This document shows positions 1-64,000 of a stretch of DNA of 64,000 bases, piece after piece. Source of the stretch: Bacillus nitratireducens. Lineage in GTDB: Bacteria; Bacillota; Bacilli; Bacillales; Bacillaceae_G. Where the stretch lies: NCBI RefSeq assembly GCF_001884135.1, contig NZ_MAOC01000027.1, forward strand, positions 178,472 to 242,471. The letters run 5' to 3'. The notes below the pieces were generated by a model that saw only the letters and a program-made list of their open reading frames with translations, had not been told where the DNA came from and searched no databases. Each line of letters begins with the position of its first letter. Position 1 is the stretch's first letter. Position numbers and translations under genes: made by a program.

Positions 1-113
1 TCGCCATAAAAGTCCCAAGTGTCACCTACAGTCTCACATTTTAGCTTACTAAAATCCCAACCGTTTTCACTTCCCACTTTATCATAAAAGTTTTTGTACT
101 CTAATTCATTCAT
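1..113 (-). CDS. Partial SAM-dependent methyltransferase (N-terminus)
   Basis: The minus strand reads from an ATG at 113 with a good ribosome site (AAAGGGG) just upstream, and stays open to the window edge. The 37 visible residues begin MNELEYKNFYDKVG and contain NGWDFSKLKC. They resemble the start of class I methyltransferases common in the B. cereus group, but no SAM-binding motif is inside the window, so the family call is by resemblance only. The gene is cut by the edge and is not necessarily broken. The 278 bases between it and the HxlR gene hold its promoter region and nothing else I can support. Confidence 0.55.
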   Translation of the reverse strand, partial: MNELEYKNFYDKVGSENGWDFSKLKCETVGDTWDFYG

Positions 114-391
114 TTTATTATTTCCCCTTTACAAAAATGTATTAAATGTTTATGATGATCCTCGAAATAGACTCAAAGTTGATATTTTCGTAAATCTCCT
201 TTTTTATCTGGTACGCATTTTTTCAGCCCCGAACAACTAGTTACTTCGAAAGATACACCATTTCATCTATATCACCTCATCTAGAAGACTGCATATACAA
301 TAACCTATAACACTATTTAATTATATATTATAAAATACAAATTATTAAAACGATATGTTTCGACACATCACATTTAATTTACATAATAATA

Positions 392-730
392 TTATAGTTT
401 ATTTTTATCGATATATTCTAAATGTCCTCTTCCCCAACCACACATACTATCTAAAACAGTACTAACTGTTTTTCCATGCTCAGTTAAGCTATATTCCACT
501 TTAGGTGGTATTTCTTGATAAATTTCGCGTTTTATTAGTTGATCTTGTTCTAATTCACGAAGCTGCTTCGCTAATGTTCCTTGAGAAATGTCTGGTATTA
601 ATCGCTTTAATTCACCAAACCGTTTCGTTCCATCTGTTAATAATATAAATAAAATGAGTTGTTTCCATTTACCTCCGATTATTTGTAATGTTGCTATTAC
701 CCCTTTTAATTTCGGTTCCTCTAAATTCAT
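392..730 (-). CDS. HxlR-family winged-helix transcriptional regulator
   Basis: A DNA-binding protein of about 112 residues with the typical HxlR layout: an N-terminal IIGGKWK segment, a winged helix around residues 25-75 ([20 protein letters not shown]) and a wing ending in EYSLTEHGK. Family members respond to electrophiles or redox signals, but no conserved N-terminal cysteine is visible; the only Cys is near the C-terminus (SMCGWG). I chose the ATG at 730; GTG codons at 742 and 739 are alternatives because the ribosome site (GGGAGGA) directly abuts them. It is transcribed divergently from the SDR gene at 907, the usual arrangement for a regulator and its target. Confidence 0.88.
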
Positions 731-788
731 TTTCCTCACCACTCCTCCCAGTAATTTTTTATATTATGTATCCATACAACAAGCGATT

Positions 789-829
789 AGTACGAAATTC
801 GCGGCTAAGTACATTTAAAGTGCGTACTT
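789..829. promoter_or_regulatory. Candidate HxlR operator in divergent intergenic region
   Basis: The 164-base gap between the HxlR and SDR genes contains repeated GTAC half sites. AAGTAC at 807-812 and GTACTT at 824-829 form a perfect 6-base inverted repeat with an 11-base spacer, and a further TAGTACG lies at 789-795. HxlR-family proteins such as YodB bind TACT/AGTA-type inverted repeats in divergent promoters, so this is the likely operator. No binding data are available here. Confidence 0.4.
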
Positions 830-906
830 TTCAGTAGTCATTTTTTAACGAATAATAAAATTAACACAACTTATTTTAAATCTTATATTAAGGGAGATGT
901 TTAATC

Positions 907-1623
907 ATGTCTATTACTGCATTAAAAGATAAACATATCGTTATCATTGGTGGAAGTTCTGGTATTGGATTAGCAACAGCAAAACAAGCAATCGAACAAG
1001 GCGCACATGTTATTATTGCAGGACGCTCGGAAGAAAAATTAAAAGTTGCTCGAGAAGTAATAAATAACAACCATCTTCAAACATATGTATTGGATAACCA
1101 AGATAAAAACCAATTACAAGATTTTTTCAAGAGAGTTGGGAATTTTAATCATTTATTCACACCAGGAGCCTCTTACACACTTGGACCAATAACTGCTACG
1201 GATGATATCGCCGAAAGCAGCTTTATCGGAAAGTTTTGGCCACAATATTATGCCGTAAAATATGCAATTCCTTTTCTCTCAAACTCTGGATCTATCGTAT
1301 TAATGTCCGGTGCATTTAGTCAACGGCCACTTAAAGGAGCGCCTGCTTACGGAGCTTGTAATGGCGCTATTGAAAGTTTAGGAAAAGCTTTAGCTGTTGA
1401 ATTAGCTCCAATTAGAGTTAATGTTGTTTCTCCTGGAACGATACGAAGGGAAAATGAACAAAACGAAAATAGACTAGCTGCTTATGAAGCTTATAAATCC
1501 CTTTCTCTTGTACAGAGACCTGGGCATAATGATGAAATTGCGCATACTGTACTATATTTAATGCAAAATAGTTTTTCTACAGGTAATGTATTATTTCCTG
1601 ATGGAGGATACACTTACCATTAA
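907..1623 (+). CDS. SDR-family oxidoreductase with atypical active site
   Basis: A 238-residue Rossmann-fold short-chain dehydrogenase/reductase. The cofactor loop GGSSGIG is at residues 15-21, VVSPG follows strand 6 and FPDGGYT closes the C-terminus. The usual catalytic motif YxxxK reads YGACN, so the conserved lysine is replaced by asparagine. Some atypical SDR subgroups lack canonical residues and may be weak enzymes or binding proteins; I cannot tell which applies. The ATG at 907 follows AGGGAGATG with normal spacing. It is divergent from the HxlR regulator, which probably represses it. A terminator follows at 1636. Confidence 0.85.
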   Translation: MSITALKDKHIVIIGGSSGIGLATAKQAIEQGAHVIIAGRSEEKLKVAREVINNNHLQTYVLDNQDKNQLQDFFKRVGNFNHLFTPGASYTLGPITATDDIAESSFIGKFWPQYYAVKYAIPFLSNSGSIVLMSGAFSQRPLKGAPAYGACNGAIESLGKALAVELAPIRVNVVSPGTIRRENEQNENRLAAYEAYKSLSLVQRPGHNDEIAHTVLYLMQNSFSTGNVLFPDGGYTYH

Positions 1624-1635
1624 ATTATTTAAAAC

Positions 1636-1662
1636 AAAAGCCACTTATTAAGGTGGCTTTTT
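1636..1662 (+). terminator. Terminator after SDR gene
   Basis: A nine-base stem (AAAAGCCAC paired with GTGGCTTTT) followed by T residues lies 13 bases after the SDR stop codon. Confidence 0.8.
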
Positions 1663-1673
1663 GTTGCTAATCT

Positions 1674-1827
1674 AGAAACTGCTGAAGTAATACAGGATCC
1701 TTTTTTAAAAGTTCTGCTAAAAACAAAAGTTGAGAGATACATGCAATTGTGAAATTGAAACAAGAAAGAGTGGTAATCTGTCTTGATATTTACGGGCAAA
1801 TTTATGATAAAGAAAAAAAGGCATAAT
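1674..1827 (+). pseudogene. Unidentified coding remnant
   Basis: The plus strand shows two coding-like stretches in different frames: one containing ETAEVIQDPFLKVLLKTKVE and ending at a TGA near 1753, then one containing LKQERVVICLDIYGQIYDKE and ending at 1827. A one-base frame change would join them. There is no start codon or ribosome site. This looks like the tail of a decayed gene; I do not recognise the family. Confidence 0.25.
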
Positions 1828-1848
1828 TTATATGCCTTTTTCTTTATC
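1806..1848. terminator. Bidirectional terminator
   Basis: A long near-perfect hairpin: GATAAAGAAAAA..AGGCATA pairs with TATGCCT..TTTTTCTTTATC around a 5-base loop. Both flanks give U-rich tails. Confidence 0.75.
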
Positions 1849-2062
1849 ATTATTTAATTGGATATGACATCTCTGTAACACAATTATTTTTCTCTATAAA
1901 TTATCTACCTCAAAGCTCAACTTTAGCTTAACATTTATTATATGAGAGTTAACCATTTTTAATGATTAAAATAACAATTAAATATGTTATTTTTACATAA
2001 TTAAAACCATGCATTTTCATCCTTATAACTAATTAATTTAATCGTTATACTAGTTATTCCGT

Positions 2063-5000
2063 TTAATTATTTGTCTCCAGACATTCATAAACTGCCATCA
2101 TTTCTCGCTTATTCAACTCACGAATTCGATTAAATATTAGAATGTCTGCAACATCCTCAGTTCGTAAACTTTCATCCACAACATCACTAACTTTTCCAGT
2201 TAACCATGTTTGTACATCTATGCCATCAACAATTTCTTTAAGCCCTTCATCATTAATACCACTTGCATTACAAGTTATACATGGAATTGTTAATTTAAAC
2301 ACGCCATCATGTAGATTATCTTCGGTTATAACTTTTTTTCCGTTACAGAATGGGCAGGGGTTGCTTTTTTTTATTTTATTAATTTGGGTAACTAATTTTT
2401 TATAACCAAATGCTTCATACACATATGTTAATTTTTTATATTTTCCATTTGTGAAATACTTATCTATGATAGTTTCTCTTGTTTCATTGATATTTTGGAA
2501 ATCACAAATAGTCACCTTATTATTATTGCTGATTGATTCGATATTACCTTTAATTTCGCCCCAGAATGGTAAAACATTTTGTAACACCATTTCATAGTTT
2601 GAAAAGCTTGCTTGTTCTAATTCAAACATTTTCAGTGCGACTTGTGTTTTCCTAGGCAGTAAAGAGACATCTTCTGTCATAATCATATTGTCACCTACGA
2701 TAGATTTCAATTTGATGAGTACAGGTAAATCTCCTACAATTTTTATTATTTCATTAAGCGGCTGATTGATAATTTCACGAATATCTGTATCTCCAAATTT
2801 AAGCGGTTTATGATGATTTAAAACCGTCCCCTTACAAATTGGACATGTCATCATTTCTTTAGAAGACTTAATTTCTTCTTTAATTGCTGCTTTAGAAATA
2901 ACAATATATCCACCGATGATTGTATTAAATCCTACCCATGTTCTACGTGTCTTGCCTTTCTTATCATAAAATGACTTATCAAAATAGCCGTACCAAAATG
3001 TATGTTTTTCTTCCTCAGACATACCATTATAGCTCTTTGACAAATCATGACCAAGCTCATTTTTAATTTTTTCAAATAGAAATTCCATTTTTTCATATTG
3101 ATAAAATTTTAATACTTTCATGATTTCAGGACCGAATAGACCATCCCAAAATGGAACATTTTTATCTTGAATTGTAATTTCTTTATCAAAAACTTCAATT
3201 TGAAGACGTCCCGAACATGATGGGCAATGATTATCCTGAGAATAGAAATCGAAGCTTCTCGTATCTTTATTAGTCGGATGAGCAGCTACAATATGATTGA
3301 TCAATCCACCAATTTCATATAAGAAACTATATTGACTATACAAATGTCTTTCGAGATCAATAGCAACAACAGGTGCAATTGTATCAGATTCGTATTCACC
3401 GTAAATTAAACGAGCCATTGATGATAAGCTTTTTAATATGCCACCCTTATAGATGTTTTCTGAATTTTTAAAATAATCAATATGATTTTCTTCTAAATAA
3501 TTAATTCCATTTTGTTGATTCAGTGTTGAAGAAATATGTATTTGCTCAGCATTATTCAGACTGCTTTTTTGACGATAATAATCCTCATGACTTACTACAT
3601 CAAGATGCTCTATAGATTCAAGCTGTCTTTTTCCAAAATCGACAATATAATCAGAGCTTTCTAACATGTAACTATTATGTTCAATCATAATGATAGAGAC
3701 TGATTCATCTTGCAATATCCCTCTAACACTATCTATAAATTGATTTAAAATATTTTGCGATAAACCTTTTGATGGCTCATCAAAAATAAACAATGTATAT
3801 GGATTTCTTGTTTTTGCAAATAACTCAGAAACTAAATGAACACATTGAAACTCACCCGTTGATAATGTTTGTGTTTTTCGTTCTAATGTTAAATAGCCCA
3901 GTCCTAATTTGATTAGTAGGCTCAAGCGTTTATACGCAATATCTTCATTTGGAATTTCATCAATAATATCCTCAATTGAGCGCTCAAAAATATCATCAAT
4001 TTCTTCACTATACTTTGTCAGTTTCTTTTTAATATCTAGGAAAGTTGCTACAGTTGATCGACTTGTAATCGATTGGTTTCGATCTTGCCCTACCATAACT
4101 AGTTTATCTTTTGGATATCGATTCAAGAAATCTGTAGCTAAACACTCATTGACAAGTGTAGATTTCCCGCATCCAGACTCTCCTGTAACAGTTACAAGTC
4201 TATTTTTAGGAATCTGAAACTCAGTCATTTGGATATTTCGGCAATTTAATTCATGGAATGTATAATATTCTGTTGGCATTTCGTAATTTCGTTCCGATAG
4301 TATTGGCTTTGGCCTTGGTGATTCTTTTACGATTTTTCCACCATATTTTCCACTACCAGGTCCGAAGAACATTTGCTTATCCGTTGTATCCAGTACTGTA
4401 TCTGAATGATCAATGAGCCAAATTTGATTTTTACACCCTAATTTTTTGATCTCTTCTAATATTTGTAATAATGTTTCGTGATCAAGCCCCACGGAAATCT
4501 CATCAATAATAATTACAGCATTTTCACTTACTGCCATGAATTCAGCTAAGTAAAGTCGTGTTAATTCTCCACCTGACAACGTACCCATAATTCGATTTAA
4601 TGTTAAATAACCAATGTTCATATTAACTATATTTTGCAGTATATGTTGTTTTGCTTCGCTAATATTTAATTCTTCTGCTAATGAAAGAATAGATTCAACA
4701 CTTAAATCGTTAATATCTGAAATTGTATGTGGTTTAGCGAACAAATCAAATACATGTTGTTCAATTTCCTCACTATAACGTTTCCCCTTACATTTTTTAC
4801 ACTCAATATTTTTAGTAGTACCACGCCCTTTACAGCCAGCACACCAACCTAATTGATTATTAAATGAAAAGACTTCAGGAGAAAGATTAAATTCTTCCGC
4901 TAGTTTTTCACGAATCTCTTTAAAAACACCTGTATGAGTACCAATCGTCGAACGCGGATTGGAAGAAATTGATGATTTCCCTAAAAATAGTACTAAAGGC

Positions 5001-5233
5001 ATTTCTTCCATTTTAATTGCACTAAAATTAGTTTCCATAATATTAGGAAATAAATATTGATATTCAGCCTTTGGCAATAAGGAAACTAGACGCTTCTTTG
5101 ATTCTTCACCAATTGTTTGACAAAGAGTTGTTTTTCCAGATCCAGATAAACCAGCAATACCAAGTGATTTATTAAATGGAATGACAGTATCAAGTTTATT
5201 TATGTTATTAGCAATTAATTGATTTACTTTCAT
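2063..5233 (-). CDS. UvrA-like ABC ATPase with extra C-terminal zinc-finger module
   Basis: A 1056-residue UvrA-family protein. The first 535 residues are a compact UvrA: Walker A GLSGSGKTT at 28-36, a zinc finger (Cys131/134/145/148), signature LSGGE 219-223, Walker B IIIDE 241-245 and H-loop His276; then a second set with Walker A GESGCGKST 351-359, signature LSTGE 457-461 and Walker B FDEP near 484. The last 500 residues have no Walker A but carry isolated CxxC pairs (670/673, 797/800, 960/963, 985/988) and a segment PVVAID near 621 that recalls the UvrA insertion domain. Canonical UvrA is about 950 residues with one finger set per half. DNA repair or antibiotic self-protection (DrrC-like) are both possible; no uvrB or biosynthetic partner is adjacent. 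The ATG follows GAGGTTAAT. Confidence 0.8.
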   Translation of the reverse strand: MKVNQLIANNINKLDTVIPFNKSLGIAGLSGSGKTTLCQTIGEESKKRLVSLLPKAEYQYLFPNIMETNFSAIKMEEMPLVLFLGKSSISSNPRSTIGTHTGVFKEIREKLAEEFNLSPEVFSFNNQLGWCAGCKGRGTTKNIECKKCKGKRYSEEIEQHVFDLFAKPHTISDINDLSVESILSLAEELNISEAKQHILQNIVNMNIGYLTLNRIMGTLSGGELTRLYLAEFMAVSENAVIIIDEISVGLDHETLLQILEEIKKLGCKNQIWLIDHSDTVLDTTDKQMFFGPGSGKYGGKIVKESPRPKPILSERNYEMPTEYYTFHELNCRNIQMTEFQIPKNRLVTVTGESGCGKSTLVNECLATDFLNRYPKDKLVMVGQDRNQSITSRSTVATFLDIKKKLTKYSEEIDDIFERSIEDIIDEIPNEDIAYKRLSLLIKLGLGYLTLERKTQTLSTGEFQCVHLVSELFAKTRNPYTLFIFDEPSKGLSQNILNQFIDSVRGILQDESVSIIMIEHNSYMLESSDYIVDFGKRQLESIEHLDVVSHEDYYRQKSSLNNAEQIHISSTLNQQNGINYLEENHIDYFKNSENIYKGGILKSLSSMARLIYGEYESDTIAPVVAIDLERHLYSQYSFLYEIGGLINHIVAAHPTNKDTRSFDFYSQDNHCPSCSGRLQIEVFDKEITIQDKNVPFWDGLFGPEIMKVLKFYQYEKMEFLFEKIKNELGHDLSKSYNGMSEEEKHTFWYGYFDKSFYDKKGKTRRTWVGFNTIIGGYIVISKAAIKEEIKSSKEMMTCPICKGTVLNHHKPLKFGDTDIREIINQPLNEIIKIVGDLPVLIKLKSIVGDNMIMTEDVSLLPRKTQVALKMFELEQASFSNYEMVLQNVLPFWGEIKGNIESISNNNKVTICDFQNINETRETIIDKYFTNGKYKKLTYVYEAFGYKKLVTQINKIKKSNPCPFCNGKKVITEDNLHDGVFKLTIPCITCNASGINDEGLKEIVDGIDVQTWLTGKVSDVVDESLRTEDVADILIFNRIRELNKREMMAVYECLETNN

Positions 5234-5312
5234 ATTAACCTCTATTCTTATTTTTCCACAAAATCATTTTTATAATATAATAATTATATAATGAATATTA
5301 TTTATTATACAA

Positions 5313-5792
5313 TTACCCTCTCACTCCATGAATCTTATCCTTGTATCTTTCAAACCATTGTTGCCATTCACTTTTAGAAAATTCTTTCTCTTCCCCTTCT
5401 AAAACGGAAGAAAAAAGATCTAAACAAATATGCCAACCAGCTATATCTTTCGGTGTATGATCAGTTAATTCATGAATGTATTCTTTAAGAAGTAAAAGAG
5501 AACCATTTTCCTCTTTATGTATTTCAAATCGGACACGATCTTTATCCCATGTGAATTCAAGTACTGAATTTAGTTGGCACTCTAATATATCAATATTTAA
5601 AAATGAACCATCCATCATGTCAAATTTTATAATTCCACCTGTTTTAAGGTTTTCAATTTGTAAATTGGACATCCACTTTTTTAACTTATTATTATCTGTT
5701 AATACAGACCAAACTTCTTCTATCGAATATGAAAAATAACGGTCAAATTGTACTACGTATTCATTACCCCGTTTACCTATTACAGCTAACAT
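5313..5792 (-). CDS. SRPBCC / AHSA1-like domain protein
   Basis: A 159-residue single-domain protein of the START/SRPBCC helix-grip fold. FDRYFSYSIEEVWSVLTD near residue 16 is the typical first strand and helix, followed by KLKKWMSN and a GG turn. Homologues bind hydrophobic ligands or resemble the Aha1 C-terminal domain, and most bacterial members have no known substrate. The start is supported by GGAGG about 10 bases upstream. It lies 79 bases from the UvrA-like gene on the same strand and may be transcribed ahead of it. Confidence 0.75.
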   Translation of the reverse strand: MLAVIGKRGNEYVVQFDRYFSYSIEEVWSVLTDNNKLKKWMSNLQIENLKTGGIIKFDMMDGSFLNIDILECQLNSVLEFTWDKDRVRFEIHKEENGSLLLLKEYIHELTDHTPKDIAGWHICLDLFSSVLEGEEKEFSKSEWQQWFERYKDKIHGVRG

Positions 5793-5890
5793 TATTAATT
5801 AACCTCCTCTTCACCAAAACGAATATACGTTCTATTTTTATTTTACATGATTTCATTTAAAAAAGATATCTCTATTACCCCCATACTAGT

Positions 5891-6628
5891 TTAAGACTTT
5901 TTTGTTACCTCCAAAATTGATTGACTTATTATATATGAGAGCTCTAATCTGGTTGACCATGCTTTTATTGGATCCATAATATTATCTTGGTTAAGCTTGT
6001 TCACATATTTTAAACCGTCCACTGCCATGTAACCAATATTAAAATCTGTAAAAGTATTTATAATCATTGGCCATTCTCCATCAGTCATTCTACATTTAGA
6101 ATATTTTATTATGTGATTTATTGCTCGTTTTGATAGCGCACATGAACCAGCTGTAATATCTACTTCTTTCCCTAATTGTAATGACATAATTTTATTTGAT
6201 ACTGTTTCTGTAACTTGCCATTCTTCAGGATGCGTTTGAAAAGCTGTTTCCGTTCTCCCAATGATTAAATAATCTACATCCACTATATTCTGAATGAAAG
6301 AATTAAGCTCAGCTGGATATTCTTTGATCCAAGTTAGTAAACGATCAAAGTCACAATAATGATAGTAATCATGATCATAGTTACTAACAAAATGCAGAGA
6401 ATCCCTACGTGCACTTCCTACCCCTGATTTTTCTACTATGTTTATATGAAAGTTACATTCCTCCAGTTCTTTTACAATCTCTCTTGGAGTTACATTACTA
6501 ATTGTTATACATTTTTCGTCATAATTTAAATTTAACAGTTCCTCTTTTAATTCTTTTATTGCAGCTAATAATCCCCCTGTTGGATCATGAGTAATGCATG
6601 TTAATGCTACTTGTTTTACAAGTTTCAT
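5891..6628 (-). CDS. GT-A-fold glycosyltransferase-like protein
   Basis: A protein of 245 residues from the ATG at 6628, which has GGGAGGA about 9 bases upstream; a longer TTG-initiated reading is less likely because it would overlap that site. Features fit a small GT-A nucleotide-sugar transferase fold: an N-terminal strand (VALTCITHDP) followed by a helix (LLAAIKELKEELLNL), GSARRDSL, and a DxD-like acidic pair in HYCDFDRLL. No transmembrane segment is seen. The donor and acceptor are unknown and the assignment rests on pattern only. It precedes the SRPBCC gene on the same strand by 98 bases. Confidence 0.5.
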   Translation of the reverse strand: MKLVKQVALTCITHDPTGGLLAAIKELKEELLNLNYDEKCITISNVTPREIVKELEECNFHINIVEKSGVGSARRDSLHFVSNYDHDYYHYCDFDRLLTWIKEYPAELNSFIQNIVDVDYLIIGRTETAFQTHPEEWQVTETVSNKIMSLQLGKEVDITAGSCALSKRAINHIIKYSKCRMTDGEWPMIINTFTDFNIGYMAVDGLKYVNKLNQDNIMDPIKAWSTRLELSYIISQSILEVTKKS

Positions 6629-6653
6629 ACTATATTTTCCTCCCTCTGACAAA

Positions 6654-6680
6654 TTAAAAAGCAGAAAGAATACTTTCTGC
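6654..6680 (-). terminator. Terminator after methyltransferase gene
   Basis: A perfect 8-base stem (GCAGAAAG with CTTTCTGC) is followed on the minus strand by five Ts. It separates the methyltransferase at 6828 from the GT-like gene. Confidence 0.75.
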
Positions 6681-6827
6681 GCATTTTATAATAAATAATA
6701 TATTTTGTATGTTCAATTTAACTCGTATTATATAATTTTAAGAATCTCTGTTATGTTGTTCCCTCATAAAAAAACGCCGCTGCGACTCATGAAATTATAG
6801 TACTAGCACCTGCTTTAGTTGAATGAC

Positions 6828-7388
6828 TTAACGTTTAATTGCATCAACAATTAGCGATGGAAAACCAAGTTTATCGCCTCTATTTCTAGAATCATACTTT
6901 TTCGAACGGAAAATAACACCATCGTTTGCATCCCATTCATTGTAATAAAATTGACCATTTTCATCACAATATTCAAGTAAAACTACCTCAAATCCAGCAA
7001 TTTCAAACATTTTCGTTAATGTTTTATAATTATGAACAATTTTATGACTTGCTGCTGGGTGATCTTTCGGACCAGGCCCGCCTATTTGAACTATATTTTG
7101 ATATGCTTCATCTCGGAAAAACGCATCAGGAACACCGCACCGAATATGCCCTGCTGGCTTTAAAAATTTATAACAAATTTCAGCTGCTTTTACACCTTCT
7201 TCAAACGTAAGGTGTTCCCATACATGCTCTGCTAAAATAGCTGAAATGGAATTGTATTCAAATCTTTCTGCCCAAGTGGTATTGTCTAGTAAATTAAGTT
7301 CATCTTCTTGAGTTTGAATCCAACCTGGATTATTATTAAATACTCCAGCTCCGACTACTACTTTAATTTCGTTTTGCTTAATTGCCAT
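6828..7388 (-). CDS. Methyltransferase-domain protein (SAM-dependent, type 11-like)
   Basis: A 186-residue protein. AEHVWEHLTFEEGVKAAEICYKFLKPAGHIRCGVPD matches (in pieces) the motif II to III region of class I methyltransferases, where EHVWEH and LKPAGHIR are the usual landmarks. The normal first glycine-rich SAM loop is reduced to VVVGAGV near the N-terminus, so the front of the fold is short. The ATG at 7388 sits five bases after GAGGTGA; a GTG nine bases further upstream overlaps that site and is less likely. The start lies just after the stop of a coding fragment, suggesting former translational coupling. Confidence 0.7.
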   Translation of the reverse strand: MAIKQNEIKVVVGAGVFNNNPGWIQTQEDELNLLDNTTWAERFEYNSISAILAEHVWEHLTFEEGVKAAEICYKFLKPAGHIRCGVPDAFFRDEAYQNIVQIGGPGPKDHPAASHKIVHNYKTLTKMFEIAGFEVVLLEYCDENGQFYYNEWDANDGVIFRSKKYDSRNRGDKLGFPSLIVDAIKR

Positions 7389-7398
7389 CACTTTCACC

Positions 7399-7560
7399 TC
7401 ATAAATCTTTTAATGTATTAACATATTCTATGTTTACTATATATTTTCCTTTTTCAACTAAAGTGCCAGTTAGCTCAATAAGATATGTGACAAGACTTCT
7501 GTTATTTTTACTTATCCTCCCACATACAGCAAAAACGTCTATAGTGCAAAATAAAAAGCG
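7399..7560 (-). pseudogene. 5'-truncated coding fragment
   Basis: Directly upstream of the methyltransferase start, the minus strand is open for over 50 codons and reads IDVFAVCGRISKNNRSLVTY, then IELTGTLVEKGKYIVNIEYV, ending TGA at 7399. There is no in-frame ATG, GTG or TTG, and a terminator hairpin sits at its 5' side. It looks like the C-terminal end of a gene that lost its front. The family is not recognised. Confidence 0.35.
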
Positions 7561-7585
7561 AAAGGAATAATTCCTTCCGCTTTTT
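7553..7585 (-). terminator. Terminator after tandem GNAT gene
   Basis: The stem AAAAAGCG..AAGGAA with TTCCTT..CGCTTTTT (one bulge) overlaps the stop region of the acetyltransferase gene; the minus-strand tail is T-rich. Confidence 0.75.
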
Positions 7586-8432
7586 ATAGCAATAAATACA
7601 TTTCATATTGTGCTAAAGAATTCTTTTCAAATCCAGATTTCTTTAAAAACCCTTCCAGTAAATTGTTGTTTGGAAACCCAATTGATAAACTTGATAACTT
7701 TAATTCTTCACTTGCTATCTGTAATAATTTCGTCCCAACACCAATATTTCTATAGTCTTTGTCTATGAAAATAAAACTAATTTTTCCTTGTTCATTTACA
7801 CATACAGAACCTTTTATATCACTATCAACATATGCACCGTAAAATGTATGATTTGTTTTTTCGATATAATCAATATCATTTTGCCAATTTATATGGAAGT
7901 TTAACCATTTCTGAATTTCAACTTTAAATGTTGGAAATTCTAATTGTTTTACTTCAATATTTTTATTACTTTTATTCATTATTTCAGTTAAATCATTTAG
8001 ATTATAATAAGAAAGATCATATACTTTTTCATAACCTAATTTTTTATAAAATTGAATCGCACGATCGTTTCCTACAATAACTTCAAGAAAAAGCTGCTTA
8101 CATTTATTTTGTGTTGCTTCTTCTTTATGTAACTCAAATAACTTTTGACTTACACCAATGCCGCGAAACTCTGGATGAACCGCTAATGTTCCGCAGCGCA
8201 TTGTTTTTATACTTTCATATACCTTAATACCACCAAGTATTACGCCAACACATTTGTCACCGTCTAAAGCAAGAAAGGAGTGTTCCAGTGAATTCCCTTC
8301 TGGTCCAAAAAACCTTTTTATAAAGTCTTCTTTTGAAACATCCATTTTAATAATATAATCTGAAAATCCATCCTTAAAAGCTTCATATACCAAATCTATA
8401 CTGACTTCACTACATCTTTTGTATTGAATCAT
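7584..8432 (-). CDS. Tandem GNAT N-acetyltransferase
   Basis: A 282-residue protein with two GNAT folds. The first (about residues 1-140) has the acetyl-CoA loop in VHPEFRGIGVSQKLFELH and the terminal motif RAIQFYKKLGYEKV. The second (about 150-282) has IDKDYRNIGVGTKLLQIASE. Tandem GNATs usually have one catalytic and one structural half. The substrate is unknown. The start at 8432 follows GGAGGATTATATTTAT. The broken methyltransferase lies just upstream on the same strand, so these probably formed one transcription unit. Confidence 0.85.
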   Translation of the reverse strand: MIQYKRCSEVSIDLVYEAFKDGFSDYIIKMDVSKEDFIKRFFGPEGNSLEHSFLALDGDKCVGVILGGIKVYESIKTMRCGTLAVHPEFRGIGVSQKLFELHKEEATQNKCKQLFLEVIVGNDRAIQFYKKLGYEKVYDLSYYNLNDLTEIMNKSNKNIEVKQLEFPTFKVEIQKWLNFHINWQNDIDYIEKTNHTFYGAYVDSDIKGSVCVNEQGKISFIFIDKDYRNIGVGTKLLQIASEELKLSSLSIGFPNNNLLEGFLKKSGFEKNSLAQYEMYLLL

Positions 8433-8459
8433 ATAAATATAATCCTCCGCTATGATTTG

Positions 8460-9199
8460 TTATAAACTACATTCAAACACATGAAACGCATTCCCTTCAC
8501 CATATCCATCCTTTATTTCATGAACAAAAATTTGACTAAATCCATTAGCAATAAGTATATTTTCAAACTCTTTTAAATCATATAGTCTTATAGGAAAATC
8601 CATAATCTCAGTTTCTTCAATTTTCTCATCATGAACGACTTCATATTTCAGTATAATATTTAAAAGTTTTTGCGCCTTATCATATGACACTTTTCTATAC
8701 TCAACAATTAATTCATTATTAATTTCTTTTCTATTTGTCTCTATCCAATCTAGAATTTGTTCTGTATCACTTCCACCTTGTACAATTGTTAGAAGCAATT
8801 TTCCATTTTCCTTTAAGTTTTTTTCATATTTTGAAGACTAATTTCTACTAAATTATCAGGTAACAGTGAAAATGAACCTATAGGAATCATAATAAGATCA
8901 TATTTTTTATCACTATGGTATTCTTCTATTCTCCCTAGTGACACAACCGGTTTTAAGTTTAATTTTTCCGCTTTCTGCTTACACACTTTAAGCATGTCTT
9001 CTGAAAGGTCGAATCCTTCTATATTCACACCATTTTGTATAAAAGGAATTAGCATTCTACCATTTCCGCACATTGGTTCTAACACTTTCATGTTTTTGTC
9101 TTTTGCAAAAGAAAGATAAAAATCCAATTCTTTTCCACTCGCAATTGATTTATCACTTTCATATATCTTTGTACAAAATTCTCCATAATACGTATGCAA
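8460..9199 (-). pseudogene. SAM-dependent methyltransferase, frameshifted
   Basis: Two adjoining minus-strand reading frames make one class I methyltransferase. The front part (9199 to 8813) has motif I VLEPMCGNGRMLIPF and GFDLSEDML, and KYDLIMIPIGSFSLL as motif II. The back part (to 8460) carries the C-terminal half with EIMDFPIRLYDLKEFE and FHVFECSL. The frame breaks at an A7 run (minus strand of 8818-8824): adding one A restores KKNLKENGKLLLT continuously. Intact length would be about 246 residues. Real inactivation, slippage or an assembly error are all possible. Confidence 0.8.
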
Positions 9200-9247
9200 T
9201 AATAATTCACCTCTTAATTTGAAATGAGTGGGATATTTCCCCTCTTG

Positions 9248-9958
9248 TTATCTATTGTTAACTACAGTAATCTCATAAACACGTAAAAAAGCAATTAAAT
9301 GCTCACACGCTCTTTCGCATGCTAACATTTTAAAGATTTTTTGTTCTTCTTTCGTTTTATCATTCGCTTGATCCGAAGCAGCTTTTAAACATAAAAATGG
9401 TTTTTTATTTATATGACATACGTAAGCGAAAGCAGCTACTTCTTGATCAACCGCCAATGCTCCGTATACAGTATGAAGTAAATATCTCATTTCTGAACTA
9501 CGTATACGTTGATCCCCAGATAAGAATGTACCGAAGTGAACCGGATCATAAGAACGTGTTTTTTTTATTCTTCTTACAAGTGCTTTTGTCGTTTCAATAG
9601 GTGCTGTTCTACCGTTATATAAATTAAAAACATCTTCTCCTGATCCAGCAGCAGTAACATCATGTTGTATTGCGTTGAGCGCAACTACAATATGACCATT
9701 TTTTACCTTATTTGATAAACTTCCGCATATCCCTGTCATAAACAACTCATCCGGCTGAAATTCACTAATTAATAATTGCACACAACTAGCACAACTTACT
9801 TTACCAACACCTGTTACAACTGATATCACTTCTAATTCATTAATAAAATGAAAATGAAATTCCCAAGCTGCTATCTTCTCTACACGCTCACTTGGATAAT
9901 GTTGATGCAAATACGTAAGTTCTGGTTCCCATGCGGATACGATGGCAATACGTTTCAT
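9248..9958 (-). CDS. 5'-methylthioadenosine/S-adenosylhomocysteine nucleosidase-like
   Basis: A 236-residue phosphorylase-fold nucleosidase. RIAIVSAWEPELTYL at the start, VVTGVGKVSCA, FMTGICGSL and the late acidic segment LAVDQEVAAFAYVC with ASDQAND match the MTAN/PNP family, where the acidic residue after VDME-type motifs contacts the ribose. It differs from housekeeping MtnN and is probably a paralogue. I prefer the ATG at 9958 because the protein then begins like its family; the ATG at 9985 overlaps the upstream gene's stop in an ATGA arrangement and would add nine residues. Translational coupling to the DUF3885 gene is likely either way. Confidence 0.75.
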   Translation of the reverse strand: MKRIAIVSAWEPELTYLHQHYPSERVEKIAAWEFHFHFINELEVISVVTGVGKVSCASCVQLLISEFQPDELFMTGICGSLSNKVKNGHIVVALNAIQHDVTAAGSGEDVFNLYNGRTAPIETTKALVRRIKKTRSYDPVHFGTFLSGDQRIRSSEMRYLLHTVYGALAVDQEVAAFAYVCHINKKPFLCLKAASDQANDKTKEEQKIFKMLACERACEHLIAFLRVYEITVVNNR

Positions 9959-9981
9959 TACACGCTTCACTTCCCCTATTG

Positions 9982-10656
9982 TCATTTAAATAAGCTATCT
10001 ATACTTTCTCGTTCATAATCTGGTATCCACTCTTTATACGGATCATATAAATCCCGTATCATTTCTTTATTCTTCGCGATCACTTCACATCCTCTATCAT
10101 CATAAATAAACATGATTATATCCTTTGTTACATTTATAAAAAATACATCTGGATATGAAATTTCTATTTTTCGTCCTAGGTGTGGACGTAGGTCAGGAAA
10201 ATCCTCATGATTAACAGCTTCAATAAGCGGTTCATATTTAATATCTCCCGCAAAACATTGTAAAGAAAATTGATATGTACAATATAAGTCAGCTTCTTCA
10301 TCTTCAAATAGAAAAGGGAATGTTTCTTGTCTTATATGAAACTTTAAATCCTTCTTTTTAATAAATCTATTGTATACATTTATTTTCTGCGAATTTTTTA
10401 TATTTTCCTGTTTAAATCGATAAACATTTGTGACTAAAAAGACGGTATCTTCTTTTGAAAATATATCTTTAAATAGACTTTTATTATACCTATATAGTTG
10501 TGTGAAATATTCCATATTATACGTGTTACCATCTTCTTTGAATTGATATTTATCTTTCCCAAAATCAAAATGAAGATGATTTTCCCACTGAAAGTATATG
10601 GACGGTACTAATGTAACTCCTGGGAATGTTTGATTCATATATTCTTTTAATTTCAT
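9982..10656 (-). CDS. DUF3885-like protein
   Basis: A 224-residue soluble protein starting MKLKEYMNQTFPGVTLVPSI and FQWENHLHFDFG, the pattern I associate with DUF3885 proteins of the B. cereus group. Later landmarks are YRYNKSLFKDIF, LVTNVYRF, and FFINVTKDIIMFIYDDRGCE near the end. There are no membrane segments or catalytic motifs that suggest a reaction. It is 13 bases downstream of the HD gene and overlaps the nucleosidase start region, so the three form one transcription unit. Confidence 0.6.
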   Translation of the reverse strand: MKLKEYMNQTFPGVTLVPSIYFQWENHLHFDFGKDKYQFKEDGNTYNMEYFTQLYRYNKSLFKDIFSKEDTVFLVTNVYRFKQENIKNSQKINVYNRFIKKKDLKFHIRQETFPFLFEDEEADLYCTYQFSLQCFAGDIKYEPLIEAVNHEDFPDLRPHLGRKIEISYPDVFFINVTKDIIMFIYDDRGCEVIAKNKEMIRDLYDPYKEWIPDYERESIDSLFK

Positions 10657-10669
10657 TTTTATACCCTTT

Positions 10670-11268
10670 CTACTCTACAATTTCTTTTAAATGCCAATAT
10701 GCTTCTTCTAGCCACGGGTGTATGACTTTTAATGTATCTTTTCTTTCCCACAAATATGAAATATATACAAAAGCAGCATGTTCTAAAGAGTTTCCTAAAA
10801 CTTTTTTTACATTTATTAAATATGGAGGTGTCCCTATTTGATCCCATTCTAATTTATCAGCAACAAATAGTACTAAATCCATCTTTGTAGCATTTTTACG
10901 CAAAGTAGTGTGGTAACAGATAGCATTTAAAACTTCTTCGTCCTCTATTTTAAATATCTCTTTTGCAATTACTCTCGATAATTTTTGATGAATAATCATT
11001 GGAAATTCTCGTTCTTCTTGTAATATTTCTATTCCAAATTTTTCAGCAACTGCAATCCGCTCCTCGTTCGGAAAGATTGCACTAATATCATGTAAACACC
11101 CTGCAATCGCTGCTTTTTCTTCATCTTCATAAAATATTTTCGCAATTTTTCTTGCCTCATTTGCCACACGAATTGAATGTTTATATGTAAATTCTTTATT
11201 GTATTTTAATAGAGAAGCTTTAATATCATTTTCTATTTTTCCAGTCGGAGTAAATGAATATATATCAT
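10670..11268 (-). pseudogene. HD-domain protein (YqeK-like), frameshifted at codon 3
   Basis: The intact reading would be about 198 residues. An ATG at 11268 with a strong site (AAGGGGGACTTGCT) is followed by ATA and a TA repeat (11258-11265), after which the frame is wrong. Removing one TA unit joins it to an open frame reading YSFTPTGKIENDIKASLLKY and then YKHSIRVANEA. That segment supplies the first metal-binding His of the HD fold; CLHDIS supplies the HD pair and ICYHT the later His. A shorter reading from a GTG at 11167 would lose the first His and has no ribosome site. The intact form resembles YqeK-type HD phosphohydrolases. Confidence 0.7.
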
Positions 11269-11301
11269 AGCAAGTCCCCCTTATAACTAACTTTCAATAT
11301 A

Positions 11302-11380
11302 ACGTGAAATTTAAATATCCTTCTTATTTTGTATTCGTTTTAATTGTGTTAATTCCTTTTTAATACGTTACGTGAAATTT
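11302..11380. promoter_or_regulatory. Repeated ACGTGAAATTT in divergent promoter region
   Basis: ACGTGAAATTT occurs at 11302-11312 and again at 11370-11380, between the HD gene and the response-regulator gene. Two 11-base copies 68 bases apart in a divergent promoter suggest a regulatory site, perhaps for autoregulation. This is inference only. Confidence 0.25.
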
Positions 11381-11458
11381 TATGTAGAAACTTTACTACA
11401 AAATACATAAATGTTTGATATTATAGTAATGTTGATGATTCGCAAGGAAAGGAACTAT

Positions 11459-12157
11459 ATGATGAATAAAAACATATTAATTATTGATGATGATAAAGAT
11501 ATTGTAGAATTACTCGCTGTTTATTTGCGAAATGAAGGTTATAACATTTATAAAGCTTATGATGGTGATGAAGCATTACAAATGATATCTACATATGAAG
11601 TTGACCTTATGATTTTGGATATTATGATGCCAAAACGAAATGGATTAGAAGTTTGTCAAGAAGTGCGTGAAAATAATACTGTACCTATTCTTATGCTTAG
11701 TGCAAAAGCTGAAGATATGGATAAAATATTAGGACTTATGACCGGTGCAGATGATTATATGATTAAACCGTTTAATCCTCTAGAATTAGTTGCTAGAGTG
11801 AAAGCATTGTTACGTAGATCATCTTTCCAAAACGCTGCCACACCAAAGAATGAAGATGGTATTATTCGCATTCGTACAGTTGAAATTCATAAACATAATC
11901 ATACGGTTAAAGTAAATGGTGAATATATTAAGCTCACCTCTATCGAATTTGATATTTTATATTTACTTGCGAGTAATACTGGAAGAGTATTTAGCTCTGA
12001 AGAGATATTCGAACGCGTTTGGAATGAAGACGGTTATGGTTCTAATAAAACGGTAATGGTCCATATTAGTAATTTACGCGATAAACTTGAAACCGTAATG
12101 AATGGTGAAAAACTAATTCATACGGTTTGGGGAGTAGGATATAAAATTGAGAAATGA
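11459..12157 (+). CDS. OmpR/PhoB-family response regulator, VanR-like
   Basis: A 232-residue response regulator. The receiver domain has the acidic pair in IIDDDKDI, the phospho-Asp in MILDIMMPKRNG (about residue 53), LMLSAKAED and the Lys of ADDYMIKPFNPLEL. The winged-helix output domain spans about 130-230 with LTSIEFDILYLLASNTGRVF and VWGVGYKIEK. Overall it is close to the VanR branch. The ATG at 11459 follows AAAGGA by five bases; an upstream ATG at 11411 has no ribosome site. It overlaps the kinase gene by 11 bases. Confidence 0.9.
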   Translation: MMNKNILIIDDDKDIVELLAVYLRNEGYNIYKAYDGDEALQMISTYEVDLMILDIMMPKRNGLEVCQEVRENNTVPILMLSAKAEDMDKILGLMTGADDYMIKPFNPLELVARVKALLRRSSFQNAATPKNEDGIIRIRTVEIHKHNHTVKVNGEYIKLTSIEFDILYLLASNTGRVFSSEEIFERVWNEDGYGSNKTVMVHISNLRDKLETVMNGEKLIHTVWGVGYKIEK

Positions 12158-13304
12158 AGCATTTGATATATTAAAAGATATACCAAAGTGGAAGCTTATT
12201 TTTTGGCTTTTATTAGCTATCACTCTTACACCTATTACCGAATTAATTATATTTCGCCTCGTAACGAGTGTAATTGAGAGTTCACTTACTCTAAGCGAAC
12301 TAGGTAAAGAATTCATTCGAATTTTTGGTTATGAAAAGTATAGAGGGATAAAGGAATCTTTATGGATGATGATCGTTTCTTATTTGTTTTTATTTTCTAT
12401 TTTCTCATCCTATCTTTACATTTTTTATCGTCATGAAAGAAAGCTTTACTATGAAACTTGTATCAAAAAAATGATTGAAGAAATTCGATATATTGCGAGT
12501 GGAAACTTTAATCATAAAGTTTCTATTGTACAGCATAATTATTTAGAAGAATTAGCAACTGGCGTTAATCAAATTGTTGAACAGTTAAAAGTATCAATTG
12601 ATGAAGAAAGACAGGCGGAACAAGCAAAAAGCGAACTAATTACAAATGTATCACATGACTTACGAACGCCTCTTACATCTATAGTTGGATATGTGAATTT
12701 AATTCATCATGATAATTATAGAGATGAAGTGGAATTGCGTCATTATATACAAGTCATATACGATAAAGTAACCCGTCTCAACGCATTAATGAATGATTTG
12801 TTTGAATATACACGTGTTCAAAATAAAGAGTTAAGTTTAAATTCTGTTCCTATTGATATTGTAGAATTGCTTGGACAATTAACTGTCCAATTTCGGATAC
12901 AGCTTCAAGAAGCTAATATTGAATGTCGCCCTTCTTTCCCATCTCAAAAGCTAATGGTACTCGCTGATGGGGATAAATTAGTACGTGTGTTTGAAAACCT
13001 AATCATAAACGCTATTACTTATGGAAATGATGGAAATCATATTGATATTACAGCTTACGAAGACAATCATACGATTGCAATTGATATAACAAATTACGGA
13101 CAGGCTATCCCAAGTACTGATTTACCTCATGTTTTTGAACGTTTTTATCGCGTAGAAAAATCACGATCGACAAACACCGGTGGATCAGGGCTCGGATTAG
13201 CAATTGCAAAAAGTATTGTCGAACTGCATAAAGGAACAATTGAAGTATATAGTGATGATGAAAAGACAACTTTCACTGTAAAATTACTTCCATATAAATG
13301 TTAA
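12147..13304 (+). CDS. Sensor histidine kinase, VanS-like
   Basis: A 385-residue membrane kinase starting at TTG, with AGGA seven bases upstream inside the regulator gene. Two transmembrane segments (about 16-40 and 74-96) flank a short outer loop of about 35 residues. They are followed by a HAMP-like linker, the H-box SHDLRTPLTSIVGY (His about 171) and the ATP-binding motifs NLIINAITYGNDG, HVFERFYRVEKS and GGSGLGLAIAK. The small outer loop suggests sensing at the membrane. The regulator and the DacA-like gene downstream form a locus reminiscent of VanRS with a D,D-carboxypeptidase, but no vanHAX genes are present. Confidence 0.88.
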   Translation: MRNEAFDILKDIPKWKLIFWLLLAITLTPITELIIFRLVTSVIESSLTLSELGKEFIRIFGYEKYRGIKESLWMMIVSYLFLFSIFSSYLYIFYRHERKLYYETCIKKMIEEIRYIASGNFNHKVSIVQHNYLEELATGVNQIVEQLKVSIDEERQAEQAKSELITNVSHDLRTPLTSIVGYVNLIHHDNYRDEVELRHYIQVIYDKVTRLNALMNDLFEYTRVQNKELSLNSVPIDIVELLGQLTVQFRIQLQEANIECRPSFPSQKLMVLADGDKLVRVFENLIINAITYGNDGNHIDITAYEDNHTIAIDITNYGQAIPSTDLPHVFERFYRVEKSRSTNTGGSGLGLAIAKSIVELHKGTIEVYSDDEKTTFTVKLLPYKC

Positions 13305-13318
13305 TATGGCATATTTTT

Positions 13319-13353
13319 AGGTTCAATTTCTTATCTAATAAGAAATTGAACCT
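13319..13353 (+). terminator. Terminator after histidine kinase
   Basis: A perfect 15-base stem (AGGTTCAATTTCTTA with TAAGAAATTGAACCT) around a 5-base loop, followed by TTAATTTT. It separates the two-component genes from the DacA-like gene, which must have its own promoter. Confidence 0.85.
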
Positions 13354-13383
13354 TTAATTTTCCATCAAAATCCAAAATTTAAG

Positions 13384-13413
13384 AATTCCTTAAAATTCTT
13401 TAGAAATTCTTTA
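13384..13413 (+). promoter_or_regulatory. Three helically phased direct repeats upstream of DacA-like gene
   Basis: AATTCCTTA (13384), AATTCTTTA (13394) and AATTCTTTA (13405) recur at 10 and 11 base steps, about 70-100 bases before the DacA-like start. OmpR-family regulators bind direct repeats with this spacing, so this is a candidate site for the regulator encoded at 11459. Confidence 0.45.
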
Positions 13414-13485
13414 CCTTTTCTTTCTTACTAATTAAGCATTCCTTCTTACAATAATATTATTGATGTAATTGTAGGAGGATCGCGT

Positions 13486-14502
13486 ATGCAATTTTTTAAA
13501 AAAATAACAATTTTATTATTATCTTTTCTTATTACTGTACTTATCGTTTTATATTTTTATCTTTATGTAAATGGTCCAACTATTCGAGCTAAATCAGCTA
13601 TTTTAATAGATACTAATTCTGGTGAAATTGTTTATAAAAAAAATGAACGTACTCCTATTCAGTCGGCCACTTTATCTAAATTAATGACAGAATATATTGT
13701 AATGGAACAACTTCATGATGGCAAAATACAATTAGATGAATCTGTGAAAATTAGAAACGAAGTTTTTCAAACAGAAACAAGTCCGATCCAAGTAACATCA
13801 AAGGATAACACTACCGTTCGTGACTTACTTCATGCTTTGCTTTTAACCGGAAATAATCGTTCTGCGCTTGCACTTGCAGAACACATTGCTGGAAATGAAG
13901 ATAATTTTACATCGTTAATGAATGAAAAAGCAAAGCAACTAAAGTTATCACAACAATCTCCATTTTTAAATTCAACCGGAATAAATAGTGAAAAGAATAG
14001 ACAATCAATTACTACAGCAATAGACGCAGCCGAAATAGCTGCACAATTAATAAAAGACTATCCAGATGTATTAAATATTACTAAACAAACCTCTTATCGA
14101 TTTACCTTCAAAGATGTTCAAGTTTTCAACACAAATAAAATGATTTATTCTCTTAATAAAAACATTAAATTAAAAGATGTTGATGGCTTACAATCTAGTT
14201 TGTCAACTAACGGTAATTACAGTTTTGTTAGTACCGCAAAACAAGGAGACACACGTTTTATTTCTGTAGTATTAGACGCCAATGAAGAAAACACCGCTTT
14301 TGTTGAAACAAAAAAGTTACTTCAATACGGTTTTGAACCTACCTCATATTCTGCACTCCAAGCTTTCAAAGACACTATTACATCTTGGACCATTTTACTT
14401 CAGTTTAAAAATTTAATCATACAAACAGTAATAATCTTTTTAATCATTACGATCCTAATGTTTTTACATATACGTCAGAAAAAATCCGAGGACTTTAACT
14501 AA
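13486..14502 (+). CDS. DacA-like penicillin-binding protein with degenerate active site
   Basis: A 338-residue protein with the D-Ala-D-Ala carboxypeptidase (S11) fold. An N-terminal membrane segment (about 6-28) precedes ILIDTNSGEIVYKKNER, which is typical of the family. All three penicillin-binding motifs are altered. SxxK reads TLSK at 62-65 (Thr for the nucleophile), SxN reads TGN at 121-123, and the position of KTG in VDGLKTG reads VDGLQSS at 234-238. The intact DacA at 55575 in this window has SMTK, SAN and KTG in the same places. The C-terminus is a transmembrane helix (about 305-328), not an amphipathic anchor. It may be a substrate-binding or sensory pseudo-enzyme for the adjacent VanRS-like pair. 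Start ATG with GGAGG seven bases upstream. Confidence 0.85.
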   Translation: MQFFKKITILLLSFLITVLIVLYFYLYVNGPTIRAKSAILIDTNSGEIVYKKNERTPIQSATLSKLMTEYIVMEQLHDGKIQLDESVKIRNEVFQTETSPIQVTSKDNTTVRDLLHALLLTGNNRSALALAEHIAGNEDNFTSLMNEKAKQLKLSQQSPFLNSTGINSEKNRQSITTAIDAAEIAAQLIKDYPDVLNITKQTSYRFTFKDVQVFNTNKMIYSLNKNIKLKDVDGLQSSLSTNGNYSFVSTAKQGDTRFISVVLDANEENTAFVETKKLLQYGFEPTSYSALQAFKDTITSWTILLQFKNLIIQTVIIFLIITILMFLHIRQKKSEDFN

Positions 14503-14521
14503 CCGTTCTCTTTTATATAAA

Positions 14522-14550
14522 AAACCGACTTGCATTTAGCAAGTCGGTTT
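14522..14550. terminator. Bidirectional terminator
   Basis: A 12-base perfect stem (AAACCGACTTGC with GCAAGTCGGTTT) lies between the converging DacA-like and DinB genes. Confidence 0.85.
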
Positions 14551-14556
14551 CTCAAT

Positions 14557-15015
14557 CTACAATCCTCTTCCAATTAAATTCGCTGAAACGGGCTGAAGAT
14601 TTAATTCTCTCACCCATATTGATAGCTGACCTATATGATGAATTTCATGTACAATAACATGTCGTAACACTTCACCATACTTATACTCTTTATCTGTCCA
14701 TGAAACTTTTAATATTTTATTCTCTAAGTCTTCTGTCCACGATCGTAGAAATCCCTCTAAATCCTTGTTATACAAATCAGATAACGCTTTCAGTTTTTGG
14801 ATTGATTGATAATCCTTAAATTGCGGCTCATCTACTTCCTTTCCTTTCAAATCACAAATCCAGCTATACTCAACATCTACGATATGAAATAGTGTTTCTA
14901 AAATACTCCCAACACCTCCAACACGTTTGCGAAGCAATTCCTCCTCTGTAAGCTGTTCACACCACTTAAACCAATCTTCTCGTACTTGCCAATTATATTG
15001 AAATAAAGTGTACAC
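14557..15015 (-). CDS. DinB/YfiT-like putative metal-binding protein
   Basis: A four-helix-bundle DinB-superfamily protein, 152 residues from the GTG at 15015. The three histidines expected for metal binding are visible in ETLFHIVDVEYSW and VHEIHHIGQLSIW. Many members are thiol-dependent transferases (bacillithiol transferase type), the rest have no known role. GTG is preferred because GGTGGGAG lies seven bases before it; a longer reading from an upstream ATG would overlap the hydrolase gene. It follows the hydrolase stop by two bases. Confidence 0.8.
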   Translation of the reverse strand: MYTLFQYNWQVREDWFKWCEQLTEEELLRKRVGGVGSILETLFHIVDVEYSWICDLKGKEVDEPQFKDYQSIQKLKALSDLYNKDLEGFLRSWTEDLENKILKVSWTDKEYKYGEVLRHVIVHEIHHIGQLSIWVRELNLQPVSANLIGRGL

Positions 15016-15017
15016 AT

Positions 15018-15758
15018 TTATCTCCCACCTACCCCAAGGATCCACTTAACAGCATCTATAATATAATGTGGAGCATCCTTTTGAATATAGTGACCGCTAT
15101 GTTCTGCAATTATAAATTTATTATTGGTTGATAATTGTAATAATTCTTCTTGCAATTGTAACCATTTCAGTTGTGCATCTGCTGAATAAAAATCTTTTTT
15201 TCCAGCAGCTAACACGACAAGTGGAATATCACTCATTGATTTACAATGTCTATCTGCTTCATCTAGACTAAACATAAACTCTTCATATGAACTTTCATAT
15301 ATAAATTGCTTATAGTAAGCTTCTTGAAATTCTGGAGGCATTATTGGTAAAAAATCTTCTTTATAATTTTCTGGTGTCGAATCAACTAAAACTACTCCCA
15401 TCGTATCTTCAGGATAAAAAGTCGTAAATAAACGTATATTTATACCCCCAAAGGAATGTCCTATAAAAATATAGGGTGGCTTAGGCTGTAATTGTTTTAA
15501 GCAAGCTCTTAATTCTTTTACCATTTCAGAACTAATACGCCGTTTGGAACTCTTCCCACTTTTTCCTAATCCAGCTCTATCATATGTAAGTACCGTACCA
15601 TATTCCGTCAGCCCTTCCGCAATACGATCCCATGCCTTTGAATAATCACCATAACCTGCTTCCATTATAATAACAGGGTGCTTCTTCTTTCCTTGGAATA
15701 TTTTCGTAAATATTTTAAAGGCATTAACCTGTACATATTCCTCTATACATTTAACCAT
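15018..15758 (-). CDS. Alpha/beta hydrolase
   Basis: A 246-residue alpha/beta hydrolase. The oxyanion region is VIIMEAGYGDYSKAWDRIAE, the nucleophile elbow is GHSFGG (Ser about 103), the acid is probably in VVLAAGKKDFYSA and the His is in IIAEHSGHYIQKDAP. No signal peptide. The substrate is unknown. It overlaps the kinase-like gene by 8 bases and is followed at once by the DinB gene, so the three are co-translated parts of one operon. Confidence 0.85.
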   Translation of the reverse strand: MVKCIEEYVQVNAFKIFTKIFQGKKKHPVIIMEAGYGDYSKAWDRIAEGLTEYGTVLTYDRAGLGKSGKSSKRRISSEMVKELRACLKQLQPKPPYIFIGHSFGGINIRLFTTFYPEDTMGVVLVDSTPENYKEDFLPIMPPEFQEAYYKQFIYESSYEEFMFSLDEADRHCKSMSDIPLVVLAAGKKDFYSADAQLKWLQLQEELLQLSTNNKFIIAEHSGHYIQKDAPHYIIDAVKWILGVGGR

Positions 15759-16311
15759 TCACAATCACTTCTCTTCGATTAAGTTCCTCTATTATTTGAT
15801 CAATTATTTCACTTATAGATAAAGATCCATCCAATACAATATCCGAATTCGGCTTAACAGTATGAATTGCCTCTAAATAAGCTTTTCTCGCATGTGTCAT
15901 ATAATGTTTCAAATTATTATGTATTTCACCCATTGTATCTTCTTTAAAATCTCTCAAAATTCTTCTAGCCATCGCAATATCTAAAGGTGTATCGATAAAT
16001 ATAGTTATATCAATGAATTGCCCTATTTCTCTATTTAAGTATGCAAAAGGATAATCTACAATAATATAATCTAAACTACTATCTTGTATAGAACGCTGAA
16101 TATCATTCATTAGCGGTGTAAGTACCCATTCATCGTAATTAGCTCCATCATCAATCCATTTACAAATATCAACAGGACAGTTATCAAAATCATAACTATC
16201 AAAATATAGAGCCTTTGAGTTTTTCAACTCATGAGCTAAACCTTCTGTAATTGTCGTTTTCCCTCCCCCTGAAACAGCTGCAATTGTAATTATTTTTGTT
16301 TTTTTATTCAC
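15751..16311 (-). CDS. P-loop kinase-like protein (uridine kinase-like)
   Basis: A 186-residue P-loop NTPase. Walker A is AAVSGGGKTTITEGLA near the start, YFDSYDFDNCP follows strand 2, the Walker B-like strand is DYIIVDYPFAYL and the lid region is ARRILRDFKEDTMG. The layout resembles uridine kinases and similar small-molecule kinases; the substrate is not known. The GTG at 16311 is preferred because GGTGGGA precedes it; the ATG at 16341 has no ribosome site. It overlaps the downstream hydrolase by 8 bases. Confidence 0.75.
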   Translation of the reverse strand: MNKKTKIITIAAVSGGGKTTITEGLAHELKNSKALYFDSYDFDNCPVDICKWIDDGANYDEWVLTPLMNDIQRSIQDSSLDYIIVDYPFAYLNREIGQFIDITIFIDTPLDIAMARRILRDFKEDTMGEIHNNLKHYMTHARKAYLEAIHTVKPNSDIVLDGSLSISEIIDQIIEELNRREVIVNG

Positions 16312-16361
16312 GATTCCCACCAAACCCCTTTTTGTTAACATAATATAATTATAAAATACTA

Positions 16362-16874
16362 TTATTTATTGTTCCATTCATATTCTAACATGCTCATTTC
16401 CCATAAATTCCAATACGTTTCTCCTACTTTTTTTGACTCTCTTAATAAACCTTCTTTTACAAAACCTATTTTTTCGTAACAAGAAATAGCTGACTTATTA
16501 AAGTCATAAACACCAAGAGTTACTCTATGTAGTTTTAATTCTTCAAAAGCAATACGAAGTACGGCTTTCATCATATGTTTCCCTATAGAACGCCCTCTCA
16601 TTTTCGTATCGCCAACTAACACTTTTCCAACCCTTGCAGACTTATTTATATTGTCTATTTGCCCAAGTGAAATATGACCAATAACTTCTTCAGTCTCTTC
16701 ATCTATTACTGTGAAAGAGAGTGTATTTGCACTTTCTATATATTTCTCTAATTGTTGTTCATTTAAAGGATATGTAAATGCATTTCCCGACCATTGTATT
16801 AAAAATTCTTCGGAATTAATCCAATTTATTAATTGTTTAAAATCGGATCTTTTAAAGGTCTCTAGTTTAATCAC
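16362..16874 (-). CDS. GNAT N-acetyltransferase (RimJ/RimL type)
   Basis: A 170-residue GNAT enzyme of the RimJ/RimL branch. VLVGDTKMRGRSIGKHMMKA is the acetyl-CoA binding segment, KLHRVTLGVYDFNKSAISCY and EKIGFVKEGLLRES are the usual C-terminal landmarks. The GTG at 16874 with AAAGGAGAATCGGA just upstream is the best start. It leads the kinase-hydrolase-DinB genes with a 50-base gap. Confidence 0.85.
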   Translation of the reverse strand: MIKLETFKRSDFKQLINWINSEEFLIQWSGNAFTYPLNEQQLEKYIESANTLSFTVIDEETEEVIGHISLGQIDNINKSARVGKVLVGDTKMRGRSIGKHMMKAVLRIAFEELKLHRVTLGVYDFNKSAISCYEKIGFVKEGLLRESKKVGETYWNLWEMSMLEYEWNNK

Positions 16875-16962
16875 TCCGATTCTCCTTTCATATACCATTC
16901 TTTATAGCCTCAAACTTATTTCTATATAAAGAATATATTCTCCTTTTATACGAAATTGAAAT

Positions 16963-17014
16963 AAAGCCATTCTTATGAATGGCTTTACAAAAAACAGCAT
17001 AATCATGCTGTTTT
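16963..17014 (-). terminator. Two tandem hairpins (terminator)
   Basis: A 10-base stem (16963-16972 with 16977-16986, AAAGCCATTC/GAATGGCTTT) and a second 10-base stem (16991-17000 with 17005-17014, AAAACAGCAT/ATGCTGTTTT) stand side by side after the Cys-rich gene. Confidence 0.75.
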
Positions 17015-17015
17015 C

Positions 17016-17330
17016 CTATGTCAACAATAGTTCAATCGCTTCAATTTTACAAACAGAAATAATTACCGTAACTACCCCAGCACTATTAGCAAGCTTTACA
17101 ACATCACAAGTTACTGAAGAAACCGTTCCTGCATAATTATTTCCTACTGTAGTAATGCGCACTGCTCTGTTTACTAATTTTTTAAGTTCATCTCTAATTC
17201 CTTGTACACAGCAACAATCGCATTTTTTATTTTGTTCTTCTTGTTCTTTTTTACATTCTTCGAAAGCATCCCAACAATCATCCTGTTTACATGTACACTT
17301 CTTTTTACAATTATTAAATCGAGAACCCAA
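17016..17330 (-). CDS. Cysteine-rich small protein, probably spore-associated
   Basis: A 104-residue protein in two parts. The first 45 residues are rich in Cys and Lys/Glu (NCKKKCTCKQDDCWDAFEEC, then KKCDCCC). The rest is a beta-rich domain (VRITTVGNNYAGTVSSV, VVTVIISVCKIEAIEL) that recalls the DUF2642/Sm-like domains of Bacillus spore proteins. Such proteins crosslink through disulfides in the coat or exosporium. The start is TTG with GGGGGTGAGG upstream. A sigma-K-like -10 lies 30 bases upstream, supporting late mother-cell expression. Confidence 0.6.
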   Translation of the reverse strand: MGSRFNNCKKKCTCKQDDCWDAFEECKKEQEEQNKKCDCCCVQGIRDELKKLVNRAVRITTVGNNYAGTVSSVTCDVVKLANSAGVVTVIISVCKIEAIELLLT

Positions 17331-17358
17331 AACCTCACCCCCTAATCCTTTCTATTAG

Positions 17359-17367
17359 TAAAGTATG
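17359..17367 (-). promoter_or_regulatory. Putative sigma-K -10 element
   Basis: The minus strand reads CATACTTTA, matching the sigma-K -10 consensus CATANNNTA, with an AC 17 bases further upstream at the -35 position. Confidence 0.45.
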
Positions 17368-17858
17368 TCCACAAGCTTAAAAGTGTAAGAGACAAACACA
17401 TAGAAAGGAAAAAACTAACAATTGTATTAGACATTCTTTTCTTTATTAACTAAAAAAACAGACCTCTAACAATTAGAAGCTTGTTTAATGAGGGAAATTG
17501 GATTTAATTCTGCTGAATTTAAAGTGTAGACAACCTTTTATAAGTCAGCTCCTTTAAGAGTCACCAGCTTTTCCTATTACTTCACATATACATAGGCTTT
17601 TTTTGCAGTAATATAGTATCTTTTTCCTTTGCTGTTGTGAAATATACATTTAGAAAAGCGTACTCCAAAAATAGATATTATTTAAAATCATAACGTTTCC
17701 TTCAACAAGTGTTTGTTGATTAATATCATAACCAGTAGTTCTCTCAACTATCTCTTGAAAATTAGCATAGTTTGTATGAATTCTATATCTAGTAGAAAGC
17801 ACTTTATCATATAAAGGTAAAATAATAGGTTAATAAACAAGCCATTCTTTTACTAAAT
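17368..17858. other. Intergenic stretch with one decayed coding fragment
   Basis: Apart from the fragment at 17650-17829 I see no gene, repeat or RNA here. Confidence 0.5.
17650..17829 (-). pseudogene. Unidentified gene remnant (C-terminal fragment)
   Basis: About 59 codons are open on the minus strand. They begin directly after a stop and read PIILPLYDKVLSTRYRIHTN, then FQEIVERTTGYDINQQTLVE and GNVMILNNIYFW. There is no start codon or ribosome site. The composition is protein-like; I do not recognise the family. Confidence 0.35.
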
Positions 17859-17867
17859 CATAGAATA
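17859..17867 (+). promoter_or_regulatory. Putative sigma-K -10 element
   Basis: CATAGAATA matches CATANNNTA and lies about 33 bases before the start of the repeat mini-protein. The -35 match is weak. Confidence 0.4.
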
Positions 17868-17899
17868 GTATGAATCCTATTGAAGGGAGGTATAAAAGA

Positions 17900-18106
17900 A
17901 TGTCCTGGAATAATGATTGCTGGAGTTCTAAGAAAAAGCATTGTTGTGATGACTGGTGGAAATCTAAAGAAAAGAATCATTGTGATGATGATTGGTGGAA
18001 ATCTAAAGAAAAGAATCATTGTGATGATGATTGGAGTTCTAAACGAAATAAGTGTCGTTGTAAATGTTTCTTTATTTGTTGTCATTGTAAAAGAAAAAAT
18101 TGGTAA
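17900..18106 (+). CDS. Cys/Trp/Asp/His-rich repeat mini-protein
   Basis: A 68-residue protein with an excellent ribosome site (GAAGGGAGG). It has nearly identical repeats of the form CDDDWWKSKEKNH, two of them encoded by an exact 39-base tandem duplication (17954-17992 and 17993-18031), flanked by partial copies (CWSSKKKHCCDDW, CDDDWSSKRNK). The tail is a cysteine cluster (KCRCKCFFICCHCKRK). Counts are high for Cys, Trp, Asp and Lys, with no hydrophobic core. A spore-coat or metal-binding structural role fits, helped by the sigma-K-like promoter and the Cys-rich neighbour. Family not recognised. Confidence 0.65.
   Translation: MSWNNDCWSSKKKHCCDDWWKSKEKNHCDDDWWKSKEKNHCDDDWSSKRNKCRCKCFFICCHCKRKNW
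17954..18031 (+). repeat. 39-base tandem repeat, two exact copies
   Basis: The 39-base unit starting TGGTGGAAATCTAAAGAAAA is repeated exactly in tandem and stays in frame within the mini-protein gene. A third, diverged copy precedes it. Copy number changes would alter protein length by 13 residues. Confidence 0.85.
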
Positions 18107-18175
18107 TATTTTTAATATCAATTTAAGGGAAAGAATATGTCTTTTGTGACCGATAAATACTAGAATGTAGTATAC

Positions 18176-18205
18176 AAAAAGCTGACTAAGTATAGTCAGC
18201 TTTTT
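18176..18205 (+). terminator. Terminator after repeat mini-protein
   Basis: A 13-base perfect stem (AAAAAGCTGACTA with TAGTCAGCTTTTT) and a 4-base loop. Confidence 0.85.
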
Positions 18206-18256
18206 GTCAATGAACACGTAAAGATTTATTTTAATATAGTTCTTATTAGAAAAAGA

Positions 18257-18640
18257 TTATTTTATATAGATTACTATAAGCATCCATACAGCCAAGGCGC
18301 CAATGATAGCGAGTGCTATACGTGTAGATAGAACCCTTAATTCAAAGTCTGTTTTCTTGGAGGGTTCAGGATATACAATTATGTAGATTCCCTTTAATAA
18401 TGCAAGCCATGCAATAACCGTTAGGAACCCCTGCCAGTTGAATACCCATACATTATGTAGGATTACAGTACCTAACCCTAGGAAAATCGATAGAAAACCG
18501 TACGTAATACCAAATCCTCTGTCTTCAACAACTAATTTTTTTAATTCACGTAGTACTGATGGCCGTACGAAAAGTATTCCCGATACGATAACCGTTATCC
18601 ATCCCCAAAACAATCCTAAAAAAACACTAGTTTCCATCAT
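18257..18640 (-). CDS. Small four-helix membrane protein
   Basis: A 127-residue integral membrane protein with hydrophobic stretches at about 5-25, 47-65, 68-87 and 104-126. The N-terminus has FLGLFWGWITVIVSGILF and the middle has ITYGFLSIFLGLGTVIL. No catalytic motifs. Start ATG with GGGGAG about nine bases upstream (the second ATG is equally possible). Function unknown. Confidence 0.65.
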   Translation of the reverse strand: MMETSVFLGLFWGWITVIVSGILFVRPSVLRELKKLVVEDRGFGITYGFLSIFLGLGTVILHNVWVFNWQGFLTVIAWLALLKGIYIIVYPEPSKKTDFELRVLSTRIALAIIGALAVWMLIVIYIK

Positions 18641-19301
18641 TAGTTCACTCCCCTCAATTATTTATATTTCAGATATCCCCCCTTTTAGAACAATTCCAAC
18701 ACCTATATATAGGCTAAATCCTGCTCTTTTTTCATACAAACATGGCATTTTCAATGCCCATCTTTAATCAACATATTTCTCTACGAAATGAAATTTTTAT
18801 ATAATTAATCATCATCTATCCGAATCAACCGAAGTCACTATGTACTATTACCGTACACTTTTTCATAGTTTAAAGCTAACATGCACCGAAGCCAATCTAA
18901 TGATTTATTTGCCTTTTCACTAGCCTCTAAAATTTTACCCACTGTAATAAAATGATCACCTTGATCCAATGTATACTCGCTTATCCCATGGAATCACCAT
19001 TATTCCCCGCCCTATTAAAATAGCTTTTTTGTTTCAAATGATGCCCTCATTAATTTGAACGGATTTATCAGTATTTTCACCGAAAAATTCATGATATCGT
19101 TAATTAGTCGAGTACGTCATTACTTGATGATTACCCTTAGGAGCCCTGCAGACAATCGGGGTTTCTTTTATTTAAATACTGATTTTGTTTAAACTTTACA
19201 AAACTCACCTATATTAATAAAATATCTTCTAAAATTCCTATTGAACATTTATAATACTTTTAAACGGTTTAAATTCTACAATCAGTAATGGAGGCATTTT
19301 G
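18641..19301. other. Intergenic stretch with one decayed gene
   Basis: This 660-base stretch contains a pseudogene tail at 18838-18997 and the promoter region of the DivIC-like gene. Nothing else is supported. Confidence 0.5.
18838..18997 (-). pseudogene. Remnant of flavin-reductase-like gene
   Basis: The minus strand is open for about 50 codons. It reads HGISEYTLDQGDHFITVGKI, then LEASEKANKSLDWLRCMLAL and ends VYGNST. The GDHFITVGKILEA segment resembles the C-terminal part of flavin reductase-like domains. Stops lie immediately upstream and no start is present. The family call is tentative. Confidence 0.35.
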
Positions 19302-19670
19302 ATGGGAAACATCCCAAAAGTATCATCACAACAATCAAATCCTAAGATACCCTCACAGCAAGTGAACCCTAACACCCAACAAGGTAATAATAAAAAAACA
19401 AGACGCCGTATTATAACTACTTTGGCTTTTATATTACCTGTAATTTTTGTCCTTCAATATTCTCTTAATAACCAACAAGAAATGATTAAAGAAAAACAAA
19501 TCGCGGTTAATACGGAGCAACAAAAATTATCTTCTTTAAAGAAGGATGGTCATACCCTTAAAAATGATGTTAAAGTTTTAACAGGTAGTGAAGAAGAAAT
19601 TTTAAAATTCGCAAGGAAACTGTATGGGTTTTCCAAACCGAATGAAACTATATTTCAAATAACTGAATAA
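19302..19670 (+). CDS. DivIC/FtsL-like septum formation initiator protein
   Basis: A 122-residue bitopic membrane protein. A Gln/Asn/Pro-rich cytoplasmic tail with a KKTRRR stop-transfer cluster precedes one transmembrane helix (about 37-54). A coiled coil follows (QEMIKEKQIAVNTEQQKLSS), ending EEEILKFARKLYGFSKPNET. This is the arrangement of DivIC/FtsB/FtsL cell-division proteins, where the outer coiled coil pairs with a partner. It is probably a paralogue because divIC normally sits elsewhere in Bacillus. ATG at 19302, seven bases after GGAGG. Confidence 0.8.
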   Translation: MGNIPKVSSQQSNPKIPSQQVNPNTQQGNNKKTRRRIITTLAFILPVIFVLQYSLNNQQEMIKEKQIAVNTEQQKLSSLKKDGHTLKNDVKVLTGSEEEILKFARKLYGFSKPNETIFQITE

Positions 19671-19688
19671 AATTACACTGCATTATCC

Positions 19689-19717
19689 AAAAGGCGATTG
19701 AAGATAATCGCCTTTTT
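19689..19717 (+). terminator. Terminator after DivIC-like gene
   Basis: The stem AAAAGGCGATT with AATCGCCTTTTT and a T tract. Confidence 0.8.
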
Positions 19718-19795
19718 ATATTTAATTTCTAAAGTAATCATACTAATCTCTCTTTCTATCAAATAACTATTTTATTTAAATTATTAAAATACAAC

Positions 19796-19866
19796 CGCTT
19801 GTCCATTTCACTTTGCTCTATCATTACATTTACTATTAGTAATACGATTTTAAGAGGTGATATATA
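19796..19866 (+). promoter_or_regulatory. Promoter block shared with second exosporium-leader gene
   Basis: This sequence is strongly similar to the block before the exosporium gene at 59810. Shared words are CTTGTCCATTTC, CTCTA, CATTTA and TATTAGTAATAC, and both end in AGAGGTGA-type ribosome sites. It includes the inverted repeat TTACTA-T-TAGTAA. CATTTACTA may be a variant sigma-K -10. Confidence 0.5.
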
Positions 19867-20394
19867 ATGGACGAGTTTTTATCTTTTGCTGCACTTAATC
19901 CGGGTTCTATTGGACCTACACTTCCACCTGTTCCACCCTTTCAATTCCCTACCGGTCCTACCGGTTCTACTGGATCAATCGGTTCAACCGGATCAACTGG
20001 ACCAACTGGACCAACTGGACCAACTGGACCAACTGGACCAACTGGACCAACTGGACCAACTGGATTTAATCTTCCTGCTGGGCCTGCATCTATTACCTTG
20101 ACTTCTAACGAAACCACAGCATGTGTATCCACTCAAGGAAATAATACTTTATTTTTTTCGGGTCAAGTATTAGTAAACGGTAGTCCTACTCCAGGAGTAG
20201 TAGTCAGTTTTTCATTTAGTAACCCTTCTCTTGCTTTCGTGGTTCCTCTTGCTGTCATTACCAATGCTTCAGGCAACTTTACCGCTGTATTTCTAGCCGC
20301 TAATGGGCCTGGAACAGTAACTGTTACTGCTTCACTTCTTGATTCTCCTGGAACAATGGCAAACGTCACTATTACCATTGTGAATTGTCCATAA
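19867..20394 (+). CDS. Collagen-like exosporium protein with Ig-like C-terminus
   Basis: A 175-residue protein in three parts. Residues 1-36 are a BclA-type exosporium leader ([20 protein letters not shown] then [10 protein letters not shown]), which directs proteins to the exosporium basal layer and is normally cleaved there. Residues 36-72 are a collagen-like run of GPT and GST triplets. Residues 75-175 are a beta-sandwich-like domain ([39 protein letters not shown]) resembling bacterial Ig-like folds. Related proteins form the hair nap as trimers. The repeat tract is short compared with BclA and likely varies between strains. AGAGGTGA lies ahead of the ATG. Confidence 0.88.
19999..20061 (+). 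repeat. 9-base tandem repeat in collagen region, seven copies
   Basis: GGACCAACT is repeated seven times exactly, encoding Gly-Pro-Thr, preceded by GGATCAACT and GGTTCAACC variants. Such tracts change copy number by slippage. Confidence 0.95.
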
Positions 20395-20425
20395 TGGTTT
20401 TATTTTTAAGGACTAAGCAATTTCT

Positions 20426-20462
20426 GATAAGATGAGCACTGATTTACAGTGCTCATCTTATC
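20426..20462 (+). terminator. Strong terminator after exosporium gene
   Basis: A 16-base perfect stem (GATAAGATGAGCACTG with CAGTGCTCATCTTATC) around a 5-base loop. The rest of the gap up to 20809 shows no gene. Confidence 0.75.
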
Positions 20463-20809
20463 ATTGGGATGTTCCTTTCAAATGAAATTTCGTAGCATCC
20501 AACGAATGGGATTTAGTTACCACTAATTGAAATGTTCAAGTAACCTCCATTCATTATCTGTTGTCCTTTTTGAAAGGACTTGTTCCGTATAACAGGTCCT
20601 ATTTAATCTACACCCTACTAAAATAATGCTTTTATTAAGAACTAATGATCTTTATATTTCTTAAGCTTGTCATCACAAGTAATTTTTATAATTAGTTAAA
20701 TTCTCAATATAGTTTGTGTATATAATTCCATTCAAAGCTACATAATACCCACGTAACTATTTAAAAAGACATCGTTTTTATATCTACGTTCAAAAAGGAG
20801 CTACATAAC

Positions 20810-21007
20810 ATGGATAAGAAAAATCTATTAAATCAACAACTTGATTATGTATCATCGGATGCGCTGAATACTCTTAGTAAAGCCCATGAGCAAATGCAAG
20901 AAAAATCTCAGCAGGCACATAATTCAAACAAAAAGGACAGTACTCAAGCTTTACATGGCGAAGATTTACCAATTTCAGATGTATATAGAACAACGAACAA
21001 ACAGTAA
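20810..21007 (+). CDS. Small hydrophilic protein
   Basis: A 65-residue Gln/Ser/Lys-rich protein starting MDKKNLLNQQLDYVSSDALN. It has a helix-forming middle (LSKAHEQMQEKSQQAHNSNK) and a tail LPISDVYRTTNKQ. A clear AAAAAGGAG lies upstream and a hairpin with T tract follows. No signal, membrane segment or known domain. Its composition is like small acid-stress or sporulation proteins, but I do not assign a role. Confidence 0.6.
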   Translation: MDKKNLLNQQLDYVSSDALNTLSKAHEQMQEKSQQAHNSNKKDSTQALHGEDLPISDVYRTTNKQ

Positions 21008-21449
21008 ATTTAAAAGGGAAAAATCTTAAGAACGATTGAACTTAATTCTTTTCCCTTTTCCTATTTAAATAACATTTTTATATGAAACGCGTACACATTT
21101 TTGACACATCCACTATCACAATCTCCTAAAAATTCGTGATAATATTAATTTGTCGGATACGCCAAATTTCGACATTGAACGACAAAATTATCTCCCTTAT
21201 TGAATCCCTGTCCCCCAGGGATTTCTCCTTTTATTCATTACTTTTTTCTTCACTAAATTTTCATTCTTAACAGAATTCAATCACTCCATTAAATAGACAG
21301 CCACAGTATCCTATTTTGATAAAAACTAAAAACAAACAGACATACTTAACACTAATAGTAGATTTTTTAATTTCAAATTTACTTTTTCTCTCGTATCTTT
21401 TTGTAAACATTAAAAATGAGCTCTATGTAAATAGAGCTCATTTTTAATG
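21008..21449. other. Intergenic stretch with hairpins only
   Basis: The small-protein terminator (AAAGGGAAAA...TTTTCCCTTTT, about 21017-21062), a hairpin at 21203-21223 (AATCCCTG/CAGGGATT) and the liu-operon terminator lie here. No coding sequence is evident. Confidence 0.6.
21408..21449 (-). terminator. Terminator of leucine-catabolism operon
   Basis: A 19-base perfect stem (21408-21426 with 21431-21449; core AATGAGCTCTAT) around a 4-base loop immediately follows the last gene of the operon. Confidence 0.85.
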
Positions 21450-23390
21450 TTATAGTTTGCTAGACTGTAGTCCTTGAATAAAGGGTACTACTTCAGGATT
21501 TACTAGTGACGATAAATCGCCTAACTCTTTTCCTAAGTAAGCTGCTTTAATAACACGTCGCATTACTTTAGAATTACGTGTTTTTGGTAAATCCTCCACA
21601 ACGTGAATATCTTTTGGACATAATGCTTTTCCGATATGAGAATTTACTAAACTCATTAATTCTTTCTTTAATTCTGCTGTAAATATTACACCGTCTCGTA
21701 ATACTATAAAGCAATGACAAACCTCGCCTTTAACATCGTCAGGTACACCAATTGCAGCTGCTTCTATTACCCTATTATGTTTCACAAGAATAGATTCATA
21801 TTCAGCAGGCCCAATACGTTTTCCAGCAATGTTTAACGTATCATCTGAACGACCTGTAATGATATATTGTTCACCGTCATAAATGACCCAGTCACCATGA
21901 ACCCACTTATCTTCAAAACGTGACCAGTAAGTGTTTACATAACGCTCATCATCTTCCCAGAAACTCTTCGTCATCCCTACCCAAGGTTTCTCTAAGCATA
22001 ATTCTCCAACTTCATCTCGGATTGGCTTACCTTTGTCATCGAGTACAACCGCTGCCATTCCTGGTAAAGATGCGTTAAAACTAATCGGTGCAATTGGTTT
22101 AATAAGGACGTTCCCGAAAATCCCACCTGAAATTTCAGTTCCGCCTGAATAGTTACAAATTGGGACGTTCCCTTTTCCAACCGTTTCAAACAGCCACATC
22201 CAAGGGTCTGGATTCCAAGGTTCTCCTGTTGATGCGAATACTTCTAAACTCTTGAGTGAATGTTTATTTACATATTCATCGCCTTTAGCCATTAACGCAC
22301 GGATTAATGTTGGTGAAATACCTAGGTGAGTAATTTCATATTTATCGACTGTCTCCCATAAGCGGTCTGATTCTGGGAAGTCTGGAACACCTTCGTACAT
22401 AACCATCGTTGCTCCATTAATAAGAGAGCCAAATAGTAAAAATGGTCCCATCATCCAGCCCATATCAGTTACCCATAATACACGGTCACCTTGTTTTATA
22501 TTCATTCCAAATCCTGCATCAAATGCAGATTTTAGCGGGAAACCAGCATGCGTATGTACTGTTCCTTTCGGCTTACCAGTCGTTCCTGATGTATAAATGA
22601 GCATTAATGGATCATCACTATGCATTTCTTCAGCATGTATAAATGGTTTTTCTTTTTCTAACGTACTCCATGAATAATCATAATTATGCGGTGTAAAATC
22701 ATTTCCTGCATGACGAACAATTACCACTTTTTCAACAGTTGGACAATGTTCACAAGCTTTATCTACTTCATCTTTTAAAGAAACAATTTTCCCGCGGCGT
22801 GAAAAGCCATCTGCAGTAATAATCATCTTTGAACCAGCTGCTTGTACACGTGTCATTACTGCATCCGAAGCAAAACCTGAGAATATTGGTGAAATAATCG
22901 CTCCAATTTTCATTACTGCTAACATAGCAACAACTGTTTCAGGAATCATTGGCATGTAAATTGTTACACGATCACCTTTTTCAATACCAGCATGTTTCAA
23001 ACCGTTGGCAACACGGCTTACCCAGCTGTCAAGCTCTTCATATGTAAATGATTTCGAAGTTCCATTTTCCCCTTCATACATGAGTGCTGCCTGTGTTTTC
23101 GTTTTATCGTCTGCAAGCCAGCGAGATAAAGCAGATTCTACAACGTTACAAGTACCCCCAGTGTACCACTGTGCAAACGGTGTACCATTTTCTAAATCTA
23201 ACACTTCTGTATATGGTTCCATCCACTGATAACCAACTGCTTTCTCAGCTTCTCCCCAAAACCACGCTGTTTCTTCAATTGATTTATTATAAAAGGCTTC
23301 GTAATCTTCATAACCTAATGATTTCATCCAACTAAATAATCTCGTTTTTTCTTTATATTCTTCTGTTGGAAACCAAACTGCTTGTTTCAA
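21450..23390 (-). CDS. AMP-binding acyl/acetoacetyl-CoA synthetase-like
   Basis: A 646-residue adenylate-forming ligase of the acetyl-CoA synthetase branch. The ATP signature is LIYTSGTTGKPKGTVHTHAG, later motifs are YSGGTEISGG, DGEQYIITGRSDDTLNIAGK and RIGPAEYES, and the C-terminal catalytic Lys region is KTRNSKVMRRVIKA. As the last gene of a leucine/isovalerate operon it probably activates an acid linked to that pathway, such as acetoacetate from the HMG-CoA lyase step or a branched short-chain acid. B. subtilis has a different ligase (yngI) in the matching cluster. ATG at 23390 after AAGGAGGGGAAAA. Confidence 0.85.
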   Translation of the reverse strand: MKQAVWFPTEEYKEKTRLFSWMKSLGYEDYEAFYNKSIEETAWFWGEAEKAVGYQWMEPYTEVLDLENGTPFAQWYTGGTCNVVESALSRWLADDKTKTQAALMYEGENGTSKSFTYEELDSWVSRVANGLKHAGIEKGDRVTIYMPMIPETVVAMLAVMKIGAIISPIFSGFASDAVMTRVQAAGSKMIITADGFSRRGKIVSLKDEVDKACEHCPTVEKVVIVRHAGNDFTPHNYDYSWSTLEKEKPFIHAEEMHSDDPLMLIYTSGTTGKPKGTVHTHAGFPLKSAFDAGFGMNIKQGDRVLWVTDMGWMMGPFLLFGSLINGATMVMYEGVPDFPESDRLWETVDKYEITHLGISPTLIRALMAKGDEYVNKHSLKSLEVFASTGEPWNPDPWMWLFETVGKGNVPICNYSGGTEISGGIFGNVLIKPIAPISFNASLPGMAAVVLDDKGKPIRDEVGELCLEKPWVGMTKSFWEDDERYVNTYWSRFEDKWVHGDWVIYDGEQYIITGRSDDTLNIAGKRIGPAEYESILVKHNRVIEAAAIGVPDDVKGEVCHCFIVLRDGVIFTAELKKELMSLVNSHIGKALCPKDIHVVEDLPKTRNSKVMRRVIKAAYLGKELGDLSSLVNPEVVPFIQGLQSSKL

Positions 23391-23439
23391 TGTTTTCCCC
23401 TCCTTGACTTATTGAACAAGAAAGCCCTTAATAGGGCTT

Positions 23440-24981
23440 TTAAACTGGATATACAGGATGTTTACGATCCGTGAATACTTGATATTTACTCATATACATT
23501 TCGAATCGTCCTTTTAACTCTTCACGTAAATTGTTTGGATGAACAATACCATCAATCACCATCTCTGATGCTAAATGATAAATATCAATATCTTTCTTAT
23601 ACTCTTCACGTTTTTCAGCAATGAAGCTTGCACGCTCTTCTTCTGGTAAAGCTGCAATCTTATTTGCATATACAGCATTAACCGCTGCCTCTGGACCCAT
23701 TACTGCAATAGAAGCTGTCGGTAATGCTAAGCAGCAATCTGGTTCAAATGCTGGACCTGCCATTGCATATAAACCTGCACCGTATGCTTTACGAACAACG
23801 ATAGAAATTTTCGGTACAGTTGCTTCACTCATTGCAGAAATCATTTTTGCACCGTGACGAATAATTCCGGCACGTTCTACTTTTGTACCGATCATAAATC
23901 CAGGTACATCTGCAAGGAATAATAATGGAATATGGTATGCATCGCATAAATTAATAAACTTTGCTGCTTTATCAGCTGAATCATGGAATAAAACGCCGCC
24001 CTTCATACGCGGCTGATTTGCAATAATGCCAATTGGCTTACCGTCAATACGAGCTAAACCTGTAATTAGTTCTTGAGCAAATAATTTTTTAACTTCAAAG
24101 AAAGAACCTTCATCAATAATTCTGTTAATGAGATCTTTCATATTGAAAGGAGCGTTTTGATTTTCTGGAATGATTTGTTCTAACGTTTTATCGAACTGTT
24201 TCGGCTCTTGAGGTGTAATCAATGGAGTCTTTTCTAAATAGTTACTTGGGAAATAAGAAATATATTGTCTTGCTTGCGTAATTGCATCTTCTTCTGTTTT
24301 ACATAAAACATCTCCGCATCCTGATACTGAGCAATGCATACGAGCTCCGCCCATTTCTTCTAAAGTTACCTTTTCGCCAATAACCATTTCGGCCATACGA
24401 GGAGATCCTAAATACATAGATGCATTTCCTTCAACCATCATAACAACATCACAAAATGCTGGAATATATGCGCCACCAGCTGCCGAAGGTCCAAATAATA
24501 AACAAATTTGCGGAACTTTACCTGATAATTTCACTTGATTATAAAAGATTCTTCCTGCGCCGCGGCGTCCAGGGAACATTTCTACTTGATCCGTAATACG
24601 TGCACCAGCAGAGTCAACTAAATAAAACAATGGCACACGTAATTTTTCAGCCGTTTCTTGAATACGTAAAATCTTTTCAACTGTACGTGATCCCCATGAT
24701 CCGGCCTTTACAGTTGAATCATTTGCCATTACGCACGCAGTACGACCATGTATTTTACCAGTTGCAGTTACAACTCCATCAGCTGGTAATCCTGTTTGTT
24801 CACAATTTGCAAATAGTGCATCTTCCACATATTCGCCGTTATCAAATAGAAGAGCTAAACGATCTCGAACAAAAAGTTTTCCTTTTGCTTTGTTTTGTTC
24901 ATGATATTTCGGTGCCCCGCCTTGCTTAATTGTTTCAACTCGTTCTTCAAATGAATTAGATTGTTGTTTTTGATCTAACAT
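23440..24981 (-). CDS. yngE: Methylcrotonyl-CoA carboxylase, carboxyltransferase subunit
   Basis: A 513-residue biotin-dependent carboxyltransferase (N and C crotonase-like halves). YHEQNKAKGKLFVRDRLALL starts the N half, GPSAAGGAYIPAFCDVVMM carries an oxyanion loop, and FHDSADKAAKFINLCDAYHI and VRKAYGAGLYAMAGPAFEPD mark the C half. It transfers CO2 from carboxybiotin to 3-methylcrotonyl-CoA in leucine breakdown. Its partners are the biotin carboxylase at 26952 and the carrier at 26710. It starts two bases after the hydratase stop, a tightly coupled arrangement. Confidence 0.88.
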   Translation of the reverse strand: MLDQKQQSNSFEERVETIKQGGAPKYHEQNKAKGKLFVRDRLALLFDNGEYVEDALFANCEQTGLPADGVVTATGKIHGRTACVMANDSTVKAGSWGSRTVEKILRIQETAEKLRVPLFYLVDSAGARITDQVEMFPGRRGAGRIFYNQVKLSGKVPQICLLFGPSAAGGAYIPAFCDVVMMVEGNASMYLGSPRMAEMVIGEKVTLEEMGGARMHCSVSGCGDVLCKTEEDAITQARQYISYFPSNYLEKTPLITPQEPKQFDKTLEQIIPENQNAPFNMKDLINRIIDEGSFFEVKKLFAQELITGLARIDGKPIGIIANQPRMKGGVLFHDSADKAAKFINLCDAYHIPLLFLADVPGFMIGTKVERAGIIRHGAKMISAMSEATVPKISIVVRKAYGAGLYAMAGPAFEPDCCLALPTASIAVMGPEAAVNAVYANKIAALPEEERASFIAEKREEYKKDIDIYHLASEMVIDGIVHPNNLREELKGRFEMYMSKYQVFTDRKHPVYPV

Positions 24982-24983
24982 AT

Positions 24984-25772
24984 TTACTCCCCCTTATACA
25001 TTGGTTTGCGTTTTTCCTTGAATGCCTGTAATCCTTCTAATCTATCTTTCGTATGGATTACGCCCTCATACGCCTGTTTTTCCATTTGTAATCCGGTATG
25101 TAAATCTACTTGAATACCATTTGAAATAGCTTCTTTTGCTAATCGAACAGCAATTGGACCATTATTAGCAATCCGATCTGCAATTTCAATTGCTTTCTCT
25201 TCTAGTAAATCAGCTGGTACTACGAATTCTACTAAACCATATTCTTTCGCTTCTTGCGCCGAAATACGTCTTCCTGTATAAATTAATTCTTTCGCTCTAC
25301 CGACTCCGATTAATCTCGGTAAACGCTGCGTACCACCTGCTCCAGGTATAATTGCAAGAGAAGTTTCAGTAAGACCTAGACTTGCAGTGTCAGAAGCAAT
25401 TCTAAAATCACAAGCTAAGCTTAATTCAGTACCTCCACCAAGTGCGATTCCATTAATAGCAGCAATAACTGGTTGTGGTAATTGTTCCACCATCTCCATA
25501 GTAGAACGAATCATACCCACAGCATGGCGAACTTGTTCTTCATTCATATTGGCACGCTCTTTTAAATCAGCACCAGCGCAAAACGCTTTTTCGCCAACTC
25601 CTGTTAAAATAACTACGCGCGTATTTGATTCTTCGTTTATTTGAGTTAATATATTTTGTAATTCTTCTAATAATGCCAAAGATAATGAGTTTGATTGCCT
25701 TTCACGATTTAACGAAATCTTTACAACATGCGGTGTTACATAATCAACTGAAATGTTTTGTAATTGTAGCAT
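24984..25772 (-). CDS. yngF: Methylglutaconyl-CoA hydratase (enoyl-CoA hydratase family)
   Basis: A 262-residue crotonase. The oxyanion loops are in AFCAGADLKERANM and NGIALGGGTELSLACDFRIA, and the catalytic glutamate region is LAIIPGAGGTQRLPRLIGVG. In this operon the substrate is most likely 3-methylglutaconyl-CoA, made by the carboxylase and passed to the HMG-CoA lyase. It starts four bases after the lyase gene. Confidence 0.87.
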   Translation of the reverse strand: MLQLQNISVDYVTPHVVKISLNRERQSNSLSLALLEELQNILTQINEESNTRVVILTGVGEKAFCAGADLKERANMNEEQVRHAVGMIRSTMEMVEQLPQPVIAAINGIALGGGTELSLACDFRIASDTASLGLTETSLAIIPGAGGTQRLPRLIGVGRAKELIYTGRRISAQEAKEYGLVEFVVPADLLEEKAIEIADRIANNGPIAVRLAKEAISNGIQVDLHTGLQMEKQAYEGVIHTKDRLEGLQAFKEKRKPMYKGE

Positions 25773-25776
25773 CTTC

Positions 25777-26688
25777 TCACCTACTTATCGTTTTATGTTG
25801 AAGCGCTCTATACACATGACTCGGTAATTGGATATTTAACTTACTTTGAATAAACTGACTAGCTCTCAATAACTTTTCTTCATCAATATTAGTTTGGACT
25901 CCCAGCTTATGGAGCATATGTACTAAATCATCAGTAGCAACATTCCCCGATGCTCCTGGTGCATAAGGACACCCTCCGAGCCCACCACAAGAACTATCAA
26001 ACGTTGTAATACCATGTTCTAAAGACTTAACTACATTTGCCAGTGCCATTCCATACGTATTATGAAAATGCATTGCAAACTGTGAAGCATCATACTTCTT
26101 TAATAAATATTCTAATACTTGATCTACTTGTAATGGATTCGCTACACCAATCGTGTCACCAAGAGAGATTTCATAAATACCGTATGAAAATAGTTGATTA
26201 CATAATTCATCAACTGCTGTGGCACTTATATCCCCTTCATAAGGACAACCAAATACAGTAGAAACATAACCCCTTACCTTTTTACCTGCGAACGTTGCCT
26301 GTTTTGTTATATCTTCAATTACAACTAATGCTTCTTTAATTGATTTATTAATATTACTTTTATTATGAGATTCACTTGCTGATAAAAAAACATTCACCTC
26401 ATCTACATTTTGCAAAAAAGCTCGTTCCAAACCATTTTGATTTGGAACAAGCGCTGCATATGTAACATTCGGATCCCTTTTCAGCTCAGAAAACACATCA
26501 TTTGCATCTGCTAATGCAGGAACCCATTTAGGGTGAACGAATGAGGAAACTTCAACGTACGATAATCCCGCTTCTGTAAGTAGTTGAATCCATTTTACTT
26601 TATCTTTTGTGCCAACAATCTTTTTTTCATTTTGTAAGCCATCACGTGGCCCGACTTCTTTAATGACAGCAAAATTAGGTAGTTTCAA
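25777..26688 (-). CDS. yngG: Hydroxymethylglutaryl-CoA lyase
   Basis: A 303-residue TIM-barrel lyase that splits HMG-CoA to acetyl-CoA and acetoacetate. The metal and substrate motif VIKEVGPRDGLQNE is at the start, HFHNTYGMALANV is central, and the catalytic-cysteine loop is GGLGGCPYAPGASGNVATDD. GGGGGAAGCG-type ribosome site before the ATG. It is the last step of leucine degradation proper. Confidence 0.92.
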   Translation of the reverse strand: MKLPNFAVIKEVGPRDGLQNEKKIVGTKDKVKWIQLLTEAGLSYVEVSSFVHPKWVPALADANDVFSELKRDPNVTYAALVPNQNGLERAFLQNVDEVNVFLSASESHNKSNINKSIKEALVVIEDITKQATFAGKKVRGYVSTVFGCPYEGDISATAVDELCNQLFSYGIYEISLGDTIGVANPLQVDQVLEYLLKKYDASQFAMHFHNTYGMALANVVKSLEHGITTFDSSCGGLGGCPYAPGASGNVATDDLVHMLHKLGVQTNIDEEKLLRASQFIQSKLNIQLPSHVYRALQHKTISR

Positions 26689-26709
26689 TTCGCTTCCCCC
26701 TATATCTCC

Positions 26710-26925
26710 CTATTCAATTTCTAATAATACATCTCCTTCATTTACAAAATCGCCTTCTTGCACATTAATTTTCATAACTGTGCCAGCTTCTTCTGAAATG
26801 ATTGGAATTTCCATTTTCATAGATTCCAAAATGACGACATCCTGCTCTTCCTCTACTGTGTCTCCTATTCCTACAACAATTTTCCAAACATTTCCTGCCA
26901 TCGATGCATATACTTTCGTCATCAT
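26710..26925 (-). CDS. yngHB: Biotin carboxyl carrier protein
   Basis: A 71-residue biotinyl/lipoyl-type beta-barrel with the biotin attachment site ESMKME (Lys near residue 38). It carries CO2 between the biotin carboxylase at 26952 and the carboxyltransferase at 23440. I chose the ATG at 26925, six bases after AAGGGGG; a second ATG follows directly, and a longer reading from 26946 overlaps the ribosome site. Confidence 0.88.
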   Translation of the reverse strand: MMTKVYASMAGNVWKIVVGIGDTVEEEQDVVILESMKMEIPIISEEAGTVMKINVQEGDFVNEGDVLLEIE

Positions 26926-26951
26926 TTTTTCCCCCTTAATATTCATAAATC

Positions 26952-28289
26952 TTATTTTTTAACAAGTTGTTTCGTTACGAAACCTGTTGTATAAATACCA
27001 CTTTTGAACACATCGTCTTCCAATACTTGTAGGAGCATTGGTGTATTCGTTTTAATACCTTCTACTTTTAACTCTTGCAGCGCATCCTGTAATTTTGAAA
27101 TCGCTTCTTCACGAGTTTCACCATGAGCGATTACTTTCGCAATCATTGGATCATAGAAAGGTGCAATCGTTACTTGATTCTCCAAAAAGTGATCAATACG
27201 TACATTTGTCGGTAACGTTAGATCTGTAATTTTCCCAGGTGATGGGAAGAAAGTTTTTGGGTCTTCTGCATAAATACGAGCCTCGATGGCATGACCACTA
27301 CGTTTTACATCATCTTGTGTAAATGATAGCTTCTCACCATATGCGATAAGTAGTTGTTGTTCTACAAGATCTAAACCAGTAATTTCTTCTGTAACTGGAT
27401 GCTCTACTTGTAATCTCGTATTCATCTCTAAGAAATAGAAGTTCTTCTGATCATCTACAAGAAATTCAACTGTACCGGCATTCGTATAACCAAGGGCTTT
27501 AGCAGCCTGTACCGCAACTTCTCCCATTGCTTTTCGTGTACCTTCATCTAAAAATGGTGAAGGTGCTTCTTCAATTACTTTTTGATTTCGGCGCTGCACT
27601 GAACATTCACGCTCCCATAAATACACTGTGTTACCATGTGTATCTGCTAAAAGCTGAATTTCAATATGATGTGCATCTGCAATATAGCGCTCTAAATACA
27701 TTTCTCCATTACCAAAGAAGTTTTGCGCTCTTGTCTTATTACTTTCAAATGCTTTGGTGAGCGTTTGCTCAGTTTCCATCAACTGCATTCCAATGCCCCC
27801 GCCGCCCGCGGATGCCTTCAGCATTAATGGATAACCAATTTGTTTTGCAATTTCAATTGCCTCCTCAGCAGTTTCAATATTTGTAGTAATACCTGGAACT
27901 ACTGGTACATCTGCTGCTTGCATTGCTATACGTGACTCAATTTTACTTCCCATCTTCGTAATGATTTCTTCTGAAGGACCAATAAATACAATTCCTTCTT
28001 CTTTACAGCGAATTGGAAAAGATGGATTCTCTGATAATAATCCGTATCCTGGATGGATTGCTTCAACTTTTGACTTCTTAGCTATTTCTATAATTTTTTC
28101 AAGGTTTAAATAGCTTTCTTGGACACGCGGGCCGCCTACTAAGTAAGATTCATTTGCCATTTTTACATGAAGGGCATTTTCATCAGCCTCAGAATAAATA
28201 GCAACAGTGCGAATGCCAAGTTTTTGACAAGTTTTTATAATGCGAACTGCGATTTCCCCGCGATTAGCAATTAATATTTTTTGAAACAT
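26952..28289 (-). CDS. yngH: Biotin carboxylase subunit (methylcrotonyl-CoA carboxylase)
   Basis: A 445-residue ATP-grasp biotin carboxylase. IANRGEIAVRIIKTCQKLGI starts the N-domain, KASAGGGGIGMQLM is the glycine-rich ATP loop, and EMNTRLQVEHPVTEEITGLD holds the metal and catalytic residues. It is about as long as AccC, without fused carrier, because the carrier is the separate small gene next door. The housekeeping accC is expected elsewhere. Confidence 0.88.
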   Translation of the reverse strand: MFQKILIANRGEIAVRIIKTCQKLGIRTVAIYSEADENALHVKMANESYLVGGPRVQESYLNLEKIIEIAKKSKVEAIHPGYGLLSENPSFPIRCKEEGIVFIGPSEEIITKMGSKIESRIAMQAADVPVVPGITTNIETAEEAIEIAKQIGYPLMLKASAGGGGIGMQLMETEQTLTKAFESNKTRAQNFFGNGEMYLERYIADAHHIEIQLLADTHGNTVYLWERECSVQRRNQKVIEEAPSPFLDEGTRKAMGEVAVQAAKALGYTNAGTVEFLVDDQKNFYFLEMNTRLQVEHPVTEEITGLDLVEQQLLIAYGEKLSFTQDDVKRSGHAIEARIYAEDPKTFFPSPGKITDLTLPTNVRIDHFLENQVTIAPFYDPMIAKVIAHGETREEAISKLQDALQELKVEGIKTNTPMLLQVLEDDVFKSGIYTTGFVTKQLVKK

Positions 28290-28304
28290 AGTGATTCCTC
28301 CTTT

Positions 28305-29450
28305 TTATCTACATCCTAAATGTCTTGCAATTACGAGACGTTGAATTTCAGAAGTACCTTCACCAATTTCTAACAGTTTTGCATCACGAATATGTCGTTC
28401 AACTTCATATTCACGCATATAGCCATATCCACCATGAATTTGTACTGCATGATTCGCTATACGACTTGCTGCTTCAGATGCAAACAGTTTTGCCATAGCC
28501 GCTTCTTTACCGAAAGGTTTATCATTATCTTTTAACCAAGCTGCTTTATGTACTAAATTACGCGCTAATTCCACTTCAGTCGCCATATCAGCTAATTTAA
28601 ATTGAATCGCTTGGAAATTAGAAATCGTTTTTCCAAATTGTTGACGTTCTTTCGCATATTGCAGAGCACGTTCAAATGCAGATTGTGCAATACCTACTGC
28701 TAATGCCGCAATTGAAATACGTCCTCCATCAAGTGTATATAAGAATTGTTTAAATCCTTTATTAACATCACCAAGAATATTTTCTTTCGGTACACGTACA
28801 CCATCAAGTACGATTTCACAAGTATTAGAAGCGCGAACACCCATCTTATCGTAAGGACTTGTAATCGTTAATCCTTCACTTGTAGTCGGTACGATAAATG
28901 CAGAAATACGTTTTCTACCATTGTCTTCAACACCGTTGATAGCGGTTACAATAATTGTATTTGCGTACTCTGCGTTTGTAATCCAGCACTTTTCACCACT
29001 AATTACATACTCATCGCCATCTAAAATAGCTTTCGTTTGAGTGCCCCCTGCATCAGATCCAGCGTTCGGCTCTGTTAATCCGAAAGCACCTAATGTTTTA
29101 CCTGATGCCATTGGAACTAAATACTTTTGTTTTTGTTCTTCTGTACCGAAATAATAAATTGGAGAAGCACCTAATGAAATTGTTGCAGCATAGCTTAAAC
29201 CAGTACCACCACAAGCACGACCAATTTCTTCAACTGCTAGTGCGTACGATACAGTATCGCCACCTGAACCTCCATACTCTTCCGGGAATGGGATGCCTAA
29301 TAATCCTAGTTCACCCATTTTTTGAAATGTTTCATATGGGAATTCCGCAGTTTTGTCATAATATACAGCTTTCGGTGCGATTTCCTTTTCAGCAAAGTCA
29401 CGTACCATTTCTTTAATCATTTGTTTTTCGCGAGTTAGAGTAAATTCCAT
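28305..29450 (-). CDS. yngJ: Acyl-CoA dehydrogenase (isovaleryl-CoA type)
   Basis: A 381-residue FAD enzyme. [19 protein letters not shown] and [14 protein letters not shown] are the substrate and flavin motifs, [20 protein letters not shown] is the helix with family signature 2, and [20 protein letters not shown] closes the active site. Being first in the operon, it probably oxidises isovaleryl-CoA to methylcrotonyl-CoA. The ATG at 29450 gives the usual family N-terminus; a GTG 12 bases upstream overlaps the ribosome site GGGGTG. Confidence 0.88.
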
Positions 29451-30267
29451 TACGCTACACACCCCTTATCGAATATTGAGTTTCGACAGCGTGCGAGTTA
29501 CTACTACAAACATTACTTATTAAAAGACACGAATATTAGTTAGACAATTGCTATAATTCTGTCATAACTTAATTTTAAAACAGATTCTGTACCAATGCAC
29601 AAAAAAATTCCTACATTGTTCTACAACAACATAGGATGTTTTGTGTCGAAATATGTATTATTTTGTTTAATAATCTCTATCTTTTTCCGAATCAGAAATT
29701 ATCACTATCGTTTCTGAGAATATTTCGAAATATGTTTTTTAATAATACTTTTCATCAAACCGCTAAGTGTTTTTCACTTTCCTGCATATTTATGAAATAC
29801 CTCAGCAAATGCTCATGCTATTTTTAAACTGTGTTTTATAATACCTGAAAATATGCTCACATACATTTCAATTTGATATATATAGCGGCGTATGCATTAA
29901 TAACTAATAAAAGATCCTCTCATGATTTTCAAATACTACCTTTAACGTTAGTAACATTGCATCCTAATTTTTTATCCTTCACTTTGTTATGTGCCATAAA
30001 TAAAGATCTTTAATCAAGTTATAAGTTTAAATGGCATTCATATTTCAATTAATTTCTAACGTTTTAAAATGTGCGATTGTTAAAAGACTTTTAAAGAAAT
30101 GTTCCCGAATAATAAAATTCGACAATCTCTTTTCTTAATCACATAATTTTAACGTTTAATTTAATCAATTTTTTCGTTTTTATTTCATGTCGTGTAAAAT
30201 TACCTTTATCAACTCGACTATTATCTAAAAATCAATCCAATTAAATTCATAAACTGTGCGTATACTT

Positions 30268-30470
30268 ACTCCTGCTTTTCTGCTAGAAAACTATCAATGA
30301 TTTCGTTTTGGAAGGCCATAAAGTCCGCTACTTTTCAGGTCACTCCAAAGCGTTGTCCGATTCACATCGAGTTCTTACGTTAATTCATCCTGTAGCCTAT
30401 TGTTATGTTTTTTTGTCTTAGTTCTTTTAACTTAGCCAATATTAAGTTACGCTCCTCTTCTGAAATAGAA
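30268..30470 (-). pseudogene. Decayed coding fragment
   Basis: Minus-strand pieces in shifted frames read SISEEERNLILAKLKELRQ, then NRTTLWSDLKSSGL and VADFMAFQNEIIDSFLAEKQ. They look like one small helical protein broken by frame changes and stops. The family is not recognised. Confidence 0.25.
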
Positions 30471-30472
30471 AA

Positions 30473-30501
30473 AAAGCAATCGATTATATATCGATTGCTT
30501 T
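30473..30501. terminator. Hairpin, possible terminator
   Basis: A 12-base perfect stem (AAAGCAATCGAT with ATCGATTGCTTT) with a 5-base loop and A/T-rich flanks. Confidence 0.5.
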
Positions 30502-30556
30502 GAATTTCGTGTATCTTTTGTAGTTCTTATTGAAAGTCTGTATTAAACAACTAGAT

Positions 30557-30720
30557 TCACCACTAATCCAGCATGATCAGATGGCCGAAGAGCCGTTATC
30601 GTTATATCAGCGTTTGAATTCAGGTTTTCTAGAAGGATTAGCGGTAGGTGTGTATTAGCCCGTCCCAACAGCAATTCGTTCCTTTATGCAACTTGAGCAA
30701 TCGGAAAATTTCACATAATT
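30557..30720 (+). pseudogene. Decayed coding fragment
   Basis: The plus strand reads SPLIQHDQMAEEPLSLYQRL, then NSGFLEGLAVGVY, a TAG, and PVPTAIRSFMQLEQSENF, ending TAA. One in-frame stop and no start codon mark it as debris. Not recognised. Confidence 0.25.
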
Positions 30721-30727
30721 TATTTCA

Positions 30728-31381
30728 TTACCTCCGTGGCGTTAGTCCATATAATATAAATTGAATCGTATTTTCAATTTCCACTTCATCATCCCATTTC
30801 TCTTCAGGCAATAATAAAAACCTCGTTAAGAGAAATCCTAGTACAGCTGATAAAGTAAGACGTAATACGGAAGATGGGGGAAGTTCAATAATTTCCCCTT
30901 CTTCTTGAAACTTTACAATTAACTTTTTAAAATGTGAAAGCAGTTCTGTTTCTACTAATTGTTGTATTTCACTTTTTAGTTCCGGCTGAAATGGTACTTC
31001 TTGAATCAATATTTTTATCATTGGAAAGTGCTTTTTGGCAAATTCAAATCTATTATGAATTACTACTCTTAAAAGTCCTTCATACGATTTATAATCCTTT
31101 TTAAATATCTCTTTTGCAAAAGCTTGTATGAAAAATGGCGCAGCGAACTTTGTTAAAGTCGGCATTACGACTGCAAACAATAAATCTTTTTTCGTTTTAT
31201 AGTAGCGGAAGATTGTTCCTTCCGCTACACCCGCACGCTTTGCAATTTCACTCGTTGAAGTTGAGGCGTATCCTTTTTCTCCAAACATATCAACAGCTGC
31301 CTCTAATATACGCATTTGACGTTGATTACGTTTATCAGTATTCGTTGCGGCAACTAATTCTTCCAGCCAATCCTTCTTCAT
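30728..31381 (-). CDS. TetR/AcrR-family transcriptional regulator
   Basis: A 217-residue regulator. The N-terminal helix-turn-helix is ILEAAVDMFGEKGYASTSTS through EIAKRAGVAEGTIFRYYKTK (about residues 25-63); the rest is the helical ligand domain. It is the last gene of an exporter operon, 24 bases after the permease. The 14-base palindrome at the operon promoter is its likely operator, giving autoregulation and repression of the exporter until a ligand binds. Confidence 0.9.
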   Translation of the reverse strand: MKKDWLEELVAATNTDKRNQRQMRILEAAVDMFGEKGYASTSTSEIAKRAGVAEGTIFRYYKTKKDLLFAVVMPTLTKFAAPFFIQAFAKEIFKKDYKSYEGLLRVVIHNRFEFAKKHFPMIKILIQEVPFQPELKSEIQQLVETELLSHFKKLIVKFQEEGEIIELPPSSVLRLTLSAVLGFLLTRFLLLPEEKWDDEVEIENTIQFILYGLTPRR

Positions 31382-31405
31382 TTATAATGCTCCTTTTTGT
31401 CTTCA

Positions 31406-32425
31406 TTATATTCTGCGATGTTTCTTTAAAGCAAATACATTTCCTACTGCAAATAATAGTGAAAAAAGAAGTAAAACAGTAAGATCTAAAGCAATTTCTG
31501 TAAATCCTTGATTCCGAATCATTACTTGTCTCATTGCGTCAGCACCATACGTGAGTGGAAATAATTTACCTAACATTTGCAACCACTTATTCATGGATTC
31601 CATTGGAAACAATCCAGAAAAGAAGACTTGAGGTACAATTACAAGCGGTATAAACTGAATCATTTGAAATTCATTATTTGCGTATGCCGATAAAAATGTA
31701 CCTAATGTTAATGCAGTTAAAGAAAGCATACATGTTATAAGTAGCGTTAGCCATATTGAGCCAGCTACATATAAATCTAAAATATAAACTGAAAAACTTA
31801 CAATAATAATAGATTGTATAAATGCAAAGATTCCAAAACCAATAATATATCCTACAACTATTTCCCATCTTCTCACCGGCGTGGACAATAATCTCTCTAA
31901 TGTGCCACTTAACCGTTCTCTTACAAAAGAAACTCCCGACAATATAAATACAAAGAAAAATGTAAAGAAACCAATTAATACGGGACCGAGCCCATCAAAC
32001 ATCGTAATGTCTTTAGAGCCATGTAAGTAATTCACTTCAGGCTTCATAACTGATACATCATTCTTTTCTGTACTCTTTTGCAACACTTGGAGTACAGCAC
32101 GATTTTTTGAAGAATCACTGCCTTCTAACAGAAGATTCATTTTCCCATTCTCTAAATAAATTACTGCATCTACCTTTTGTTTTTCTAACTCAGAAATTGC
32201 TTTCTCTTTCCCGTATTCATAAATTGAGGCTTCTTGGTTTTTCATCGTTTTTACTATAGGAGCAGGCACATCGACTACAGCGATATGCGGTGTATAGTCT
32301 TTTTGTGTAAATATTAGCGACAATAACCAAAGTAATAACATTGGTGCCCCAAACATCATTGCTAAAGAACGTTTATCTCGAAAAAATTGACGGATGATTC
32401 GGATGACTACACCATTGACTCTCAT
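31406..32425 (-). CDS. ABC-2 type exporter permease
   Basis: A 339-residue permease with one N-terminal helix (about 22-38), a large outer domain (about 40-160) and five C-terminal helices from about 160, including LIGFFTFFFVFILSGVSFVR and the conserved RERLSGTLERLLSTPVRRWE loop. This is the DrrB/YhgE-like ABC-2 layout used to export drugs or lipids. It overlaps the ATPase gene by 4 bases (ATGA), so the two are translationally coupled. Confidence 0.88.
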   Translation of the reverse strand: MRVNGVVIRIIRQFFRDKRSLAMMFGAPMLLLWLLSLIFTQKDYTPHIAVVDVPAPIVKTMKNQEASIYEYGKEKAISELEKQKVDAVIYLENGKMNLLLEGSDSSKNRAVLQVLQKSTEKNDVSVMKPEVNYLHGSKDITMFDGLGPVLIGFFTFFFVFILSGVSFVRERLSGTLERLLSTPVRRWEIVVGYIIGFGIFAFIQSIIIVSFSVYILDLYVAGSIWLTLLITCMLSLTALTLGTFLSAYANNEFQMIQFIPLVIVPQVFFSGLFPMESMNKWLQMLGKLFPLTYGADAMRQVMIRNQGFTEIALDLTVLLLFSLLFAVGNVFALKKHRRI

Positions 32426-33147
32426 GATTCAATCACTCCTTCTAACATAAAGACATCTTCAATTCGTCCTGATGATGTTTGTTTTTTTAATTCCTCAGGT
32501 GTACCAATCGCAACTAACTTCCCTTCTCTAATTAGCCCTAGACGTTCGCAAAACTCTGCTTCATCCATAATGTGCGTTGTTACAATAATAGTTGTCCCTT
32601 TCTTTTTAAGATCATAAAACTTTTCCCAAATCGATTTTCGAAGAAGTGGATCAATCCCAACTGTTGGCTCATCTAAAATCAATATTTCTGGTTCATGTAG
32701 GAGTGCTATCGCCAATGATAAACGTTTTTTCATTCCACCTGAAAATTGCTGTACTTGCATTTTCATATGCTCGGATAATTGCACAAGTTCAAAAACTTCT
32801 ACAATTCTCTCTTTCTTACGCTTACCTTTTAACCCATACATCGTTGCAATAAAATCTGCATTTTCATATGCCGATAGTTCTTCATATAATGCATCAGCCT
32901 GAGCCATATAACCAATTTTTTTCATGCCATTTAAATTAGGCATGTTTGTATTAAAAACAATTACATTTCCTGTAGTTGACTCATTAATACCTGCAATCAT
33001 TTTAATGAGTGTTGTTTTCCCTGATCCGGAAGGTCCAACCAATCCAAAAATTTCTGCTTTTTCTACTTGCAACGAAAGGTTATGCAAAACTTCTTTTTTT
33101 CCAAAACTTTTTGATACATCTCGTAAAATAATTGAAGATTGTTGCAC
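32422..33147 (-). CDS. ABC transporter ATP-binding protein
   Basis: A 241-residue ABC ATPase. Walker A is GPSGSGKTTLIKM, the signature is FSGGMKKRLSLA, Walker B is ILILDEPTVGIDP and the switch His is in IIVTTHIMDEAEFCERLGL. The C-terminus matches drug-export ATPases (CcmA/DrrA type). The GTG at 33147 is preferred because GGGGGA lies six bases before it; a longer reading would start beyond the ribosome site. Confidence 0.9.
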   Translation of the reverse strand: MQQSSIILRDVSKSFGKKEVLHNLSLQVEKAEIFGLVGPSGSGKTTLIKMIAGINESTTGNVIVFNTNMPNLNGMKKIGYMAQADALYEELSAYENADFIATMYGLKGKRKKERIVEVFELVQLSEHMKMQVQQFSGGMKKRLSLAIALLHEPEILILDEPTVGIDPLLRKSIWEKFYDLKKKGTTIIVTTHIMDEAEFCERLGLIREGKLVAIGTPEELKKQTSSGRIEDVFMLEGVIES

Positions 33148-33173
33148 TAAAAATCCCCCTTTTCTATAAAATG

Positions 33174-33187
33174 AGTGAGTACTCACT
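33174..33187. promoter_or_regulatory. Perfect 14-base palindrome, likely TetR operator
   Basis: AGTGAGTACTCACT is a perfect palindrome 27 bases before the exporter ATPase start. Position and form fit the operator of the TetR regulator in the same operon. Confidence 0.65.
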
Positions 33188-33254
33188 TTTATTTTACTCT
33201 CGAATTATTATATGTCAAACTTTACAAATAAATATTTTTCTGTTATTTACTAAA

Positions 33255-33313
33255 ACAATGAAACAGAGTCGACATTAGAATACCTTTTCTGAAAGTCGAC
33301 TCTGTTTCATTGT
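33255..33313. terminator. Long inverted repeat, probable terminator
   Basis: Two perfect 19-base arms (33255-33273 and 33295-33313, ACAATGAAACAGAGTCGAC and its complement) flank a 21-base loop. It sits just after the small gene at 33331 and has TTTT on the minus-strand side. The arms are unusually long for a terminator. Confidence 0.55.
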
Positions 33314-33330
33314 AAATTATTCGATTTTAG

Positions 33331-33582
33331 TTATGTTTTTAAATTTAAATACCTTCTAATTCTAGCAACATCTAATGAATATTCGATAACTATTTGCTGT
33401 ATTGGTAATATAACCGTTTCCGGATATAAATGTGCATATTGTAACGTTTCTGCATACTTTTCTAACCGTTTTTCTAAATACTTTACAATTTGCTCAGGAT
33501 GACTTACTAATAAAGACTTACTATAATAATGAATTTGCTCCTCAATCGCCGTATATTCCTCAATTTCAAATTCTTTATGCAT
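33331..33582 (-). CDS. Small helical protein, unknown
   Basis: An 83-residue charged protein (FEIEEYTAIEEQIHYYSKSL, HPEQIVKYLEKRLEKYAETL, VIEYSLDVARIRRYLNLK). It is predicted mainly helical, without membrane or signal segments. The ribosome site AAAGGGG lies before the ATG at 33582. It stands alone between the exporter and the phosphoesterase, with its own terminator. Not recognised. Confidence 0.55.
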   Translation of the reverse strand: MHKEFEIEEYTAIEEQIHYYSKSLLVSHPEQIVKYLEKRLEKYAETLQYAHLYPETVILPIQQIVIEYSLDVARIRRYLNLKT

Positions 33583-33798
33583 TTGTACACCCCTTTATAT
33601 TTTTAATATCGTTTAATAATAACTATTTTAACTCGACTAATTTTTAAGTTTTTTGATTATTTACACTATAACAAACTCAATAGGTCAAATTTTGTTACTT
33701 TATGTAACGTGGAAAAATTTTAACAAAATTGTAATGGAAACTTGTACTGAAGAAAATTTAGCTTTAAATTATTTTCCTGAACAAAAAAGCCGTACAGA

Positions 33799-34641
33799 TT
33801 AATTTAACTGTACGACTACAATCTCGGGTCTATTAAAGATTCTTTGCGGAATGATGCTATTACCTAATCCTCTACTAACTATCATTGATGTATTTTGTTT
33901 TTCATATAAACCCGCTGTATATTTAGGTAGTATACCTTGATTAGGAGCAACCAGCCCACCTATAAATGGTAGCCTTACTTGTCCGCCATGGGCATGTCCA
34001 GATAAAACTAAATCTATTTTTTCCTCAGTATACACATTTAAAAATTCAGGTCTATGAGAAAGCAGTACCTTATATCCATCTGGATTTACTTCATTTTTCG
34101 CTTTAGCAATCTCATTTTTCACTATAGATCCTTCATTATGATTTCCACTAGTAAACTCAGGATTATCTATACCTAACAAATATATTTCCTGTCCGTCTTT
34201 TTGAATGTTTATATGTTCATTTCTTAAAACAGTGACATGATGTTTCTTCAATTCTTTCTCTAAATTGTTATATTGTCCTGACCACTTTTCATGATTTCCT
34301 GTCACAAAATATACCGGATACTCCTTTACAAGCTCTCGTATTACTTGCAAACTAACTTCTGCATCGTATGACTTACTATCTATTAAATCACCTGTTATAG
34401 TAATGATGTCAGGTTGAATACTTTTTACTTTTTTAATTAACACGTCTTGATTATCACCAAACTTTTTATTATGTAAGTCTGAAAGCTGGAGGATTTTAAA
34501 GCCTTTAAAAGAGGAAGGAATTTTGCTAGATGTTATTTTAATTTCACTTACACTTATTAAGTTGTTCTGTAAATATAAAAATATACTAATACCCACTAAC
34601 GTACCAATAATCAATATGATTTTATTAATATTTTTTTTCAT
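33799..34641 (-). CDS. Membrane-anchored metallophosphoesterase (YkuE-like)
   Basis: A 280-residue calcineurin-like phosphoesterase with an N-terminal transmembrane helix (about 7-26). The metal motifs are in order: LQLSDLHNKKFGD, DIITITGDLID, YFVTGNHEKWSG, VLLSHRPEF and SGHAHGGQVRLP. These supply the two-metal centre. YkuE of B. subtilis is a related exported phosphoesterase; here the helix may be an anchor or uncleaved signal. AGGAGAAACT before the ATG. Confidence 0.88.
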   Translation of the reverse strand: MKKNINKIILIIGTLVGISIFLYLQNNLISVSEIKITSSKIPSSFKGFKILQLSDLHNKKFGDNQDVLIKKVKSIQPDIITITGDLIDSKSYDAEVSLQVIRELVKEYPVYFVTGNHEKWSGQYNNLEKELKKHHVTVLRNEHINIQKDGQEIYLLGIDNPEFTSGNHNEGSIVKNEIAKAKNEVNPDGYKVLLSHRPEFLNVYTEEKIDLVLSGHAHGGQVRLPFIGGLVAPNQGILPKYTAGLYEKQNTSMIVSRGLGNSIIPQRIFNRPEIVVVQLN

Positions 34642-35093
34642 AGTTTCTCCTAAAAGGTTTTCATTAATTTAACATATAGCATGATTTCTCTTTTTTATTT
34701 CCGCACCAAAATCCATTAATATTTCCTTACTACTTTATTACTTTAATATGTATTAAACTGCTTTCCGTAACGATAACACAAATATTGAGTTCTGATCACC
34801 CGTATCATTGGAACCTTGTATAGCTTCGTATGTCTTCCTTTTATATATTCGATATTAACGCTAATGTAACCTTAATAGAAAAAGAATCGCCTATTTCAAC
34901 TTATAGATATGCCCTTTTATTAAAAAATTTTCACGAGCATGACGCTTCGATAAAAAACAAAAAGGACCGTATTCCAGTCCTCTTTCTATTTTAATGTTAT
35001 CAATTTAAAAACCCTCAGCATACGCATTTTGCTTAAAGCTCAACCTGTCTCGTTTTAGTAGGCATGTAGCTTTTTTCTCTTCCCCTATATTTA
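34642..35093. other. Intergenic region; proBA terminator only
   Basis: Apart from the hairpin at 34957-34982 this 450-base stretch shows no gene or RNA that I can support. Confidence 0.5.
34957..34982 (-). terminator. Terminator of proBA
   Basis: On the minus strand AGGACTG pairs with CGGTCCT (one G-U) and is followed by TTTTTG. It lies about 110 bases after the proA stop. Confidence 0.6.
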
Positions 35094-36341
35094 TTATCTC
35101 CGAATCTGTCCATTTCCACGGATCACATATTTTGTAGAAGTCAATGCAGGAAGCCCCATTGGACCCCTTACATGTAGCTTTTGTGTACTGATGCCAATTT
35201 CTGCTCCAAATCCGAATTCAGATCCATCAGTAAAACGAGTTGATGCATTATGATAAAGTGCTGCCGCATCAACAGCTGTGAAAAATTTGCCGACGTTTTC
35301 CTCCTTCTCTGTAATAATCGCTTCGGAATGCATAGATCCATACGTATTTATGTGATGAATCGCTTCTTCTATAGAAGAAACTACTTTAACTGCCAGCGTA
35401 AGAGATAAAAATTCTGTCCCCCAGTCTTCTTCTGAAGCAAGTACAATTGAAGAATCAATTGCAAATGCTTTCTGATCACCTCGTAGCTCCACGCCTCTTT
35501 CCTTCAAAGAAGAAAACAACTCGCTACCGAATTGCTGCACCCAGTTCTCATGAAGTATAATCGTTTCAATGGTATTACATACAGATGGACGCTGCGTTTT
35601 TGCATTTATAATAATATCAATTGCCATTTGTTTATTCGCTGTTTCATCAATGAAAATATGACAATTTCCCGCACCTGTTTCGAGTACTGGAACAGATGCT
35701 TCTCTCACTACAGTATCTATTAATTGTTTGCCACCTCTTGGAATAAGAACATCTAAGTACCCATTCAATGTAAACAACTGCTTTGCACTATCTCGCGTTG
35801 TATCTTCTATTAGCTGTACACTTTCTGGAGGCAAGCTTGTTTGTTTGAGCGCTCGGTGAATAACGGCAACGATGGCTTTGTTAGAATTGATAGCAGAAGA
35901 GCTACCACGTAAAATGACTGCATTTCCTGTTTTCAAACATATTGTAGCAGCATCTACCGTTACATTTGGCCTTGCCTCGTAAATCATCCCAACAACACCA
36001 AGTGGTACACGCATCTCCTGAATAGATAGTCCATTTGGTCGCTCCCATTCGCTTACACATTCTCCAACAGGATCACGTAATTCAATTAGCTGCTTAATTC
36101 CTTCTGCCATATCAATAATACGCTGCTCATTGAGCATAAGACGATCAAGAAGAGAATGAGAAAATCCTTTCGCCTTACCTTCTTCAATATCCCGTTTGTT
36201 TTCCTCTAAAATATAAGCTGTTTCTACTATTAGCCTTTCAGCAATTGAAGCAAGTGCTTCGTTTTTTTGATTGGTTGATTTAAGCACAAGATCCCTAGCA
36301 ATTTCTTTCGCTTTTTTTCCCTTTGCCAACACTTCATTCAT
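35094..36341 (-). CDS. proA: Glutamate-5-semialdehyde dehydrogenase
   Basis: A 415-residue gamma-glutamyl phosphate reductase, the second step of proline synthesis. [20 protein letters not shown] and [16 protein letters not shown] are NADP and substrate motifs, and the catalytic Cys lies in [16 protein letters not shown]. It ends with [20 protein letters not shown], the usual ProA C-terminus. It follows proB by 83 bases. AAAAGGAGGAAATAAAA before the ATG. Confidence 0.95.
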
Positions 36342-36424
36342 TTTTATTTCCTCCTTTTTAAAGATTACAGTTTAAGAGCCCTTTAACACCAGTATCTAAA
36401 TCTTTCTTGTATTAGAATTAAAGC

Positions 36425-37528
36425 TTAAAATGAAACCCAATGATCCCTATGAATGACTTCATAATTATGCCTTTCGCCTCTTGCTTGAATATCTTGGCTT
36501 TGCATACCTTTTACAGCCCCTAGTTCCTCTGCGTTATATGTGCATTGTCCTTTTCCAATTACGCGCCCTTGTTGCGTGATTACTTCTACGACTTCACCCA
36601 CTTTGAAAAATCCTGACACATTCGTAACACCAGCAGGAAGAAGACTCTTACCATGCTGAATGATAGCAGTAGCTGCTCCGGCATCTACTTCAATTTGTCC
36701 GCTAACAAGCGAATGCAAGGCGATCCATTGCTTGTTCATCTTCACTTCTTTTTGAGGAGCATTTCCGACATACGTCCCGTCACCTTTGCCCTTCAAAACA
36801 TCTACAAACTTCTCTTGTCCACGTCCTGTTCCGATAAATACACTCACGCCAAGAGAGAGTGCTGTCTTCGCAGCATCAATTTTTGATTTCATACCGCCAG
36901 TCCCAAGTTTTGATCCAGCATCTCCTGCAAGAGAAGCGATTTCTTCCGTAACTTCAGGAAGAAAATAATATTTTTTCGCATCTGCATTTTTCTGAGGATT
37001 TTTGTCATATAAACCGTTCACATCCGTAAAAATCATAAGCATATCCGCCGAAACAAGCCCGCTTACTAAAGCTGACAGCATATCATTATCACCGAACGTC
37101 AGCTCCTCTAAAGAGATGGAATCATTTTCATTAATTATTGGAAGAGCAGAACGGTTTAGTAACTCTCCTAAAGTAGCGTAAGCATTACTATATTGTTCTT
37201 TTCTAGAAAAATCACTTCTCGTCAGCAAGAGCTGCGCAGTAACGATACCATACTTACGGAATTCCTCCGTGTACGCCTGCATTAACAAACTTTGTCCGAC
37301 AGCCGCAGCAGCCTGTTTTCCTTTAATTGTCACAGGTCTGCTAGGATATCCTAGAGCAGAAAAACCTGCAGCGACAGCCCCAGATGTAATTAACAAAACT
37401 TCATGCCCTTCCTCTTTCAATCGAGCCAATGCGGCAACGTGATCTGAAAGTTGTTCTTTAGAAATGCCTCCGTGACTATCTGCCAAGGACCTACTCCCAA
37501 TCTTTACAACAATTCGTTTTTTTTTCAC
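36425..37528 (-). CDS. proB: Glutamate 5-kinase
   Basis: A 367-residue kinase with an amino-acid kinase domain ([20 protein letters not shown] at the start, [35 protein letters not shown]) and a C-terminal PUA domain from about 275 ([20 protein letters not shown]). It phosphorylates glutamate and is usually feedback-inhibited by proline. The GTG at 37528 is chosen because GGAGGATAAAAAA precedes it. It is controlled by the T-box leader at 37643-37900. Confidence 0.94.
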
Positions 37529-37642
37529 TTTTTTATCCTCCAAGTCTAAAATCAAAGTTTTTTATAAATTACACTTCTAGTCATACAGCTTGCAGCGATT
37601 CTATTCTTTTCAATGCTGCGCCTAGCCTATTTAAGAGCAAAA

Positions 37643-37900
37643 TAAAAATGACCGCTTCGCCCTTAATAAAATAAAAAGGACGAAACGGTCATTGTTCCGC
37701 GGTACCACCTTAATTGATATACATAGATATCCACTTGGCGCCTATAACGCAGGCGAACGCCTAAACTTTCATTTAAGACTCAGGGATAGGTTCGATATAT
37801 TCTATACGAGGAATCTTTCAGCCGGTGAATTCCACTCTCTTTCGCAAGAAGATATATGTACTATTTCCCTTCAACGATTTTCGGTTTAATTTTTTATATT
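37643..37900 (-). promoter_or_regulatory. T-box riboswitch, proline-specific, upstream of proBA
   Basis: Read on the minus strand. The T-box core AAGGTGGTACCGCGGAAC lies at 37694-37711. Upstream is a stem I region with AGAGAG and GCTGAAA features, and a specifier-type loop GAA-CCT-A in which CCT (37788-37790) is a proline codon. Downstream, AATGACCGTTTCGTCCTT pairs with AAGGGCGAAGCGGTCATT to form a terminator with a T tract (37643-37696). The T-box core can form the competing antiterminator when uncharged tRNA-Pro binds. Confidence 0.9.
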
Positions 37901-38359
37901 ATGCGATATAGTTTGATTTGGTGTCAAGAAGTATTTTTAAAAATAAATAGAGCGGCAAGTTTTTAGTATAAAATTATGAACATCACCATTTCTTAAAAAT
38001 GTGGATTTAACTATACCTTATCGATTATTAATCAACATACAGCTTTTTAGCATGCAACACATAGAACTAGTCATGTCACAAATCCTACAACTTCTCCTAA
38101 TCCCTTATGCGAATAATAGAATGTTTTGCTATTATCAAACATGATTTTTGATGTTATCTAGTGTAGACAATACAAAATATTAAATTATACTGCATGTACT
38201 TATATAGTTTCAAAAAAATTAATTAATTTTTAGTATTGCAAAAAGGACTACACTCTCTTAAAATATTTCTTTATATTGTATGGGATATTATTTAACTTTT
38301 TCAGAATAATATTTTAAAACCGATAAAATTGATTATTAAAGGAGCCAGATCGAGTTATT
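37901..38359. other. Intergenic region, promoter of proC-type gene
   Basis: No gene or RNA is visible. It must contain the proBA leader promoter on the minus strand and the proC-type promoter on the plus strand. Confidence 0.5.
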
Positions 38360-39181
38360 ATGGACAAACAAATTGGATTCATCGGATGTGGAAATATGGG
38401 GATGGCTATGATTGGTGGGATGATAAACGAAAATATAGTGCCTTCAGAAAAAGTAATTTGTTCAGATTTAAACGTTACAAATTTAAAAAATGCTAGCGAA
38501 AAATATGGCGTAACTATAACTTCTGACAACAATGCGGTAGCTGAAAATGTTGATATTTTAATTTTGTCAATCAAGCCAGACTTATACTTATCAGTAATTA
38601 ACGAAATAAAAGACCAAATAAATGGTGATGTAATAATCGTAACTATTGCTGCTGGAAAAAGCATTATGAGTACTGAGGATGCTTTTGGTAGAAAGTTAAA
38701 GATTGTAAGAGTAATGCCTAATACACCAGCTCTTGTTGGCGAGGGAATGTCTGCATTATGCCATAATGAACTGGTTACAGAAAAAGATTTAGAAGATATA
38801 TTAAACATTTTTAATAGTTTTGGCCAAACAGAGATAGTAAATGAAAAATTAATGGATGTTGTAACTTCTGTAAGTGGTTCTTCGCCAGCCTATGTATATA
38901 TGTTTATAGAAGCCATGGCAGATGCTGCTGTATTGAATGGCATGCCAAGAGATCAAGCATATAAATTCGCAGCCCAGGCTGTATTAGGCTCTGCAAAAAT
39001 GGTACTAGAGACAGGGATACATCCAGGTGCATTGAAAGATATGGTTTGTTCTCCAGGTGGAACGACTATAGAAGCTGTAGCAACATTAGAAGAAAAAGGT
39101 TTAAGAACAGCCGTCATTTCAGCTATGAATCGTTGTACTCAAAAATCTGTTGAATTATCTAGTCTAACGAAAAACAATTAA
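38360..39181 (+). CDS. proI: Pyrroline-5-carboxylate reductase
   Basis: A 273-residue ProC-family enzyme. The NAD(P) loop is IGFIGCGNMGMAMIGGM, VRVMPNTPALVGEGMSAL is the family signature, and SGSSPAYVYMFIEAMADAAV with LKDMVCSPGGTTIEAV close the active site. It completes proline synthesis from glutamate semialdehyde made by ProBA. It is not under the T-box and is read divergently. Bacillus has several ProC paralogues (ProG, ProH, ProI), so the exact letter is a guess. AAAGGAG is 15 bases upstream, a long spacing. Confidence 0.88.
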   Translation: MDKQIGFIGCGNMGMAMIGGMINENIVPSEKVICSDLNVTNLKNASEKYGVTITSDNNAVAENVDILILSIKPDLYLSVINEIKDQINGDVIIVTIAAGKSIMSTEDAFGRKLKIVRVMPNTPALVGEGMSALCHNELVTEKDLEDILNIFNSFGQTEIVNEKLMDVVTSVSGSSPAYVYMFIEAMADAAVLNGMPRDQAYKFAAQAVLGSAKMVLETGIHPGALKDMVCSPGGTTIEAVATLEEKGLRTAVISAMNRCTQKSVELSSLTKNN

Positions 39182-39266
39182 GATAAAATTGGACAATTGC
39201 GTTTGCTTTAAAGTGATTGTATACCATATTCATATTTGGTTTAGATAATCCTCATTATAAGTAGCA

Positions 39267-39312
39267 AATAAAACGGACGAATTCATACTTTCTTGAGTTT
39301 GTCCGTTTTATT
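39267..39312 (+). terminator. Terminator after proC-type gene
   Basis: The stem AATAAAACGGAC with GTCCGTTTTATT flanks a 22-base loop; a T-rich tail follows. Confidence 0.7.
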
Positions 39313-39427
39313 ATTTACTATTCTAAAATAATTTTATGCTATTTGTTACCCTCTAGTCTCCCCAACTTTTCCCCCGCATAAGACTCTGAATAAAATTAGG
39401 GAAAGAAATGAGAAAACTGAGAGTTTA

Positions 39428-40357
39428 TTACCTAAGAGCATTGATTACAACTTCAGCAGCCTCTGCAATTAGTTGATTATCATAGGTAGCCTCTTTCTCA
39501 TCTTTACTAGATAAAATTGCGATGATAATGGGTGCTCTATTTGGCGGCCAAACGATAGCAATATCATTGCGTGTCCCATAACTTCCAGCTCCTGATTTAT
39601 CTCCAACTATCCAGTCAGTTGGTACGCCTGCACGAATAAGTTTGTCTCCTGTAGTATTTCCTTTCATCCACTCTGTAAAAATGTTACGTTTATGAGCTGG
39701 AAGCGCATTTCCGACCGTAAAAGCTTTAAGATTCGTAGCAATTGCTTTCGCTGTACTAGTGTCACGAATGTCCCCTGGAATAGCCTCGTTTAACTCTGGC
39801 TCAAAGCGATCAGCCATAGTAACACGATCACCCATCTGTCTAAGTGCTTTTTCATATCCTTTAGGTCCGCCTATTTTATTAAATACAATGTTCCCGGCAG
39901 TATTATCACTGGAACGAACAGCTGCCTCTGCAATTTCCCCAAGTTTCATGCCTGTATCTACATGTTTCTCTGTAATGGGTGAATATTCAACTAAGTCTTC
40001 TTTCGTATAAGTGATAACTTCATTTAATTTATCAATTGAGTTTTGCTGTAGCAATACCCCTGCCGCTAAGGCCTTATAGGTTGATGCATAGGCAAACCTC
40101 TCATTAGGTCGATATGCAATTGTACGATTTGTGCCAGTATCAATAGCATACACGCCTAACCGAGCATCAAATTTTTTCTCAAGTTGAGAAAATTCTTTAT
40201 ACGTCGCATGATTTTTATGTTTCACTTGCCCTGTCTTTTCTTTCGCTTCAACTTGCAATGTCCCTCCTGTAATAGTTTCTAGGCTTGTAAGACTTAAACC
40301 TAATATACCAACGCATATTCCTATTTTTAGTATCCTCTTGTTTTTCAAAATCATCAT
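39428..40357 (-). CDS. bla1: Class A beta-lactamase (Bla1 type)
   Basis: A 309-residue penicillinase very like B. cereus group Bla1. It begins MMILKNKRILKIGICVGILG as an export signal. All catalytic motifs are intact: STYK (Ser92, Lys95), SDN (150-152), EPELN (Glu186, the Ambler 166 position) and KSG (254-256). The mature enzyme is secreted and hydrolyses penicillins. The start is one of two adjacent ATGs behind GAAAGGA; spacing is short, and a TTG nine bases on is possible. A sigma-P-type promoter lies at 40445-40473, matching the known control of bla1 by SigP. Confidence 0.93.
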   Translation of the reverse strand: MMILKNKRILKIGICVGILGLSLTSLETITGGTLQVEAKEKTGQVKHKNHATYKEFSQLEKKFDARLGVYAIDTGTNRTIAYRPNERFAYASTYKALAAGVLLQQNSIDKLNEVITYTKEDLVEYSPITEKHVDTGMKLGEIAEAAVRSSDNTAGNIVFNKIGGPKGYEKALRQMGDRVTMADRFEPELNEAIPGDIRDTSTAKAIATNLKAFTVGNALPAHKRNIFTEWMKGNTTGDKLIRAGVPTDWIVGDKSGAGSYGTRNDIAIVWPPNRAPIIIAILSSKDEKEATYDNQLIAEAAEVVINALR

Positions 40358-40444
40358 TCCTTTCAAACTTTTAATACTGAAAACAAGTGGTAAATTCAAT
40401 ACACTGTATCCAATTTGAACACCTGTTTTTATACGTACACATAA

Positions 40445-40473
40445 TAGACTCTCTAAGTAACAAGTTTGTTCCA
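40445..40473 (-). promoter_or_regulatory. Sigma-P-type promoter of bla1
   Basis: Minus strand: TGGAACA, 16 bases, AGTCTA. The -35 and -10 halves and the exact spacing match the four other copies in this window. The expected RNA start lies about 80 bases before bla1. Confidence 0.75.
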
Positions 40474-40514
40474 TAAATAAAAAAATTCTTTAACTAGTAA
40501 TAGAGGTATTAACA

Positions 40515-40557
40515 AAAATGAGAAATAACAACTATGGTAGCTGCTATTTCTCATTTC
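40515..40557 (-). terminator. Terminator after PBP gene
   Basis: On the minus strand AAATGAGAAATAGCAG pairs with TTGTTATTTCTCATTT (G-U allowed), followed by T residues. Confidence 0.65.
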
Positions 40558-40656
40558 AAATCTTATTTTTATTCTTTAGTTTATAACAGATTTATATAAA
40601 CAGTGTCTCTTCAGCCCTGGTAATAGTTCTCTTTCCTAAAGAAAGATACCCAAATT

Positions 40657-42795
40657 TCACTGATTTTTATTTGAACTATCTGTACTAGCAGCTTCACCAT
40701 GTATACGTTGCTGTTTTAAATCAAAGTATACATCTAAAACTTCCTTTCCAATTATAGAGTTAATTCCACTTTTATCATTATGAAGCCACGGGACTACTAC
40801 AGAAAATGCTACTTCTGGATTATCATATGGAGCATATCCAACTAATGTTAAGTTGTAACATTCCATACGTTCTCCCTTTGCATTTCTACCAATTGGATCA
40901 TCTCCACCATATACAGTTTGAGCTGTCCCTGTCTTTCCTGCTGGTTTATATGAAGCATTTTTGAAATACTTTACACCAGTTCCATCACCTTCTTGGAATA
41001 CCCATCTAAACCCTTCTTTTATCCGATCAATATGTTCTTTCTTCATATCAACTCGATTTAATACGACAGGCTCTATTGAGCGTATAACTTTGCCAACCTC
41101 TTCTTCTTTTATTGATTGTTCTCGTATTTCTTGTACAATTTGAGGTTGCATTCTATAACCGCCATTAGCAATAGTTGAAATATATTGTGCCAATTGCAAT
41201 GGCGTATAAGTATCATACTGACCGATAGAAAAATCTAGTAAAAATCCAGGTTGACTATCTACTTTTCTAGTTTGCCCAATTATTTCATTCGGTAAATCAA
41301 TACCTGTTGGGACCCCTAAACCAAATTGTCTAAAATAATAGCGCATCGTATCAAATGCTTCTTGTTTAATATCCAACGAACCATTTGGTACGTAATTAAC
41401 TCCCGCAATTTTTAAAGCTGTCTGGAACATGTATACATTCGAAGATACTTGTAAAGCTCGTAAATCATTAATATTACCAAATCCCGATACATTCCACGAT
41501 TTCTTAGCTTGTGTACCTTTAAATTTCATCGGTGCATCATAAAATTGATCTCCTGGATGTATTGCCCCTGTCTCATATCCAGTTAATAAAGTAGCACCTT
41601 TTACAGCTGACCCTAGCTCATACGAAGTTGTCATGTTACCTAATGCTAAATCCTCAATCTCTATTTCCCCTTCTTTTTCTACAATCTTTTTGCCTGCCAT
41701 AGATAAAATCTGCCCATTATTTGGATTCGTCATGACGACAAAAGCTCGGTCCAACAGTGGCTCTGAACTCTTAAAAGCTCTCAAATTTTTCTCAATACTT
41801 TCTTCCACTTTCTTTTGTAATTCCATATCAATCGTTAATGTTAAACTATTACCACTTTTTCCTTTAGAGATTATTTCTGTGTTTATAATGTTTCCTGATT
41901 TATCAGTAATGTTTTTCACTTCTTCTTTTGTGCCGTGTAATACATCTTCATATCGTTGTTCAATATAACTTTTTCCTACACGATCATTACGGTTATATCC
42001 ACGTACCAAATAAGAATCTAAGTTTTCTTTCGGTAATCCTTCTTCACTACTTGTAATATTACCTAACACGGAACGAAATAAATTACCATTTACATAATTA
42101 CGTTCCCACTCAACTGCTGCATCTACTCCTGGAAACTCCGTAAGGTTTTCACTTATGCGCGCATACTCTTGATCTGTTACATCTTTTTTAATAATTTGTG
42201 GTGTTAGTTGATAACCTGAACTCATTCTACTTTTAATAGCTAATACTTTTAAATCTTGTGCTGTTAATTCTGCCAATTCCACTTCTGTCACACGACTTCG
42301 TCTTAAATCTTCAATTTTTTTGTCTAGCTCTTTTCCCTCTATTCCCTTTTCTTTAAACTTTCCTATGTCTTTTTTAGTAATCTTTGATTCCGCACGTTTT
42401 GTATTCAATTGCATCCAGAAATCTTTTTTATCAATATCAGTTAATTTATTTATATCTTGCTCAGGCATTTCAAGTACTATTGCCAAGTCTTTTGCTGTTT
42501 TTAAAATGTCTTTACTCGTTATCCCCTTCACCCTTGTATACGTAATCGTACGAAGAGATCGATTATTAACAACCATTTTTCCTTCTCGGTCTAGAATTTG
42601 TCCACGTGGAACCGGAATGCTAGTTGTTTCATTTTGACTGTTTTCCACTTGGTTCTTATACGCCTCTCCTTCAACAATTTGCACCTTTCCAAGCTGAACA
42701 ATAATAGCTGAGAATAGTAAAAATATGCAAAGGAACATTATATTTAATCGAATAGATATATATGTTTTCTGCTTATTTCCTTTTTGTTTTTTCAT
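40657..42795 (-). CDS. Class B penicillin-binding protein (transpeptidase)
   Basis: A 712-residue high-molecular-weight class B PBP. An N-terminal anchor (about 16-36) is followed by the dimerisation domain (PVPRGQILDREGKMVVNNRS at 61-80). The transpeptidase domain has SAVK at 396-399, SSN at 451-453 and KTG in PAGKTGTAQT. It crosslinks peptidoglycan outside the cell and resembles the PBP2/PbpA-PbpH group. A Lys/Glu-rich insert sits around 120-180. It faces the PBP at 43197 across a 400-base gap with a sigma-P-type promoter pointing its way at 43111-43139, about 310 bases upstream. GGAGGATTT before the ATG. Confidence 0.9.
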   Translation of the reverse strand: MKKQKGNKQKTYISIRLNIMFLCIFLLFSAIIVQLGKVQIVEGEAYKNQVENSQNETTSIPVPRGQILDREGKMVVNNRSLRTITYTRVKGITSKDILKTAKDLAIVLEMPEQDINKLTDIDKKDFWMQLNTKRAESKITKKDIGKFKEKGIEGKELDKKIEDLRRSRVTEVELAELTAQDLKVLAIKSRMSSGYQLTPQIIKKDVTDQEYARISENLTEFPGVDAAVEWERNYVNGNLFRSVLGNITSSEEGLPKENLDSYLVRGYNRNDRVGKSYIEQRYEDVLHGTKEEVKNITDKSGNIINTEIISKGKSGNSLTLTIDMELQKKVEESIEKNLRAFKSSEPLLDRAFVVMTNPNNGQILSMAGKKIVEKEGEIEIEDLALGNMTTSYELGSAVKGATLLTGYETGAIHPGDQFYDAPMKFKGTQAKKSWNVSGFGNINDLRALQVSSNVYMFQTALKIAGVNYVPNGSLDIKQEAFDTMRYYFRQFGLGVPTGIDLPNEIIGQTRKVDSQPGFLLDFSIGQYDTYTPLQLAQYISTIANGGYRMQPQIVQEIREQSIKEEEVGKVIRSIEPVVLNRVDMKKEHIDRIKEGFRWVFQEGDGTGVKYFKNASYKPAGKTGTAQTVYGGDDPIGRNAKGERMECYNLTLVGYAPYDNPEVAFSVVVPWLHNDKSGINSIIGKEVLDVYFDLKQQRIHGEAASTDSSNKNQ

Positions 42796-42889
42796 AAATC
42801 CTCCATATAATTCTTCCGGAACTCCTCACTAATACTTAGTAAATAAATATAGTAAATACGTTCCCTATATATTAGAAACCACCATTCAG

Positions 42890-42955
42890 TTATAAATAGT
42901 GTCTTATCTTTTTTTCTAAATCCTTATAAGAGTCAATTCCTTTTCGTTTAGCCAC
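42890..42955 (-). CDS. Possible 21-residue leader peptide
   Basis: From a GTG at 42955 the minus strand encodes MAKRKGIDSYKDLEKKIRHY plus one Leu, then TAA. AAAGGAGG lies 12 bases upstream, a long spacing. It falls in the leader of the PBP gene at 40657. Basic and short; no family recognised. Confidence 0.3.
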   Translation of the reverse strand: MAKRKGIDSYKDLEKKIRHYL

Positions 42956-42959
42956 GTAA

Positions 42960-43075
42960 TTAATAACCCTCCTTTCCTGTTGTTCTCTCTATTTTTTTGT
43001 CGCTCATATTAGAAATACTAAACTGTATAATGACCCATATTAAACTTACACATAAATTTGCTAAAAACTTTTCAT
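42960..43075 (-). pseudogene. Small membrane protein, frameshifted in a T5 run
   Basis: An ATG at 43075 with AAAGGA nine bases upstream encodes MKSF and then TAG. Adding one T in the run at minus strand 43067-43063 gives a 38-residue protein: MKSFLANLCVSLIWVIIQFS, then ISNMSDKKIERTTGKEGY. That is one transmembrane helix plus a polar tail. The gene would be first on the sigma-P-type transcript ahead of the PBP at 40657. Family not recognised. Confidence 0.5.
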
Positions 43076-43110
43076 ACTGATTATTCCTTTCTTCATGCTG
43101 TAATACTTAA

Positions 43111-43139
43111 TAGACAACCTAAATAATAAAGTTGTTCCA
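43111..43139 (-). promoter_or_regulatory. Sigma-P-type promoter between divergent PBP genes
   Basis: Minus strand: TGGAACA, 16 bases, TGTCTA. It points toward the PBP at 40657. No equivalent element points toward the PBP at 43197. Confidence 0.7.
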
Positions 43140-43196
43140 CATTTACAAAAAAAATTATTAACTATAAGATGGAATAGGTTAAAAAGGGAGGGTTTT

Positions 43197-44963
43197 ATGT
43201 TACATATAAAAATAAAAAGATGGAGATTTATAGCGGTTTTTTCTATTGTAGGTGTGATTTTAATAATTTTGTTAAAAAGTAATTTCGTTTCAATTACTAC
43301 CGAGACTTCTTCAGCTGAAAGAGGAAAAATTCTTGATCAAAATGGTGTAATACTAGCTACAAATAAGAAAGTTAAGTCTCTATATTGCACTTCTAATGAT
43401 GAAAAACTATCGAATCAAGATACATCAAACACATTAGCTTTTTTTAATCAATTTTCAAACGAGTTTCAACATGATATTTCTACAGAGGACATAAAATCAC
43501 AATTACAACAATCTTGTAAAAAGCAGACTATGAATGATATACCGTTATACTCTGACATAAATGAGAGTGAGCTTACATTCATAAACAAAAACAAACCCAA
43601 TAATGTAATAATCAAAGATGAATGGATCCGATATTATCCTAAACACGAAATTGGTTCACAACTAATTGGATATGTAGAAAATGACCTTAATTCTAAGTAT
43701 GGACCTGTTGGGAAAAGTGGGATTGAGCTTCAATATGAAAATGATTTAAAAGGAAAACCCGGAAAAACTCTGATTTTTAAAATGAATAATAAAAAGTTCT
43801 TATGGAACATTCAAAAAGTACAAAAAGGAAAAGATGTCCGGCTAGCTTTAGACTCTAAATTGCAGCAAAAAACAGAGGAAGCATTAAGATCTCAAATTAA
43901 GAAAATACCTGATGCTAATGCTGGTTATGTTGTAGTAACCGATGTAAAAACTGGCGCAATTTTAACTATGGCCAACTCAGCAGTTTTTAATCCAAATACA
44001 TTAAATACACATGTATCATCTAAAAATGAAAACATTAAATCACTTTCGCAAAATAAAGCAATTCAAAAATTAAAGTACGGTGAATATTATGTAAATATGG
44101 CCTCTACTATAAAGCCACTTACTATTTTAATTGGATTAAACGAAAAGCTTTTTCAACCTGAAGATACTTATTTAGATAAGGGTAGTTTTCAGTATGATAA
44201 TCAAAATAACATTACGAATGCACCTGGAACGCCAACTGGTGAAATTACACCGAGGCAGGCTATCATTAATTCATCTAACACATTTATGACAGCAAAAGTA
44301 GCACTGCCCTTATTCAACCAAAATAATGGGAATATAGAAAAAGTGGCACATATATGGACAGATTATTTAATGCAATTCGGCCTACGTTCTAAAACCGGGA
44401 TTGATTTACCCTTTGAAGAAGACGGACAATATGAATTCCATCCATCTAATAAGTTTGAAAATGGAATCTCCGCTTTATTAAATGCCTCTTGGGGAGGAAA
44501 TGAAGTGCATACTCCTCTTCAACTCGCTCAATATGCAGCAACTTTGGCAAGTAAAGGTGATAAATATAAACCTCAAATCGTAAGTGCTATTATTGGTCAG
44601 GACGGTAAGGAAACAAAAAAGTTTAAGCCAATTTTAGAAAGTTCCAATCGTTATCCTATGAAATTTTGGAGTGTCGTGCAAGGTGGAATGAGTCAAAATA
44701 TAGAGGAGATTAAAAACTTTCCCTTTCATGTGGCAGGTAAAACGGGTATTACAGGTTTTCCGAATGAGCAAGAAAGAATGATAAATCATTCTCTATTCAT
44801 TGCATATGCTCCTACCGAAGATCCACAAATTGCTATTTCTGTCGTTATTCCTGGTAGTAATTCAGAAAAAAATATTGCTGCTCTCGTTACATCAGAAATT
44901 TTAGAGTCCTGGAATACGCTTCAAAAAGAAAATAAAAACAAAGAGGAAGGTTCATTAAAGTGA
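43197..44963 (+). CDS. Class B penicillin-binding protein (transpeptidase)
   Basis: A 588-residue class B PBP. The membrane anchor is at about 10-28; ERGKILDQNGVILATNKKVK at 41-60 starts the pedestal domain. Catalytic motifs are STIK at 303-306, SSN at 359-361 and KTG at 515-517 in HVAGKTGITGF. It is shorter than its neighbour and resembles the PbpI/PBP4b group. GGGAGGG lies eight bases before the ATG. It is divergent from the PBP at 40657 and converges with rsiP across a shared terminator. Confidence 0.9.
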   Translation: MLHIKIKRWRFIAVFSIVGVILIILLKSNFVSITTETSSAERGKILDQNGVILATNKKVKSLYCTSNDEKLSNQDTSNTLAFFNQFSNEFQHDISTEDIKSQLQQSCKKQTMNDIPLYSDINESELTFINKNKPNNVIIKDEWIRYYPKHEIGSQLIGYVENDLNSKYGPVGKSGIELQYENDLKGKPGKTLIFKMNNKKFLWNIQKVQKGKDVRLALDSKLQQKTEEALRSQIKKIPDANAGYVVVTDVKTGAILTMANSAVFNPNTLNTHVSSKNENIKSLSQNKAIQKLKYGEYYVNMASTIKPLTILIGLNEKLFQPEDTYLDKGSFQYDNQNNITNAPGTPTGEITPRQAIINSSNTFMTAKVALPLFNQNNGNIEKVAHIWTDYLMQFGLRSKTGIDLPFEEDGQYEFHPSNKFENGISALLNASWGGNEVHTPLQLAQYAATLASKGDKYKPQIVSAIIGQDGKETKKFKPILESSNRYPMKFWSVVQGGMSQNIEEIKNFPFHVAGKTGITGFPNEQERMINHSLFIAYAPTEDPQIAISVVIPGSNSEKNIAALVTSEILESWNTLQKENKNKEEGSLK

Positions 44964-44974
44964 ACCTTCCTCTT
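44941..44974. terminator. Bidirectional terminator overlapping PBP stop codon
   Basis: A 14-base perfect stem (AAGAGGAAGGTTCA with TGAACCTTCCTCTT) around TTAAAG. The last PBP codons and the TGA lie inside the hairpin. Confidence 0.85.
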
Positions 44975-45802
44975 TTACCATATAGTATCTATATTTATTA
45001 TTTTCCATTCACCTGCATCATTCTTTTCAAACATAAATGAATACTTAATATCAGTTAAAACATACTCTTTTTGTACATATCCAGTATTACCGTTTATTGT
45101 AGATATTTTTATATATCCATCATTCTGCACCTTTTCTGGAATCCAAGCTTTTACCATTTCATTAGATACTTCATATAAAACTTGTGATTCTCGTTTTGGT
45201 TCAGCTAAAATTTTTGTTTTATTTCCAGTAACAGTTGCATATATAAAATGCGCTTGCTTTGGTTGGTTACCTTCTGTAAATCCACTTGGTACTTTGTATA
45301 CTTTTTTTGTATCATTTGCAAATTCTCCTCCCATTGTAAGAGCGACTTGCAACTCATGAAAAATATCTTCATCAAACTTCAATTCATCCTTCTTATAACT
45401 CTTCCCTTTAAATAGAACTTCATCATTTAAAGCTCTAAACAGGTCATTTTCATTTTTTGAATTTGTACTTTGATATAAATCATTCATAAATTGTTTTAAT
45501 GATGGATCTTGAGCAGACTCATCTTTTGTTTTCGGCTTAATTTGAGTACTACTTTGTACCGGTGATTTATTATCATCAAGCCAAGGTTGTTGTACAATAA
45601 AAAATAACATTGTACAAACCAAAACAACTACAATAGGTAATGCTTTTTTACGAAATGGTCTCTTGTATGTTACAGAATCTACTTCACTATTTTGGTATAC
45701 CGATTGCTTTATTTTATTAATAAATTCTTCTTCATCTTTACGACGCTCCATTGGTCCGTTTTTTAATTTGCTATACCAGTCAGGATTTTTTTTACTGTTC
45801 AT
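44975..45802 (-). CDS. rsiP: Anti-sigma factor RsiP-like
   Basis: A 275-residue bitopic membrane protein. The cytoplasmic part (about 1-53) has NPDWYSKLKNGPMERRKDEE; one transmembrane helix follows (about 55-70, ALPIVVVLVCTMLFFIV). The outer part includes an SH3-like segment (KTKILAEPKRESQVLYEVSN to GNTGYVQKEYVLTD). It overlaps sigP by about 11 bases, the usual sigma/anti-sigma pairing. In the B. cereus group RsiP holds SigP inactive until beta-lactams trigger its proteolysis; the sensing details are not visible here. The ATG at 45802 or the GTG just before it may start it. Confidence 0.85.
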   Translation of the reverse strand: MNSKKNPDWYSKLKNGPMERRKDEEEFINKIKQSVYQNSEVDSVTYKRPFRKKALPIVVVLVCTMLFFIVQQPWLDDNKSPVQSSTQIKPKTKDESAQDPSLKQFMNDLYQSTNSKNENDLFRALNDEVLFKGKSYKKDELKFDEDIFHELQVALTMGGEFANDTKKVYKVPSGFTEGNQPKQAHFIYATVTGNKTKILAEPKRESQVLYEVSNEMVKAWIPEKVQNDGYIKISTINGNTGYVQKEYVLTDIKYSFMFEKNDAGEWKIINIDTIW

Positions 45803-46325
45803 CACTTCTACCCTCCCCTATTAGTTTTGAAACCTTACTTCTCGCTCGGCTTAATCTAGATTTGACTGTTCCAATTGACACCTCTAATGTTTCAGCCATT
45901 TCTTCATAAGACAATTCATATTTCGCGTCCAATATTAGTATTTCGCGGTGTTTTTTAGGTAGTTTTAATACAACATCCCATACATCATTCATTTCTTCTT
46001 GCTTAAAAAATTCTTGTTCTGCCGATGGAGATTGCTTATCGTCACTAAAAAATCCCACTAAAGATATCCTTTTAAAATAAGAGGATTTCAAATAGTTTAT
46101 TGCCGTATTTCTTGTAATTTTTAATATCCACGTTTTAATAGATGACTCCTTTCGAAACGAATGCCAATGTTTAAAAACCTTAATAAATACATCTTGTGTG
46201 ATGTCATCTGATAAGTGTGGATCTTTCGTAATAATAAATGAATAATTCCATACATCTTGCCAATAGTCTTTTATAACATACTCAAGCTCATCATGATTAC
46301 ATTTTTCAATAAACTTCTGTTCCAT
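45792..46325 (-). CDS. sigP: ECF RNA polymerase sigma factor SigP
   Basis: A 177-residue ECF sigma factor. Region 2 spans about 20-85 (DYWQDVWNYSFIITKDPHLS, DDITQDVFIKVFKHW, IKTWILKITRNTAINYLKS). Region 4 spans about 115-170 (LPKKHREILILDAKYELSYE, EMAETLEVSIGTVKSRLSRA). In this species group SigP activates bla genes in response to beta-lactams. Here an identical promoter form occurs at sigP itself (46392-46420) and at four other sites within 17 kb. The ATG at 46325 is seven bases after GAGG; a GTG six bases upstream is an alternative. Confidence 0.92.
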   Translation of the reverse strand: MEQKFIEKCNHDELEYVIKDYWQDVWNYSFIITKDPHLSDDITQDVFIKVFKHWHSFRKESSIKTWILKITRNTAINYLKSSYFKRISLVGFFSDDKQSPSAEQEFFKQEEMNDVWDVVLKLPKKHREILILDAKYELSYEEMAETLEVSIGTVKSRLSRARSKVSKLIGEGRSDEQ

Positions 46326-46391
46326 TTCCACACCTCAAACTTATTTGAATAAACATAAAACTGCCCTCACTTTTAATATGGTTTCAATATA

Positions 46392-46420
46392 TAGACATGA
46401 TACAAGTTTCATTTGTTCCA
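46392..46420 (-). promoter_or_regulatory. Sigma-P-type promoter of sigP (autoregulation)
   Basis: Minus strand: TGGAACA, 16 bases, TGTCTA, about 65 bases before the sigP start. An ECF factor with its own promoter form upstream is normally autoregulated. Confidence 0.8.
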
Positions 46421-46465
46421 TTGTTTATCTTTTTTTCGACAGATGATATTTCTAAAAAAATGTAA

Positions 46466-46503
46466 TAAAAAAGACCAGGATAAATTCTTAAAATCATCCT
46501 GGT
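46466..46503 (-). terminator. Terminator of Bce-type operon
   Basis: The arms ACCAGGAT and ATCCTGGT are followed on the minus strand by CTTTTTT, just after the lipoprotein gene. Confidence 0.7.
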
Positions 46504-46527
46504 TTTTCCGTATTAAATATATTTTCA

Positions 46528-47208
46528 TTATTTTTTTATAATAGAAACCGCATCTAATACATCCACTTGACTCCCCATAGTTTTAGTGAGTTTTTTCCAT
46601 TCAGTTTCTGCTTGTACAGCCGTAACATCATCTGTGTTATATGGTCTATCTTCACCATACGATTTATTGAAATGAAGGATTTCCATTGATGTTTCATTTA
46701 CAGGGATTTGATTGAAAGTAGTATTGTCAACAATTACAATCAGCTCCTCATAATCTGAATTACGATAGTGACCGAACCAAGTATCGCTAGCATACTGGAC
46801 TTCTATTTTCTTTTCATTAATTGTTAATTCCTTAATTTTTTTATTTTTCTTACTAGCCAATAATACAGCTTTACCTTTTGGAGCTGAAGGTAATGACTTT
46901 ATTGGATCTGAACTCCATACTTCATTATCATTATCTGATTCTCTCAACACACCTATCTCAACCATTTTCTCTGCAGTTTTTCGATCCATAATTAATAGTT
47001 GTTTACCACCAGTTTCTGCTTTTTTCACTTTATATAAAGTGTTGGTCTTAATTTCACTTTTATGTTGACTTACTATTTCTTTTAATGATTGTTCTTCCCC
47101 AATCAATAAAGCGGCATTCCTTGGTTCTTCTTTCTTTCCAAAAGAACAAGCCCCTAACATAGAAATTGATACAACTCCTGCCATACACACTTTCATTACT
47201 TTTTTCAT
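46528..47208 (-). CDS. Lipoprotein linked to Bce-type transporter
   Basis: A 226-residue lipoprotein with signal MKKVMKVCMAGVVSISMLGA and lipobox LGAC (Cys21). The mature part is Lys/Glu-rich without recognisable domain (KAETGGKQLLIMDRKTAEKM, DYEELIVIVDNTTFNQIPVN). It follows the transporter permease by 35 bases. Extracytoplasmic accessory proteins occur with some Bce/Yxd-type systems (YxeA with YxdLM, for example), so a helper role in sensing or detoxifying peptide antibiotics is likely but unproven. Confidence 0.7.
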   Translation of the reverse strand: MKKVMKVCMAGVVSISMLGACSFGKKEEPRNAALLIGEEQSLKEIVSQHKSEIKTNTLYKVKKAETGGKQLLIMDRKTAEKMVEIGVLRESDNDNEVWSSDPIKSLPSAPKGKAVLLASKKNKKIKELTINEKKIEVQYASDTWFGHYRNSDYEELIVIVDNTTFNQIPVNETSMEILHFNKSYGEDRPYNTDDVTAVQAETEWKKLTKTMGSQVDVLDAVSIIKK

Positions 47209-47243
47209 TTCTTTTTCTCCTCTTTGCTTGTTTTATCAATACG

Positions 47244-49184
47244 TTACATTATTTTTTTATATAACCGTTGTAAATAACGCCAACGGACAGTGAAAAAGTA
47301 CACACTTTGAATGGATATAAAGGCTAGTATAATTAAAATGGACATCTTTAAAACAGAGAAGTCAATTAGCTGTTGCAAGGCTATAAAAGCGACACCACTA
47401 TGAATAATCGCTATAATTAAAGGCAAGAAGAACATTAACGTAAGCTGACGCGTTACGATTTTCTTTAGCTCTCTTCTACTTAGACCGACCTTCGCAATCA
47501 TTTCATATTGTTGTTGTTGTTCCCGTTCTAAATCTGCATATAGTCGGAAATATAAAAGACTGGCTGCGAACGTAAAGAATACGATACCTACTAATACACT
47601 AACGATAAGTAAAATATCGTTCTCTTGTTTCGAAGAAATCCATTCGGAATACAATGCTTCAAAATAATGATGTGTTTGCACCGAATTATTATTACCCATT
47701 GTTGCTTCTAATTTTTTTGTAACCGCTCTTGATTTTTCCCAATTTCCCACTACAAATCCATATTGATTTTTCATTACGTAAGAATCATCTTCCGTCTTTC
47801 TATTCGGGATTGTATCGTACAAAGAATCCGAAACAACAATAATAGATCCAATTGTATTTGGGAGAACTATATATGGGACCGCCTTCTTGACCTGAAGAGA
47901 CATCTCCAAGTTTTCCTGTACTACATCTATTCTCTCAGGTATATCTTTTCCTCTTGCATACTTTTCCTTTTGCGAAACTATTGATGGTACTATGATTGCT
48001 TGTTGATCATTGTCTAACTTTTCCATTTCATATCCGAAGATTTTTGCAAACTTGTTATACTCTGATACTTTGATTAGCACTAAATTATTTTCCGTGAATT
48101 TAGGATTCGTAACCGCTACCTGATAAGAGAAATTTGAGCGAGTGAATTGTTTTTTTATTTCTGTAATGTGCTCTTCTTCTTGTAAATTATCTCCTAACGA
48201 AGTATAGGTAAATGCAAATGGGTTGGTCATTTCGGTTAATCCCTTATTTCCCATTGCTAGGCATGTACCAATCCCTGTGAAGGCCACAGCGGAAACGATC
48301 GCTAGCATAAAGAACATAGTTGTATTATCCTTCATACGATAGGCCAATTCAGATATAGTAAGCAGGTTTGTTTTATTAAAAAACAAAGTGTCTTTTTTCT
48401 TTAAGACTCGTATTACATACACACTCAACTGTGAAAATAGAAAATATGTCCCTATCACTACAAAGACTACCCCTCCAAGTAAGTAAGGCATAATGAAGTT
48501 TCTTTCTAGTACGAAATAGAACACACATCCATACCCTAATCCAATGAAGAATACGGAAAGAAATGCTAATGCTTTTGATGCCTTTGGCTCTGGTTTTGGT
48601 TTTTCCTCTGATTTCATCAAATCAATAAACTTGTTTCCTTTTACCATCTTAGAAGTAAACAAAGAAATAACTAGAAACAGAATCAAAAATGCGCCAGTTG
48701 TCATAAAGACAGCTTTTATAGGAACATAAAAAGGAAGTCCATTATCAATCGCTAATATATTTTCACTTGCTAATAAATTGAGCTTTGCAAATATCAATCC
48801 AATTAAGATACCAAACATAATAGATCCGATTCCAATTAACATATTTTCTAAAAAAATTAATTTGTTTAACTGCGCCGGTGTCATACCATGCATGATTAAA
48901 ATTCCAAATTCTTTTTTCCTTGTTTTAAAAAAAGAACTCACCGAATATAAAAGAAAGAAAAATGAAAATATAAAAATGAGATATTGAGATATTTGCATAC
49001 CCATTGTTCCTAATAGACTCATTGTTTTACTTGTGGAGACTAGTTCTCCTTGTAAATCAGGATGGAAAAGTAAGAGTGAATATGTGAAAAAAACCATAAC
49101 TGAAAATGAGCTACTTAGAAAGTGTGCAGCATAAGTCCGCTTACTTCGAATGATATTATTAAAAGCGAATCTTTGAAAAGTCAT
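47244..49184 (-). CDS. BceB-type ABC transporter permease
   Basis: A 646-residue FtsX-like permease with ten predicted transmembrane helices and one large outer domain (about 310-520) between helices 7 and 8. That is the hallmark of BceB/YxdM transporters, which free lipid-II-cycle targets from peptide antibiotics and also signal to the kinase. The N-terminus MTFQRFAFNNIIRSKRTYAA is typical. It overlaps the ATPase gene by 26 bases. Confidence 0.9.
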   Translation of the reverse strand: MTFQRFAFNNIIRSKRTYAAHFLSSSFSVMVFFTYSLLLFHPDLQGELVSTSKTMSLLGTMGMQISQYLIFIFSFFFLLYSVSSFFKTRKKEFGILIMHGMTPAQLNKLIFLENMLIGIGSIMFGILIGLIFAKLNLLASENILAIDNGLPFYVPIKAVFMTTGAFLILFLVISLFTSKMVKGNKFIDLMKSEEKPKPEPKASKALAFLSVFFIGLGYGCVFYFVLERNFIMPYLLGGVVFVVIGTYFLFSQLSVYVIRVLKKKDTLFFNKTNLLTISELAYRMKDNTTMFFMLAIVSAVAFTGIGTCLAMGNKGLTEMTNPFAFTYTSLGDNLQEEEHITEIKKQFTRSNFSYQVAVTNPKFTENNLVLIKVSEYNKFAKIFGYEMEKLDNDQQAIIVPSIVSQKEKYARGKDIPERIDVVQENLEMSLQVKKAVPYIVLPNTIGSIIVVSDSLYDTIPNRKTEDDSYVMKNQYGFVVGNWEKSRAVTKKLEATMGNNNSVQTHHYFEALYSEWISSKQENDILLIVSVLVGIVFFTFAASLLYFRLYADLEREQQQQYEMIAKVGLSRRELKKIVTRQLTLMFFLPLIIAIIHSGVAFIALQQLIDFSVLKMSILIILAFISIQSVYFFTVRWRYLQRLYKKIM

Positions 49185-49929
49185 GCTTACGACCTCCTAA
49201 TAATGCAAGTACATCTATAATTTTTTGATAAAACAATTGTTGGTTTTCTCCATTATAAATTTCGTTATACAATTTTCCGTCTTTAATAAATACAACACGA
49301 TCACAAAAACTTGCAGCCACTGGATCGTGCGTAACAAGCATCATTGTTGCATCTTGTTCTTTATTTAATCGTTTTAATAACTCCATTACATCATTAGCCG
49401 CTTTTGAATCTAAGTTTCCCGTCGGTTCATCTGCTAGTAATAATTTGGGTTTATGAATTAGAGCACGTGCAATGGCTGTTCTTTGTGCTTGCCCACCAGA
49501 TATTTCATATGTTCGTTTATTTAATATATCTTGAATGCCTAATTTTTCTGCAATACCTTCTACCTTCCGATTCATTTCCTCAACTTTGGTACCATCTAAC
49601 GTCAGAGGAAGAACAATATTTTCTTTTACAGTTAATGTTGTAAGAAGATTGAATGCCTGAAACACAAAACCTAATTCACGTCTTCGAAATAATGCCAGTT
49701 CATTTTGAGATAATTGATATGGATTTTCTCCATTAATCAATATTTTTCCTGATGTGGGAGAATCAATAGTAGAAACCATATTCAACAAAGTAGTTTTTCC
49801 ACTTCCTGATGGACCCATTATTCCTACAAACTCCCCTTTTTTCACACTCAAATTAATGTCGGAGAGTGCTTCATAAGATACCTTTCCTGTATAGATTTTA
49901 CTCAGTTCACAGACCTTTAATATTTCCAT
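49159..49929 (-). CDS. BceA-type ABC transporter ATPase
   Basis: A 256-residue MacB/LolD-type ATPase. Walker A is GPSGSGKTTLLNM, the Q-loop is GFVFQAFNLL, the signature is ISGGQAQRTAIA, Walker B is LLLADEPTGNLDS and the switch His is in LVTHDPVAAS. It energises the BceB-type permease. A BceR-like site lies 85 bases upstream. AAGGAGCAAAATGAT precedes the ATG. Confidence 0.92.
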   Translation of the reverse strand: MEILKVCELSKIYTGKVSYEALSDINLSVKKGEFVGIMGPSGSGKTTLLNMVSTIDSPTSGKILINGENPYQLSQNELALFRRRELGFVFQAFNLLTTLTVKENIVLPLTLDGTKVEEMNRKVEGIAEKLGIQDILNKRTYEISGGQAQRTAIARALIHKPKLLLADEPTGNLDSKAANDVMELLKRLNKEQDATMMLVTHDPVAASFCDRVVFIKDGKLYNEIYNGENQQLFYQKIIDVLALLGGRKHDFSKIRF

Positions 49930-50013
49930 ATCATTTTGCTCCTTATTATCTTTTGATAACCTAAGTTTATCTAAACCTTCCTTCTTCTCATATCGATTAA
50001 CCTTTCATGTATC

Positions 50014-50027
50014 TAACAGGTGTGTAA
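50014..50027. promoter_or_regulatory. BceR-type operator before transporter genes
   Basis: The minus strand reads TTACACACCTGTTA, that is TTACA-N4-TGTTA, close to the TNACA-N4-TGTAA inverted repeat bound by BceR-like regulators. It lies between the kinase gene and the transporter genes, where the regulator should act. Confidence 0.55.
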
Positions 50028-50056
50028 GATTTCTGAAAAGTTAAAATAAATATATG

Positions 50057-51043
50057 CTAACGATTTGCATAAGGGAAAATGATACGAATTGTTGTTCCTT
50101 TTCCTACTTCCGACTTTATTTCAATATTATGCTCCAATCTTTTTATAATACTTTTCACAAGATATAATCCCATCCCAGTAGATTCCTTAAATTTCCGCCC
50201 GTTTATTCCCGTATAAAATGGGCGGAACACTCTCGGAAGGTCTTCCTTTGGAATTCCCACACCATGATCTTGTATTGTAAGGATTACAGAGCGCTCTTCT
50301 TCTAATGTAGTAATAGTAACGTTTTTTCTACTTCCTGCTGAATACTTAATGGCATTGGATATCACTTGATGAATAACAAACCGAAGCCACTTTCTATCGG
50401 TTTCTACCATAATAGTTTGTTTTATTTTCACTTCTGGATATACATAGTTACGGATAAATAAACGTTTATTTTCACGGATTACTTCTTGAACAATATCCTG
50501 TAATGACACTCTTTCCACATAAAAATCTTGCTCAAACGTTTGTAATCGCGCCATATATAACACCATTTCTAATCCATACTGCATTTGATCTACTTCTTCT
50601 ACAATACTTTCAAAAACCTCCCCATTCTCTTCTTGTGTGATCAGTTCAATAACTGATAACGGCGTTTTCATCTGATGCACCCATTGATTAATAAATGTAA
50701 GGTGTTCTTTTTGTTTATACTCCCAAGTCCTTAACTGTTGATGATATTGACTATATTGTGTTTCTAATACTCGCTGAAGTGCAACTGATAATGGAGTAGA
50801 ATCCAGTTCTTCTAAGGATTCCTCTAATGTTTCTGAAGAAGTGGATAATTTTTTATAAAATCTACGATGGCTATAATAGCAATAAACTAAATACCCAATT
50901 AAAAAACATCCTCCTAAAAACACACTATATAATGCAGTAGATAAATGATTATATCCATCCAGCCAATAAACAGTTAGAACAACAAATAGCTGAATAATTG
51001 AGAAACAGATGAAAGGGATATGTTCACGTAAAAATAAATTCAT
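50057..51043 (-). CDS. BceS-type intramembrane-sensing histidine kinase
   Basis: A 328-residue kinase with two transmembrane helices (about 10-28 and 36-56) and only a few residues between them outside. Such kinases have no sensor domain and depend on the transporter for signal. The H-box is INQWVHQMKTPLSVIELI, and the ATP motifs are ISNAIKYSAGSRKNV, DHGVGIPKEDLPRVFRPFYT and GMGLYLVKSIIKRL. It follows the regulator by two bases. Confidence 0.9.
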   Translation of the reverse strand: MNLFLREHIPFICFSIIQLFVVLTVYWLDGYNHLSTALYSVFLGGCFLIGYLVYCYYSHRRFYKKLSTSSETLEESLEELDSTPLSVALQRVLETQYSQYHQQLRTWEYKQKEHLTFINQWVHQMKTPLSVIELITQEENGEVFESIVEEVDQMQYGLEMVLYMARLQTFEQDFYVERVSLQDIVQEVIRENKRLFIRNYVYPEVKIKQTIMVETDRKWLRFVIHQVISNAIKYSAGSRKNVTITTLEEERSVILTIQDHGVGIPKEDLPRVFRPFYTGINGRKFKESTGMGLYLVKSIIKRLEHNIEIKSEVGKGTTIRIIFPYANR

Positions 51044-51045
51044 TA

Positions 51046-51750
51046 TTAAACCTCATCATTCTTCCAAGTTATTTTCAGACGATATCCTGCACCACGAACT
51101 GTTTCTAATGCATTTTTTATTCCGATTTCTTCTAATTTTTTTCGGACACGTGTAACATTTACACTTAAAGTATTATCATCTACATACGTATAGTCATCCC
51201 AAAGTTTTTCTAAGATTTTCTCTCGACTAACAATGCTAGGAGATTGTCGTAAGAGAGTTTCTAGTAAAACAGTTTCTTTTTTAGACAGAATACACATGCT
51301 ATCATTTAGCTTTAATTCCATTTTTTCTGGATAAAGTATTAAACCAGATTGCTGAACAACTCTTTCTTCTGCTTTAGGTGCATATTCCCCATAGATTCTT
51401 CGAAGATGACTTCGGATTTTTGCCATTACAACTTCATAATGAAACGGTTTAGTGATATAATCGTCTGCACCATGTTCAAGTGCCATAACTTGCTCCATCT
51501 CTCCATTACGTGCTGATATAAATATAATGGGACAAGTTGAGAGCGTTCTAATTTGTCGGCACCAGTAAAAACCATCAAAACTAGGTAAATTTACATCTAA
51601 TAAAACTAAATCAGGTTGAATTTTCACAAAGTTATCTAAAACATTTTCAAAATCCTCTGTAATATTCCCTTCATATCCGTACTTATTAATATGGGATTGA
51701 AGTAATTTAGAAATTTTTTGGTCATCTTCTACAATCATAATTTTATACAT
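51046..51750 (-). CDS. BceR-type response regulator
   Basis: A 234-residue OmpR-family regulator. The receiver has MIVEDDQKISKLLQ, phospho-Asp in LVLLDVNLPSFDGFYWC, and Lys in ADDYITKPFHYEVVMAK. The output wing has SRVSREKILEKLWDD-like features (VSREKILEKLWDDYTYVDDN) and ends with VRGAGYRLKI. With the kinase and transporter it completes a Bce-type flux-sensing module. AAGGAGCTTAATAT before the ATG. Confidence 0.92.
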   Translation of the reverse strand: MYKIMIVEDDQKISKLLQSHINKYGYEGNITEDFENVLDNFVKIQPDLVLLDVNLPSFDGFYWCRQIRTLSTCPIIFISARNGEMEQVMALEHGADDYITKPFHYEVVMAKIRSHLRRIYGEYAPKAEERVVQQSGLILYPEKMELKLNDSMCILSKKETVLLETLLRQSPSIVSREKILEKLWDDYTYVDDNTLSVNVTRVRKKLEEIGIKNALETVRGAGYRLKITWKNDEV

Positions 51751-51768
51751 ATATTAAGCTCCTTTTAT

Positions 51769-51860
51769 TTATCTTTTCCGACAGAAGACTCCCTTCTCGG
51801 TGTCCGTAGGAATCTCCCTCTTCAAACATGCCGCAAGGTCGTTAAGTGGGATTAGTTAAA
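51769..51860 (-). other. Higher-GC coding-like fragment of unknown origin
   Basis: The minus strand reads LIPLNDLAACLKREIPTDTE and then KGVFCRKR and a stop. The block is richer in G and C than its surroundings and lacks a start. It could be the end of a lost mobile-element gene; I could not identify it. Confidence 0.25.
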
Positions 51861-52072
51861 GTATATGTTTATTATTTGTAAGAATATAAAATATACTTTT
51901 ACCTTTTAGTATAAAGAAATTTCCCTCTTACTTATATTGAATAACCTTACTTCAAACTAACAGCTTTGTAATGTTTCTGAAAATAAAGTTAAGTATAATA
52001 TCTATTATTTTTTAAATTTCAATTATTAAATTTAACATTTTAAATTTGTTGTTTTATAATTTTCAAATAAAA

Positions 52073-52121
52073 AATAATCGTATTTAATTGTGTAAAAAAC
52101 ACGAAATTAAATACGATTATT
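52073..52121. terminator. Long hairpin
   Basis: AATAATCGTATTTAATT pairs with AATTAAATACGATTATT, with an inner GTGT/ACAC stem around A residues. It may terminate the PBP transcript on the minus strand. Confidence 0.5.
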
Positions 52122-52154
52122 AAAATCATAAAATCTGCATTTAGACATGAATTA

Positions 52155-52183
52155 ACCGATTCCTAATATAATCTTGAATCGGT
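52155..52183. terminator. Hairpin after PBP gene
   Basis: ACCGATTC pairs with GAATCGGT around a 13-base loop, about 50 bases after the PBP stop. Confidence 0.45.
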
Positions 52184-52232
52184 AAGATTTGCATATTTAC
52201 TAAAGAAGTAAATTTCACCTTTTAATTAAGTA

Positions 52233-54200
52233 TTATTTCTGAAAAACATGTTTTACTTTTTCGCCCGGAACATTACTCCCCCCTCTTCCTTTTACATCTT
52301 CGATCATCATGGTAACAATCATGTCTGGCGCATTTGCATCAAAAGCTGCAAACCACCCAAGTTCTTTTCCGTCTGCTTCTTTCGACTCTTTCAGTTCTGC
52401 TGTACCTGTTTTACCAGCAAGCTTTACACCATCAACCTTAGCGATTCTCCCCGCGCCATCAGGGTCATTAATGACTTTTATTAATGCACTTTTTAATATC
52501 TCTTGATTCTTTTTAGAAACCACATTTTCTTTCCAATTCCCCGCTACTTTTGTTTCTTTTAAAAGATGTGGCGACGGAATATTCCCTTCATTCACAATCG
52601 GCGCATATGTTAATGCTAAATGAAGTGGTGTCATTAATACTTGTCCTTGTCCGTATCCCGTGTCTGCTAGTTGAATATCATTTTTTATCCCATCTTTTGC
52701 AATGATTGAAATAGGAAATTCGTATTCGATTGGTAATTTTTCGTGAAATCCGTATTTCTTAAATTCATTTACATACTGATCTTTCCCCATTTTCAAAGCT
52801 TGTTGAGCAAAATAAATATTATCAGAGTACTTCATTGCCTTATCAAAATCAACTGGACTAGCTTCCTTCACACGTGTTACATAATAATTTCCCCAGGATG
52901 AATCTTTTGTCCACTTTAATCCTTGAATTTTAAATTCTTCTTTAGGATTTATTGTGTTTGTTTCCAAACCAATTGCACCGGTAATCGTTTTAAATACGGA
53001 ACCTGGTACAAATGCTTGTGTAAAGCGATTCATCATTGGTAGTTTCGAGTCATTATTCCATGCTTCTCGTTGCGCTTTTGATGCTCCTCTAACTATTGTA
53101 TTTGGATTATAAGCAGGGCTACTTACAAGTGCGATTGTTTCTCCTGTTTTAGGATTGATCGCTGCACTAGATCCTGCTTCATTTTTCATCTCATTAAAGA
53201 TTTTTTCTTGAATTGCAGCATCAATTGTTAACGTGACATTTTCCCCTTCTTTTGCTTCTTTTTTTGCTACGTTTTTAATCTCTTTCCCATTCTCATCTTC
53301 TATAAATACGCGTCCACCCTTTTCACCACGCAATTTATTCTCTAGTACTTTCTCTAAACCCGTCTTACCTACTAAATCATCTGCTTGATAACCTTTTTTT
53401 TGAAGCGATTTTAACTCCTCTGCATTTACCTTTCCTATATATCCAGTTAAGTGTGCGGCTGCTTCTCCTAATGGATACGTACGAATATTTACTGGTCGAG
53501 ATGAAACTCCTTCTAATTCAATATAATCATTCTGTCTGGCTCCCTCATTTAAAATACCAATTGGTACAAAGGAGTCTGGTTTTATCCATTTCGCTGTGAG
53601 CTTCTGTTCGACCTCTTCTATAGACATATCAAGTAATTGTGCTACTATTTCTTTTGTCTGCGTTGCCGTTTCGCCTAGTTTCTCTGGAATAATTCCAACC
53701 TCAGTCGCTTTACCATTCGTTGCAAGCCCTTTTCCATTTCGATCATATATTTCTCCGCGTTTTCCTTGCTCTGTTTGCATACGTACTTTGTAATCTTTTT
53801 TCATACCTGGGAAAATGAAGTCTGGCGTCCAATCTATTTTCCAAGATTCCTTATCTTTCACGAGTTTTGCTTCATGGATGAATGAAACAGTTCCTCCATC
53901 TGTATCCATATTAACTTCAAAAAGAAAAAGTTCTTTATCTTTAGTATTCTCGCCTTTCGTTTTAACTTTTAAATTCTTAACTCCTATACCCTCATAGATT
54001 TTTTGATATTTCTCTGCGAAATCCTTTTTAGAAATCGTTTTTTTGGCATTTTCTGATAAATGATCATACATATTTGTAAATTTTTTATCATTCCATAAAT
54101 TAACATATTCTTCAAATGCTTGTTTTGGCGGTTCGTCTTTATTACATCCTACCAACATAACTCCGAAACAAAAGAAAAGCAGCATCCATAATTTTTTCAA
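52233..54200 (-). CDS. pbpC: MecA-N-domain class B penicillin-binding lipoprotein (PBP3/PbpC-like)
   Basis: A 655-residue low-affinity-type class B PBP. The lipobox LVGC (Cys19) makes it a lipoprotein. Residues 25-135 are a MecA N-terminal (NTF2-like) domain (FEEYVNLWNDKKFTNMYDHL, SWKIDWTPDFIFPGM). A dimerisation domain follows (KRGEIYDRNGKGLATNGKAT). Transpeptidase motifs are SVFK at 401-404, SDN at 459-461 and KTG in LAGKTGTAEL. Its relatives include PbpC of B. subtilis and PBP2a. Start TTG at 54200 with GGGAG nine bases upstream. A sigma-P-type promoter lies 41 bases upstream. Confidence 0.9.
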   Translation of the reverse strand: MKKLWMLLFFCFGVMLVGCNKDEPPKQAFEEYVNLWNDKKFTNMYDHLSENAKKTISKKDFAEKYQKIYEGIGVKNLKVKTKGENTKDKELFLFEVNMDTDGGTVSFIHEAKLVKDKESWKIDWTPDFIFPGMKKDYKVRMQTEQGKRGEIYDRNGKGLATNGKATEVGIIPEKLGETATQTKEIVAQLLDMSIEEVEQKLTAKWIKPDSFVPIGILNEGARQNDYIELEGVSSRPVNIRTYPLGEAAAHLTGYIGKVNAEELKSLQKKGYQADDLVGKTGLEKVLENKLRGEKGGRVFIEDENGKEIKNVAKKEAKEGENVTLTIDAAIQEKIFNEMKNEAGSSAAINPKTGETIALVSSPAYNPNTIVRGASKAQREAWNNDSKLPMMNRFTQAFVPGSVFKTITGAIGLETNTINPKEEFKIQGLKWTKDSSWGNYYVTRVKEASPVDFDKAMKYSDNIYFAQQALKMGKDQYVNEFKKYGFHEKLPIEYEFPISIIAKDGIKNDIQLADTGYGQGQVLMTPLHLALTYAPIVNEGNIPSPHLLKETKVAGNWKENVVSKKNQEILKSALIKVINDPDGAGRIAKVDGVKLAGKTGTAELKESKEADGKELGWFAAFDANAPDMIVTMMIEDVKGRGGSNVPGEKVKHVFQK

Positions 54201-54240
54201 TTCAATCTTCTCCCTTAGTTAAAAATGTTTTAACGCTTAA

Positions 54241-54269
54241 TAGACAGTGTAAGTAATGAAATTGTTCCA
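54241..54269 (-). promoter_or_regulatory. Sigma-P-type promoter of MecA-like PBP gene
   Basis: Minus strand: TGGAACA, 16 bases, TGTCTA, ending about 41 bases before the TTG start. Flanking bases (CTTAATAGACA, CATATTTACAAAAA) also match the copies at 43.1 and 57.1 kb. Confidence 0.8.
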
Positions 54270-54309
54270 TATTTACAAAAAGATTAAATTTATGGTTAAG
54301 CTGCATTCC

Positions 54310-54405
54310 GGGAGGGAAGATTTTAAGTTTCTTCCAAACATAAGGAGCGAATATATTTAGCGAACGTTATCATTATTAGTGTTGTTTTAACAATTTTATT
54401 TTAAA
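54310..54405 (+). pseudogene. Vestige of a second, divergent PBP gene start
   Basis: On the plus strand, 41 bases beyond the sigma-P-type element, GGGAGGG is followed by a decayed reading KHKERIYLANVIIISVVLTI. It parallels the site and start of the PBP at 43197 (GGGAGGG, then IKIKRWRFIAVFSIVGVILI). The initiator is lost and stops flank it. The similarity is partial and judged by eye. Confidence 0.35.
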
Positions 54406-54469
54406 TACCTTTTAGTTCATTTTCACCGATCTTATCTTTTTTCTTTATAGATTTTTGATACAAAAAAAA

Positions 54470-54492
54470 GAATCCTTTTACTAAGGATTCTG
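54470..54492 (-). terminator. Hairpin with minus-strand T tract
   Basis: A 9-base stem (AGAATCCTT with AAGGATTCT) is followed by TTTTTTTT on the minus strand. It lies between the GDSL gene and the PBP gene. Confidence 0.6.
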
Positions 54493-54578
54493 CACCAGAA
54501 AATAACAAAAATATAGACAATAAAAAGAATTACTTAAAGTATAATTTATAGGCACTCTATATCCTTCTTTTTCACACC

Positions 54579-54610
54579 AAAAACCCCTGTACAGCATGCG
54601 ACAGGAGTTT
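54579..54610 (-). terminator. Terminator after GDSL hydrolase
   Basis: The minus strand has AAACTCCTGT pairing with ACAGGGGTTT (one mismatch), followed by TTTGG. Confidence 0.65.
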
Positions 54611-54625
54611 AGGTCATTCTACAGT

Positions 54626-55219
54626 TTATTTAGAAGAGTCATGTACAGGCAAACTACTAAAAATCAATTCAGCAACTTTTACATATCCTTTTGAGTTTGG
54701 ATGAATTAAATCTGTAGACCAAAGCGTATTGTCATTAACTAAATGATGATTCCAAAAGTCAACATGATGAAGCTTATACTCGCTACTCAGTGAAAGTATA
54801 ACTTCATTTGCCTCTAATAATTGTTCTTTTAATACTTGTTTTTTTTCAGAAGAAAAAGGAAGCCGAACTGTAAAATCTGGAAGGTTTGCTATAATAATAT
54901 CAGCATCTGTTTTACTTAATGTATCTATCATAAATTCCATATCGTTCTTATATGCTTGATGATTCCAACGTCCTTTTAAAACATCGTTTGCACCTGCAAT
55001 TAGACTAACCAAATCTGGATTAAAAGTTAATGCCTTTTCCAATTGCTGTGAGCGAATTTCTTTAGTTACTAATCCACGCTTTGCAAAATTAGCATATTCT
55101 ATATCGTTTACACACAGTTGAACAAAATGATCTACCCAGCTTTTTAATGCTATTCCCTCAACTTCATCCCCTATCCCCTCTGTAAAACTATCACCAATCG
55201 CTACAAAACGCTTCCACAT
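54626..55219 (-). CDS. SGNH/GDSL-family hydrolase
   Basis: A 197-residue esterase/lipase-fold hydrolase. Block I is FVAIGDSFTEGIGDE (nucleophile Ser12), block III is LIAGANDVLKGRWN, and the Asp-His pair is in STDLIHPNSKGYVKVAEL. No signal peptide, so it acts inside the cell. Substrate unknown; relatives remove acyl or acetyl groups from lipids and sugars. A good ribosome site (AAAGGGGGA) precedes the ATG. Confidence 0.88.
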   Translation of the reverse strand: MWKRFVAIGDSFTEGIGDEVEGIALKSWVDHFVQLCVNDIEYANFAKRGLVTKEIRSQQLEKALTFNPDLVSLIAGANDVLKGRWNHQAYKNDMEFMIDTLSKTDADIIIANLPDFTVRLPFSSEKKQVLKEQLLEANEVILSLSSEYKLHHVDFWNHHLVNDNTLWSTDLIHPNSKGYVKVAELIFSSLPVHDSSK

Positions 55220-55376
55220 ATCTAATCCCCCTTTTTGCTATTTATATCTACACTATATAATAGTTTACAGCGTATATCTATTTTCATTGTGATTTAATGG
55301 CATATTGAATATTTTTACCATGTGTAACTTTATTAAACTATCCTTGCATCAGAACCCTTTAAATCGAAAAAACCAT

Positions 55377-55426
55377 AAAAAACGCTATTCTTTTTGTATA
55401 TTTCTACAAAAAGAATAGCGTTTTTT
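55377..55426. terminator. Very strong bidirectional hairpin
   Basis: A 22-base perfect stem (55377-55398 with 55405-55426; core CGCTATTCTTTTTGTA) around a 6-base loop, with A-run and T-run ends. It probably ends the dacA transcript. Confidence 0.85.
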
Positions 55427-55574
55427 GATTATATGGACACAAATTTATTTTAGCTTGATAGCAATACCAAAAATTCCGGAGGACCAAATTTGTAAATCAA
55501 TGCAATCTTTAATTCCAAGCCGTCTACATAAAAATCTATAATACTTTGAAACTTTTTTGTTTCAGACTATAAAA

Positions 55575-56888
55575 TTAGCTTTTTACTATATCAATTGCAC
55601 TATCCCACATACTACTAAAGAAAGATCCTATTTCGCGCATAAAACGTGTAAACCAATTAGCTTGTTCTACATCAGATTTTGTTACAAGGTCTACTTGTAA
55701 TGATTTACCTAATAAAAACCCAGGATCTGTACTATCTTTAGGCGAGATAATCATTTTACTAATTGTTACACCTTTTTTAATAGGTGCTTCTTGTTCTTCA
55801 TTCGATACTTTAAATTCTTTTTTATAAACGTCTTTGTTGCTCTTTGGTATTGGAAGTAAAATAGCTTGCTTCGTTTGAACTACTACATCTTTGTCTTTTG
55901 CATTTGCTACTCGCACTGTTTCATACCCTTTTACTACGGATTCTTTTCCATAGACCTTCTTCACTTCAAAATTCGCAAATCCATAATCATATAATTTCTT
56001 GGTTTCATCAAAACGTGCTGTATGAGAGTTTGCTTTTATCACTACAGAGATTAGACGCATACCGTTTCTTTCTACTGTACCAGTAAAACAATCTCCGGCT
56101 TCTGGAGTAGTTCCTGTTTTTAACCCATCTACACCTTCGTATTGCTTAATTAAACCTTTTAACATCCAGTTAAAGTTCGTCATATCAATCGGATACTTGC
56201 CACCATTTTGGAATGTTTTTTTAGGGATTTTTGCTGTATCTAATATTTTCGGGAAATCTTGAATAAGACGTTGTGCTAAAATCGCACAATCTCTTGCGGA
56301 CATTTTATTTTTCTCGTCTGGAGTTGTCCCTTCTGGGTGATGTCCTTTTAAATCATGGTTTGTTAAACCTGTAGAGTTTACAAATTTATAATTTTTCATT
56401 CCAAACTCTTTTGACTTATCGTTCATCATTTTCACGAAATTGACTTCTTTTCCAGCAATCTCTTCAGCTAAAGCAATTGTTGCTCCATTTGCAGAGTAAA
56501 TTACCATTGCCTCATATAACTCTTTTACCGTATAAGAGCCACCATTTTCTAATGGAACGTTTGATAATGAGCGATCTTGCGAAATCTTATATGCATATTC
56601 AGAAATTTTAACTTTTTGATCCCATTTGAGTTTTCCTTTATCCACCGCTTCATGAACTAAGTATTCACTCATCATTTTTGTCATACTAGCAATTGCTAAT
56701 GATTCATCTGCATTTTTTTCATATAAAATTTTTCCAGAATTTGCTTCTACTAAAATTGCTGATCCTGCTTCTACGTCTATAGCAGGAACTGTTTCCGCTG
56801 ATGCTCTTCCAAATGTAACGATCATGCTACAAAATAGTGTAAGCACTGTTACTATTGCAATAAATCTCTTGCAAAACATACCTTTCAC
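55575..56888 (-). CDS. dacA: D-alanyl-D-alanine carboxypeptidase (PBP5, DacA type)
   Basis: A 437-residue low-molecular-weight PBP. A signal peptide ends near Ala31 (RASAET). The active-site motifs are intact: SMTK at 68-71, SAN at 132-134 and KTG at 257-259. The C-terminal part is the beta domain plus an amphipathic anchor (NWFTRFMREIGSFFSSMW). It trims the last D-Ala from peptidoglycan stem peptides. The GTG at 56888 has GGAGG eight bases upstream. A sigma-P-type promoter and a bla-like vestige lie 130-270 bases upstream, so dacA may belong to the beta-lactam response. It is probably a dacA paralogue. Confidence 0.9.
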   Translation of the reverse strand: MKGMFCKRFIAIVTVLTLFCSMIVTFGRASAETVPAIDVEAGSAILVEANSGKILYEKNADESLAIASMTKMMSEYLVHEAVDKGKLKWDQKVKISEYAYKISQDRSLSNVPLENGGSYTVKELYEAMVIYSANGATIALAEEIAGKEVNFVKMMNDKSKEFGMKNYKFVNSTGLTNHDLKGHHPEGTTPDEKNKMSARDCAILAQRLIQDFPKILDTAKIPKKTFQNGGKYPIDMTNFNWMLKGLIKQYEGVDGLKTGTTPEAGDCFTGTVERNGMRLISVVIKANSHTARFDETKKLYDYGFANFEVKKVYGKESVVKGYETVRVANAKDKDVVVQTKQAILLPIPKSNKDVYKKEFKVSNEEQEAPIKKGVTISKMIISPKDSTDPGFLLGKSLQVDLVTKSDVEQANWFTRFMREIGSFFSSMWDSAIDIVKS

Positions 56889-57013
56889 TTCTGTTACCTC
56901 CAATATCTTTGTACTCAAAAAAAGTTGTTCTAACATAATCCTTCAAAAAATGGACAGCGTTATCAAATTCTATATACATATAAGACATTAGGACCACTTT
57001 CATATAGAACATC

Positions 57014-57109
57014 TCATCCCACCCTTTTAGACACACTGACACTCAGTATTCCCACACACATCCCTCTTTTTAATACCTTTGTATTTTTCAAAATGATTCG
57101 TACTTTCAT
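57014..57109 (-). pseudogene. Vestige of a bla1-like beta-lactamase gene (signal peptide only)
   Basis: From the ATG at 57109 the minus strand encodes MKVRIILKNTKVLKRGMCVG, then ILSVSVS, and stops at 57014. It lines up with the Bla1 signal in this window (MILKNKRILKIGICVGILGL). Nothing of the mature enzyme remains. The sigma-P-type promoter upstream is intact. Confidence 0.7.
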
Positions 57110-57130
57110 ATTTTTTAGGATTACACTTAA

Positions 57131-57159
57131 TAGACAATCTAAGTAATACATTTGTTCCA
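57131..57159 (-). promoter_or_regulatory. Sigma-P-type promoter upstream of bla vestige and dacA
   Basis: Minus strand: TGGAACA, 16 bases, TGTCTA. It precedes the bla vestige by about 22 bases and dacA by about 243 bases, with no obvious terminator between. Confidence 0.75.
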
Positions 57160-57328
57160 CATTTATAAAAAATAAAACCAGTGTGTCCCGATTAAATATC
57201 GAGGCATACCAGTAGCCAAACATTCGTTTATTAGCTATCAAGGATTTTAATTATTCAATTCAGCTATTTGCTATACTCATACCAGAGATGAATTTTCCTT
57301 AGTCTAGACTATTAGTTTTTTATAATAA

Positions 57329-57360
57329 AAAAACTACATCCTATATTGAATGTAGTTTTT
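57329..57360 (-). terminator. Terminator after acetyltransferase
   Basis: The stem AAAAACTACAT with ATGTAGTTTTT around a 10-base loop, directly after the acetyltransferase stop. Confidence 0.75.
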
Positions 57361-57369
57361 CTAGCTGAT

Positions 57370-58029
57370 TTATTTATTTTTTACTTCATTTTTATAAAAA
57401 GCAAATAATGGTTCAATGGCTGGACTAGATAATAGAGGAATTGCCTTCTCAATCAACTCTCTATCCCAATCAAACCAACGCATCTCCATTAGCATATTCA
57501 TTTCTGTATCAGTGAACCGCTTCTTTATTTCCTTAGCAGGATTCCCACCAACTATTGTATACGGCGGAACATCTTTACTTACGACAGATCCTGCTGCAAC
57601 GATTGCACCTTCACCGATTGTAACACCAGGCATTATAATAGCATTCATTCCAATCCAAGCATCACTTTTAATGACTGTATCACCCTTCGGTTCATATGAT
57701 TGTTCAATTTGCTCAGCGAATGGATATACTGTAATCCATTCTGAGTGATGATTATGATTACCACCCATTAATATGACTACTCCACTGGCAATACAAACAT
57801 AATTCCCAATTATGAGTTTATCAAGATGCCATCCCATCTGTTCAATTGGATTGAAAAGTGCTCGGGACTTAGCGTCTCCCCACAAATACCTTACACAGCC
57901 ATCTTCAAAATTTTGATGACTATAATAGCCAGAATAATAGGAGTATTCTCCTACTTCTATGAGTGGATTTGTTACTATATCTTTTAAATACTTCGTTTCT
58001 GACCAATGATTAAATAATGGATGCTTCAT
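57370..58029 (-). CDS. Vat/CatB-type xenobiotic acetyltransferase
   Basis: A 219-residue left-handed beta-helix acetyltransferase. KLIIGNYVCIASGVVILMGG with NHNHHSEW holds the catalytic His region, and hexapeptide turns follow (DAWIGMNAIIMPGVTIGEGA, IVAAGSVVSKDVPPYTIVGG, NPAKEIKKRF). This is the streptogramin A/chloramphenicol (Vat, CatB) branch. The substrate is not provable from sequence; streptogramin A or a related drug is likely. Trimeric and cytoplasmic in relatives. No sigma-P-type element precedes it. Confidence 0.87.
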   Translation of the reverse strand: MKHPLFNHWSETKYLKDIVTNPLIEVGEYSYYSGYYSHQNFEDGCVRYLWGDAKSRALFNPIEQMGWHLDKLIIGNYVCIASGVVILMGGNHNHHSEWITVYPFAEQIEQSYEPKGDTVIKSDAWIGMNAIIMPGVTIGEGAIVAAGSVVSKDVPPYTIVGGNPAKEIKKRFTDTEMNMLMEMRWFDWDRELIEKAIPLLSSPAIEPLFAFYKNEVKNK

Positions 58030-58480
58030 AACTTTATTCCTCGCTTCTAAGTATTATAGATCTTTGTAATTCACTTAGAAGCTTAATACGACCGCTACAT
58101 TTTTTAGCTTTCTCAAACGACGAATCATTATATTCAAGCCTTTCTTTTATAATAAAAAAATCATAACGTGATAAATTACATAAGTCAAATTGTAAAATTA
58201 TGTGCTCAAACTTAAGGTGTGCATTGAAATTTCAGTTTTAAAATAATCATGGTTTCAAATAATATATCGCAATTACATATAATAAAGATTTATTAGCTAT
58301 ATCTCTAACTTCTTTCTTATATTAGCCTTCACTCCCTCGATATAATTTTATTATTTATTGATTTGTCTGATAAATCAATAAATGTTAATATGATTATAGA
58401 AGATATTATCAACCATTAGATTTCACAGCTAGTTTTTCACAAAAATGATTTCTGAATCCTTTATTAATTAGGAGGTTTAG
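58030..58480. other. Intergenic region, promoters only
   Basis: A 450-base AT-rich gap between divergent genes; no gene, repeat or RNA is evident. Confidence 0.5.
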
Positions 58481-58954
58481 ATGATGAAACTTTTAAAGCA
58501 ATCAACAATTATCGGTGCATTGACTGTTGGAGGATTTTTATTTTCAAATACAATTAGTACAATCCCACCTGTGTCTGCTGAATCGCAACTTATACAAAAA
58601 GAATCACAATTTACAGATAATTGGCGGTGGCAAAGCTATTTTTTATTACATCATAATGCAGATTTTTTAGAAGAGTTAGCAGTTGGTGACTTAAAGCATG
58701 GAGATACATTCGATGCTAATATATATACTGGTGGTAAGGATACTGGTATTGTAAAAATATATCAATTGAGTGGAAATGAAAATGATGGAATAAACTTACA
58801 TAGATATAAAACCATTTACGACTCAGGTATAACACATAATTATGGTAGATTTGTAACACCTATTACTACGGTTTATAATCCAGGAACATATGTAGCTGTT
58901 ATGAAACTTGGAGAAAATTATTATTATGGGGGCAGCTTTAAAATCTCAAAATAA
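58481..58954 (+). CDS. Secreted protein, DUF5065-like
   Basis: A 157-residue exported protein. The signal peptide (about 1-33) ends VSAES. The mature part is a small beta-rich domain (KHGDTFDANIYTGGKDTGIV, YNPGTYVAVMKLGENYYYGG) without cysteines. It resembles the DUF5065 secreted proteins of the B. cereus group; the role is unknown. AGGAGG lies before two adjacent ATGs. Confidence 0.6.
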   Translation: MMKLLKQSTIIGALTVGGFLFSNTISTIPPVSAESQLIQKESQFTDNWRWQSYFLLHHNADFLEELAVGDLKHGDTFDANIYTGGKDTGIVKIYQLSGNENDGINLHRYKTIYDSGITHNYGRFVTPITTVYNPGTYVAVMKLGENYYYGGSFKISK

Positions 58955-59013
58955 TTTACGTTTATCTCACCAATAAATAATGGATACTATAGTTATTAGA
59001 CAAAAACTATTTT

Positions 59014-59051
59014 AAAAGCTTCTCTGCCTTATATAAGGTAGAGAGCTTTTT
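59014..59051 (+). terminator. Terminator after secreted protein gene
   Basis: The stem AAAAGCTTCTCTGCCTT with AAGGTAGAGAGCTTTT (one mismatch) and a T tail. Confidence 0.8.
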
Positions 59052-59185
59052 GATTGTCTGCCCTTTTAAGGTTAGAAAAAATCCTTACTTTCTTTATATC
59101 CTACAATTCGATATGTTCATGCTTTAAACATGCGATAATTTATTTATATAAGTATTTTAAATTAATATTGAAAGGAGAATATTAC

Positions 59186-59269
59186 ATGTCTTTCTTTTCT
59201 TGGTCTCCTCTTATTTTCTTAATAGTTGTCGCAATTATCATTTCTATTCAAAAGGCTAAGAAACAATAA
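59186..59269 (+). CDS. 27-residue membrane peptide
   Basis: Encodes MSFFSWSPLIFLIVVAIIIS followed by IQKAKKQ. AAAGGAG lies eight bases upstream. One hydrophobic helix with a basic C-terminal tail and no signal cleavage site. It is followed 22 bases later by a second peptide gene of the same style. Unknown; membrane-active peptide, small regulator or leaderless-bacteriocin-like are possible. Confidence 0.6.
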   Translation: MSFFSWSPLIFLIVVAIIISIQKAKKQ

Positions 59270-59291
59270 TTTATTATTTGGAGGTGTAATA

Positions 59292-59399
59292 ATGTCATTT
59301 GCAGCATGGAGTGCAATTTTTATGACTTTAATCGGAGCAGTATCCGGAGCAATCTTTGGTACAATTCCCTCTAGAAATAAGAGAAAAAATACTAACTAA
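59292..59399 (+). CDS. 35-residue membrane peptide
   Basis: Encodes MSFAAWSAIFMTLIGAVSGA, then IFGTIPSRNKRKNTN. GGAGG lies seven bases upstream. It shares the MSF..WS opening, single helix and basic tail with the peptide just before it. The helix contains small-residue spacing (GAVSGAIFG) typical of helix packing. The pair is closed by a terminator. Unknown. Confidence 0.6.
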   Translation: MSFAAWSAIFMTLIGAVSGAIFGTIPSRNKRKNTN

Positions 59400-59432
59400 A
59401 AAAAACTAATAATAAAAATTAATATCTATTTT

Positions 59433-59474
59433 AGTGACAGCTAATACGCCCCAAACATTTCAGCTGTCACTTTC
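59433..59474 (+). terminator. Terminator after peptide pair
   Basis: The stem AGTGACAGCT with AGCTGTCACT and a TTTC tail. Confidence 0.75.
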
Positions 59475-59477
59475 TAT

Positions 59478-59677
59478 TCAAATATCTTCCTCTTCAAAAC
59501 TCCATCCACCATCAATATAATTTGCTGACCATTCTTTTCACTCTTGCTCGAAGAAAGCTCCCAACTCTTTCTGGATTTTTGGGTCGTATTCTAATTGTTA
59601 TAAAGTAAGTTCATCTTTATGATTAGACCGTGATATCCAATTCCTAATATAAAATGCCCTTTTATTTTTTGATCCAT
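59478..59677 (-). pseudogene. Decayed small gene
   Basis: From an ATG at 59677 (AAAAGGAGAATGAAG upstream) the minus strand reads MDQKIKGHFILGIG, then changes frame to ISRSNHKDELTL, TAA, QLEYDPKIQKELGAFFEQE, TGA, and KEWSANYIDGGWSFEEEDI. One frameshift and two stops disable it. The intact form would be about 66 acidic residues. Not recognised. Confidence 0.6.
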
Positions 59678-59737
59678 CTTCATTCTCCTTTTCTTTCAAA
59701 TAACGCTTTTATGAAAATTCCATTGTCTAATTCTTCA

Positions 59738-59809
59738 CTTGTCCATTTCGCTTTTCTCTACTTCTGCATTTATTATTAGTAATACTAATTTTTCAGAGGT
59801 GAAATTATT
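59738..59809 (+). promoter_or_regulatory. Promoter block shared with exosporium gene at 19867
   Basis: This matches the block at 19796-19866 over most of its length: CTTGTCCATTTC, CTCTACTT, CATTTATTATTAGTAATAC, then AGAGGTGAA before the ATG. The shared block suggests common late-sporulation control or recent duplication of the gene front. Confidence 0.5.
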
Positions 59810-60946
59810 ATGGACGAGTTTTTATCTTTTTCTTCAGTAAATCCTAATTTAGTCGGACCTACTTTACCACCTATTCCACCATTCACACTTCCTACTGGGC
59901 CTACTGGCAACACCGGACCTACCGGGCCCACTGGATCTACTGGGGACACTGGACCTGGATGTATAGAGCCACTACCAATATTCACTCAAATAGTCTATGT
60001 AAACAAAGCTGGTAATGACGTTACCGCTGATGGTTCTGAATGTGCACCGTTTTTAACAGTTACTGCAGCAATGGCATCAATAACGGATGCAATAGCGCCA
60101 TTTCCGGATACTTTAAATATAACTAAACGTTATGCTATCAAAATTGGACCCGGTACCTATATTGAACCATTAATTCATTTAAAAGCTAACATTCAATTGA
60201 TAGGGACTAGTACTTTATTAACTAGATTACAAATTCCTTTTGATATAAATGATCCGACTTGGTTTGATTTGAATTTTTCACAAGATCCTAGATCTGGGTT
60301 TGTCAATCTGTCATTAATAAGTGGGCCACTTGATTTTAACTTTCAAACAGCGCAAAGTGTTTCAGGTAAATTATTCTTTGTTAGCGTTAATATAACCCCT
60401 ACTCCTATATTCACAGCTTTATCTACTTCTGTGAATCAAGTTAATATCCGTGACTCAATGTTATCCGCTGGTTATACTCAAAATGGCATTAACATGGTGA
60501 TGTTTGCTTCATTCGTTTCTAATGGTAATATTACTATTAATTCACAAGCGACCACAGATACTCAAGTCAATTTAGTTGGTGGAGGAATAAATGGTAATGT
60601 CATTATTAATGTACAATCTGGTCATATTCCAATTGACCCTTTAAATTTAACCAGTTTTGCTATTACAGAAAACATTTTTAATCCCAGTCCTAATTCAGGG
60701 AATTTAAATGTCAATGGCGTTAATAACGTTATTACAAGAGTCAGAGCGACAGTTGATTCATTACCTATTCGTTCCCGAATAACTCTTATAGGAACAAATA
60801 CTTCTTTAATTAGAGTTGATGACGCTTTCGATTTAGCTTATGCACCTATCAATCCAATAAATTGGGCTGCTCCTCCTCCTACAACAGTACAGGAAGCTTT
60901 AGATAGAATTGCTTCATTGCTCGCAGGAACTATCGGTACTCCATAA
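59810..60946 (+). CDS. Exosporium-leader protein with beta-helix-like domain
   Basis: A 378-residue protein. Residues 1-33 are the exosporium leader (MDEFLSFSSVNPNLVGPTLP, then PIPPFTLPTG), almost identical to BclA's. Residues 30-48 are a very short collagen-like run ([20 protein letters not shown]). The rest (about 55-350) reads as repeated beta-strand turns (YAIKIGPGTYIEPLIHLKAN, NGNITINSQATTDTQVNLVG) like a right-handed beta helix. It ends PPPTTVQEALDRIASLLAGT, a motif seen at the ends of tail-fibre-like proteins. It is probably a trimeric spore-surface protein. Role unknown. Confidence 0.85.
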   Translation: MDEFLSFSSVNPNLVGPTLPPIPPFTLPTGPTGNTGPTGPTGSTGDTGPGCIEPLPIFTQIVYVNKAGNDVTADGSECAPFLTVTAAMASITDAIAPFPDTLNITKRYAIKIGPGTYIEPLIHLKANIQLIGTSTLLTRLQIPFDINDPTWFDLNFSQDPRSGFVNLSLISGPLDFNFQTAQSVSGKLFFVSVNITPTPIFTALSTSVNQVNIRDSMLSAGYTQNGINMVMFASFVSNGNITINSQATTDTQVNLVGGGINGNVIINVQSGHIPIDPLNLTSFAITENIFNPSPNSGNLNVNGVNNVITRVRATVDSLPIRSRITLIGTNTSLIRVDDAFDLAYAPINPINWAAPPPTTVQEALDRIASLLAGTIGTP

Positions 60947-61008
60947 ATACCTTAGAAAGAACTTAAACCCTGTTTCTATACAAGCTAAGTTGTTATGGTA
61001 TATGAGAG

Positions 61009-61044
61009 AAAAGTCTCTTCAAATCTTATTGGAGAGACTTTTTT
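61009..61044 (+). terminator. Terminator after exosporium gene
   Basis: The stem AAAAGTCTCTTC with GGAGAGACTTTT and a T tract. Confidence 0.8.
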
Positions 61045-61098
61045 CGTTTCTAAGTAAATCCAATATTCAAAAATGAATCTATATGATAAACAAAGTAA

Positions 61099-61329
61099 TT
61101 ATTTCTTAAAAAAATTCAAATTCCATTGAACTTCCTTCCCATTATTCTTTATCTCCGTCAGTGGCTCCATTTCCTTTTTTACAAATTCATCTATCATTTT
61201 TCTTTGTATATCTTCTTTTTGTTCTTCCTCGGATCGAAAACCAAAATAAAGTAATGCACTTGTAATAACCAGTCCTACAATGTATCCTAAAATACATCCT
61301 AACCAAAATATAATGTACCATCTCCCTAT
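61099..61329 (-). CDS. Small membrane protein without a canonical start
   Basis: The minus strand is open for 76 codons and reads like a real protein: RWYIIFWLGCILGYIVGLVI and SALLYFGF form a transmembrane helix, then a charged tail (EEEQKEDIQRKMIDEFVKKE). The first in-frame codon after the upstream stop that could start is an ATA at 61329; the nearby ATGs are out of frame by one base. Either the start was lost by a point change or indel, or a rare start is used. Not recognised. Confidence 0.4.
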   Translation of the reverse strand: MGRWYIIFWLGCILGYIVGLVITSALLYFGFRSEEEQKEDIQRKMIDEFVKKEMEPLTEIKNNGKEVQWNLNFFKK

Positions 61330-61595
61330 GCATTAATTCGGATATATATTAATACATTAAAATGTAACATATGACGATTTTGCTATAACACAAATAAAAC
61401 AAAATATAAAATAAACAGAAGTATATATACAATAAAGTATATTTCCCCCTTCATAAGTACTAAAAAAAACAGCACTTAATCATTATTAGCTGTAAAACTT
61501 AATAGTACATACTAATGAAAAATGAATTTCTAATAAAATTCAATACAAAAAAGTAGCCTATACAGTTTTATAGGCTACTTTTCATTTCATCCATA
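61330..61595. other. Short intergenic gap
   Basis: It holds the PepD terminator at 61549-61582. No further gene is visible. Confidence 0.5.
61549..61582 (-). terminator. Terminator after PepD gene
   Basis: The stem AAAAGTAGCCTATA with TATAGGCTACTTTT around a 6-base loop. Confidence 0.8.
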
Positions 61596-63065
61596 TTATT
61601 TAGCTAATTCTTTCGTACCCTTCATTACATCAACGAAGAATCCCCAGTTATTCACAACAGAAGAAATACTAATATGTTCATCCGGTGTATGAACGTTAAA
61701 AATGTCTGGACCAAATGAAATCGCATCTAAGTCAGGCATCTTTTGAACGAATGCACTACATTCAATACCTGCATGTACAGCGAAGATTTCAGCATCCTTG
61801 TTGTATTTTTCTTGATGCACTTTTTCAAACAAATTACGAATTTGTGAATTCGGATTGTATGGCCATTCTGGATACTCTGACTCTATTTCAAATGTTGCAC
61901 CAACTAATTCGGCAATACATTTAATTTCATTTGCAACATGTTGTTTTAAACTACTGACAGAACTTCTCACTTCGTTACGTAATTTAATTTCATCTTGCAA
62001 CGTTTCAATAACGCCTAAATTTGTTGAGCTTTCTACTAGACCTTTAATATCCATGCTCATACTTTGAATGCCGTTCGGAATTAAGAATAATGATGAAATA
62101 AGCTGCTTTTGTGTCTCTTTAGCAAATACTTTTTCTCCTGCTTTATCCAATTTTGTAAGTGTTACATGAACATCTGGATCAACAGCACGCATTTCTTCTT
62201 GTAATACTCTTGTCCATGATACTAGTTTTTCTTCTACTTTCTCTACATCTTCTGTACGTAATACGAGTGTAGCTACACTTTCACGCGGAATTGCATTCGT
62301 TTTTAATCCGCCGTGAACCTCACTTATATCAAATTGAATAGTTGCTGATAAATCACGTAATACTCGTCCTAATACTTTGTTCGCATTACCGCGTTGTTTA
62401 TCAATTTCCATACCAGAATGTCCGCCTTTTAGACCACCAACATATAGACGGTATGCATCCATATTCGCTGGCGCTTCATCCCAAATTACTGGAATTGTTT
62501 CAACTGCTTTCGCACCACCTGCGCTACTTACAAGTAATTTATGATCTTCTTCAGAATCAATATTAATAAAAATCTTTCCTTCAAAATGATTTGAATCAAC
62601 AGCGAAAGCTCCGCCCATTGTCGTTTCTTCTTCAGTAGTAATAACTACTTCAAGTGCTGGATGCGGAATGTCTTTTGAATCTAATAGAGCTAATGCATAC
62701 GCAACTGCAATACCATTATCAGCACCTAAAGTCGTTTGATTTGCATATAACATGTCCCCAATGATTCGTAATTCAATTGGATCTTTTTCAAAATCATGTA
62801 CGGTTGCTTGATTTTTTTCACATACCATATCCATATGACCTTGAATGATAATAGCTGGTACATTTTCATAGCCAGTAGTTGCGTCTTTTTTAATAATGAC
62901 ATTCATTGCTTCATCTTGAATCACTTCTAAGTTACGCTCTTTTGCAAAGCCCACTAAATAATCACTAATTTCCTTTTCATTACCCGATCCTCTAGGAATC
63001 TTTGAAATTTCTGCAAAATGATAAAATACAGGGTGCTTTGTTAATTGTTCTAAAGTAGAATACAT
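61596..63065 (-). CDS. pepD: Aminoacyl-histidine dipeptidase (PepD)
   Basis: A 489-residue M20C metallopeptidase. The metal motifs are IIQGHMDMVCEKNQ, TLGADNGIAVAYALA, ITTEEETTMGGAFAVDS, NIDSEEDHKLLVSSAGG and the late HAGIECSAF; a lid/dimer domain with GGLKGGHSGMEIDKQRGNAN lies between. It splits dipeptides of the Xaa-His type such as carnosine in the cytoplasm. GAGAGGAGCTTGAAAA precedes the ATG. Confidence 0.93.
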   Translation of the reverse strand: MYSTLEQLTKHPVFYHFAEISKIPRGSGNEKEISDYLVGFAKERNLEVIQDEAMNVIIKKDATTGYENVPAIIIQGHMDMVCEKNQATVHDFEKDPIELRIIGDMLYANQTTLGADNGIAVAYALALLDSKDIPHPALEVVITTEEETTMGGAFAVDSNHFEGKIFINIDSEEDHKLLVSSAGGAKAVETIPVIWDEAPANMDAYRLYVGGLKGGHSGMEIDKQRGNANKVLGRVLRDLSATIQFDISEVHGGLKTNAIPRESVATLVLRTEDVEKVEEKLVSWTRVLQEEMRAVDPDVHVTLTKLDKAGEKVFAKETQKQLISSLFLIPNGIQSMSMDIKGLVESSTNLGVIETLQDEIKLRNEVRSSVSSLKQHVANEIKCIAELVGATFEIESEYPEWPYNPNSQIRNLFEKVHQEKYNKDAEIFAVHAGIECSAFVQKMPDLDAISFGPDIFNVHTPDEHISISSVVNNWGFFVDVMKGTKELAK

Positions 63066-63282
63066 TTTTCAAGCTCCTCTCAAAATGACAAAATAATATG
63101 TAAGTCTTTAATCATTATACCATGATTCATTATTTTACCTTTCTTTTAACTTTTTAATATATTATTCATTTTATGTACAACACTCTTACAACATTGTAAG
63201 GGTGTTGTAAGCTATATCGATTTTCCTCATTTCATAATAGCCGTATACTGTGTAAAGAAACAAATTGAAGGAGATAAAGAAA

Positions 63283-63672
63283 ATGAAAAAGTTTTTATCA
63301 ATTATTACACTATGTTTATTATTTTCTAGTATTACTATTGGGTGTGAGCGAGCATCACTAAATCGAATTGGTAAAGATGTGTATTATGTGCAGATAAAAG
63401 GCGAAGGAACTATCGAAAAAGTAGAAGGTAGAAACTTACGAAACTACACGCTGCCCGCATATGACGAAGACGGAGTAAAAAAACAAATTACATTTAGAAG
63501 TAAGAAAGCATCAAACGAACATAAATTAAATGAAAAAGCATTTTTATGTCTTTATGTAGATCAAGATGATAAGAGCAAAAATGAAATATCATCAATTGAA
63601 GTGAAGTCATATGAAGAGGTTCAGGAAGCTGACTTACCTGCAAAAGTAAAAGAAAAGTTAAATGCTAAATAA
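63283..63672 (+). CDS. YxeA-like (DUF1093) lipoprotein
   Basis: A 129-residue exported protein. The signal FLSIITLCLLFSSITIGCER gives a lipobox-like IGC (Cys near 21). The mature part matches the YxeA/DUF1093 pattern: DVYYVQIKGEGTIEK, YTLPAYDEDGVKKQITFRSK, KAFLCLYVD, and VKSYEEVQEADLPAKVKEKL. YxeA accompanies a peptide-sensing ABC transporter in B. subtilis, but none is adjacent here. The ATG at 63283 lies eight bases after AAGGAG. Confidence 0.75.
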   Translation: MKKFLSIITLCLLFSSITIGCERASLNRIGKDVYYVQIKGEGTIEKVEGRNLRNYTLPAYDEDGVKKQITFRSKKASNEHKLNEKAFLCLYVDQDDKSKNEISSIEVKSYEEVQEADLPAKVKEKLNAK

Positions 63673-63713
63673 AAAACAAAAGAAAATGCACTATGCATTT
63701 TCTTTTGTTTTTT
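63671..63713. terminator. Bidirectional terminator overlapping the 58-residue gene
   Basis: A 20-base perfect stem (63671-63690 with 63694-63713; core AGAAAATGCA/TGCATTTTCT) around CTA. On the minus strand it overlaps the last codons of the gene at 63691-63867. Confidence 0.9.
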
Positions 63714-63867
63714 TCACTCGTATATATTTTGAACCGCTATTATTCATCAGTTTCTCTAAACGATTTATATTTTCCGTTAATGCACCTTTCACAAGAGAGA
63801 AATCTGTATTTGGTTCATCTTTTTTTTCTTTAAAAAATGAAGACTTTTGTACATTTACTTCAGCCAT
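63691..63867 (-). CDS. Small basic protein, 58 residues
   Basis: The protein runs MAEVNVQKSSFFKEKKDEPN, TDFSLVKGALTENINRLEKL, MNNSGSKYIRVKKTKENA. AAAGGGGGAGAAGAG precedes the ATG at 63867. It is soluble and charged with one helix; no domain is recognised. Its last eight codons form one arm of the terminator hairpin, so the gene ends inside its own terminator. Confidence 0.65.
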   Translation of the reverse strand: MAEVNVQKSSFFKEKKDEPNTDFSLVKGALTENINRLEKLMNNSGSKYIRVKKTKENA

Positions 63868-63942
63868 CTCTTCTCCCCCTTTTCAAAAAGATACAACCTT
63901 CTATTTATATTATATCGCAAATGTAGACAGTATGTACAAGTA

Positions 63943-64000
63943 TCATTTTCTTTTTAATTCTTCTTCTAACTCTTCTACTTGCTGTAATGTATCTCCTTTT
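63943..64000 (-). CDS. Partial CDS, C-terminus only
   Basis: The minus strand enters from the window edge and reads KGDTLQQVEELEEELKRK before a TGA at 63943. This looks like the acidic, coiled-coil-like tail of a protein lying mostly outside the window. No family call is possible. Confidence 0.4.
   Translation of the reverse strand, partial: KGDTLQQVEELEEELKRK

What the first reader, a model, noticed from the sequence alone, without database searches (positions are those of the whole stretch)
13486..14502. DacA-like protein with all three penicillin-binding motifs altered, next to a VanRS-like pair
By direct comparison with the intact DacA in the same window (SMTK, SAN, KTG), this protein has TLSK, TGN and QSS at the equivalent places. 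Each change removes a residue normally essential for acylation. The fold landmarks remain, and the C-terminus is a transmembrane helix rather than an amphipathic anchor. The gene follows an OmpR/VanR-like regulator and VanS-like kinase. A pseudo-carboxypeptidase that binds D-Ala-D-Ala or a drug without turnover could be the sensor or modulator of that system.
Basis: partly seen in the sequence, partly recalled or inferred. Interest (0 to 1): 0.75.

Follow-up and report, generated by a model that had tools for sequence, protein, structure and literature searches.

The report
Dead carboxypeptidase run by VanRS-like system
A cell-wall-trimming enzyme homologue that has lost its catalytic residues still sits behind an intact, dedicated control site of a vancomycin-resistance-type sensor system, so it is probably kept as a non-enzymatic regulator rather than as junk.

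Summary
The 338-aa protein is an S11 D,D-carboxypeptidase homologue with all three motifs altered. In column register they read TLSK, GNN (not TGN; the SxN asparagine is kept) and QSS. The arginine facing PBP6 R244 is also lost. Uniquely among the rows compared, its C-terminus is a transmembrane helix.

Yet the gene does not look dead. The frame is intact, 29 of 31 conserved positions outside the active-site segments are kept, and the fold is confidently PBP5/6-like. Its promoter carries a 28-bp operator, a 22-bp spacer and a -10 box, the layout also found before canonical S11 genes and VanG-type ligase operons. A matrix built without the window scores it 37.5 bits; the next site in 64 kb scores 8.3.

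Only the S11 gene, not kinase or regulator, evolved faster. Best reading: a live, VanR-controlled membrane pseudo-carboxypeptidase from a VanY-like module, most testably an accessory or feedback partner of the kinase. Binding of D-Ala-D-Ala is less likely than proposed. No Bacillus cereus-group relatives were available, so group-wide conservation is untested.

The parts
11462..12157 (+). VanR-like OmpR-family response regulator gene (receiver + winged helix)
   Evidence: Pfam Response_reg 106.4 bits and Trans_reg_C 90.9 bits; NCBIfam vanR_ACDEGLN 287.1 bits, below its cut-off 350; 67-69% identical to partners in G024, G673, G690
12147..13304 (+). VanS-like histidine kinase gene, two hydrophobic segments with a short loop (about 25-30 aa) between them
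   Evidence: HisKA and HATPase_c; HK_VanS_ACDEFG 261.2 bits, below cut-off 400; hydrophobic segments at about 16-43 and 68-94
13319..13353 (+). intrinsic terminator between kinase gene and S11 gene
   Evidence: 16-pair stem, loop 3, T-rich tail (1.0 expected by chance in the stretch scanned); RNA fold -21.9 kcal/mol, z -7.76
13397..13424 (+). VanR-type operator with 11-bp direct repeats
   Evidence: only hit in window at <=3 mismatches, 0 expected; 37.5 bits with a matrix built from 10 other sites, next site 8.3; same box before S11 genes and VanG-type ligase operons elsewhere
13447..13452 (+). -10 box TACAAT, 22 bp after the operator
   Evidence: same 22-bp spacing in G024 and G673 S11 promoters and, counted by eye, in the other sites printed (21 bp in the G024 regulator promoter)
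13473..13478 (+). Shine-Dalgarno AGGAGG
   Evidence: read directly
13486..14502 (+). pseudo-D,D-carboxypeptidase gene (S11 fold, 338 aa)
13489..13569 (+). N-terminal hydrophobic helix (residues 2-28), anchor or signal peptide
   Evidence: AlphaFold2 helix 2-28; KD19 up to 2.63
13669..13680 (+). SxxK position, here TLSK (residues 62-65); lysine kept
13849..13857 (+). SxN position, here GNN (residues 122-124); asparagine kept
14191..14199 (+). KTG position, here QSS (residues 236-238)
14296..14298 (+). position of the conserved arginine (PBP6 R244), here alanine 271
   Evidence: alignment to 3it9; arginine in 97% of 35 rows
14413..14472 (+). C-terminal transmembrane helix, followed by a basic tail; not seen in the 38 other rows
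   Evidence: KD19 2.68; of the other 38 rows, 25 have tails of 19 aa or more (maximum 1.29) and 13 have tails too short to score

Best explanation
This is the target gene of a VanR/VanS-like two-component system. Its ancestor encoded a working S11 D,D-carboxypeptidase, probably a VanY-like trimmer of D-Ala-D-Ala ends. In this lineage it became a catalytically dead membrane protein, probably anchored at both ends (the N-terminal helix could instead be a signal peptide). Shown by sequence: the homology, the loss of the catalytic residues, the preserved fold and frame, the intact shared operator and promoter spacing, the faster evolution of this gene alone, and the C-terminal transmembrane helix. 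Inferred: it is expressed when the kinase is active and acts by binding, not by catalysis. The mechanism I think most likely is that it works as a membrane accessory or feedback partner of the short-loop kinase, in the way LiaF acts on LiaS (about 0.35). Acting on the wall-synthesis machinery instead, as a scaffold or decoy, is next (about 0.3). The confidence given is for a live, VanR-controlled pseudoenzyme.
Against: Only one sequence of this altered form was available: no Bacillus cereus-group genome turned up in the held sets (nearest DacA 64% in the 19 genomes of the tool's family group), so conservation within the group is untested. Faster evolution also fits plain relaxation. The intact frame alone is weak evidence (chance of no stop 0.05-0.08 after 32 neutral amino-acid changes). 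No contact with the kinase has been shown. The operator at <=3 mismatches was found in 6 of the 14 kinase-linked loci (G024, G673, G743, G690, G691, G689) and not in 8 (G571, G766, G746, G240 and the four VanZ-linked ones), so it is not universal. The pattern used to find the matrix sites was drawn partly from the window, so those sites are not a fully independent set. The regulator's own promoter in the window lacks the box.
Confidence: 0.6

Rival explanations
1. A gene in decay: catalysis was lost, selection is relaxed, and the operator and frame have simply not broken yet.
For: Fast evolution of this gene alone; kinase-linked homologues are canonical; unusual residue make-up flagged by the tree tool; simulation does not exclude an intact frame by luck (0.05-0.08 after 32 changes).
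Against: Operator scores above all 10 training sites; losses cluster at the active site; 29 of 31 other conserved columns kept; a C-terminal transmembrane helix not seen in the other rows.
Confidence: 0.17
2. One reading: a pseudo-carboxypeptidase that binds D-Ala-D-Ala, lipid II or a beta-lactam without turnover and reports it to the kinase.
For: SxxK lysine and SxN asparagine kept, fold intact; the kinase has only a short outer loop; in B. thuringiensis a PBP, PbpP, is the beta-lactam sensor of another system (PMC8092216, introduction and one results section read).
Against: The KTG lysine and glycine and the arginine facing PBP6 R244 are lost, which should weaken binding of the substrate carboxylate (role of these residues recalled); homologous kinases are paired with a canonical S11 gene. 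The glycine-type proteins of the sister clade fit a binder better.
Confidence: 0.15
3. Still an enzyme: the threonine serves as nucleophile with the retained lysine, perhaps with changed substrate specificity.
For: Ser to Thr keeps a hydroxyl; K65 and N124 are kept.
Against: Four more active-site positions are changed at once (SxN serine, KTG lysine and glycine, arginine); no other row of A1 has Thr at the nucleophile (0 of 38).
Confidence: 0.06

Closest known systems
S11 D,D-carboxypeptidases (DacA/PBP5, PBP6, and VanRS-linked homologues)
   Different: All three catalytic motifs and the conserved arginine altered; no PBP5 C-terminal domain found by Pfam; C-terminal transmembrane helix
VanY-type D,D-carboxypeptidases of van operons (VanY-D is the serine type)
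   Same: Runs with a VanRS-like pair; operator shared with VanG-type ligase operons
   Different: vanY_of_D only 46.6 bits against cut-off 625; not catalytic by motif; no ligase, VanXY, VanT or VanZ homologue in the 64-kb window (the one weak ligase match, 21 bits, is a biotin carboxylase)
PbpP of the sigma-P/RsiP system (B. thuringiensis)
   Same: A penicillin-binding-type protein used as a signalling part in the same species group; over-expression of its active-site mutant still activates signalling (PMC8092216)
   Different: PbpP binds beta-lactams; the window carries a probable PbpP separately at 43197-44963, a transpeptidase-class protein
LiaF-LiaS (accessory membrane protein and short-loop kinase)
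   Same: A membrane partner of a kinase built like VanS; a review calls such control formally possible but not carefully investigated for VanS (PMC8541618, part 1 of section 3.3 read)
   Different: LiaF is not a PBP-fold protein (recalled); contact here is unproven
SCO4439 of Streptomyces coelicolor
   Same: D,D-carboxypeptidase domain linked through a transmembrane region to a putative regulator domain (PMC4751497, passages)
   Different: Canonical motifs and active; one fused protein

Membership tests
S11 D-Ala-D-Ala carboxypeptidase (PF00768), as a protein family | Profile score above the gathering cut-off and PBP5-like fold | tested here: met
S11 D-Ala-D-Ala carboxypeptidase, as an active enzyme | SxxK, SxN and KTG motifs | tested here: not met
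   TLSK, GNN, QSS
S11 D-Ala-D-Ala carboxypeptidase, as an active enzyme | Acylation by penicillin, release of D-Ala | not testable with these tools
   bench assay needed
VanY-D serine-type D,D-carboxypeptidase | NCBIfam vanY_of_D cut-off | tested here: not met
   46.6 bits against 625
VanR/VanS of acquired glycopeptide resistance | NCBIfam VanR and VanS cut-offs | tested here: not met
   VanR 287.1 against 350, VanS 261.2 against 400; close kin, below cut-off
van-type regulon | Shared operator and promoter layout with VanG-type ligase operons | tested here: met
   11 sites printed, -10 at 22 bp in 10 (weak, CAAACT, in SC116) and 21 bp in one (counted by eye); the G743 and G690 ligases are VanG-like, the G690 one scores 457.7 against the VanG cut-off 495
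van-type resistance cluster | Ligase plus D,D-peptidase and racemase or dehydrogenase genes | tested here: not met
   no ligase, VanXY or VanT homologue in the 64-kb window; dehydrogenase not searched; rest of genome not held
Decaying pseudogene | Broken frame or lost promoter | tested here: not met
   intact 338 codons; operator 37.5 bits; an early stage of decay is not excluded
Conserved pseudoenzyme | Purifying selection on the altered form across relatives | not tested
   no Bacillus cereus-group relatives in the held sets; shown only for a separate glycine lineage

The most novel reading that the evidence does not exclude
VanS-like kinases of Bacillota have an accessory membrane protein that is itself their main transcriptional target. 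In the Bacillus cereus group this partner is a dead carboxypeptidase that closes a feedback loop on the kinase. The S11 proteins around van regulons and in their sister clade repeatedly give rise to such pseudo-carboxypeptidases (threonine form here; glycine and asparagine forms in the sister clade).
Probability: 0.25. Interest if true: 0.82.

Novelty: new variant of a known kind. Interest (0 to 1): 0.62.

Why it matters
[quoted passage not shown] Here is a natural case in which a VanRS-like pair keeps an operator in front of a protein that by motif should not catalyse anything, while relatives keep the ordinary form in the same place. Comparing the two forms separates enzymatic from non-enzymatic roles of the target. 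Searches of an open-access full-text library listed no paper that by title or start of abstract is about an inactive S11 carboxypeptidase under VanRS control. Two of these searches found nothing at all, three listings were cut (20 of 44, 15 of 24, 15 of 21), and most subscription journals are not in that library, so this is weak evidence of novelty.

Tried and rejected
Rejected: reading the second motif as TGN (off by one column). Rejected: 'third gene of one operon' (hairpin terminator and own promoter). Not supported: phage or plasmid origin; the matches among plasmids (163 records) and phages (64 records) are all below 60% identity, and no relative was found in viral contigs. Not used as support alone: the intact frame (simulation is not decisive).

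Led nowhere: looking for Bacillus cereus-group orthologues. The named-genome scan returned 78 loci, none titled as that group. In those 78, SxxK serine and lysine are present in 75, altered in 2 (L060, L074), not covered in 1 (L065); several lack the SxN asparagine. The family search held 19 genomes, nearest DacA 64%. The operator search at <=3 mismatches in G285 gave 3 hits, all at 3 mismatches, with 1 in the reversed control, so these are taken as chance; G571 gave none. Papers: PMC4938410 and PMC9912610 (passages only) held nothing on this locus in the passages shown. A query on YxkC-DacA, a pair seen as a PDB title, found no paper.

Rows dropped: the G673 protein was cut to an internal ATG for the alignment; duplicate loci of the same genes (L001, L002, L080-L082) were left out of the motif table. 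In one search, of 30 rows besides the window, 24 are canonical at all three motifs, 5 have GVSK, and 1 (L098) has SAD and KAG. Alignment A1 holds 39 rows; it takes 10 of the 78 loci and leaves out L107 and L108. One search sets aside the 3 GVSK rows of A1. Kinase linkage was read in flanks of 1.5 kb for some loci and about 4-10 kb for others, so 14 of 33 is a lower bound.

Full report

THE MOTIFS. In column register the three motifs are TLSK, GNN and QSS. Among 44 columns at least 94% conserved in 35 rows that have the serine, the window keeps 34. Of its ten departures eight fall in the three active-site segments (8 of 13 conserved columns there, 2 of 31 elsewhere; Fisher p 0.00025; at cut-offs of 90% and 97% p 0.00028 and 0.0014). 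The segments were set around the known motifs after the losses had been seen. One of the other two departures is the arginine that faces PBP6 R244 in the printed alignment. From its place it should be the arginine of the R248L mutant entry of the Streptomyces K15 enzyme, which helps to hold the substrate carboxylate; that role is recalled, not tested. The lysine of KTG and this arginine are both gone, so the usual carboxylate pocket is probably dismantled.

ANCHORS. An N-terminal hydrophobic helix is common to the family. The C-terminal one is not: the window's tail peaks at 2.68 on the 19-residue Kyte-Doolittle scale. Of the other 38 rows, 25 have tails long enough to score (maximum 1.29) and 13 have tails of 16 aa or fewer.

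RELATIVES. No Bacillus cereus-group genome could be reached. It has the same order: regulator, kinase, S11 gene. Searches at E<=1e-46 hit 3 of 397, 23 of 394 and 10 of 398 genomes, 33 different genomes in all. In 14 of them a kinase related to the window's is next to the S11 gene or one regulator gene away: G024, G673, G571, G690, G691, G689, G743, G240, G766, G746 and G1096, G1026, G1110, G1103, the last four with a VanZ-like gene on the other side. All 14 have SxxK, SxN and KTG. In G690, G743 and G240 the neighbours include a VanG-like ligase and a VanT-like racemase; the G690 ligase scores 457.7 against a VanG cut-off of 495. In Paenibacillus sp. SC116 the S11 gene is divergent from a ligase above the VanG cut-off (574.6 against 495), a VanXY-like gene (198.0 against 250), a VanT-type racemase above cut-off (559.2 against 460) and a VanZ-like gene. 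So the ordinary form often sits in van-type clusters, where a VanY-like role (removing the D-Ala that vancomycin grips) is the natural inference.

TREE AND RATE. In a 47-row tree the window protein lies with G024, G673 and the SC116 group (97/97), inside a larger set (15 rows, 100/97) that holds most of the VanRS-linked rows. Its end branch is 1.2 changes per column; those of G024 and G673 are 0.36 and 0.30. The tool warns that such long rows are placed with less certainty and that this row's residue make-up is unusual. In relative-rate counts the window has 38-57 unique changes against 12-30 in the sister, in 21 comparisons that share rows (p<0.05 in 19). The kinase shows this in 1 of 8 comparisons (p 0.049) and the regulator in 0 of 4. 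The change of constraint is therefore specific to the S11 protein.

CONTROL REGION. A 16-pair hairpin follows the kinase gene. After it stands TCTTTAGAAATTCTTTACCTTTTCTTTC (13397-13424), with two 11-bp repeats, then 22 bp, then TACAAT, then 33 bp to the start codon. G024 and G673 have nearly the same box, the same 22 bp and a TACACT box before their S11 genes. A pattern from these, at up to 3 mismatches, has two hits in the 3.8-Mb G024 genome, at the S11 and regulator promoters, and one in the 5.7-Mb G673 genome, at the S11 promoter (the pattern was drawn from these promoters, so the test is the absence of other hits). At 1-3 mismatches the box also stands before the S11 genes of G743, G690, G691, G689 and SC116 and before the ligase operons of G743 and G690. 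A weight matrix from the ten sites outside the window gives the window site 37.5 bits, above every training site (26.6-37.0); the next best place in 64 kb scores 8.3. The ten sites had been found with a pattern drawn partly from the window. The box was not found at 3 mismatches or fewer in G571, G766, G746, G240 or the four VanZ-linked loci, that is in 8 of the 14 kinase-linked loci, and the regulator promoters of the window and of G673 lack it.

WHAT IT IS. A lost active site, a kept fold, a gene-specific rate shift, an added membrane helix and an intact operator together describe a live pseudoenzyme better than a dying gene. The step from there to function is inference. The kinase has a short outer loop, like LiaS, which is controlled by LiaF; a review names such auxiliary control as formally possible but not carefully investigated for VanS. 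A target protein that sits in the membrane next to its kinase is a natural feedback partner. A role at the wall-synthesis machinery is nearly as likely.

A PARALLEL. In a sister clade the same thing happened separately. In one genus of the SC116 family (genomes unnamed) all 75 genomes searched carry an S11 homologue at E<=1e-80. Of 50 copies read, 36 have glycine and 5 asparagine at the nucleophile, 9 serine. Thirty of the 50 were the best by score and 20 I chose from the rest, so the shares are not a random sample. In the glycine form dN/dS is 0.02-0.06 in 9 of 10 pairs (one pair saturated; dS above 2 in three more). No regulator or kinase like the window's was found in the ten loci of that genus scanned with about 5 kb or more on each side (L117 and L177-L185). 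Dead S11 proteins can thus be kept by selection, though this does not prove it for the window's gene.

LIMITS. One sequence of the altered form; no expression or binding data; G genomes unnamed.

Noticed in passing
L117:7323-8213, L127-L158, L173-L176: S11 homologues with the catalytic serine replaced by glycine (GVSK/GISK), SAN and KTG intact; 36 of 50 copies read. Five of them (L104, L105, L107-L109) give dN/dS 0.02-0.06 in 9 of 10 pairs.
   Followed up: partly
L160, L162-L165 (wider stretches L177, L178): A second loss in the same genus: NMSK together with KAG, 5 of 50 copies read.
   Followed up: partly
L060:5935-7182, L074:3-1088: Two Clostridiaceae S11-like proteins with all three motif regions changed.
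   Followed up: no
window 43197-44963 (+), 44975-45805 (-), 45792-46331 (-), 39428-40474 (-): Probable PbpP (STIK serine at residue 303; published mutant S301A), RsiP and sigma-P with a class A beta-lactamase nearby: a PBP-based beta-lactam sensing locus about 29 kb away. Identity with the published proteins was not tested.
   Followed up: partly
window 47244-51750 (-): A second regulator-kinase pair next to an ABC transporter with a large permease, resembling Bce-type peptide-antibiotic modules (read from translations).
   Followed up: no
window 14522-14550: Inverted repeat after the S11 gene, probably a terminator shared with the convergent gene; read directly, not reported by the scan.
   Followed up: no
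L196, L198, L199, L201: Kinase, canonical S11 gene and VanZ-like gene in a row, in four genomes.
   Followed up: partly
L125:8708-9364: An AmpD-like amidase gene sits between the VanT-like racemase and the S11 gene in the G690 van-type cluster.
   Followed up: no
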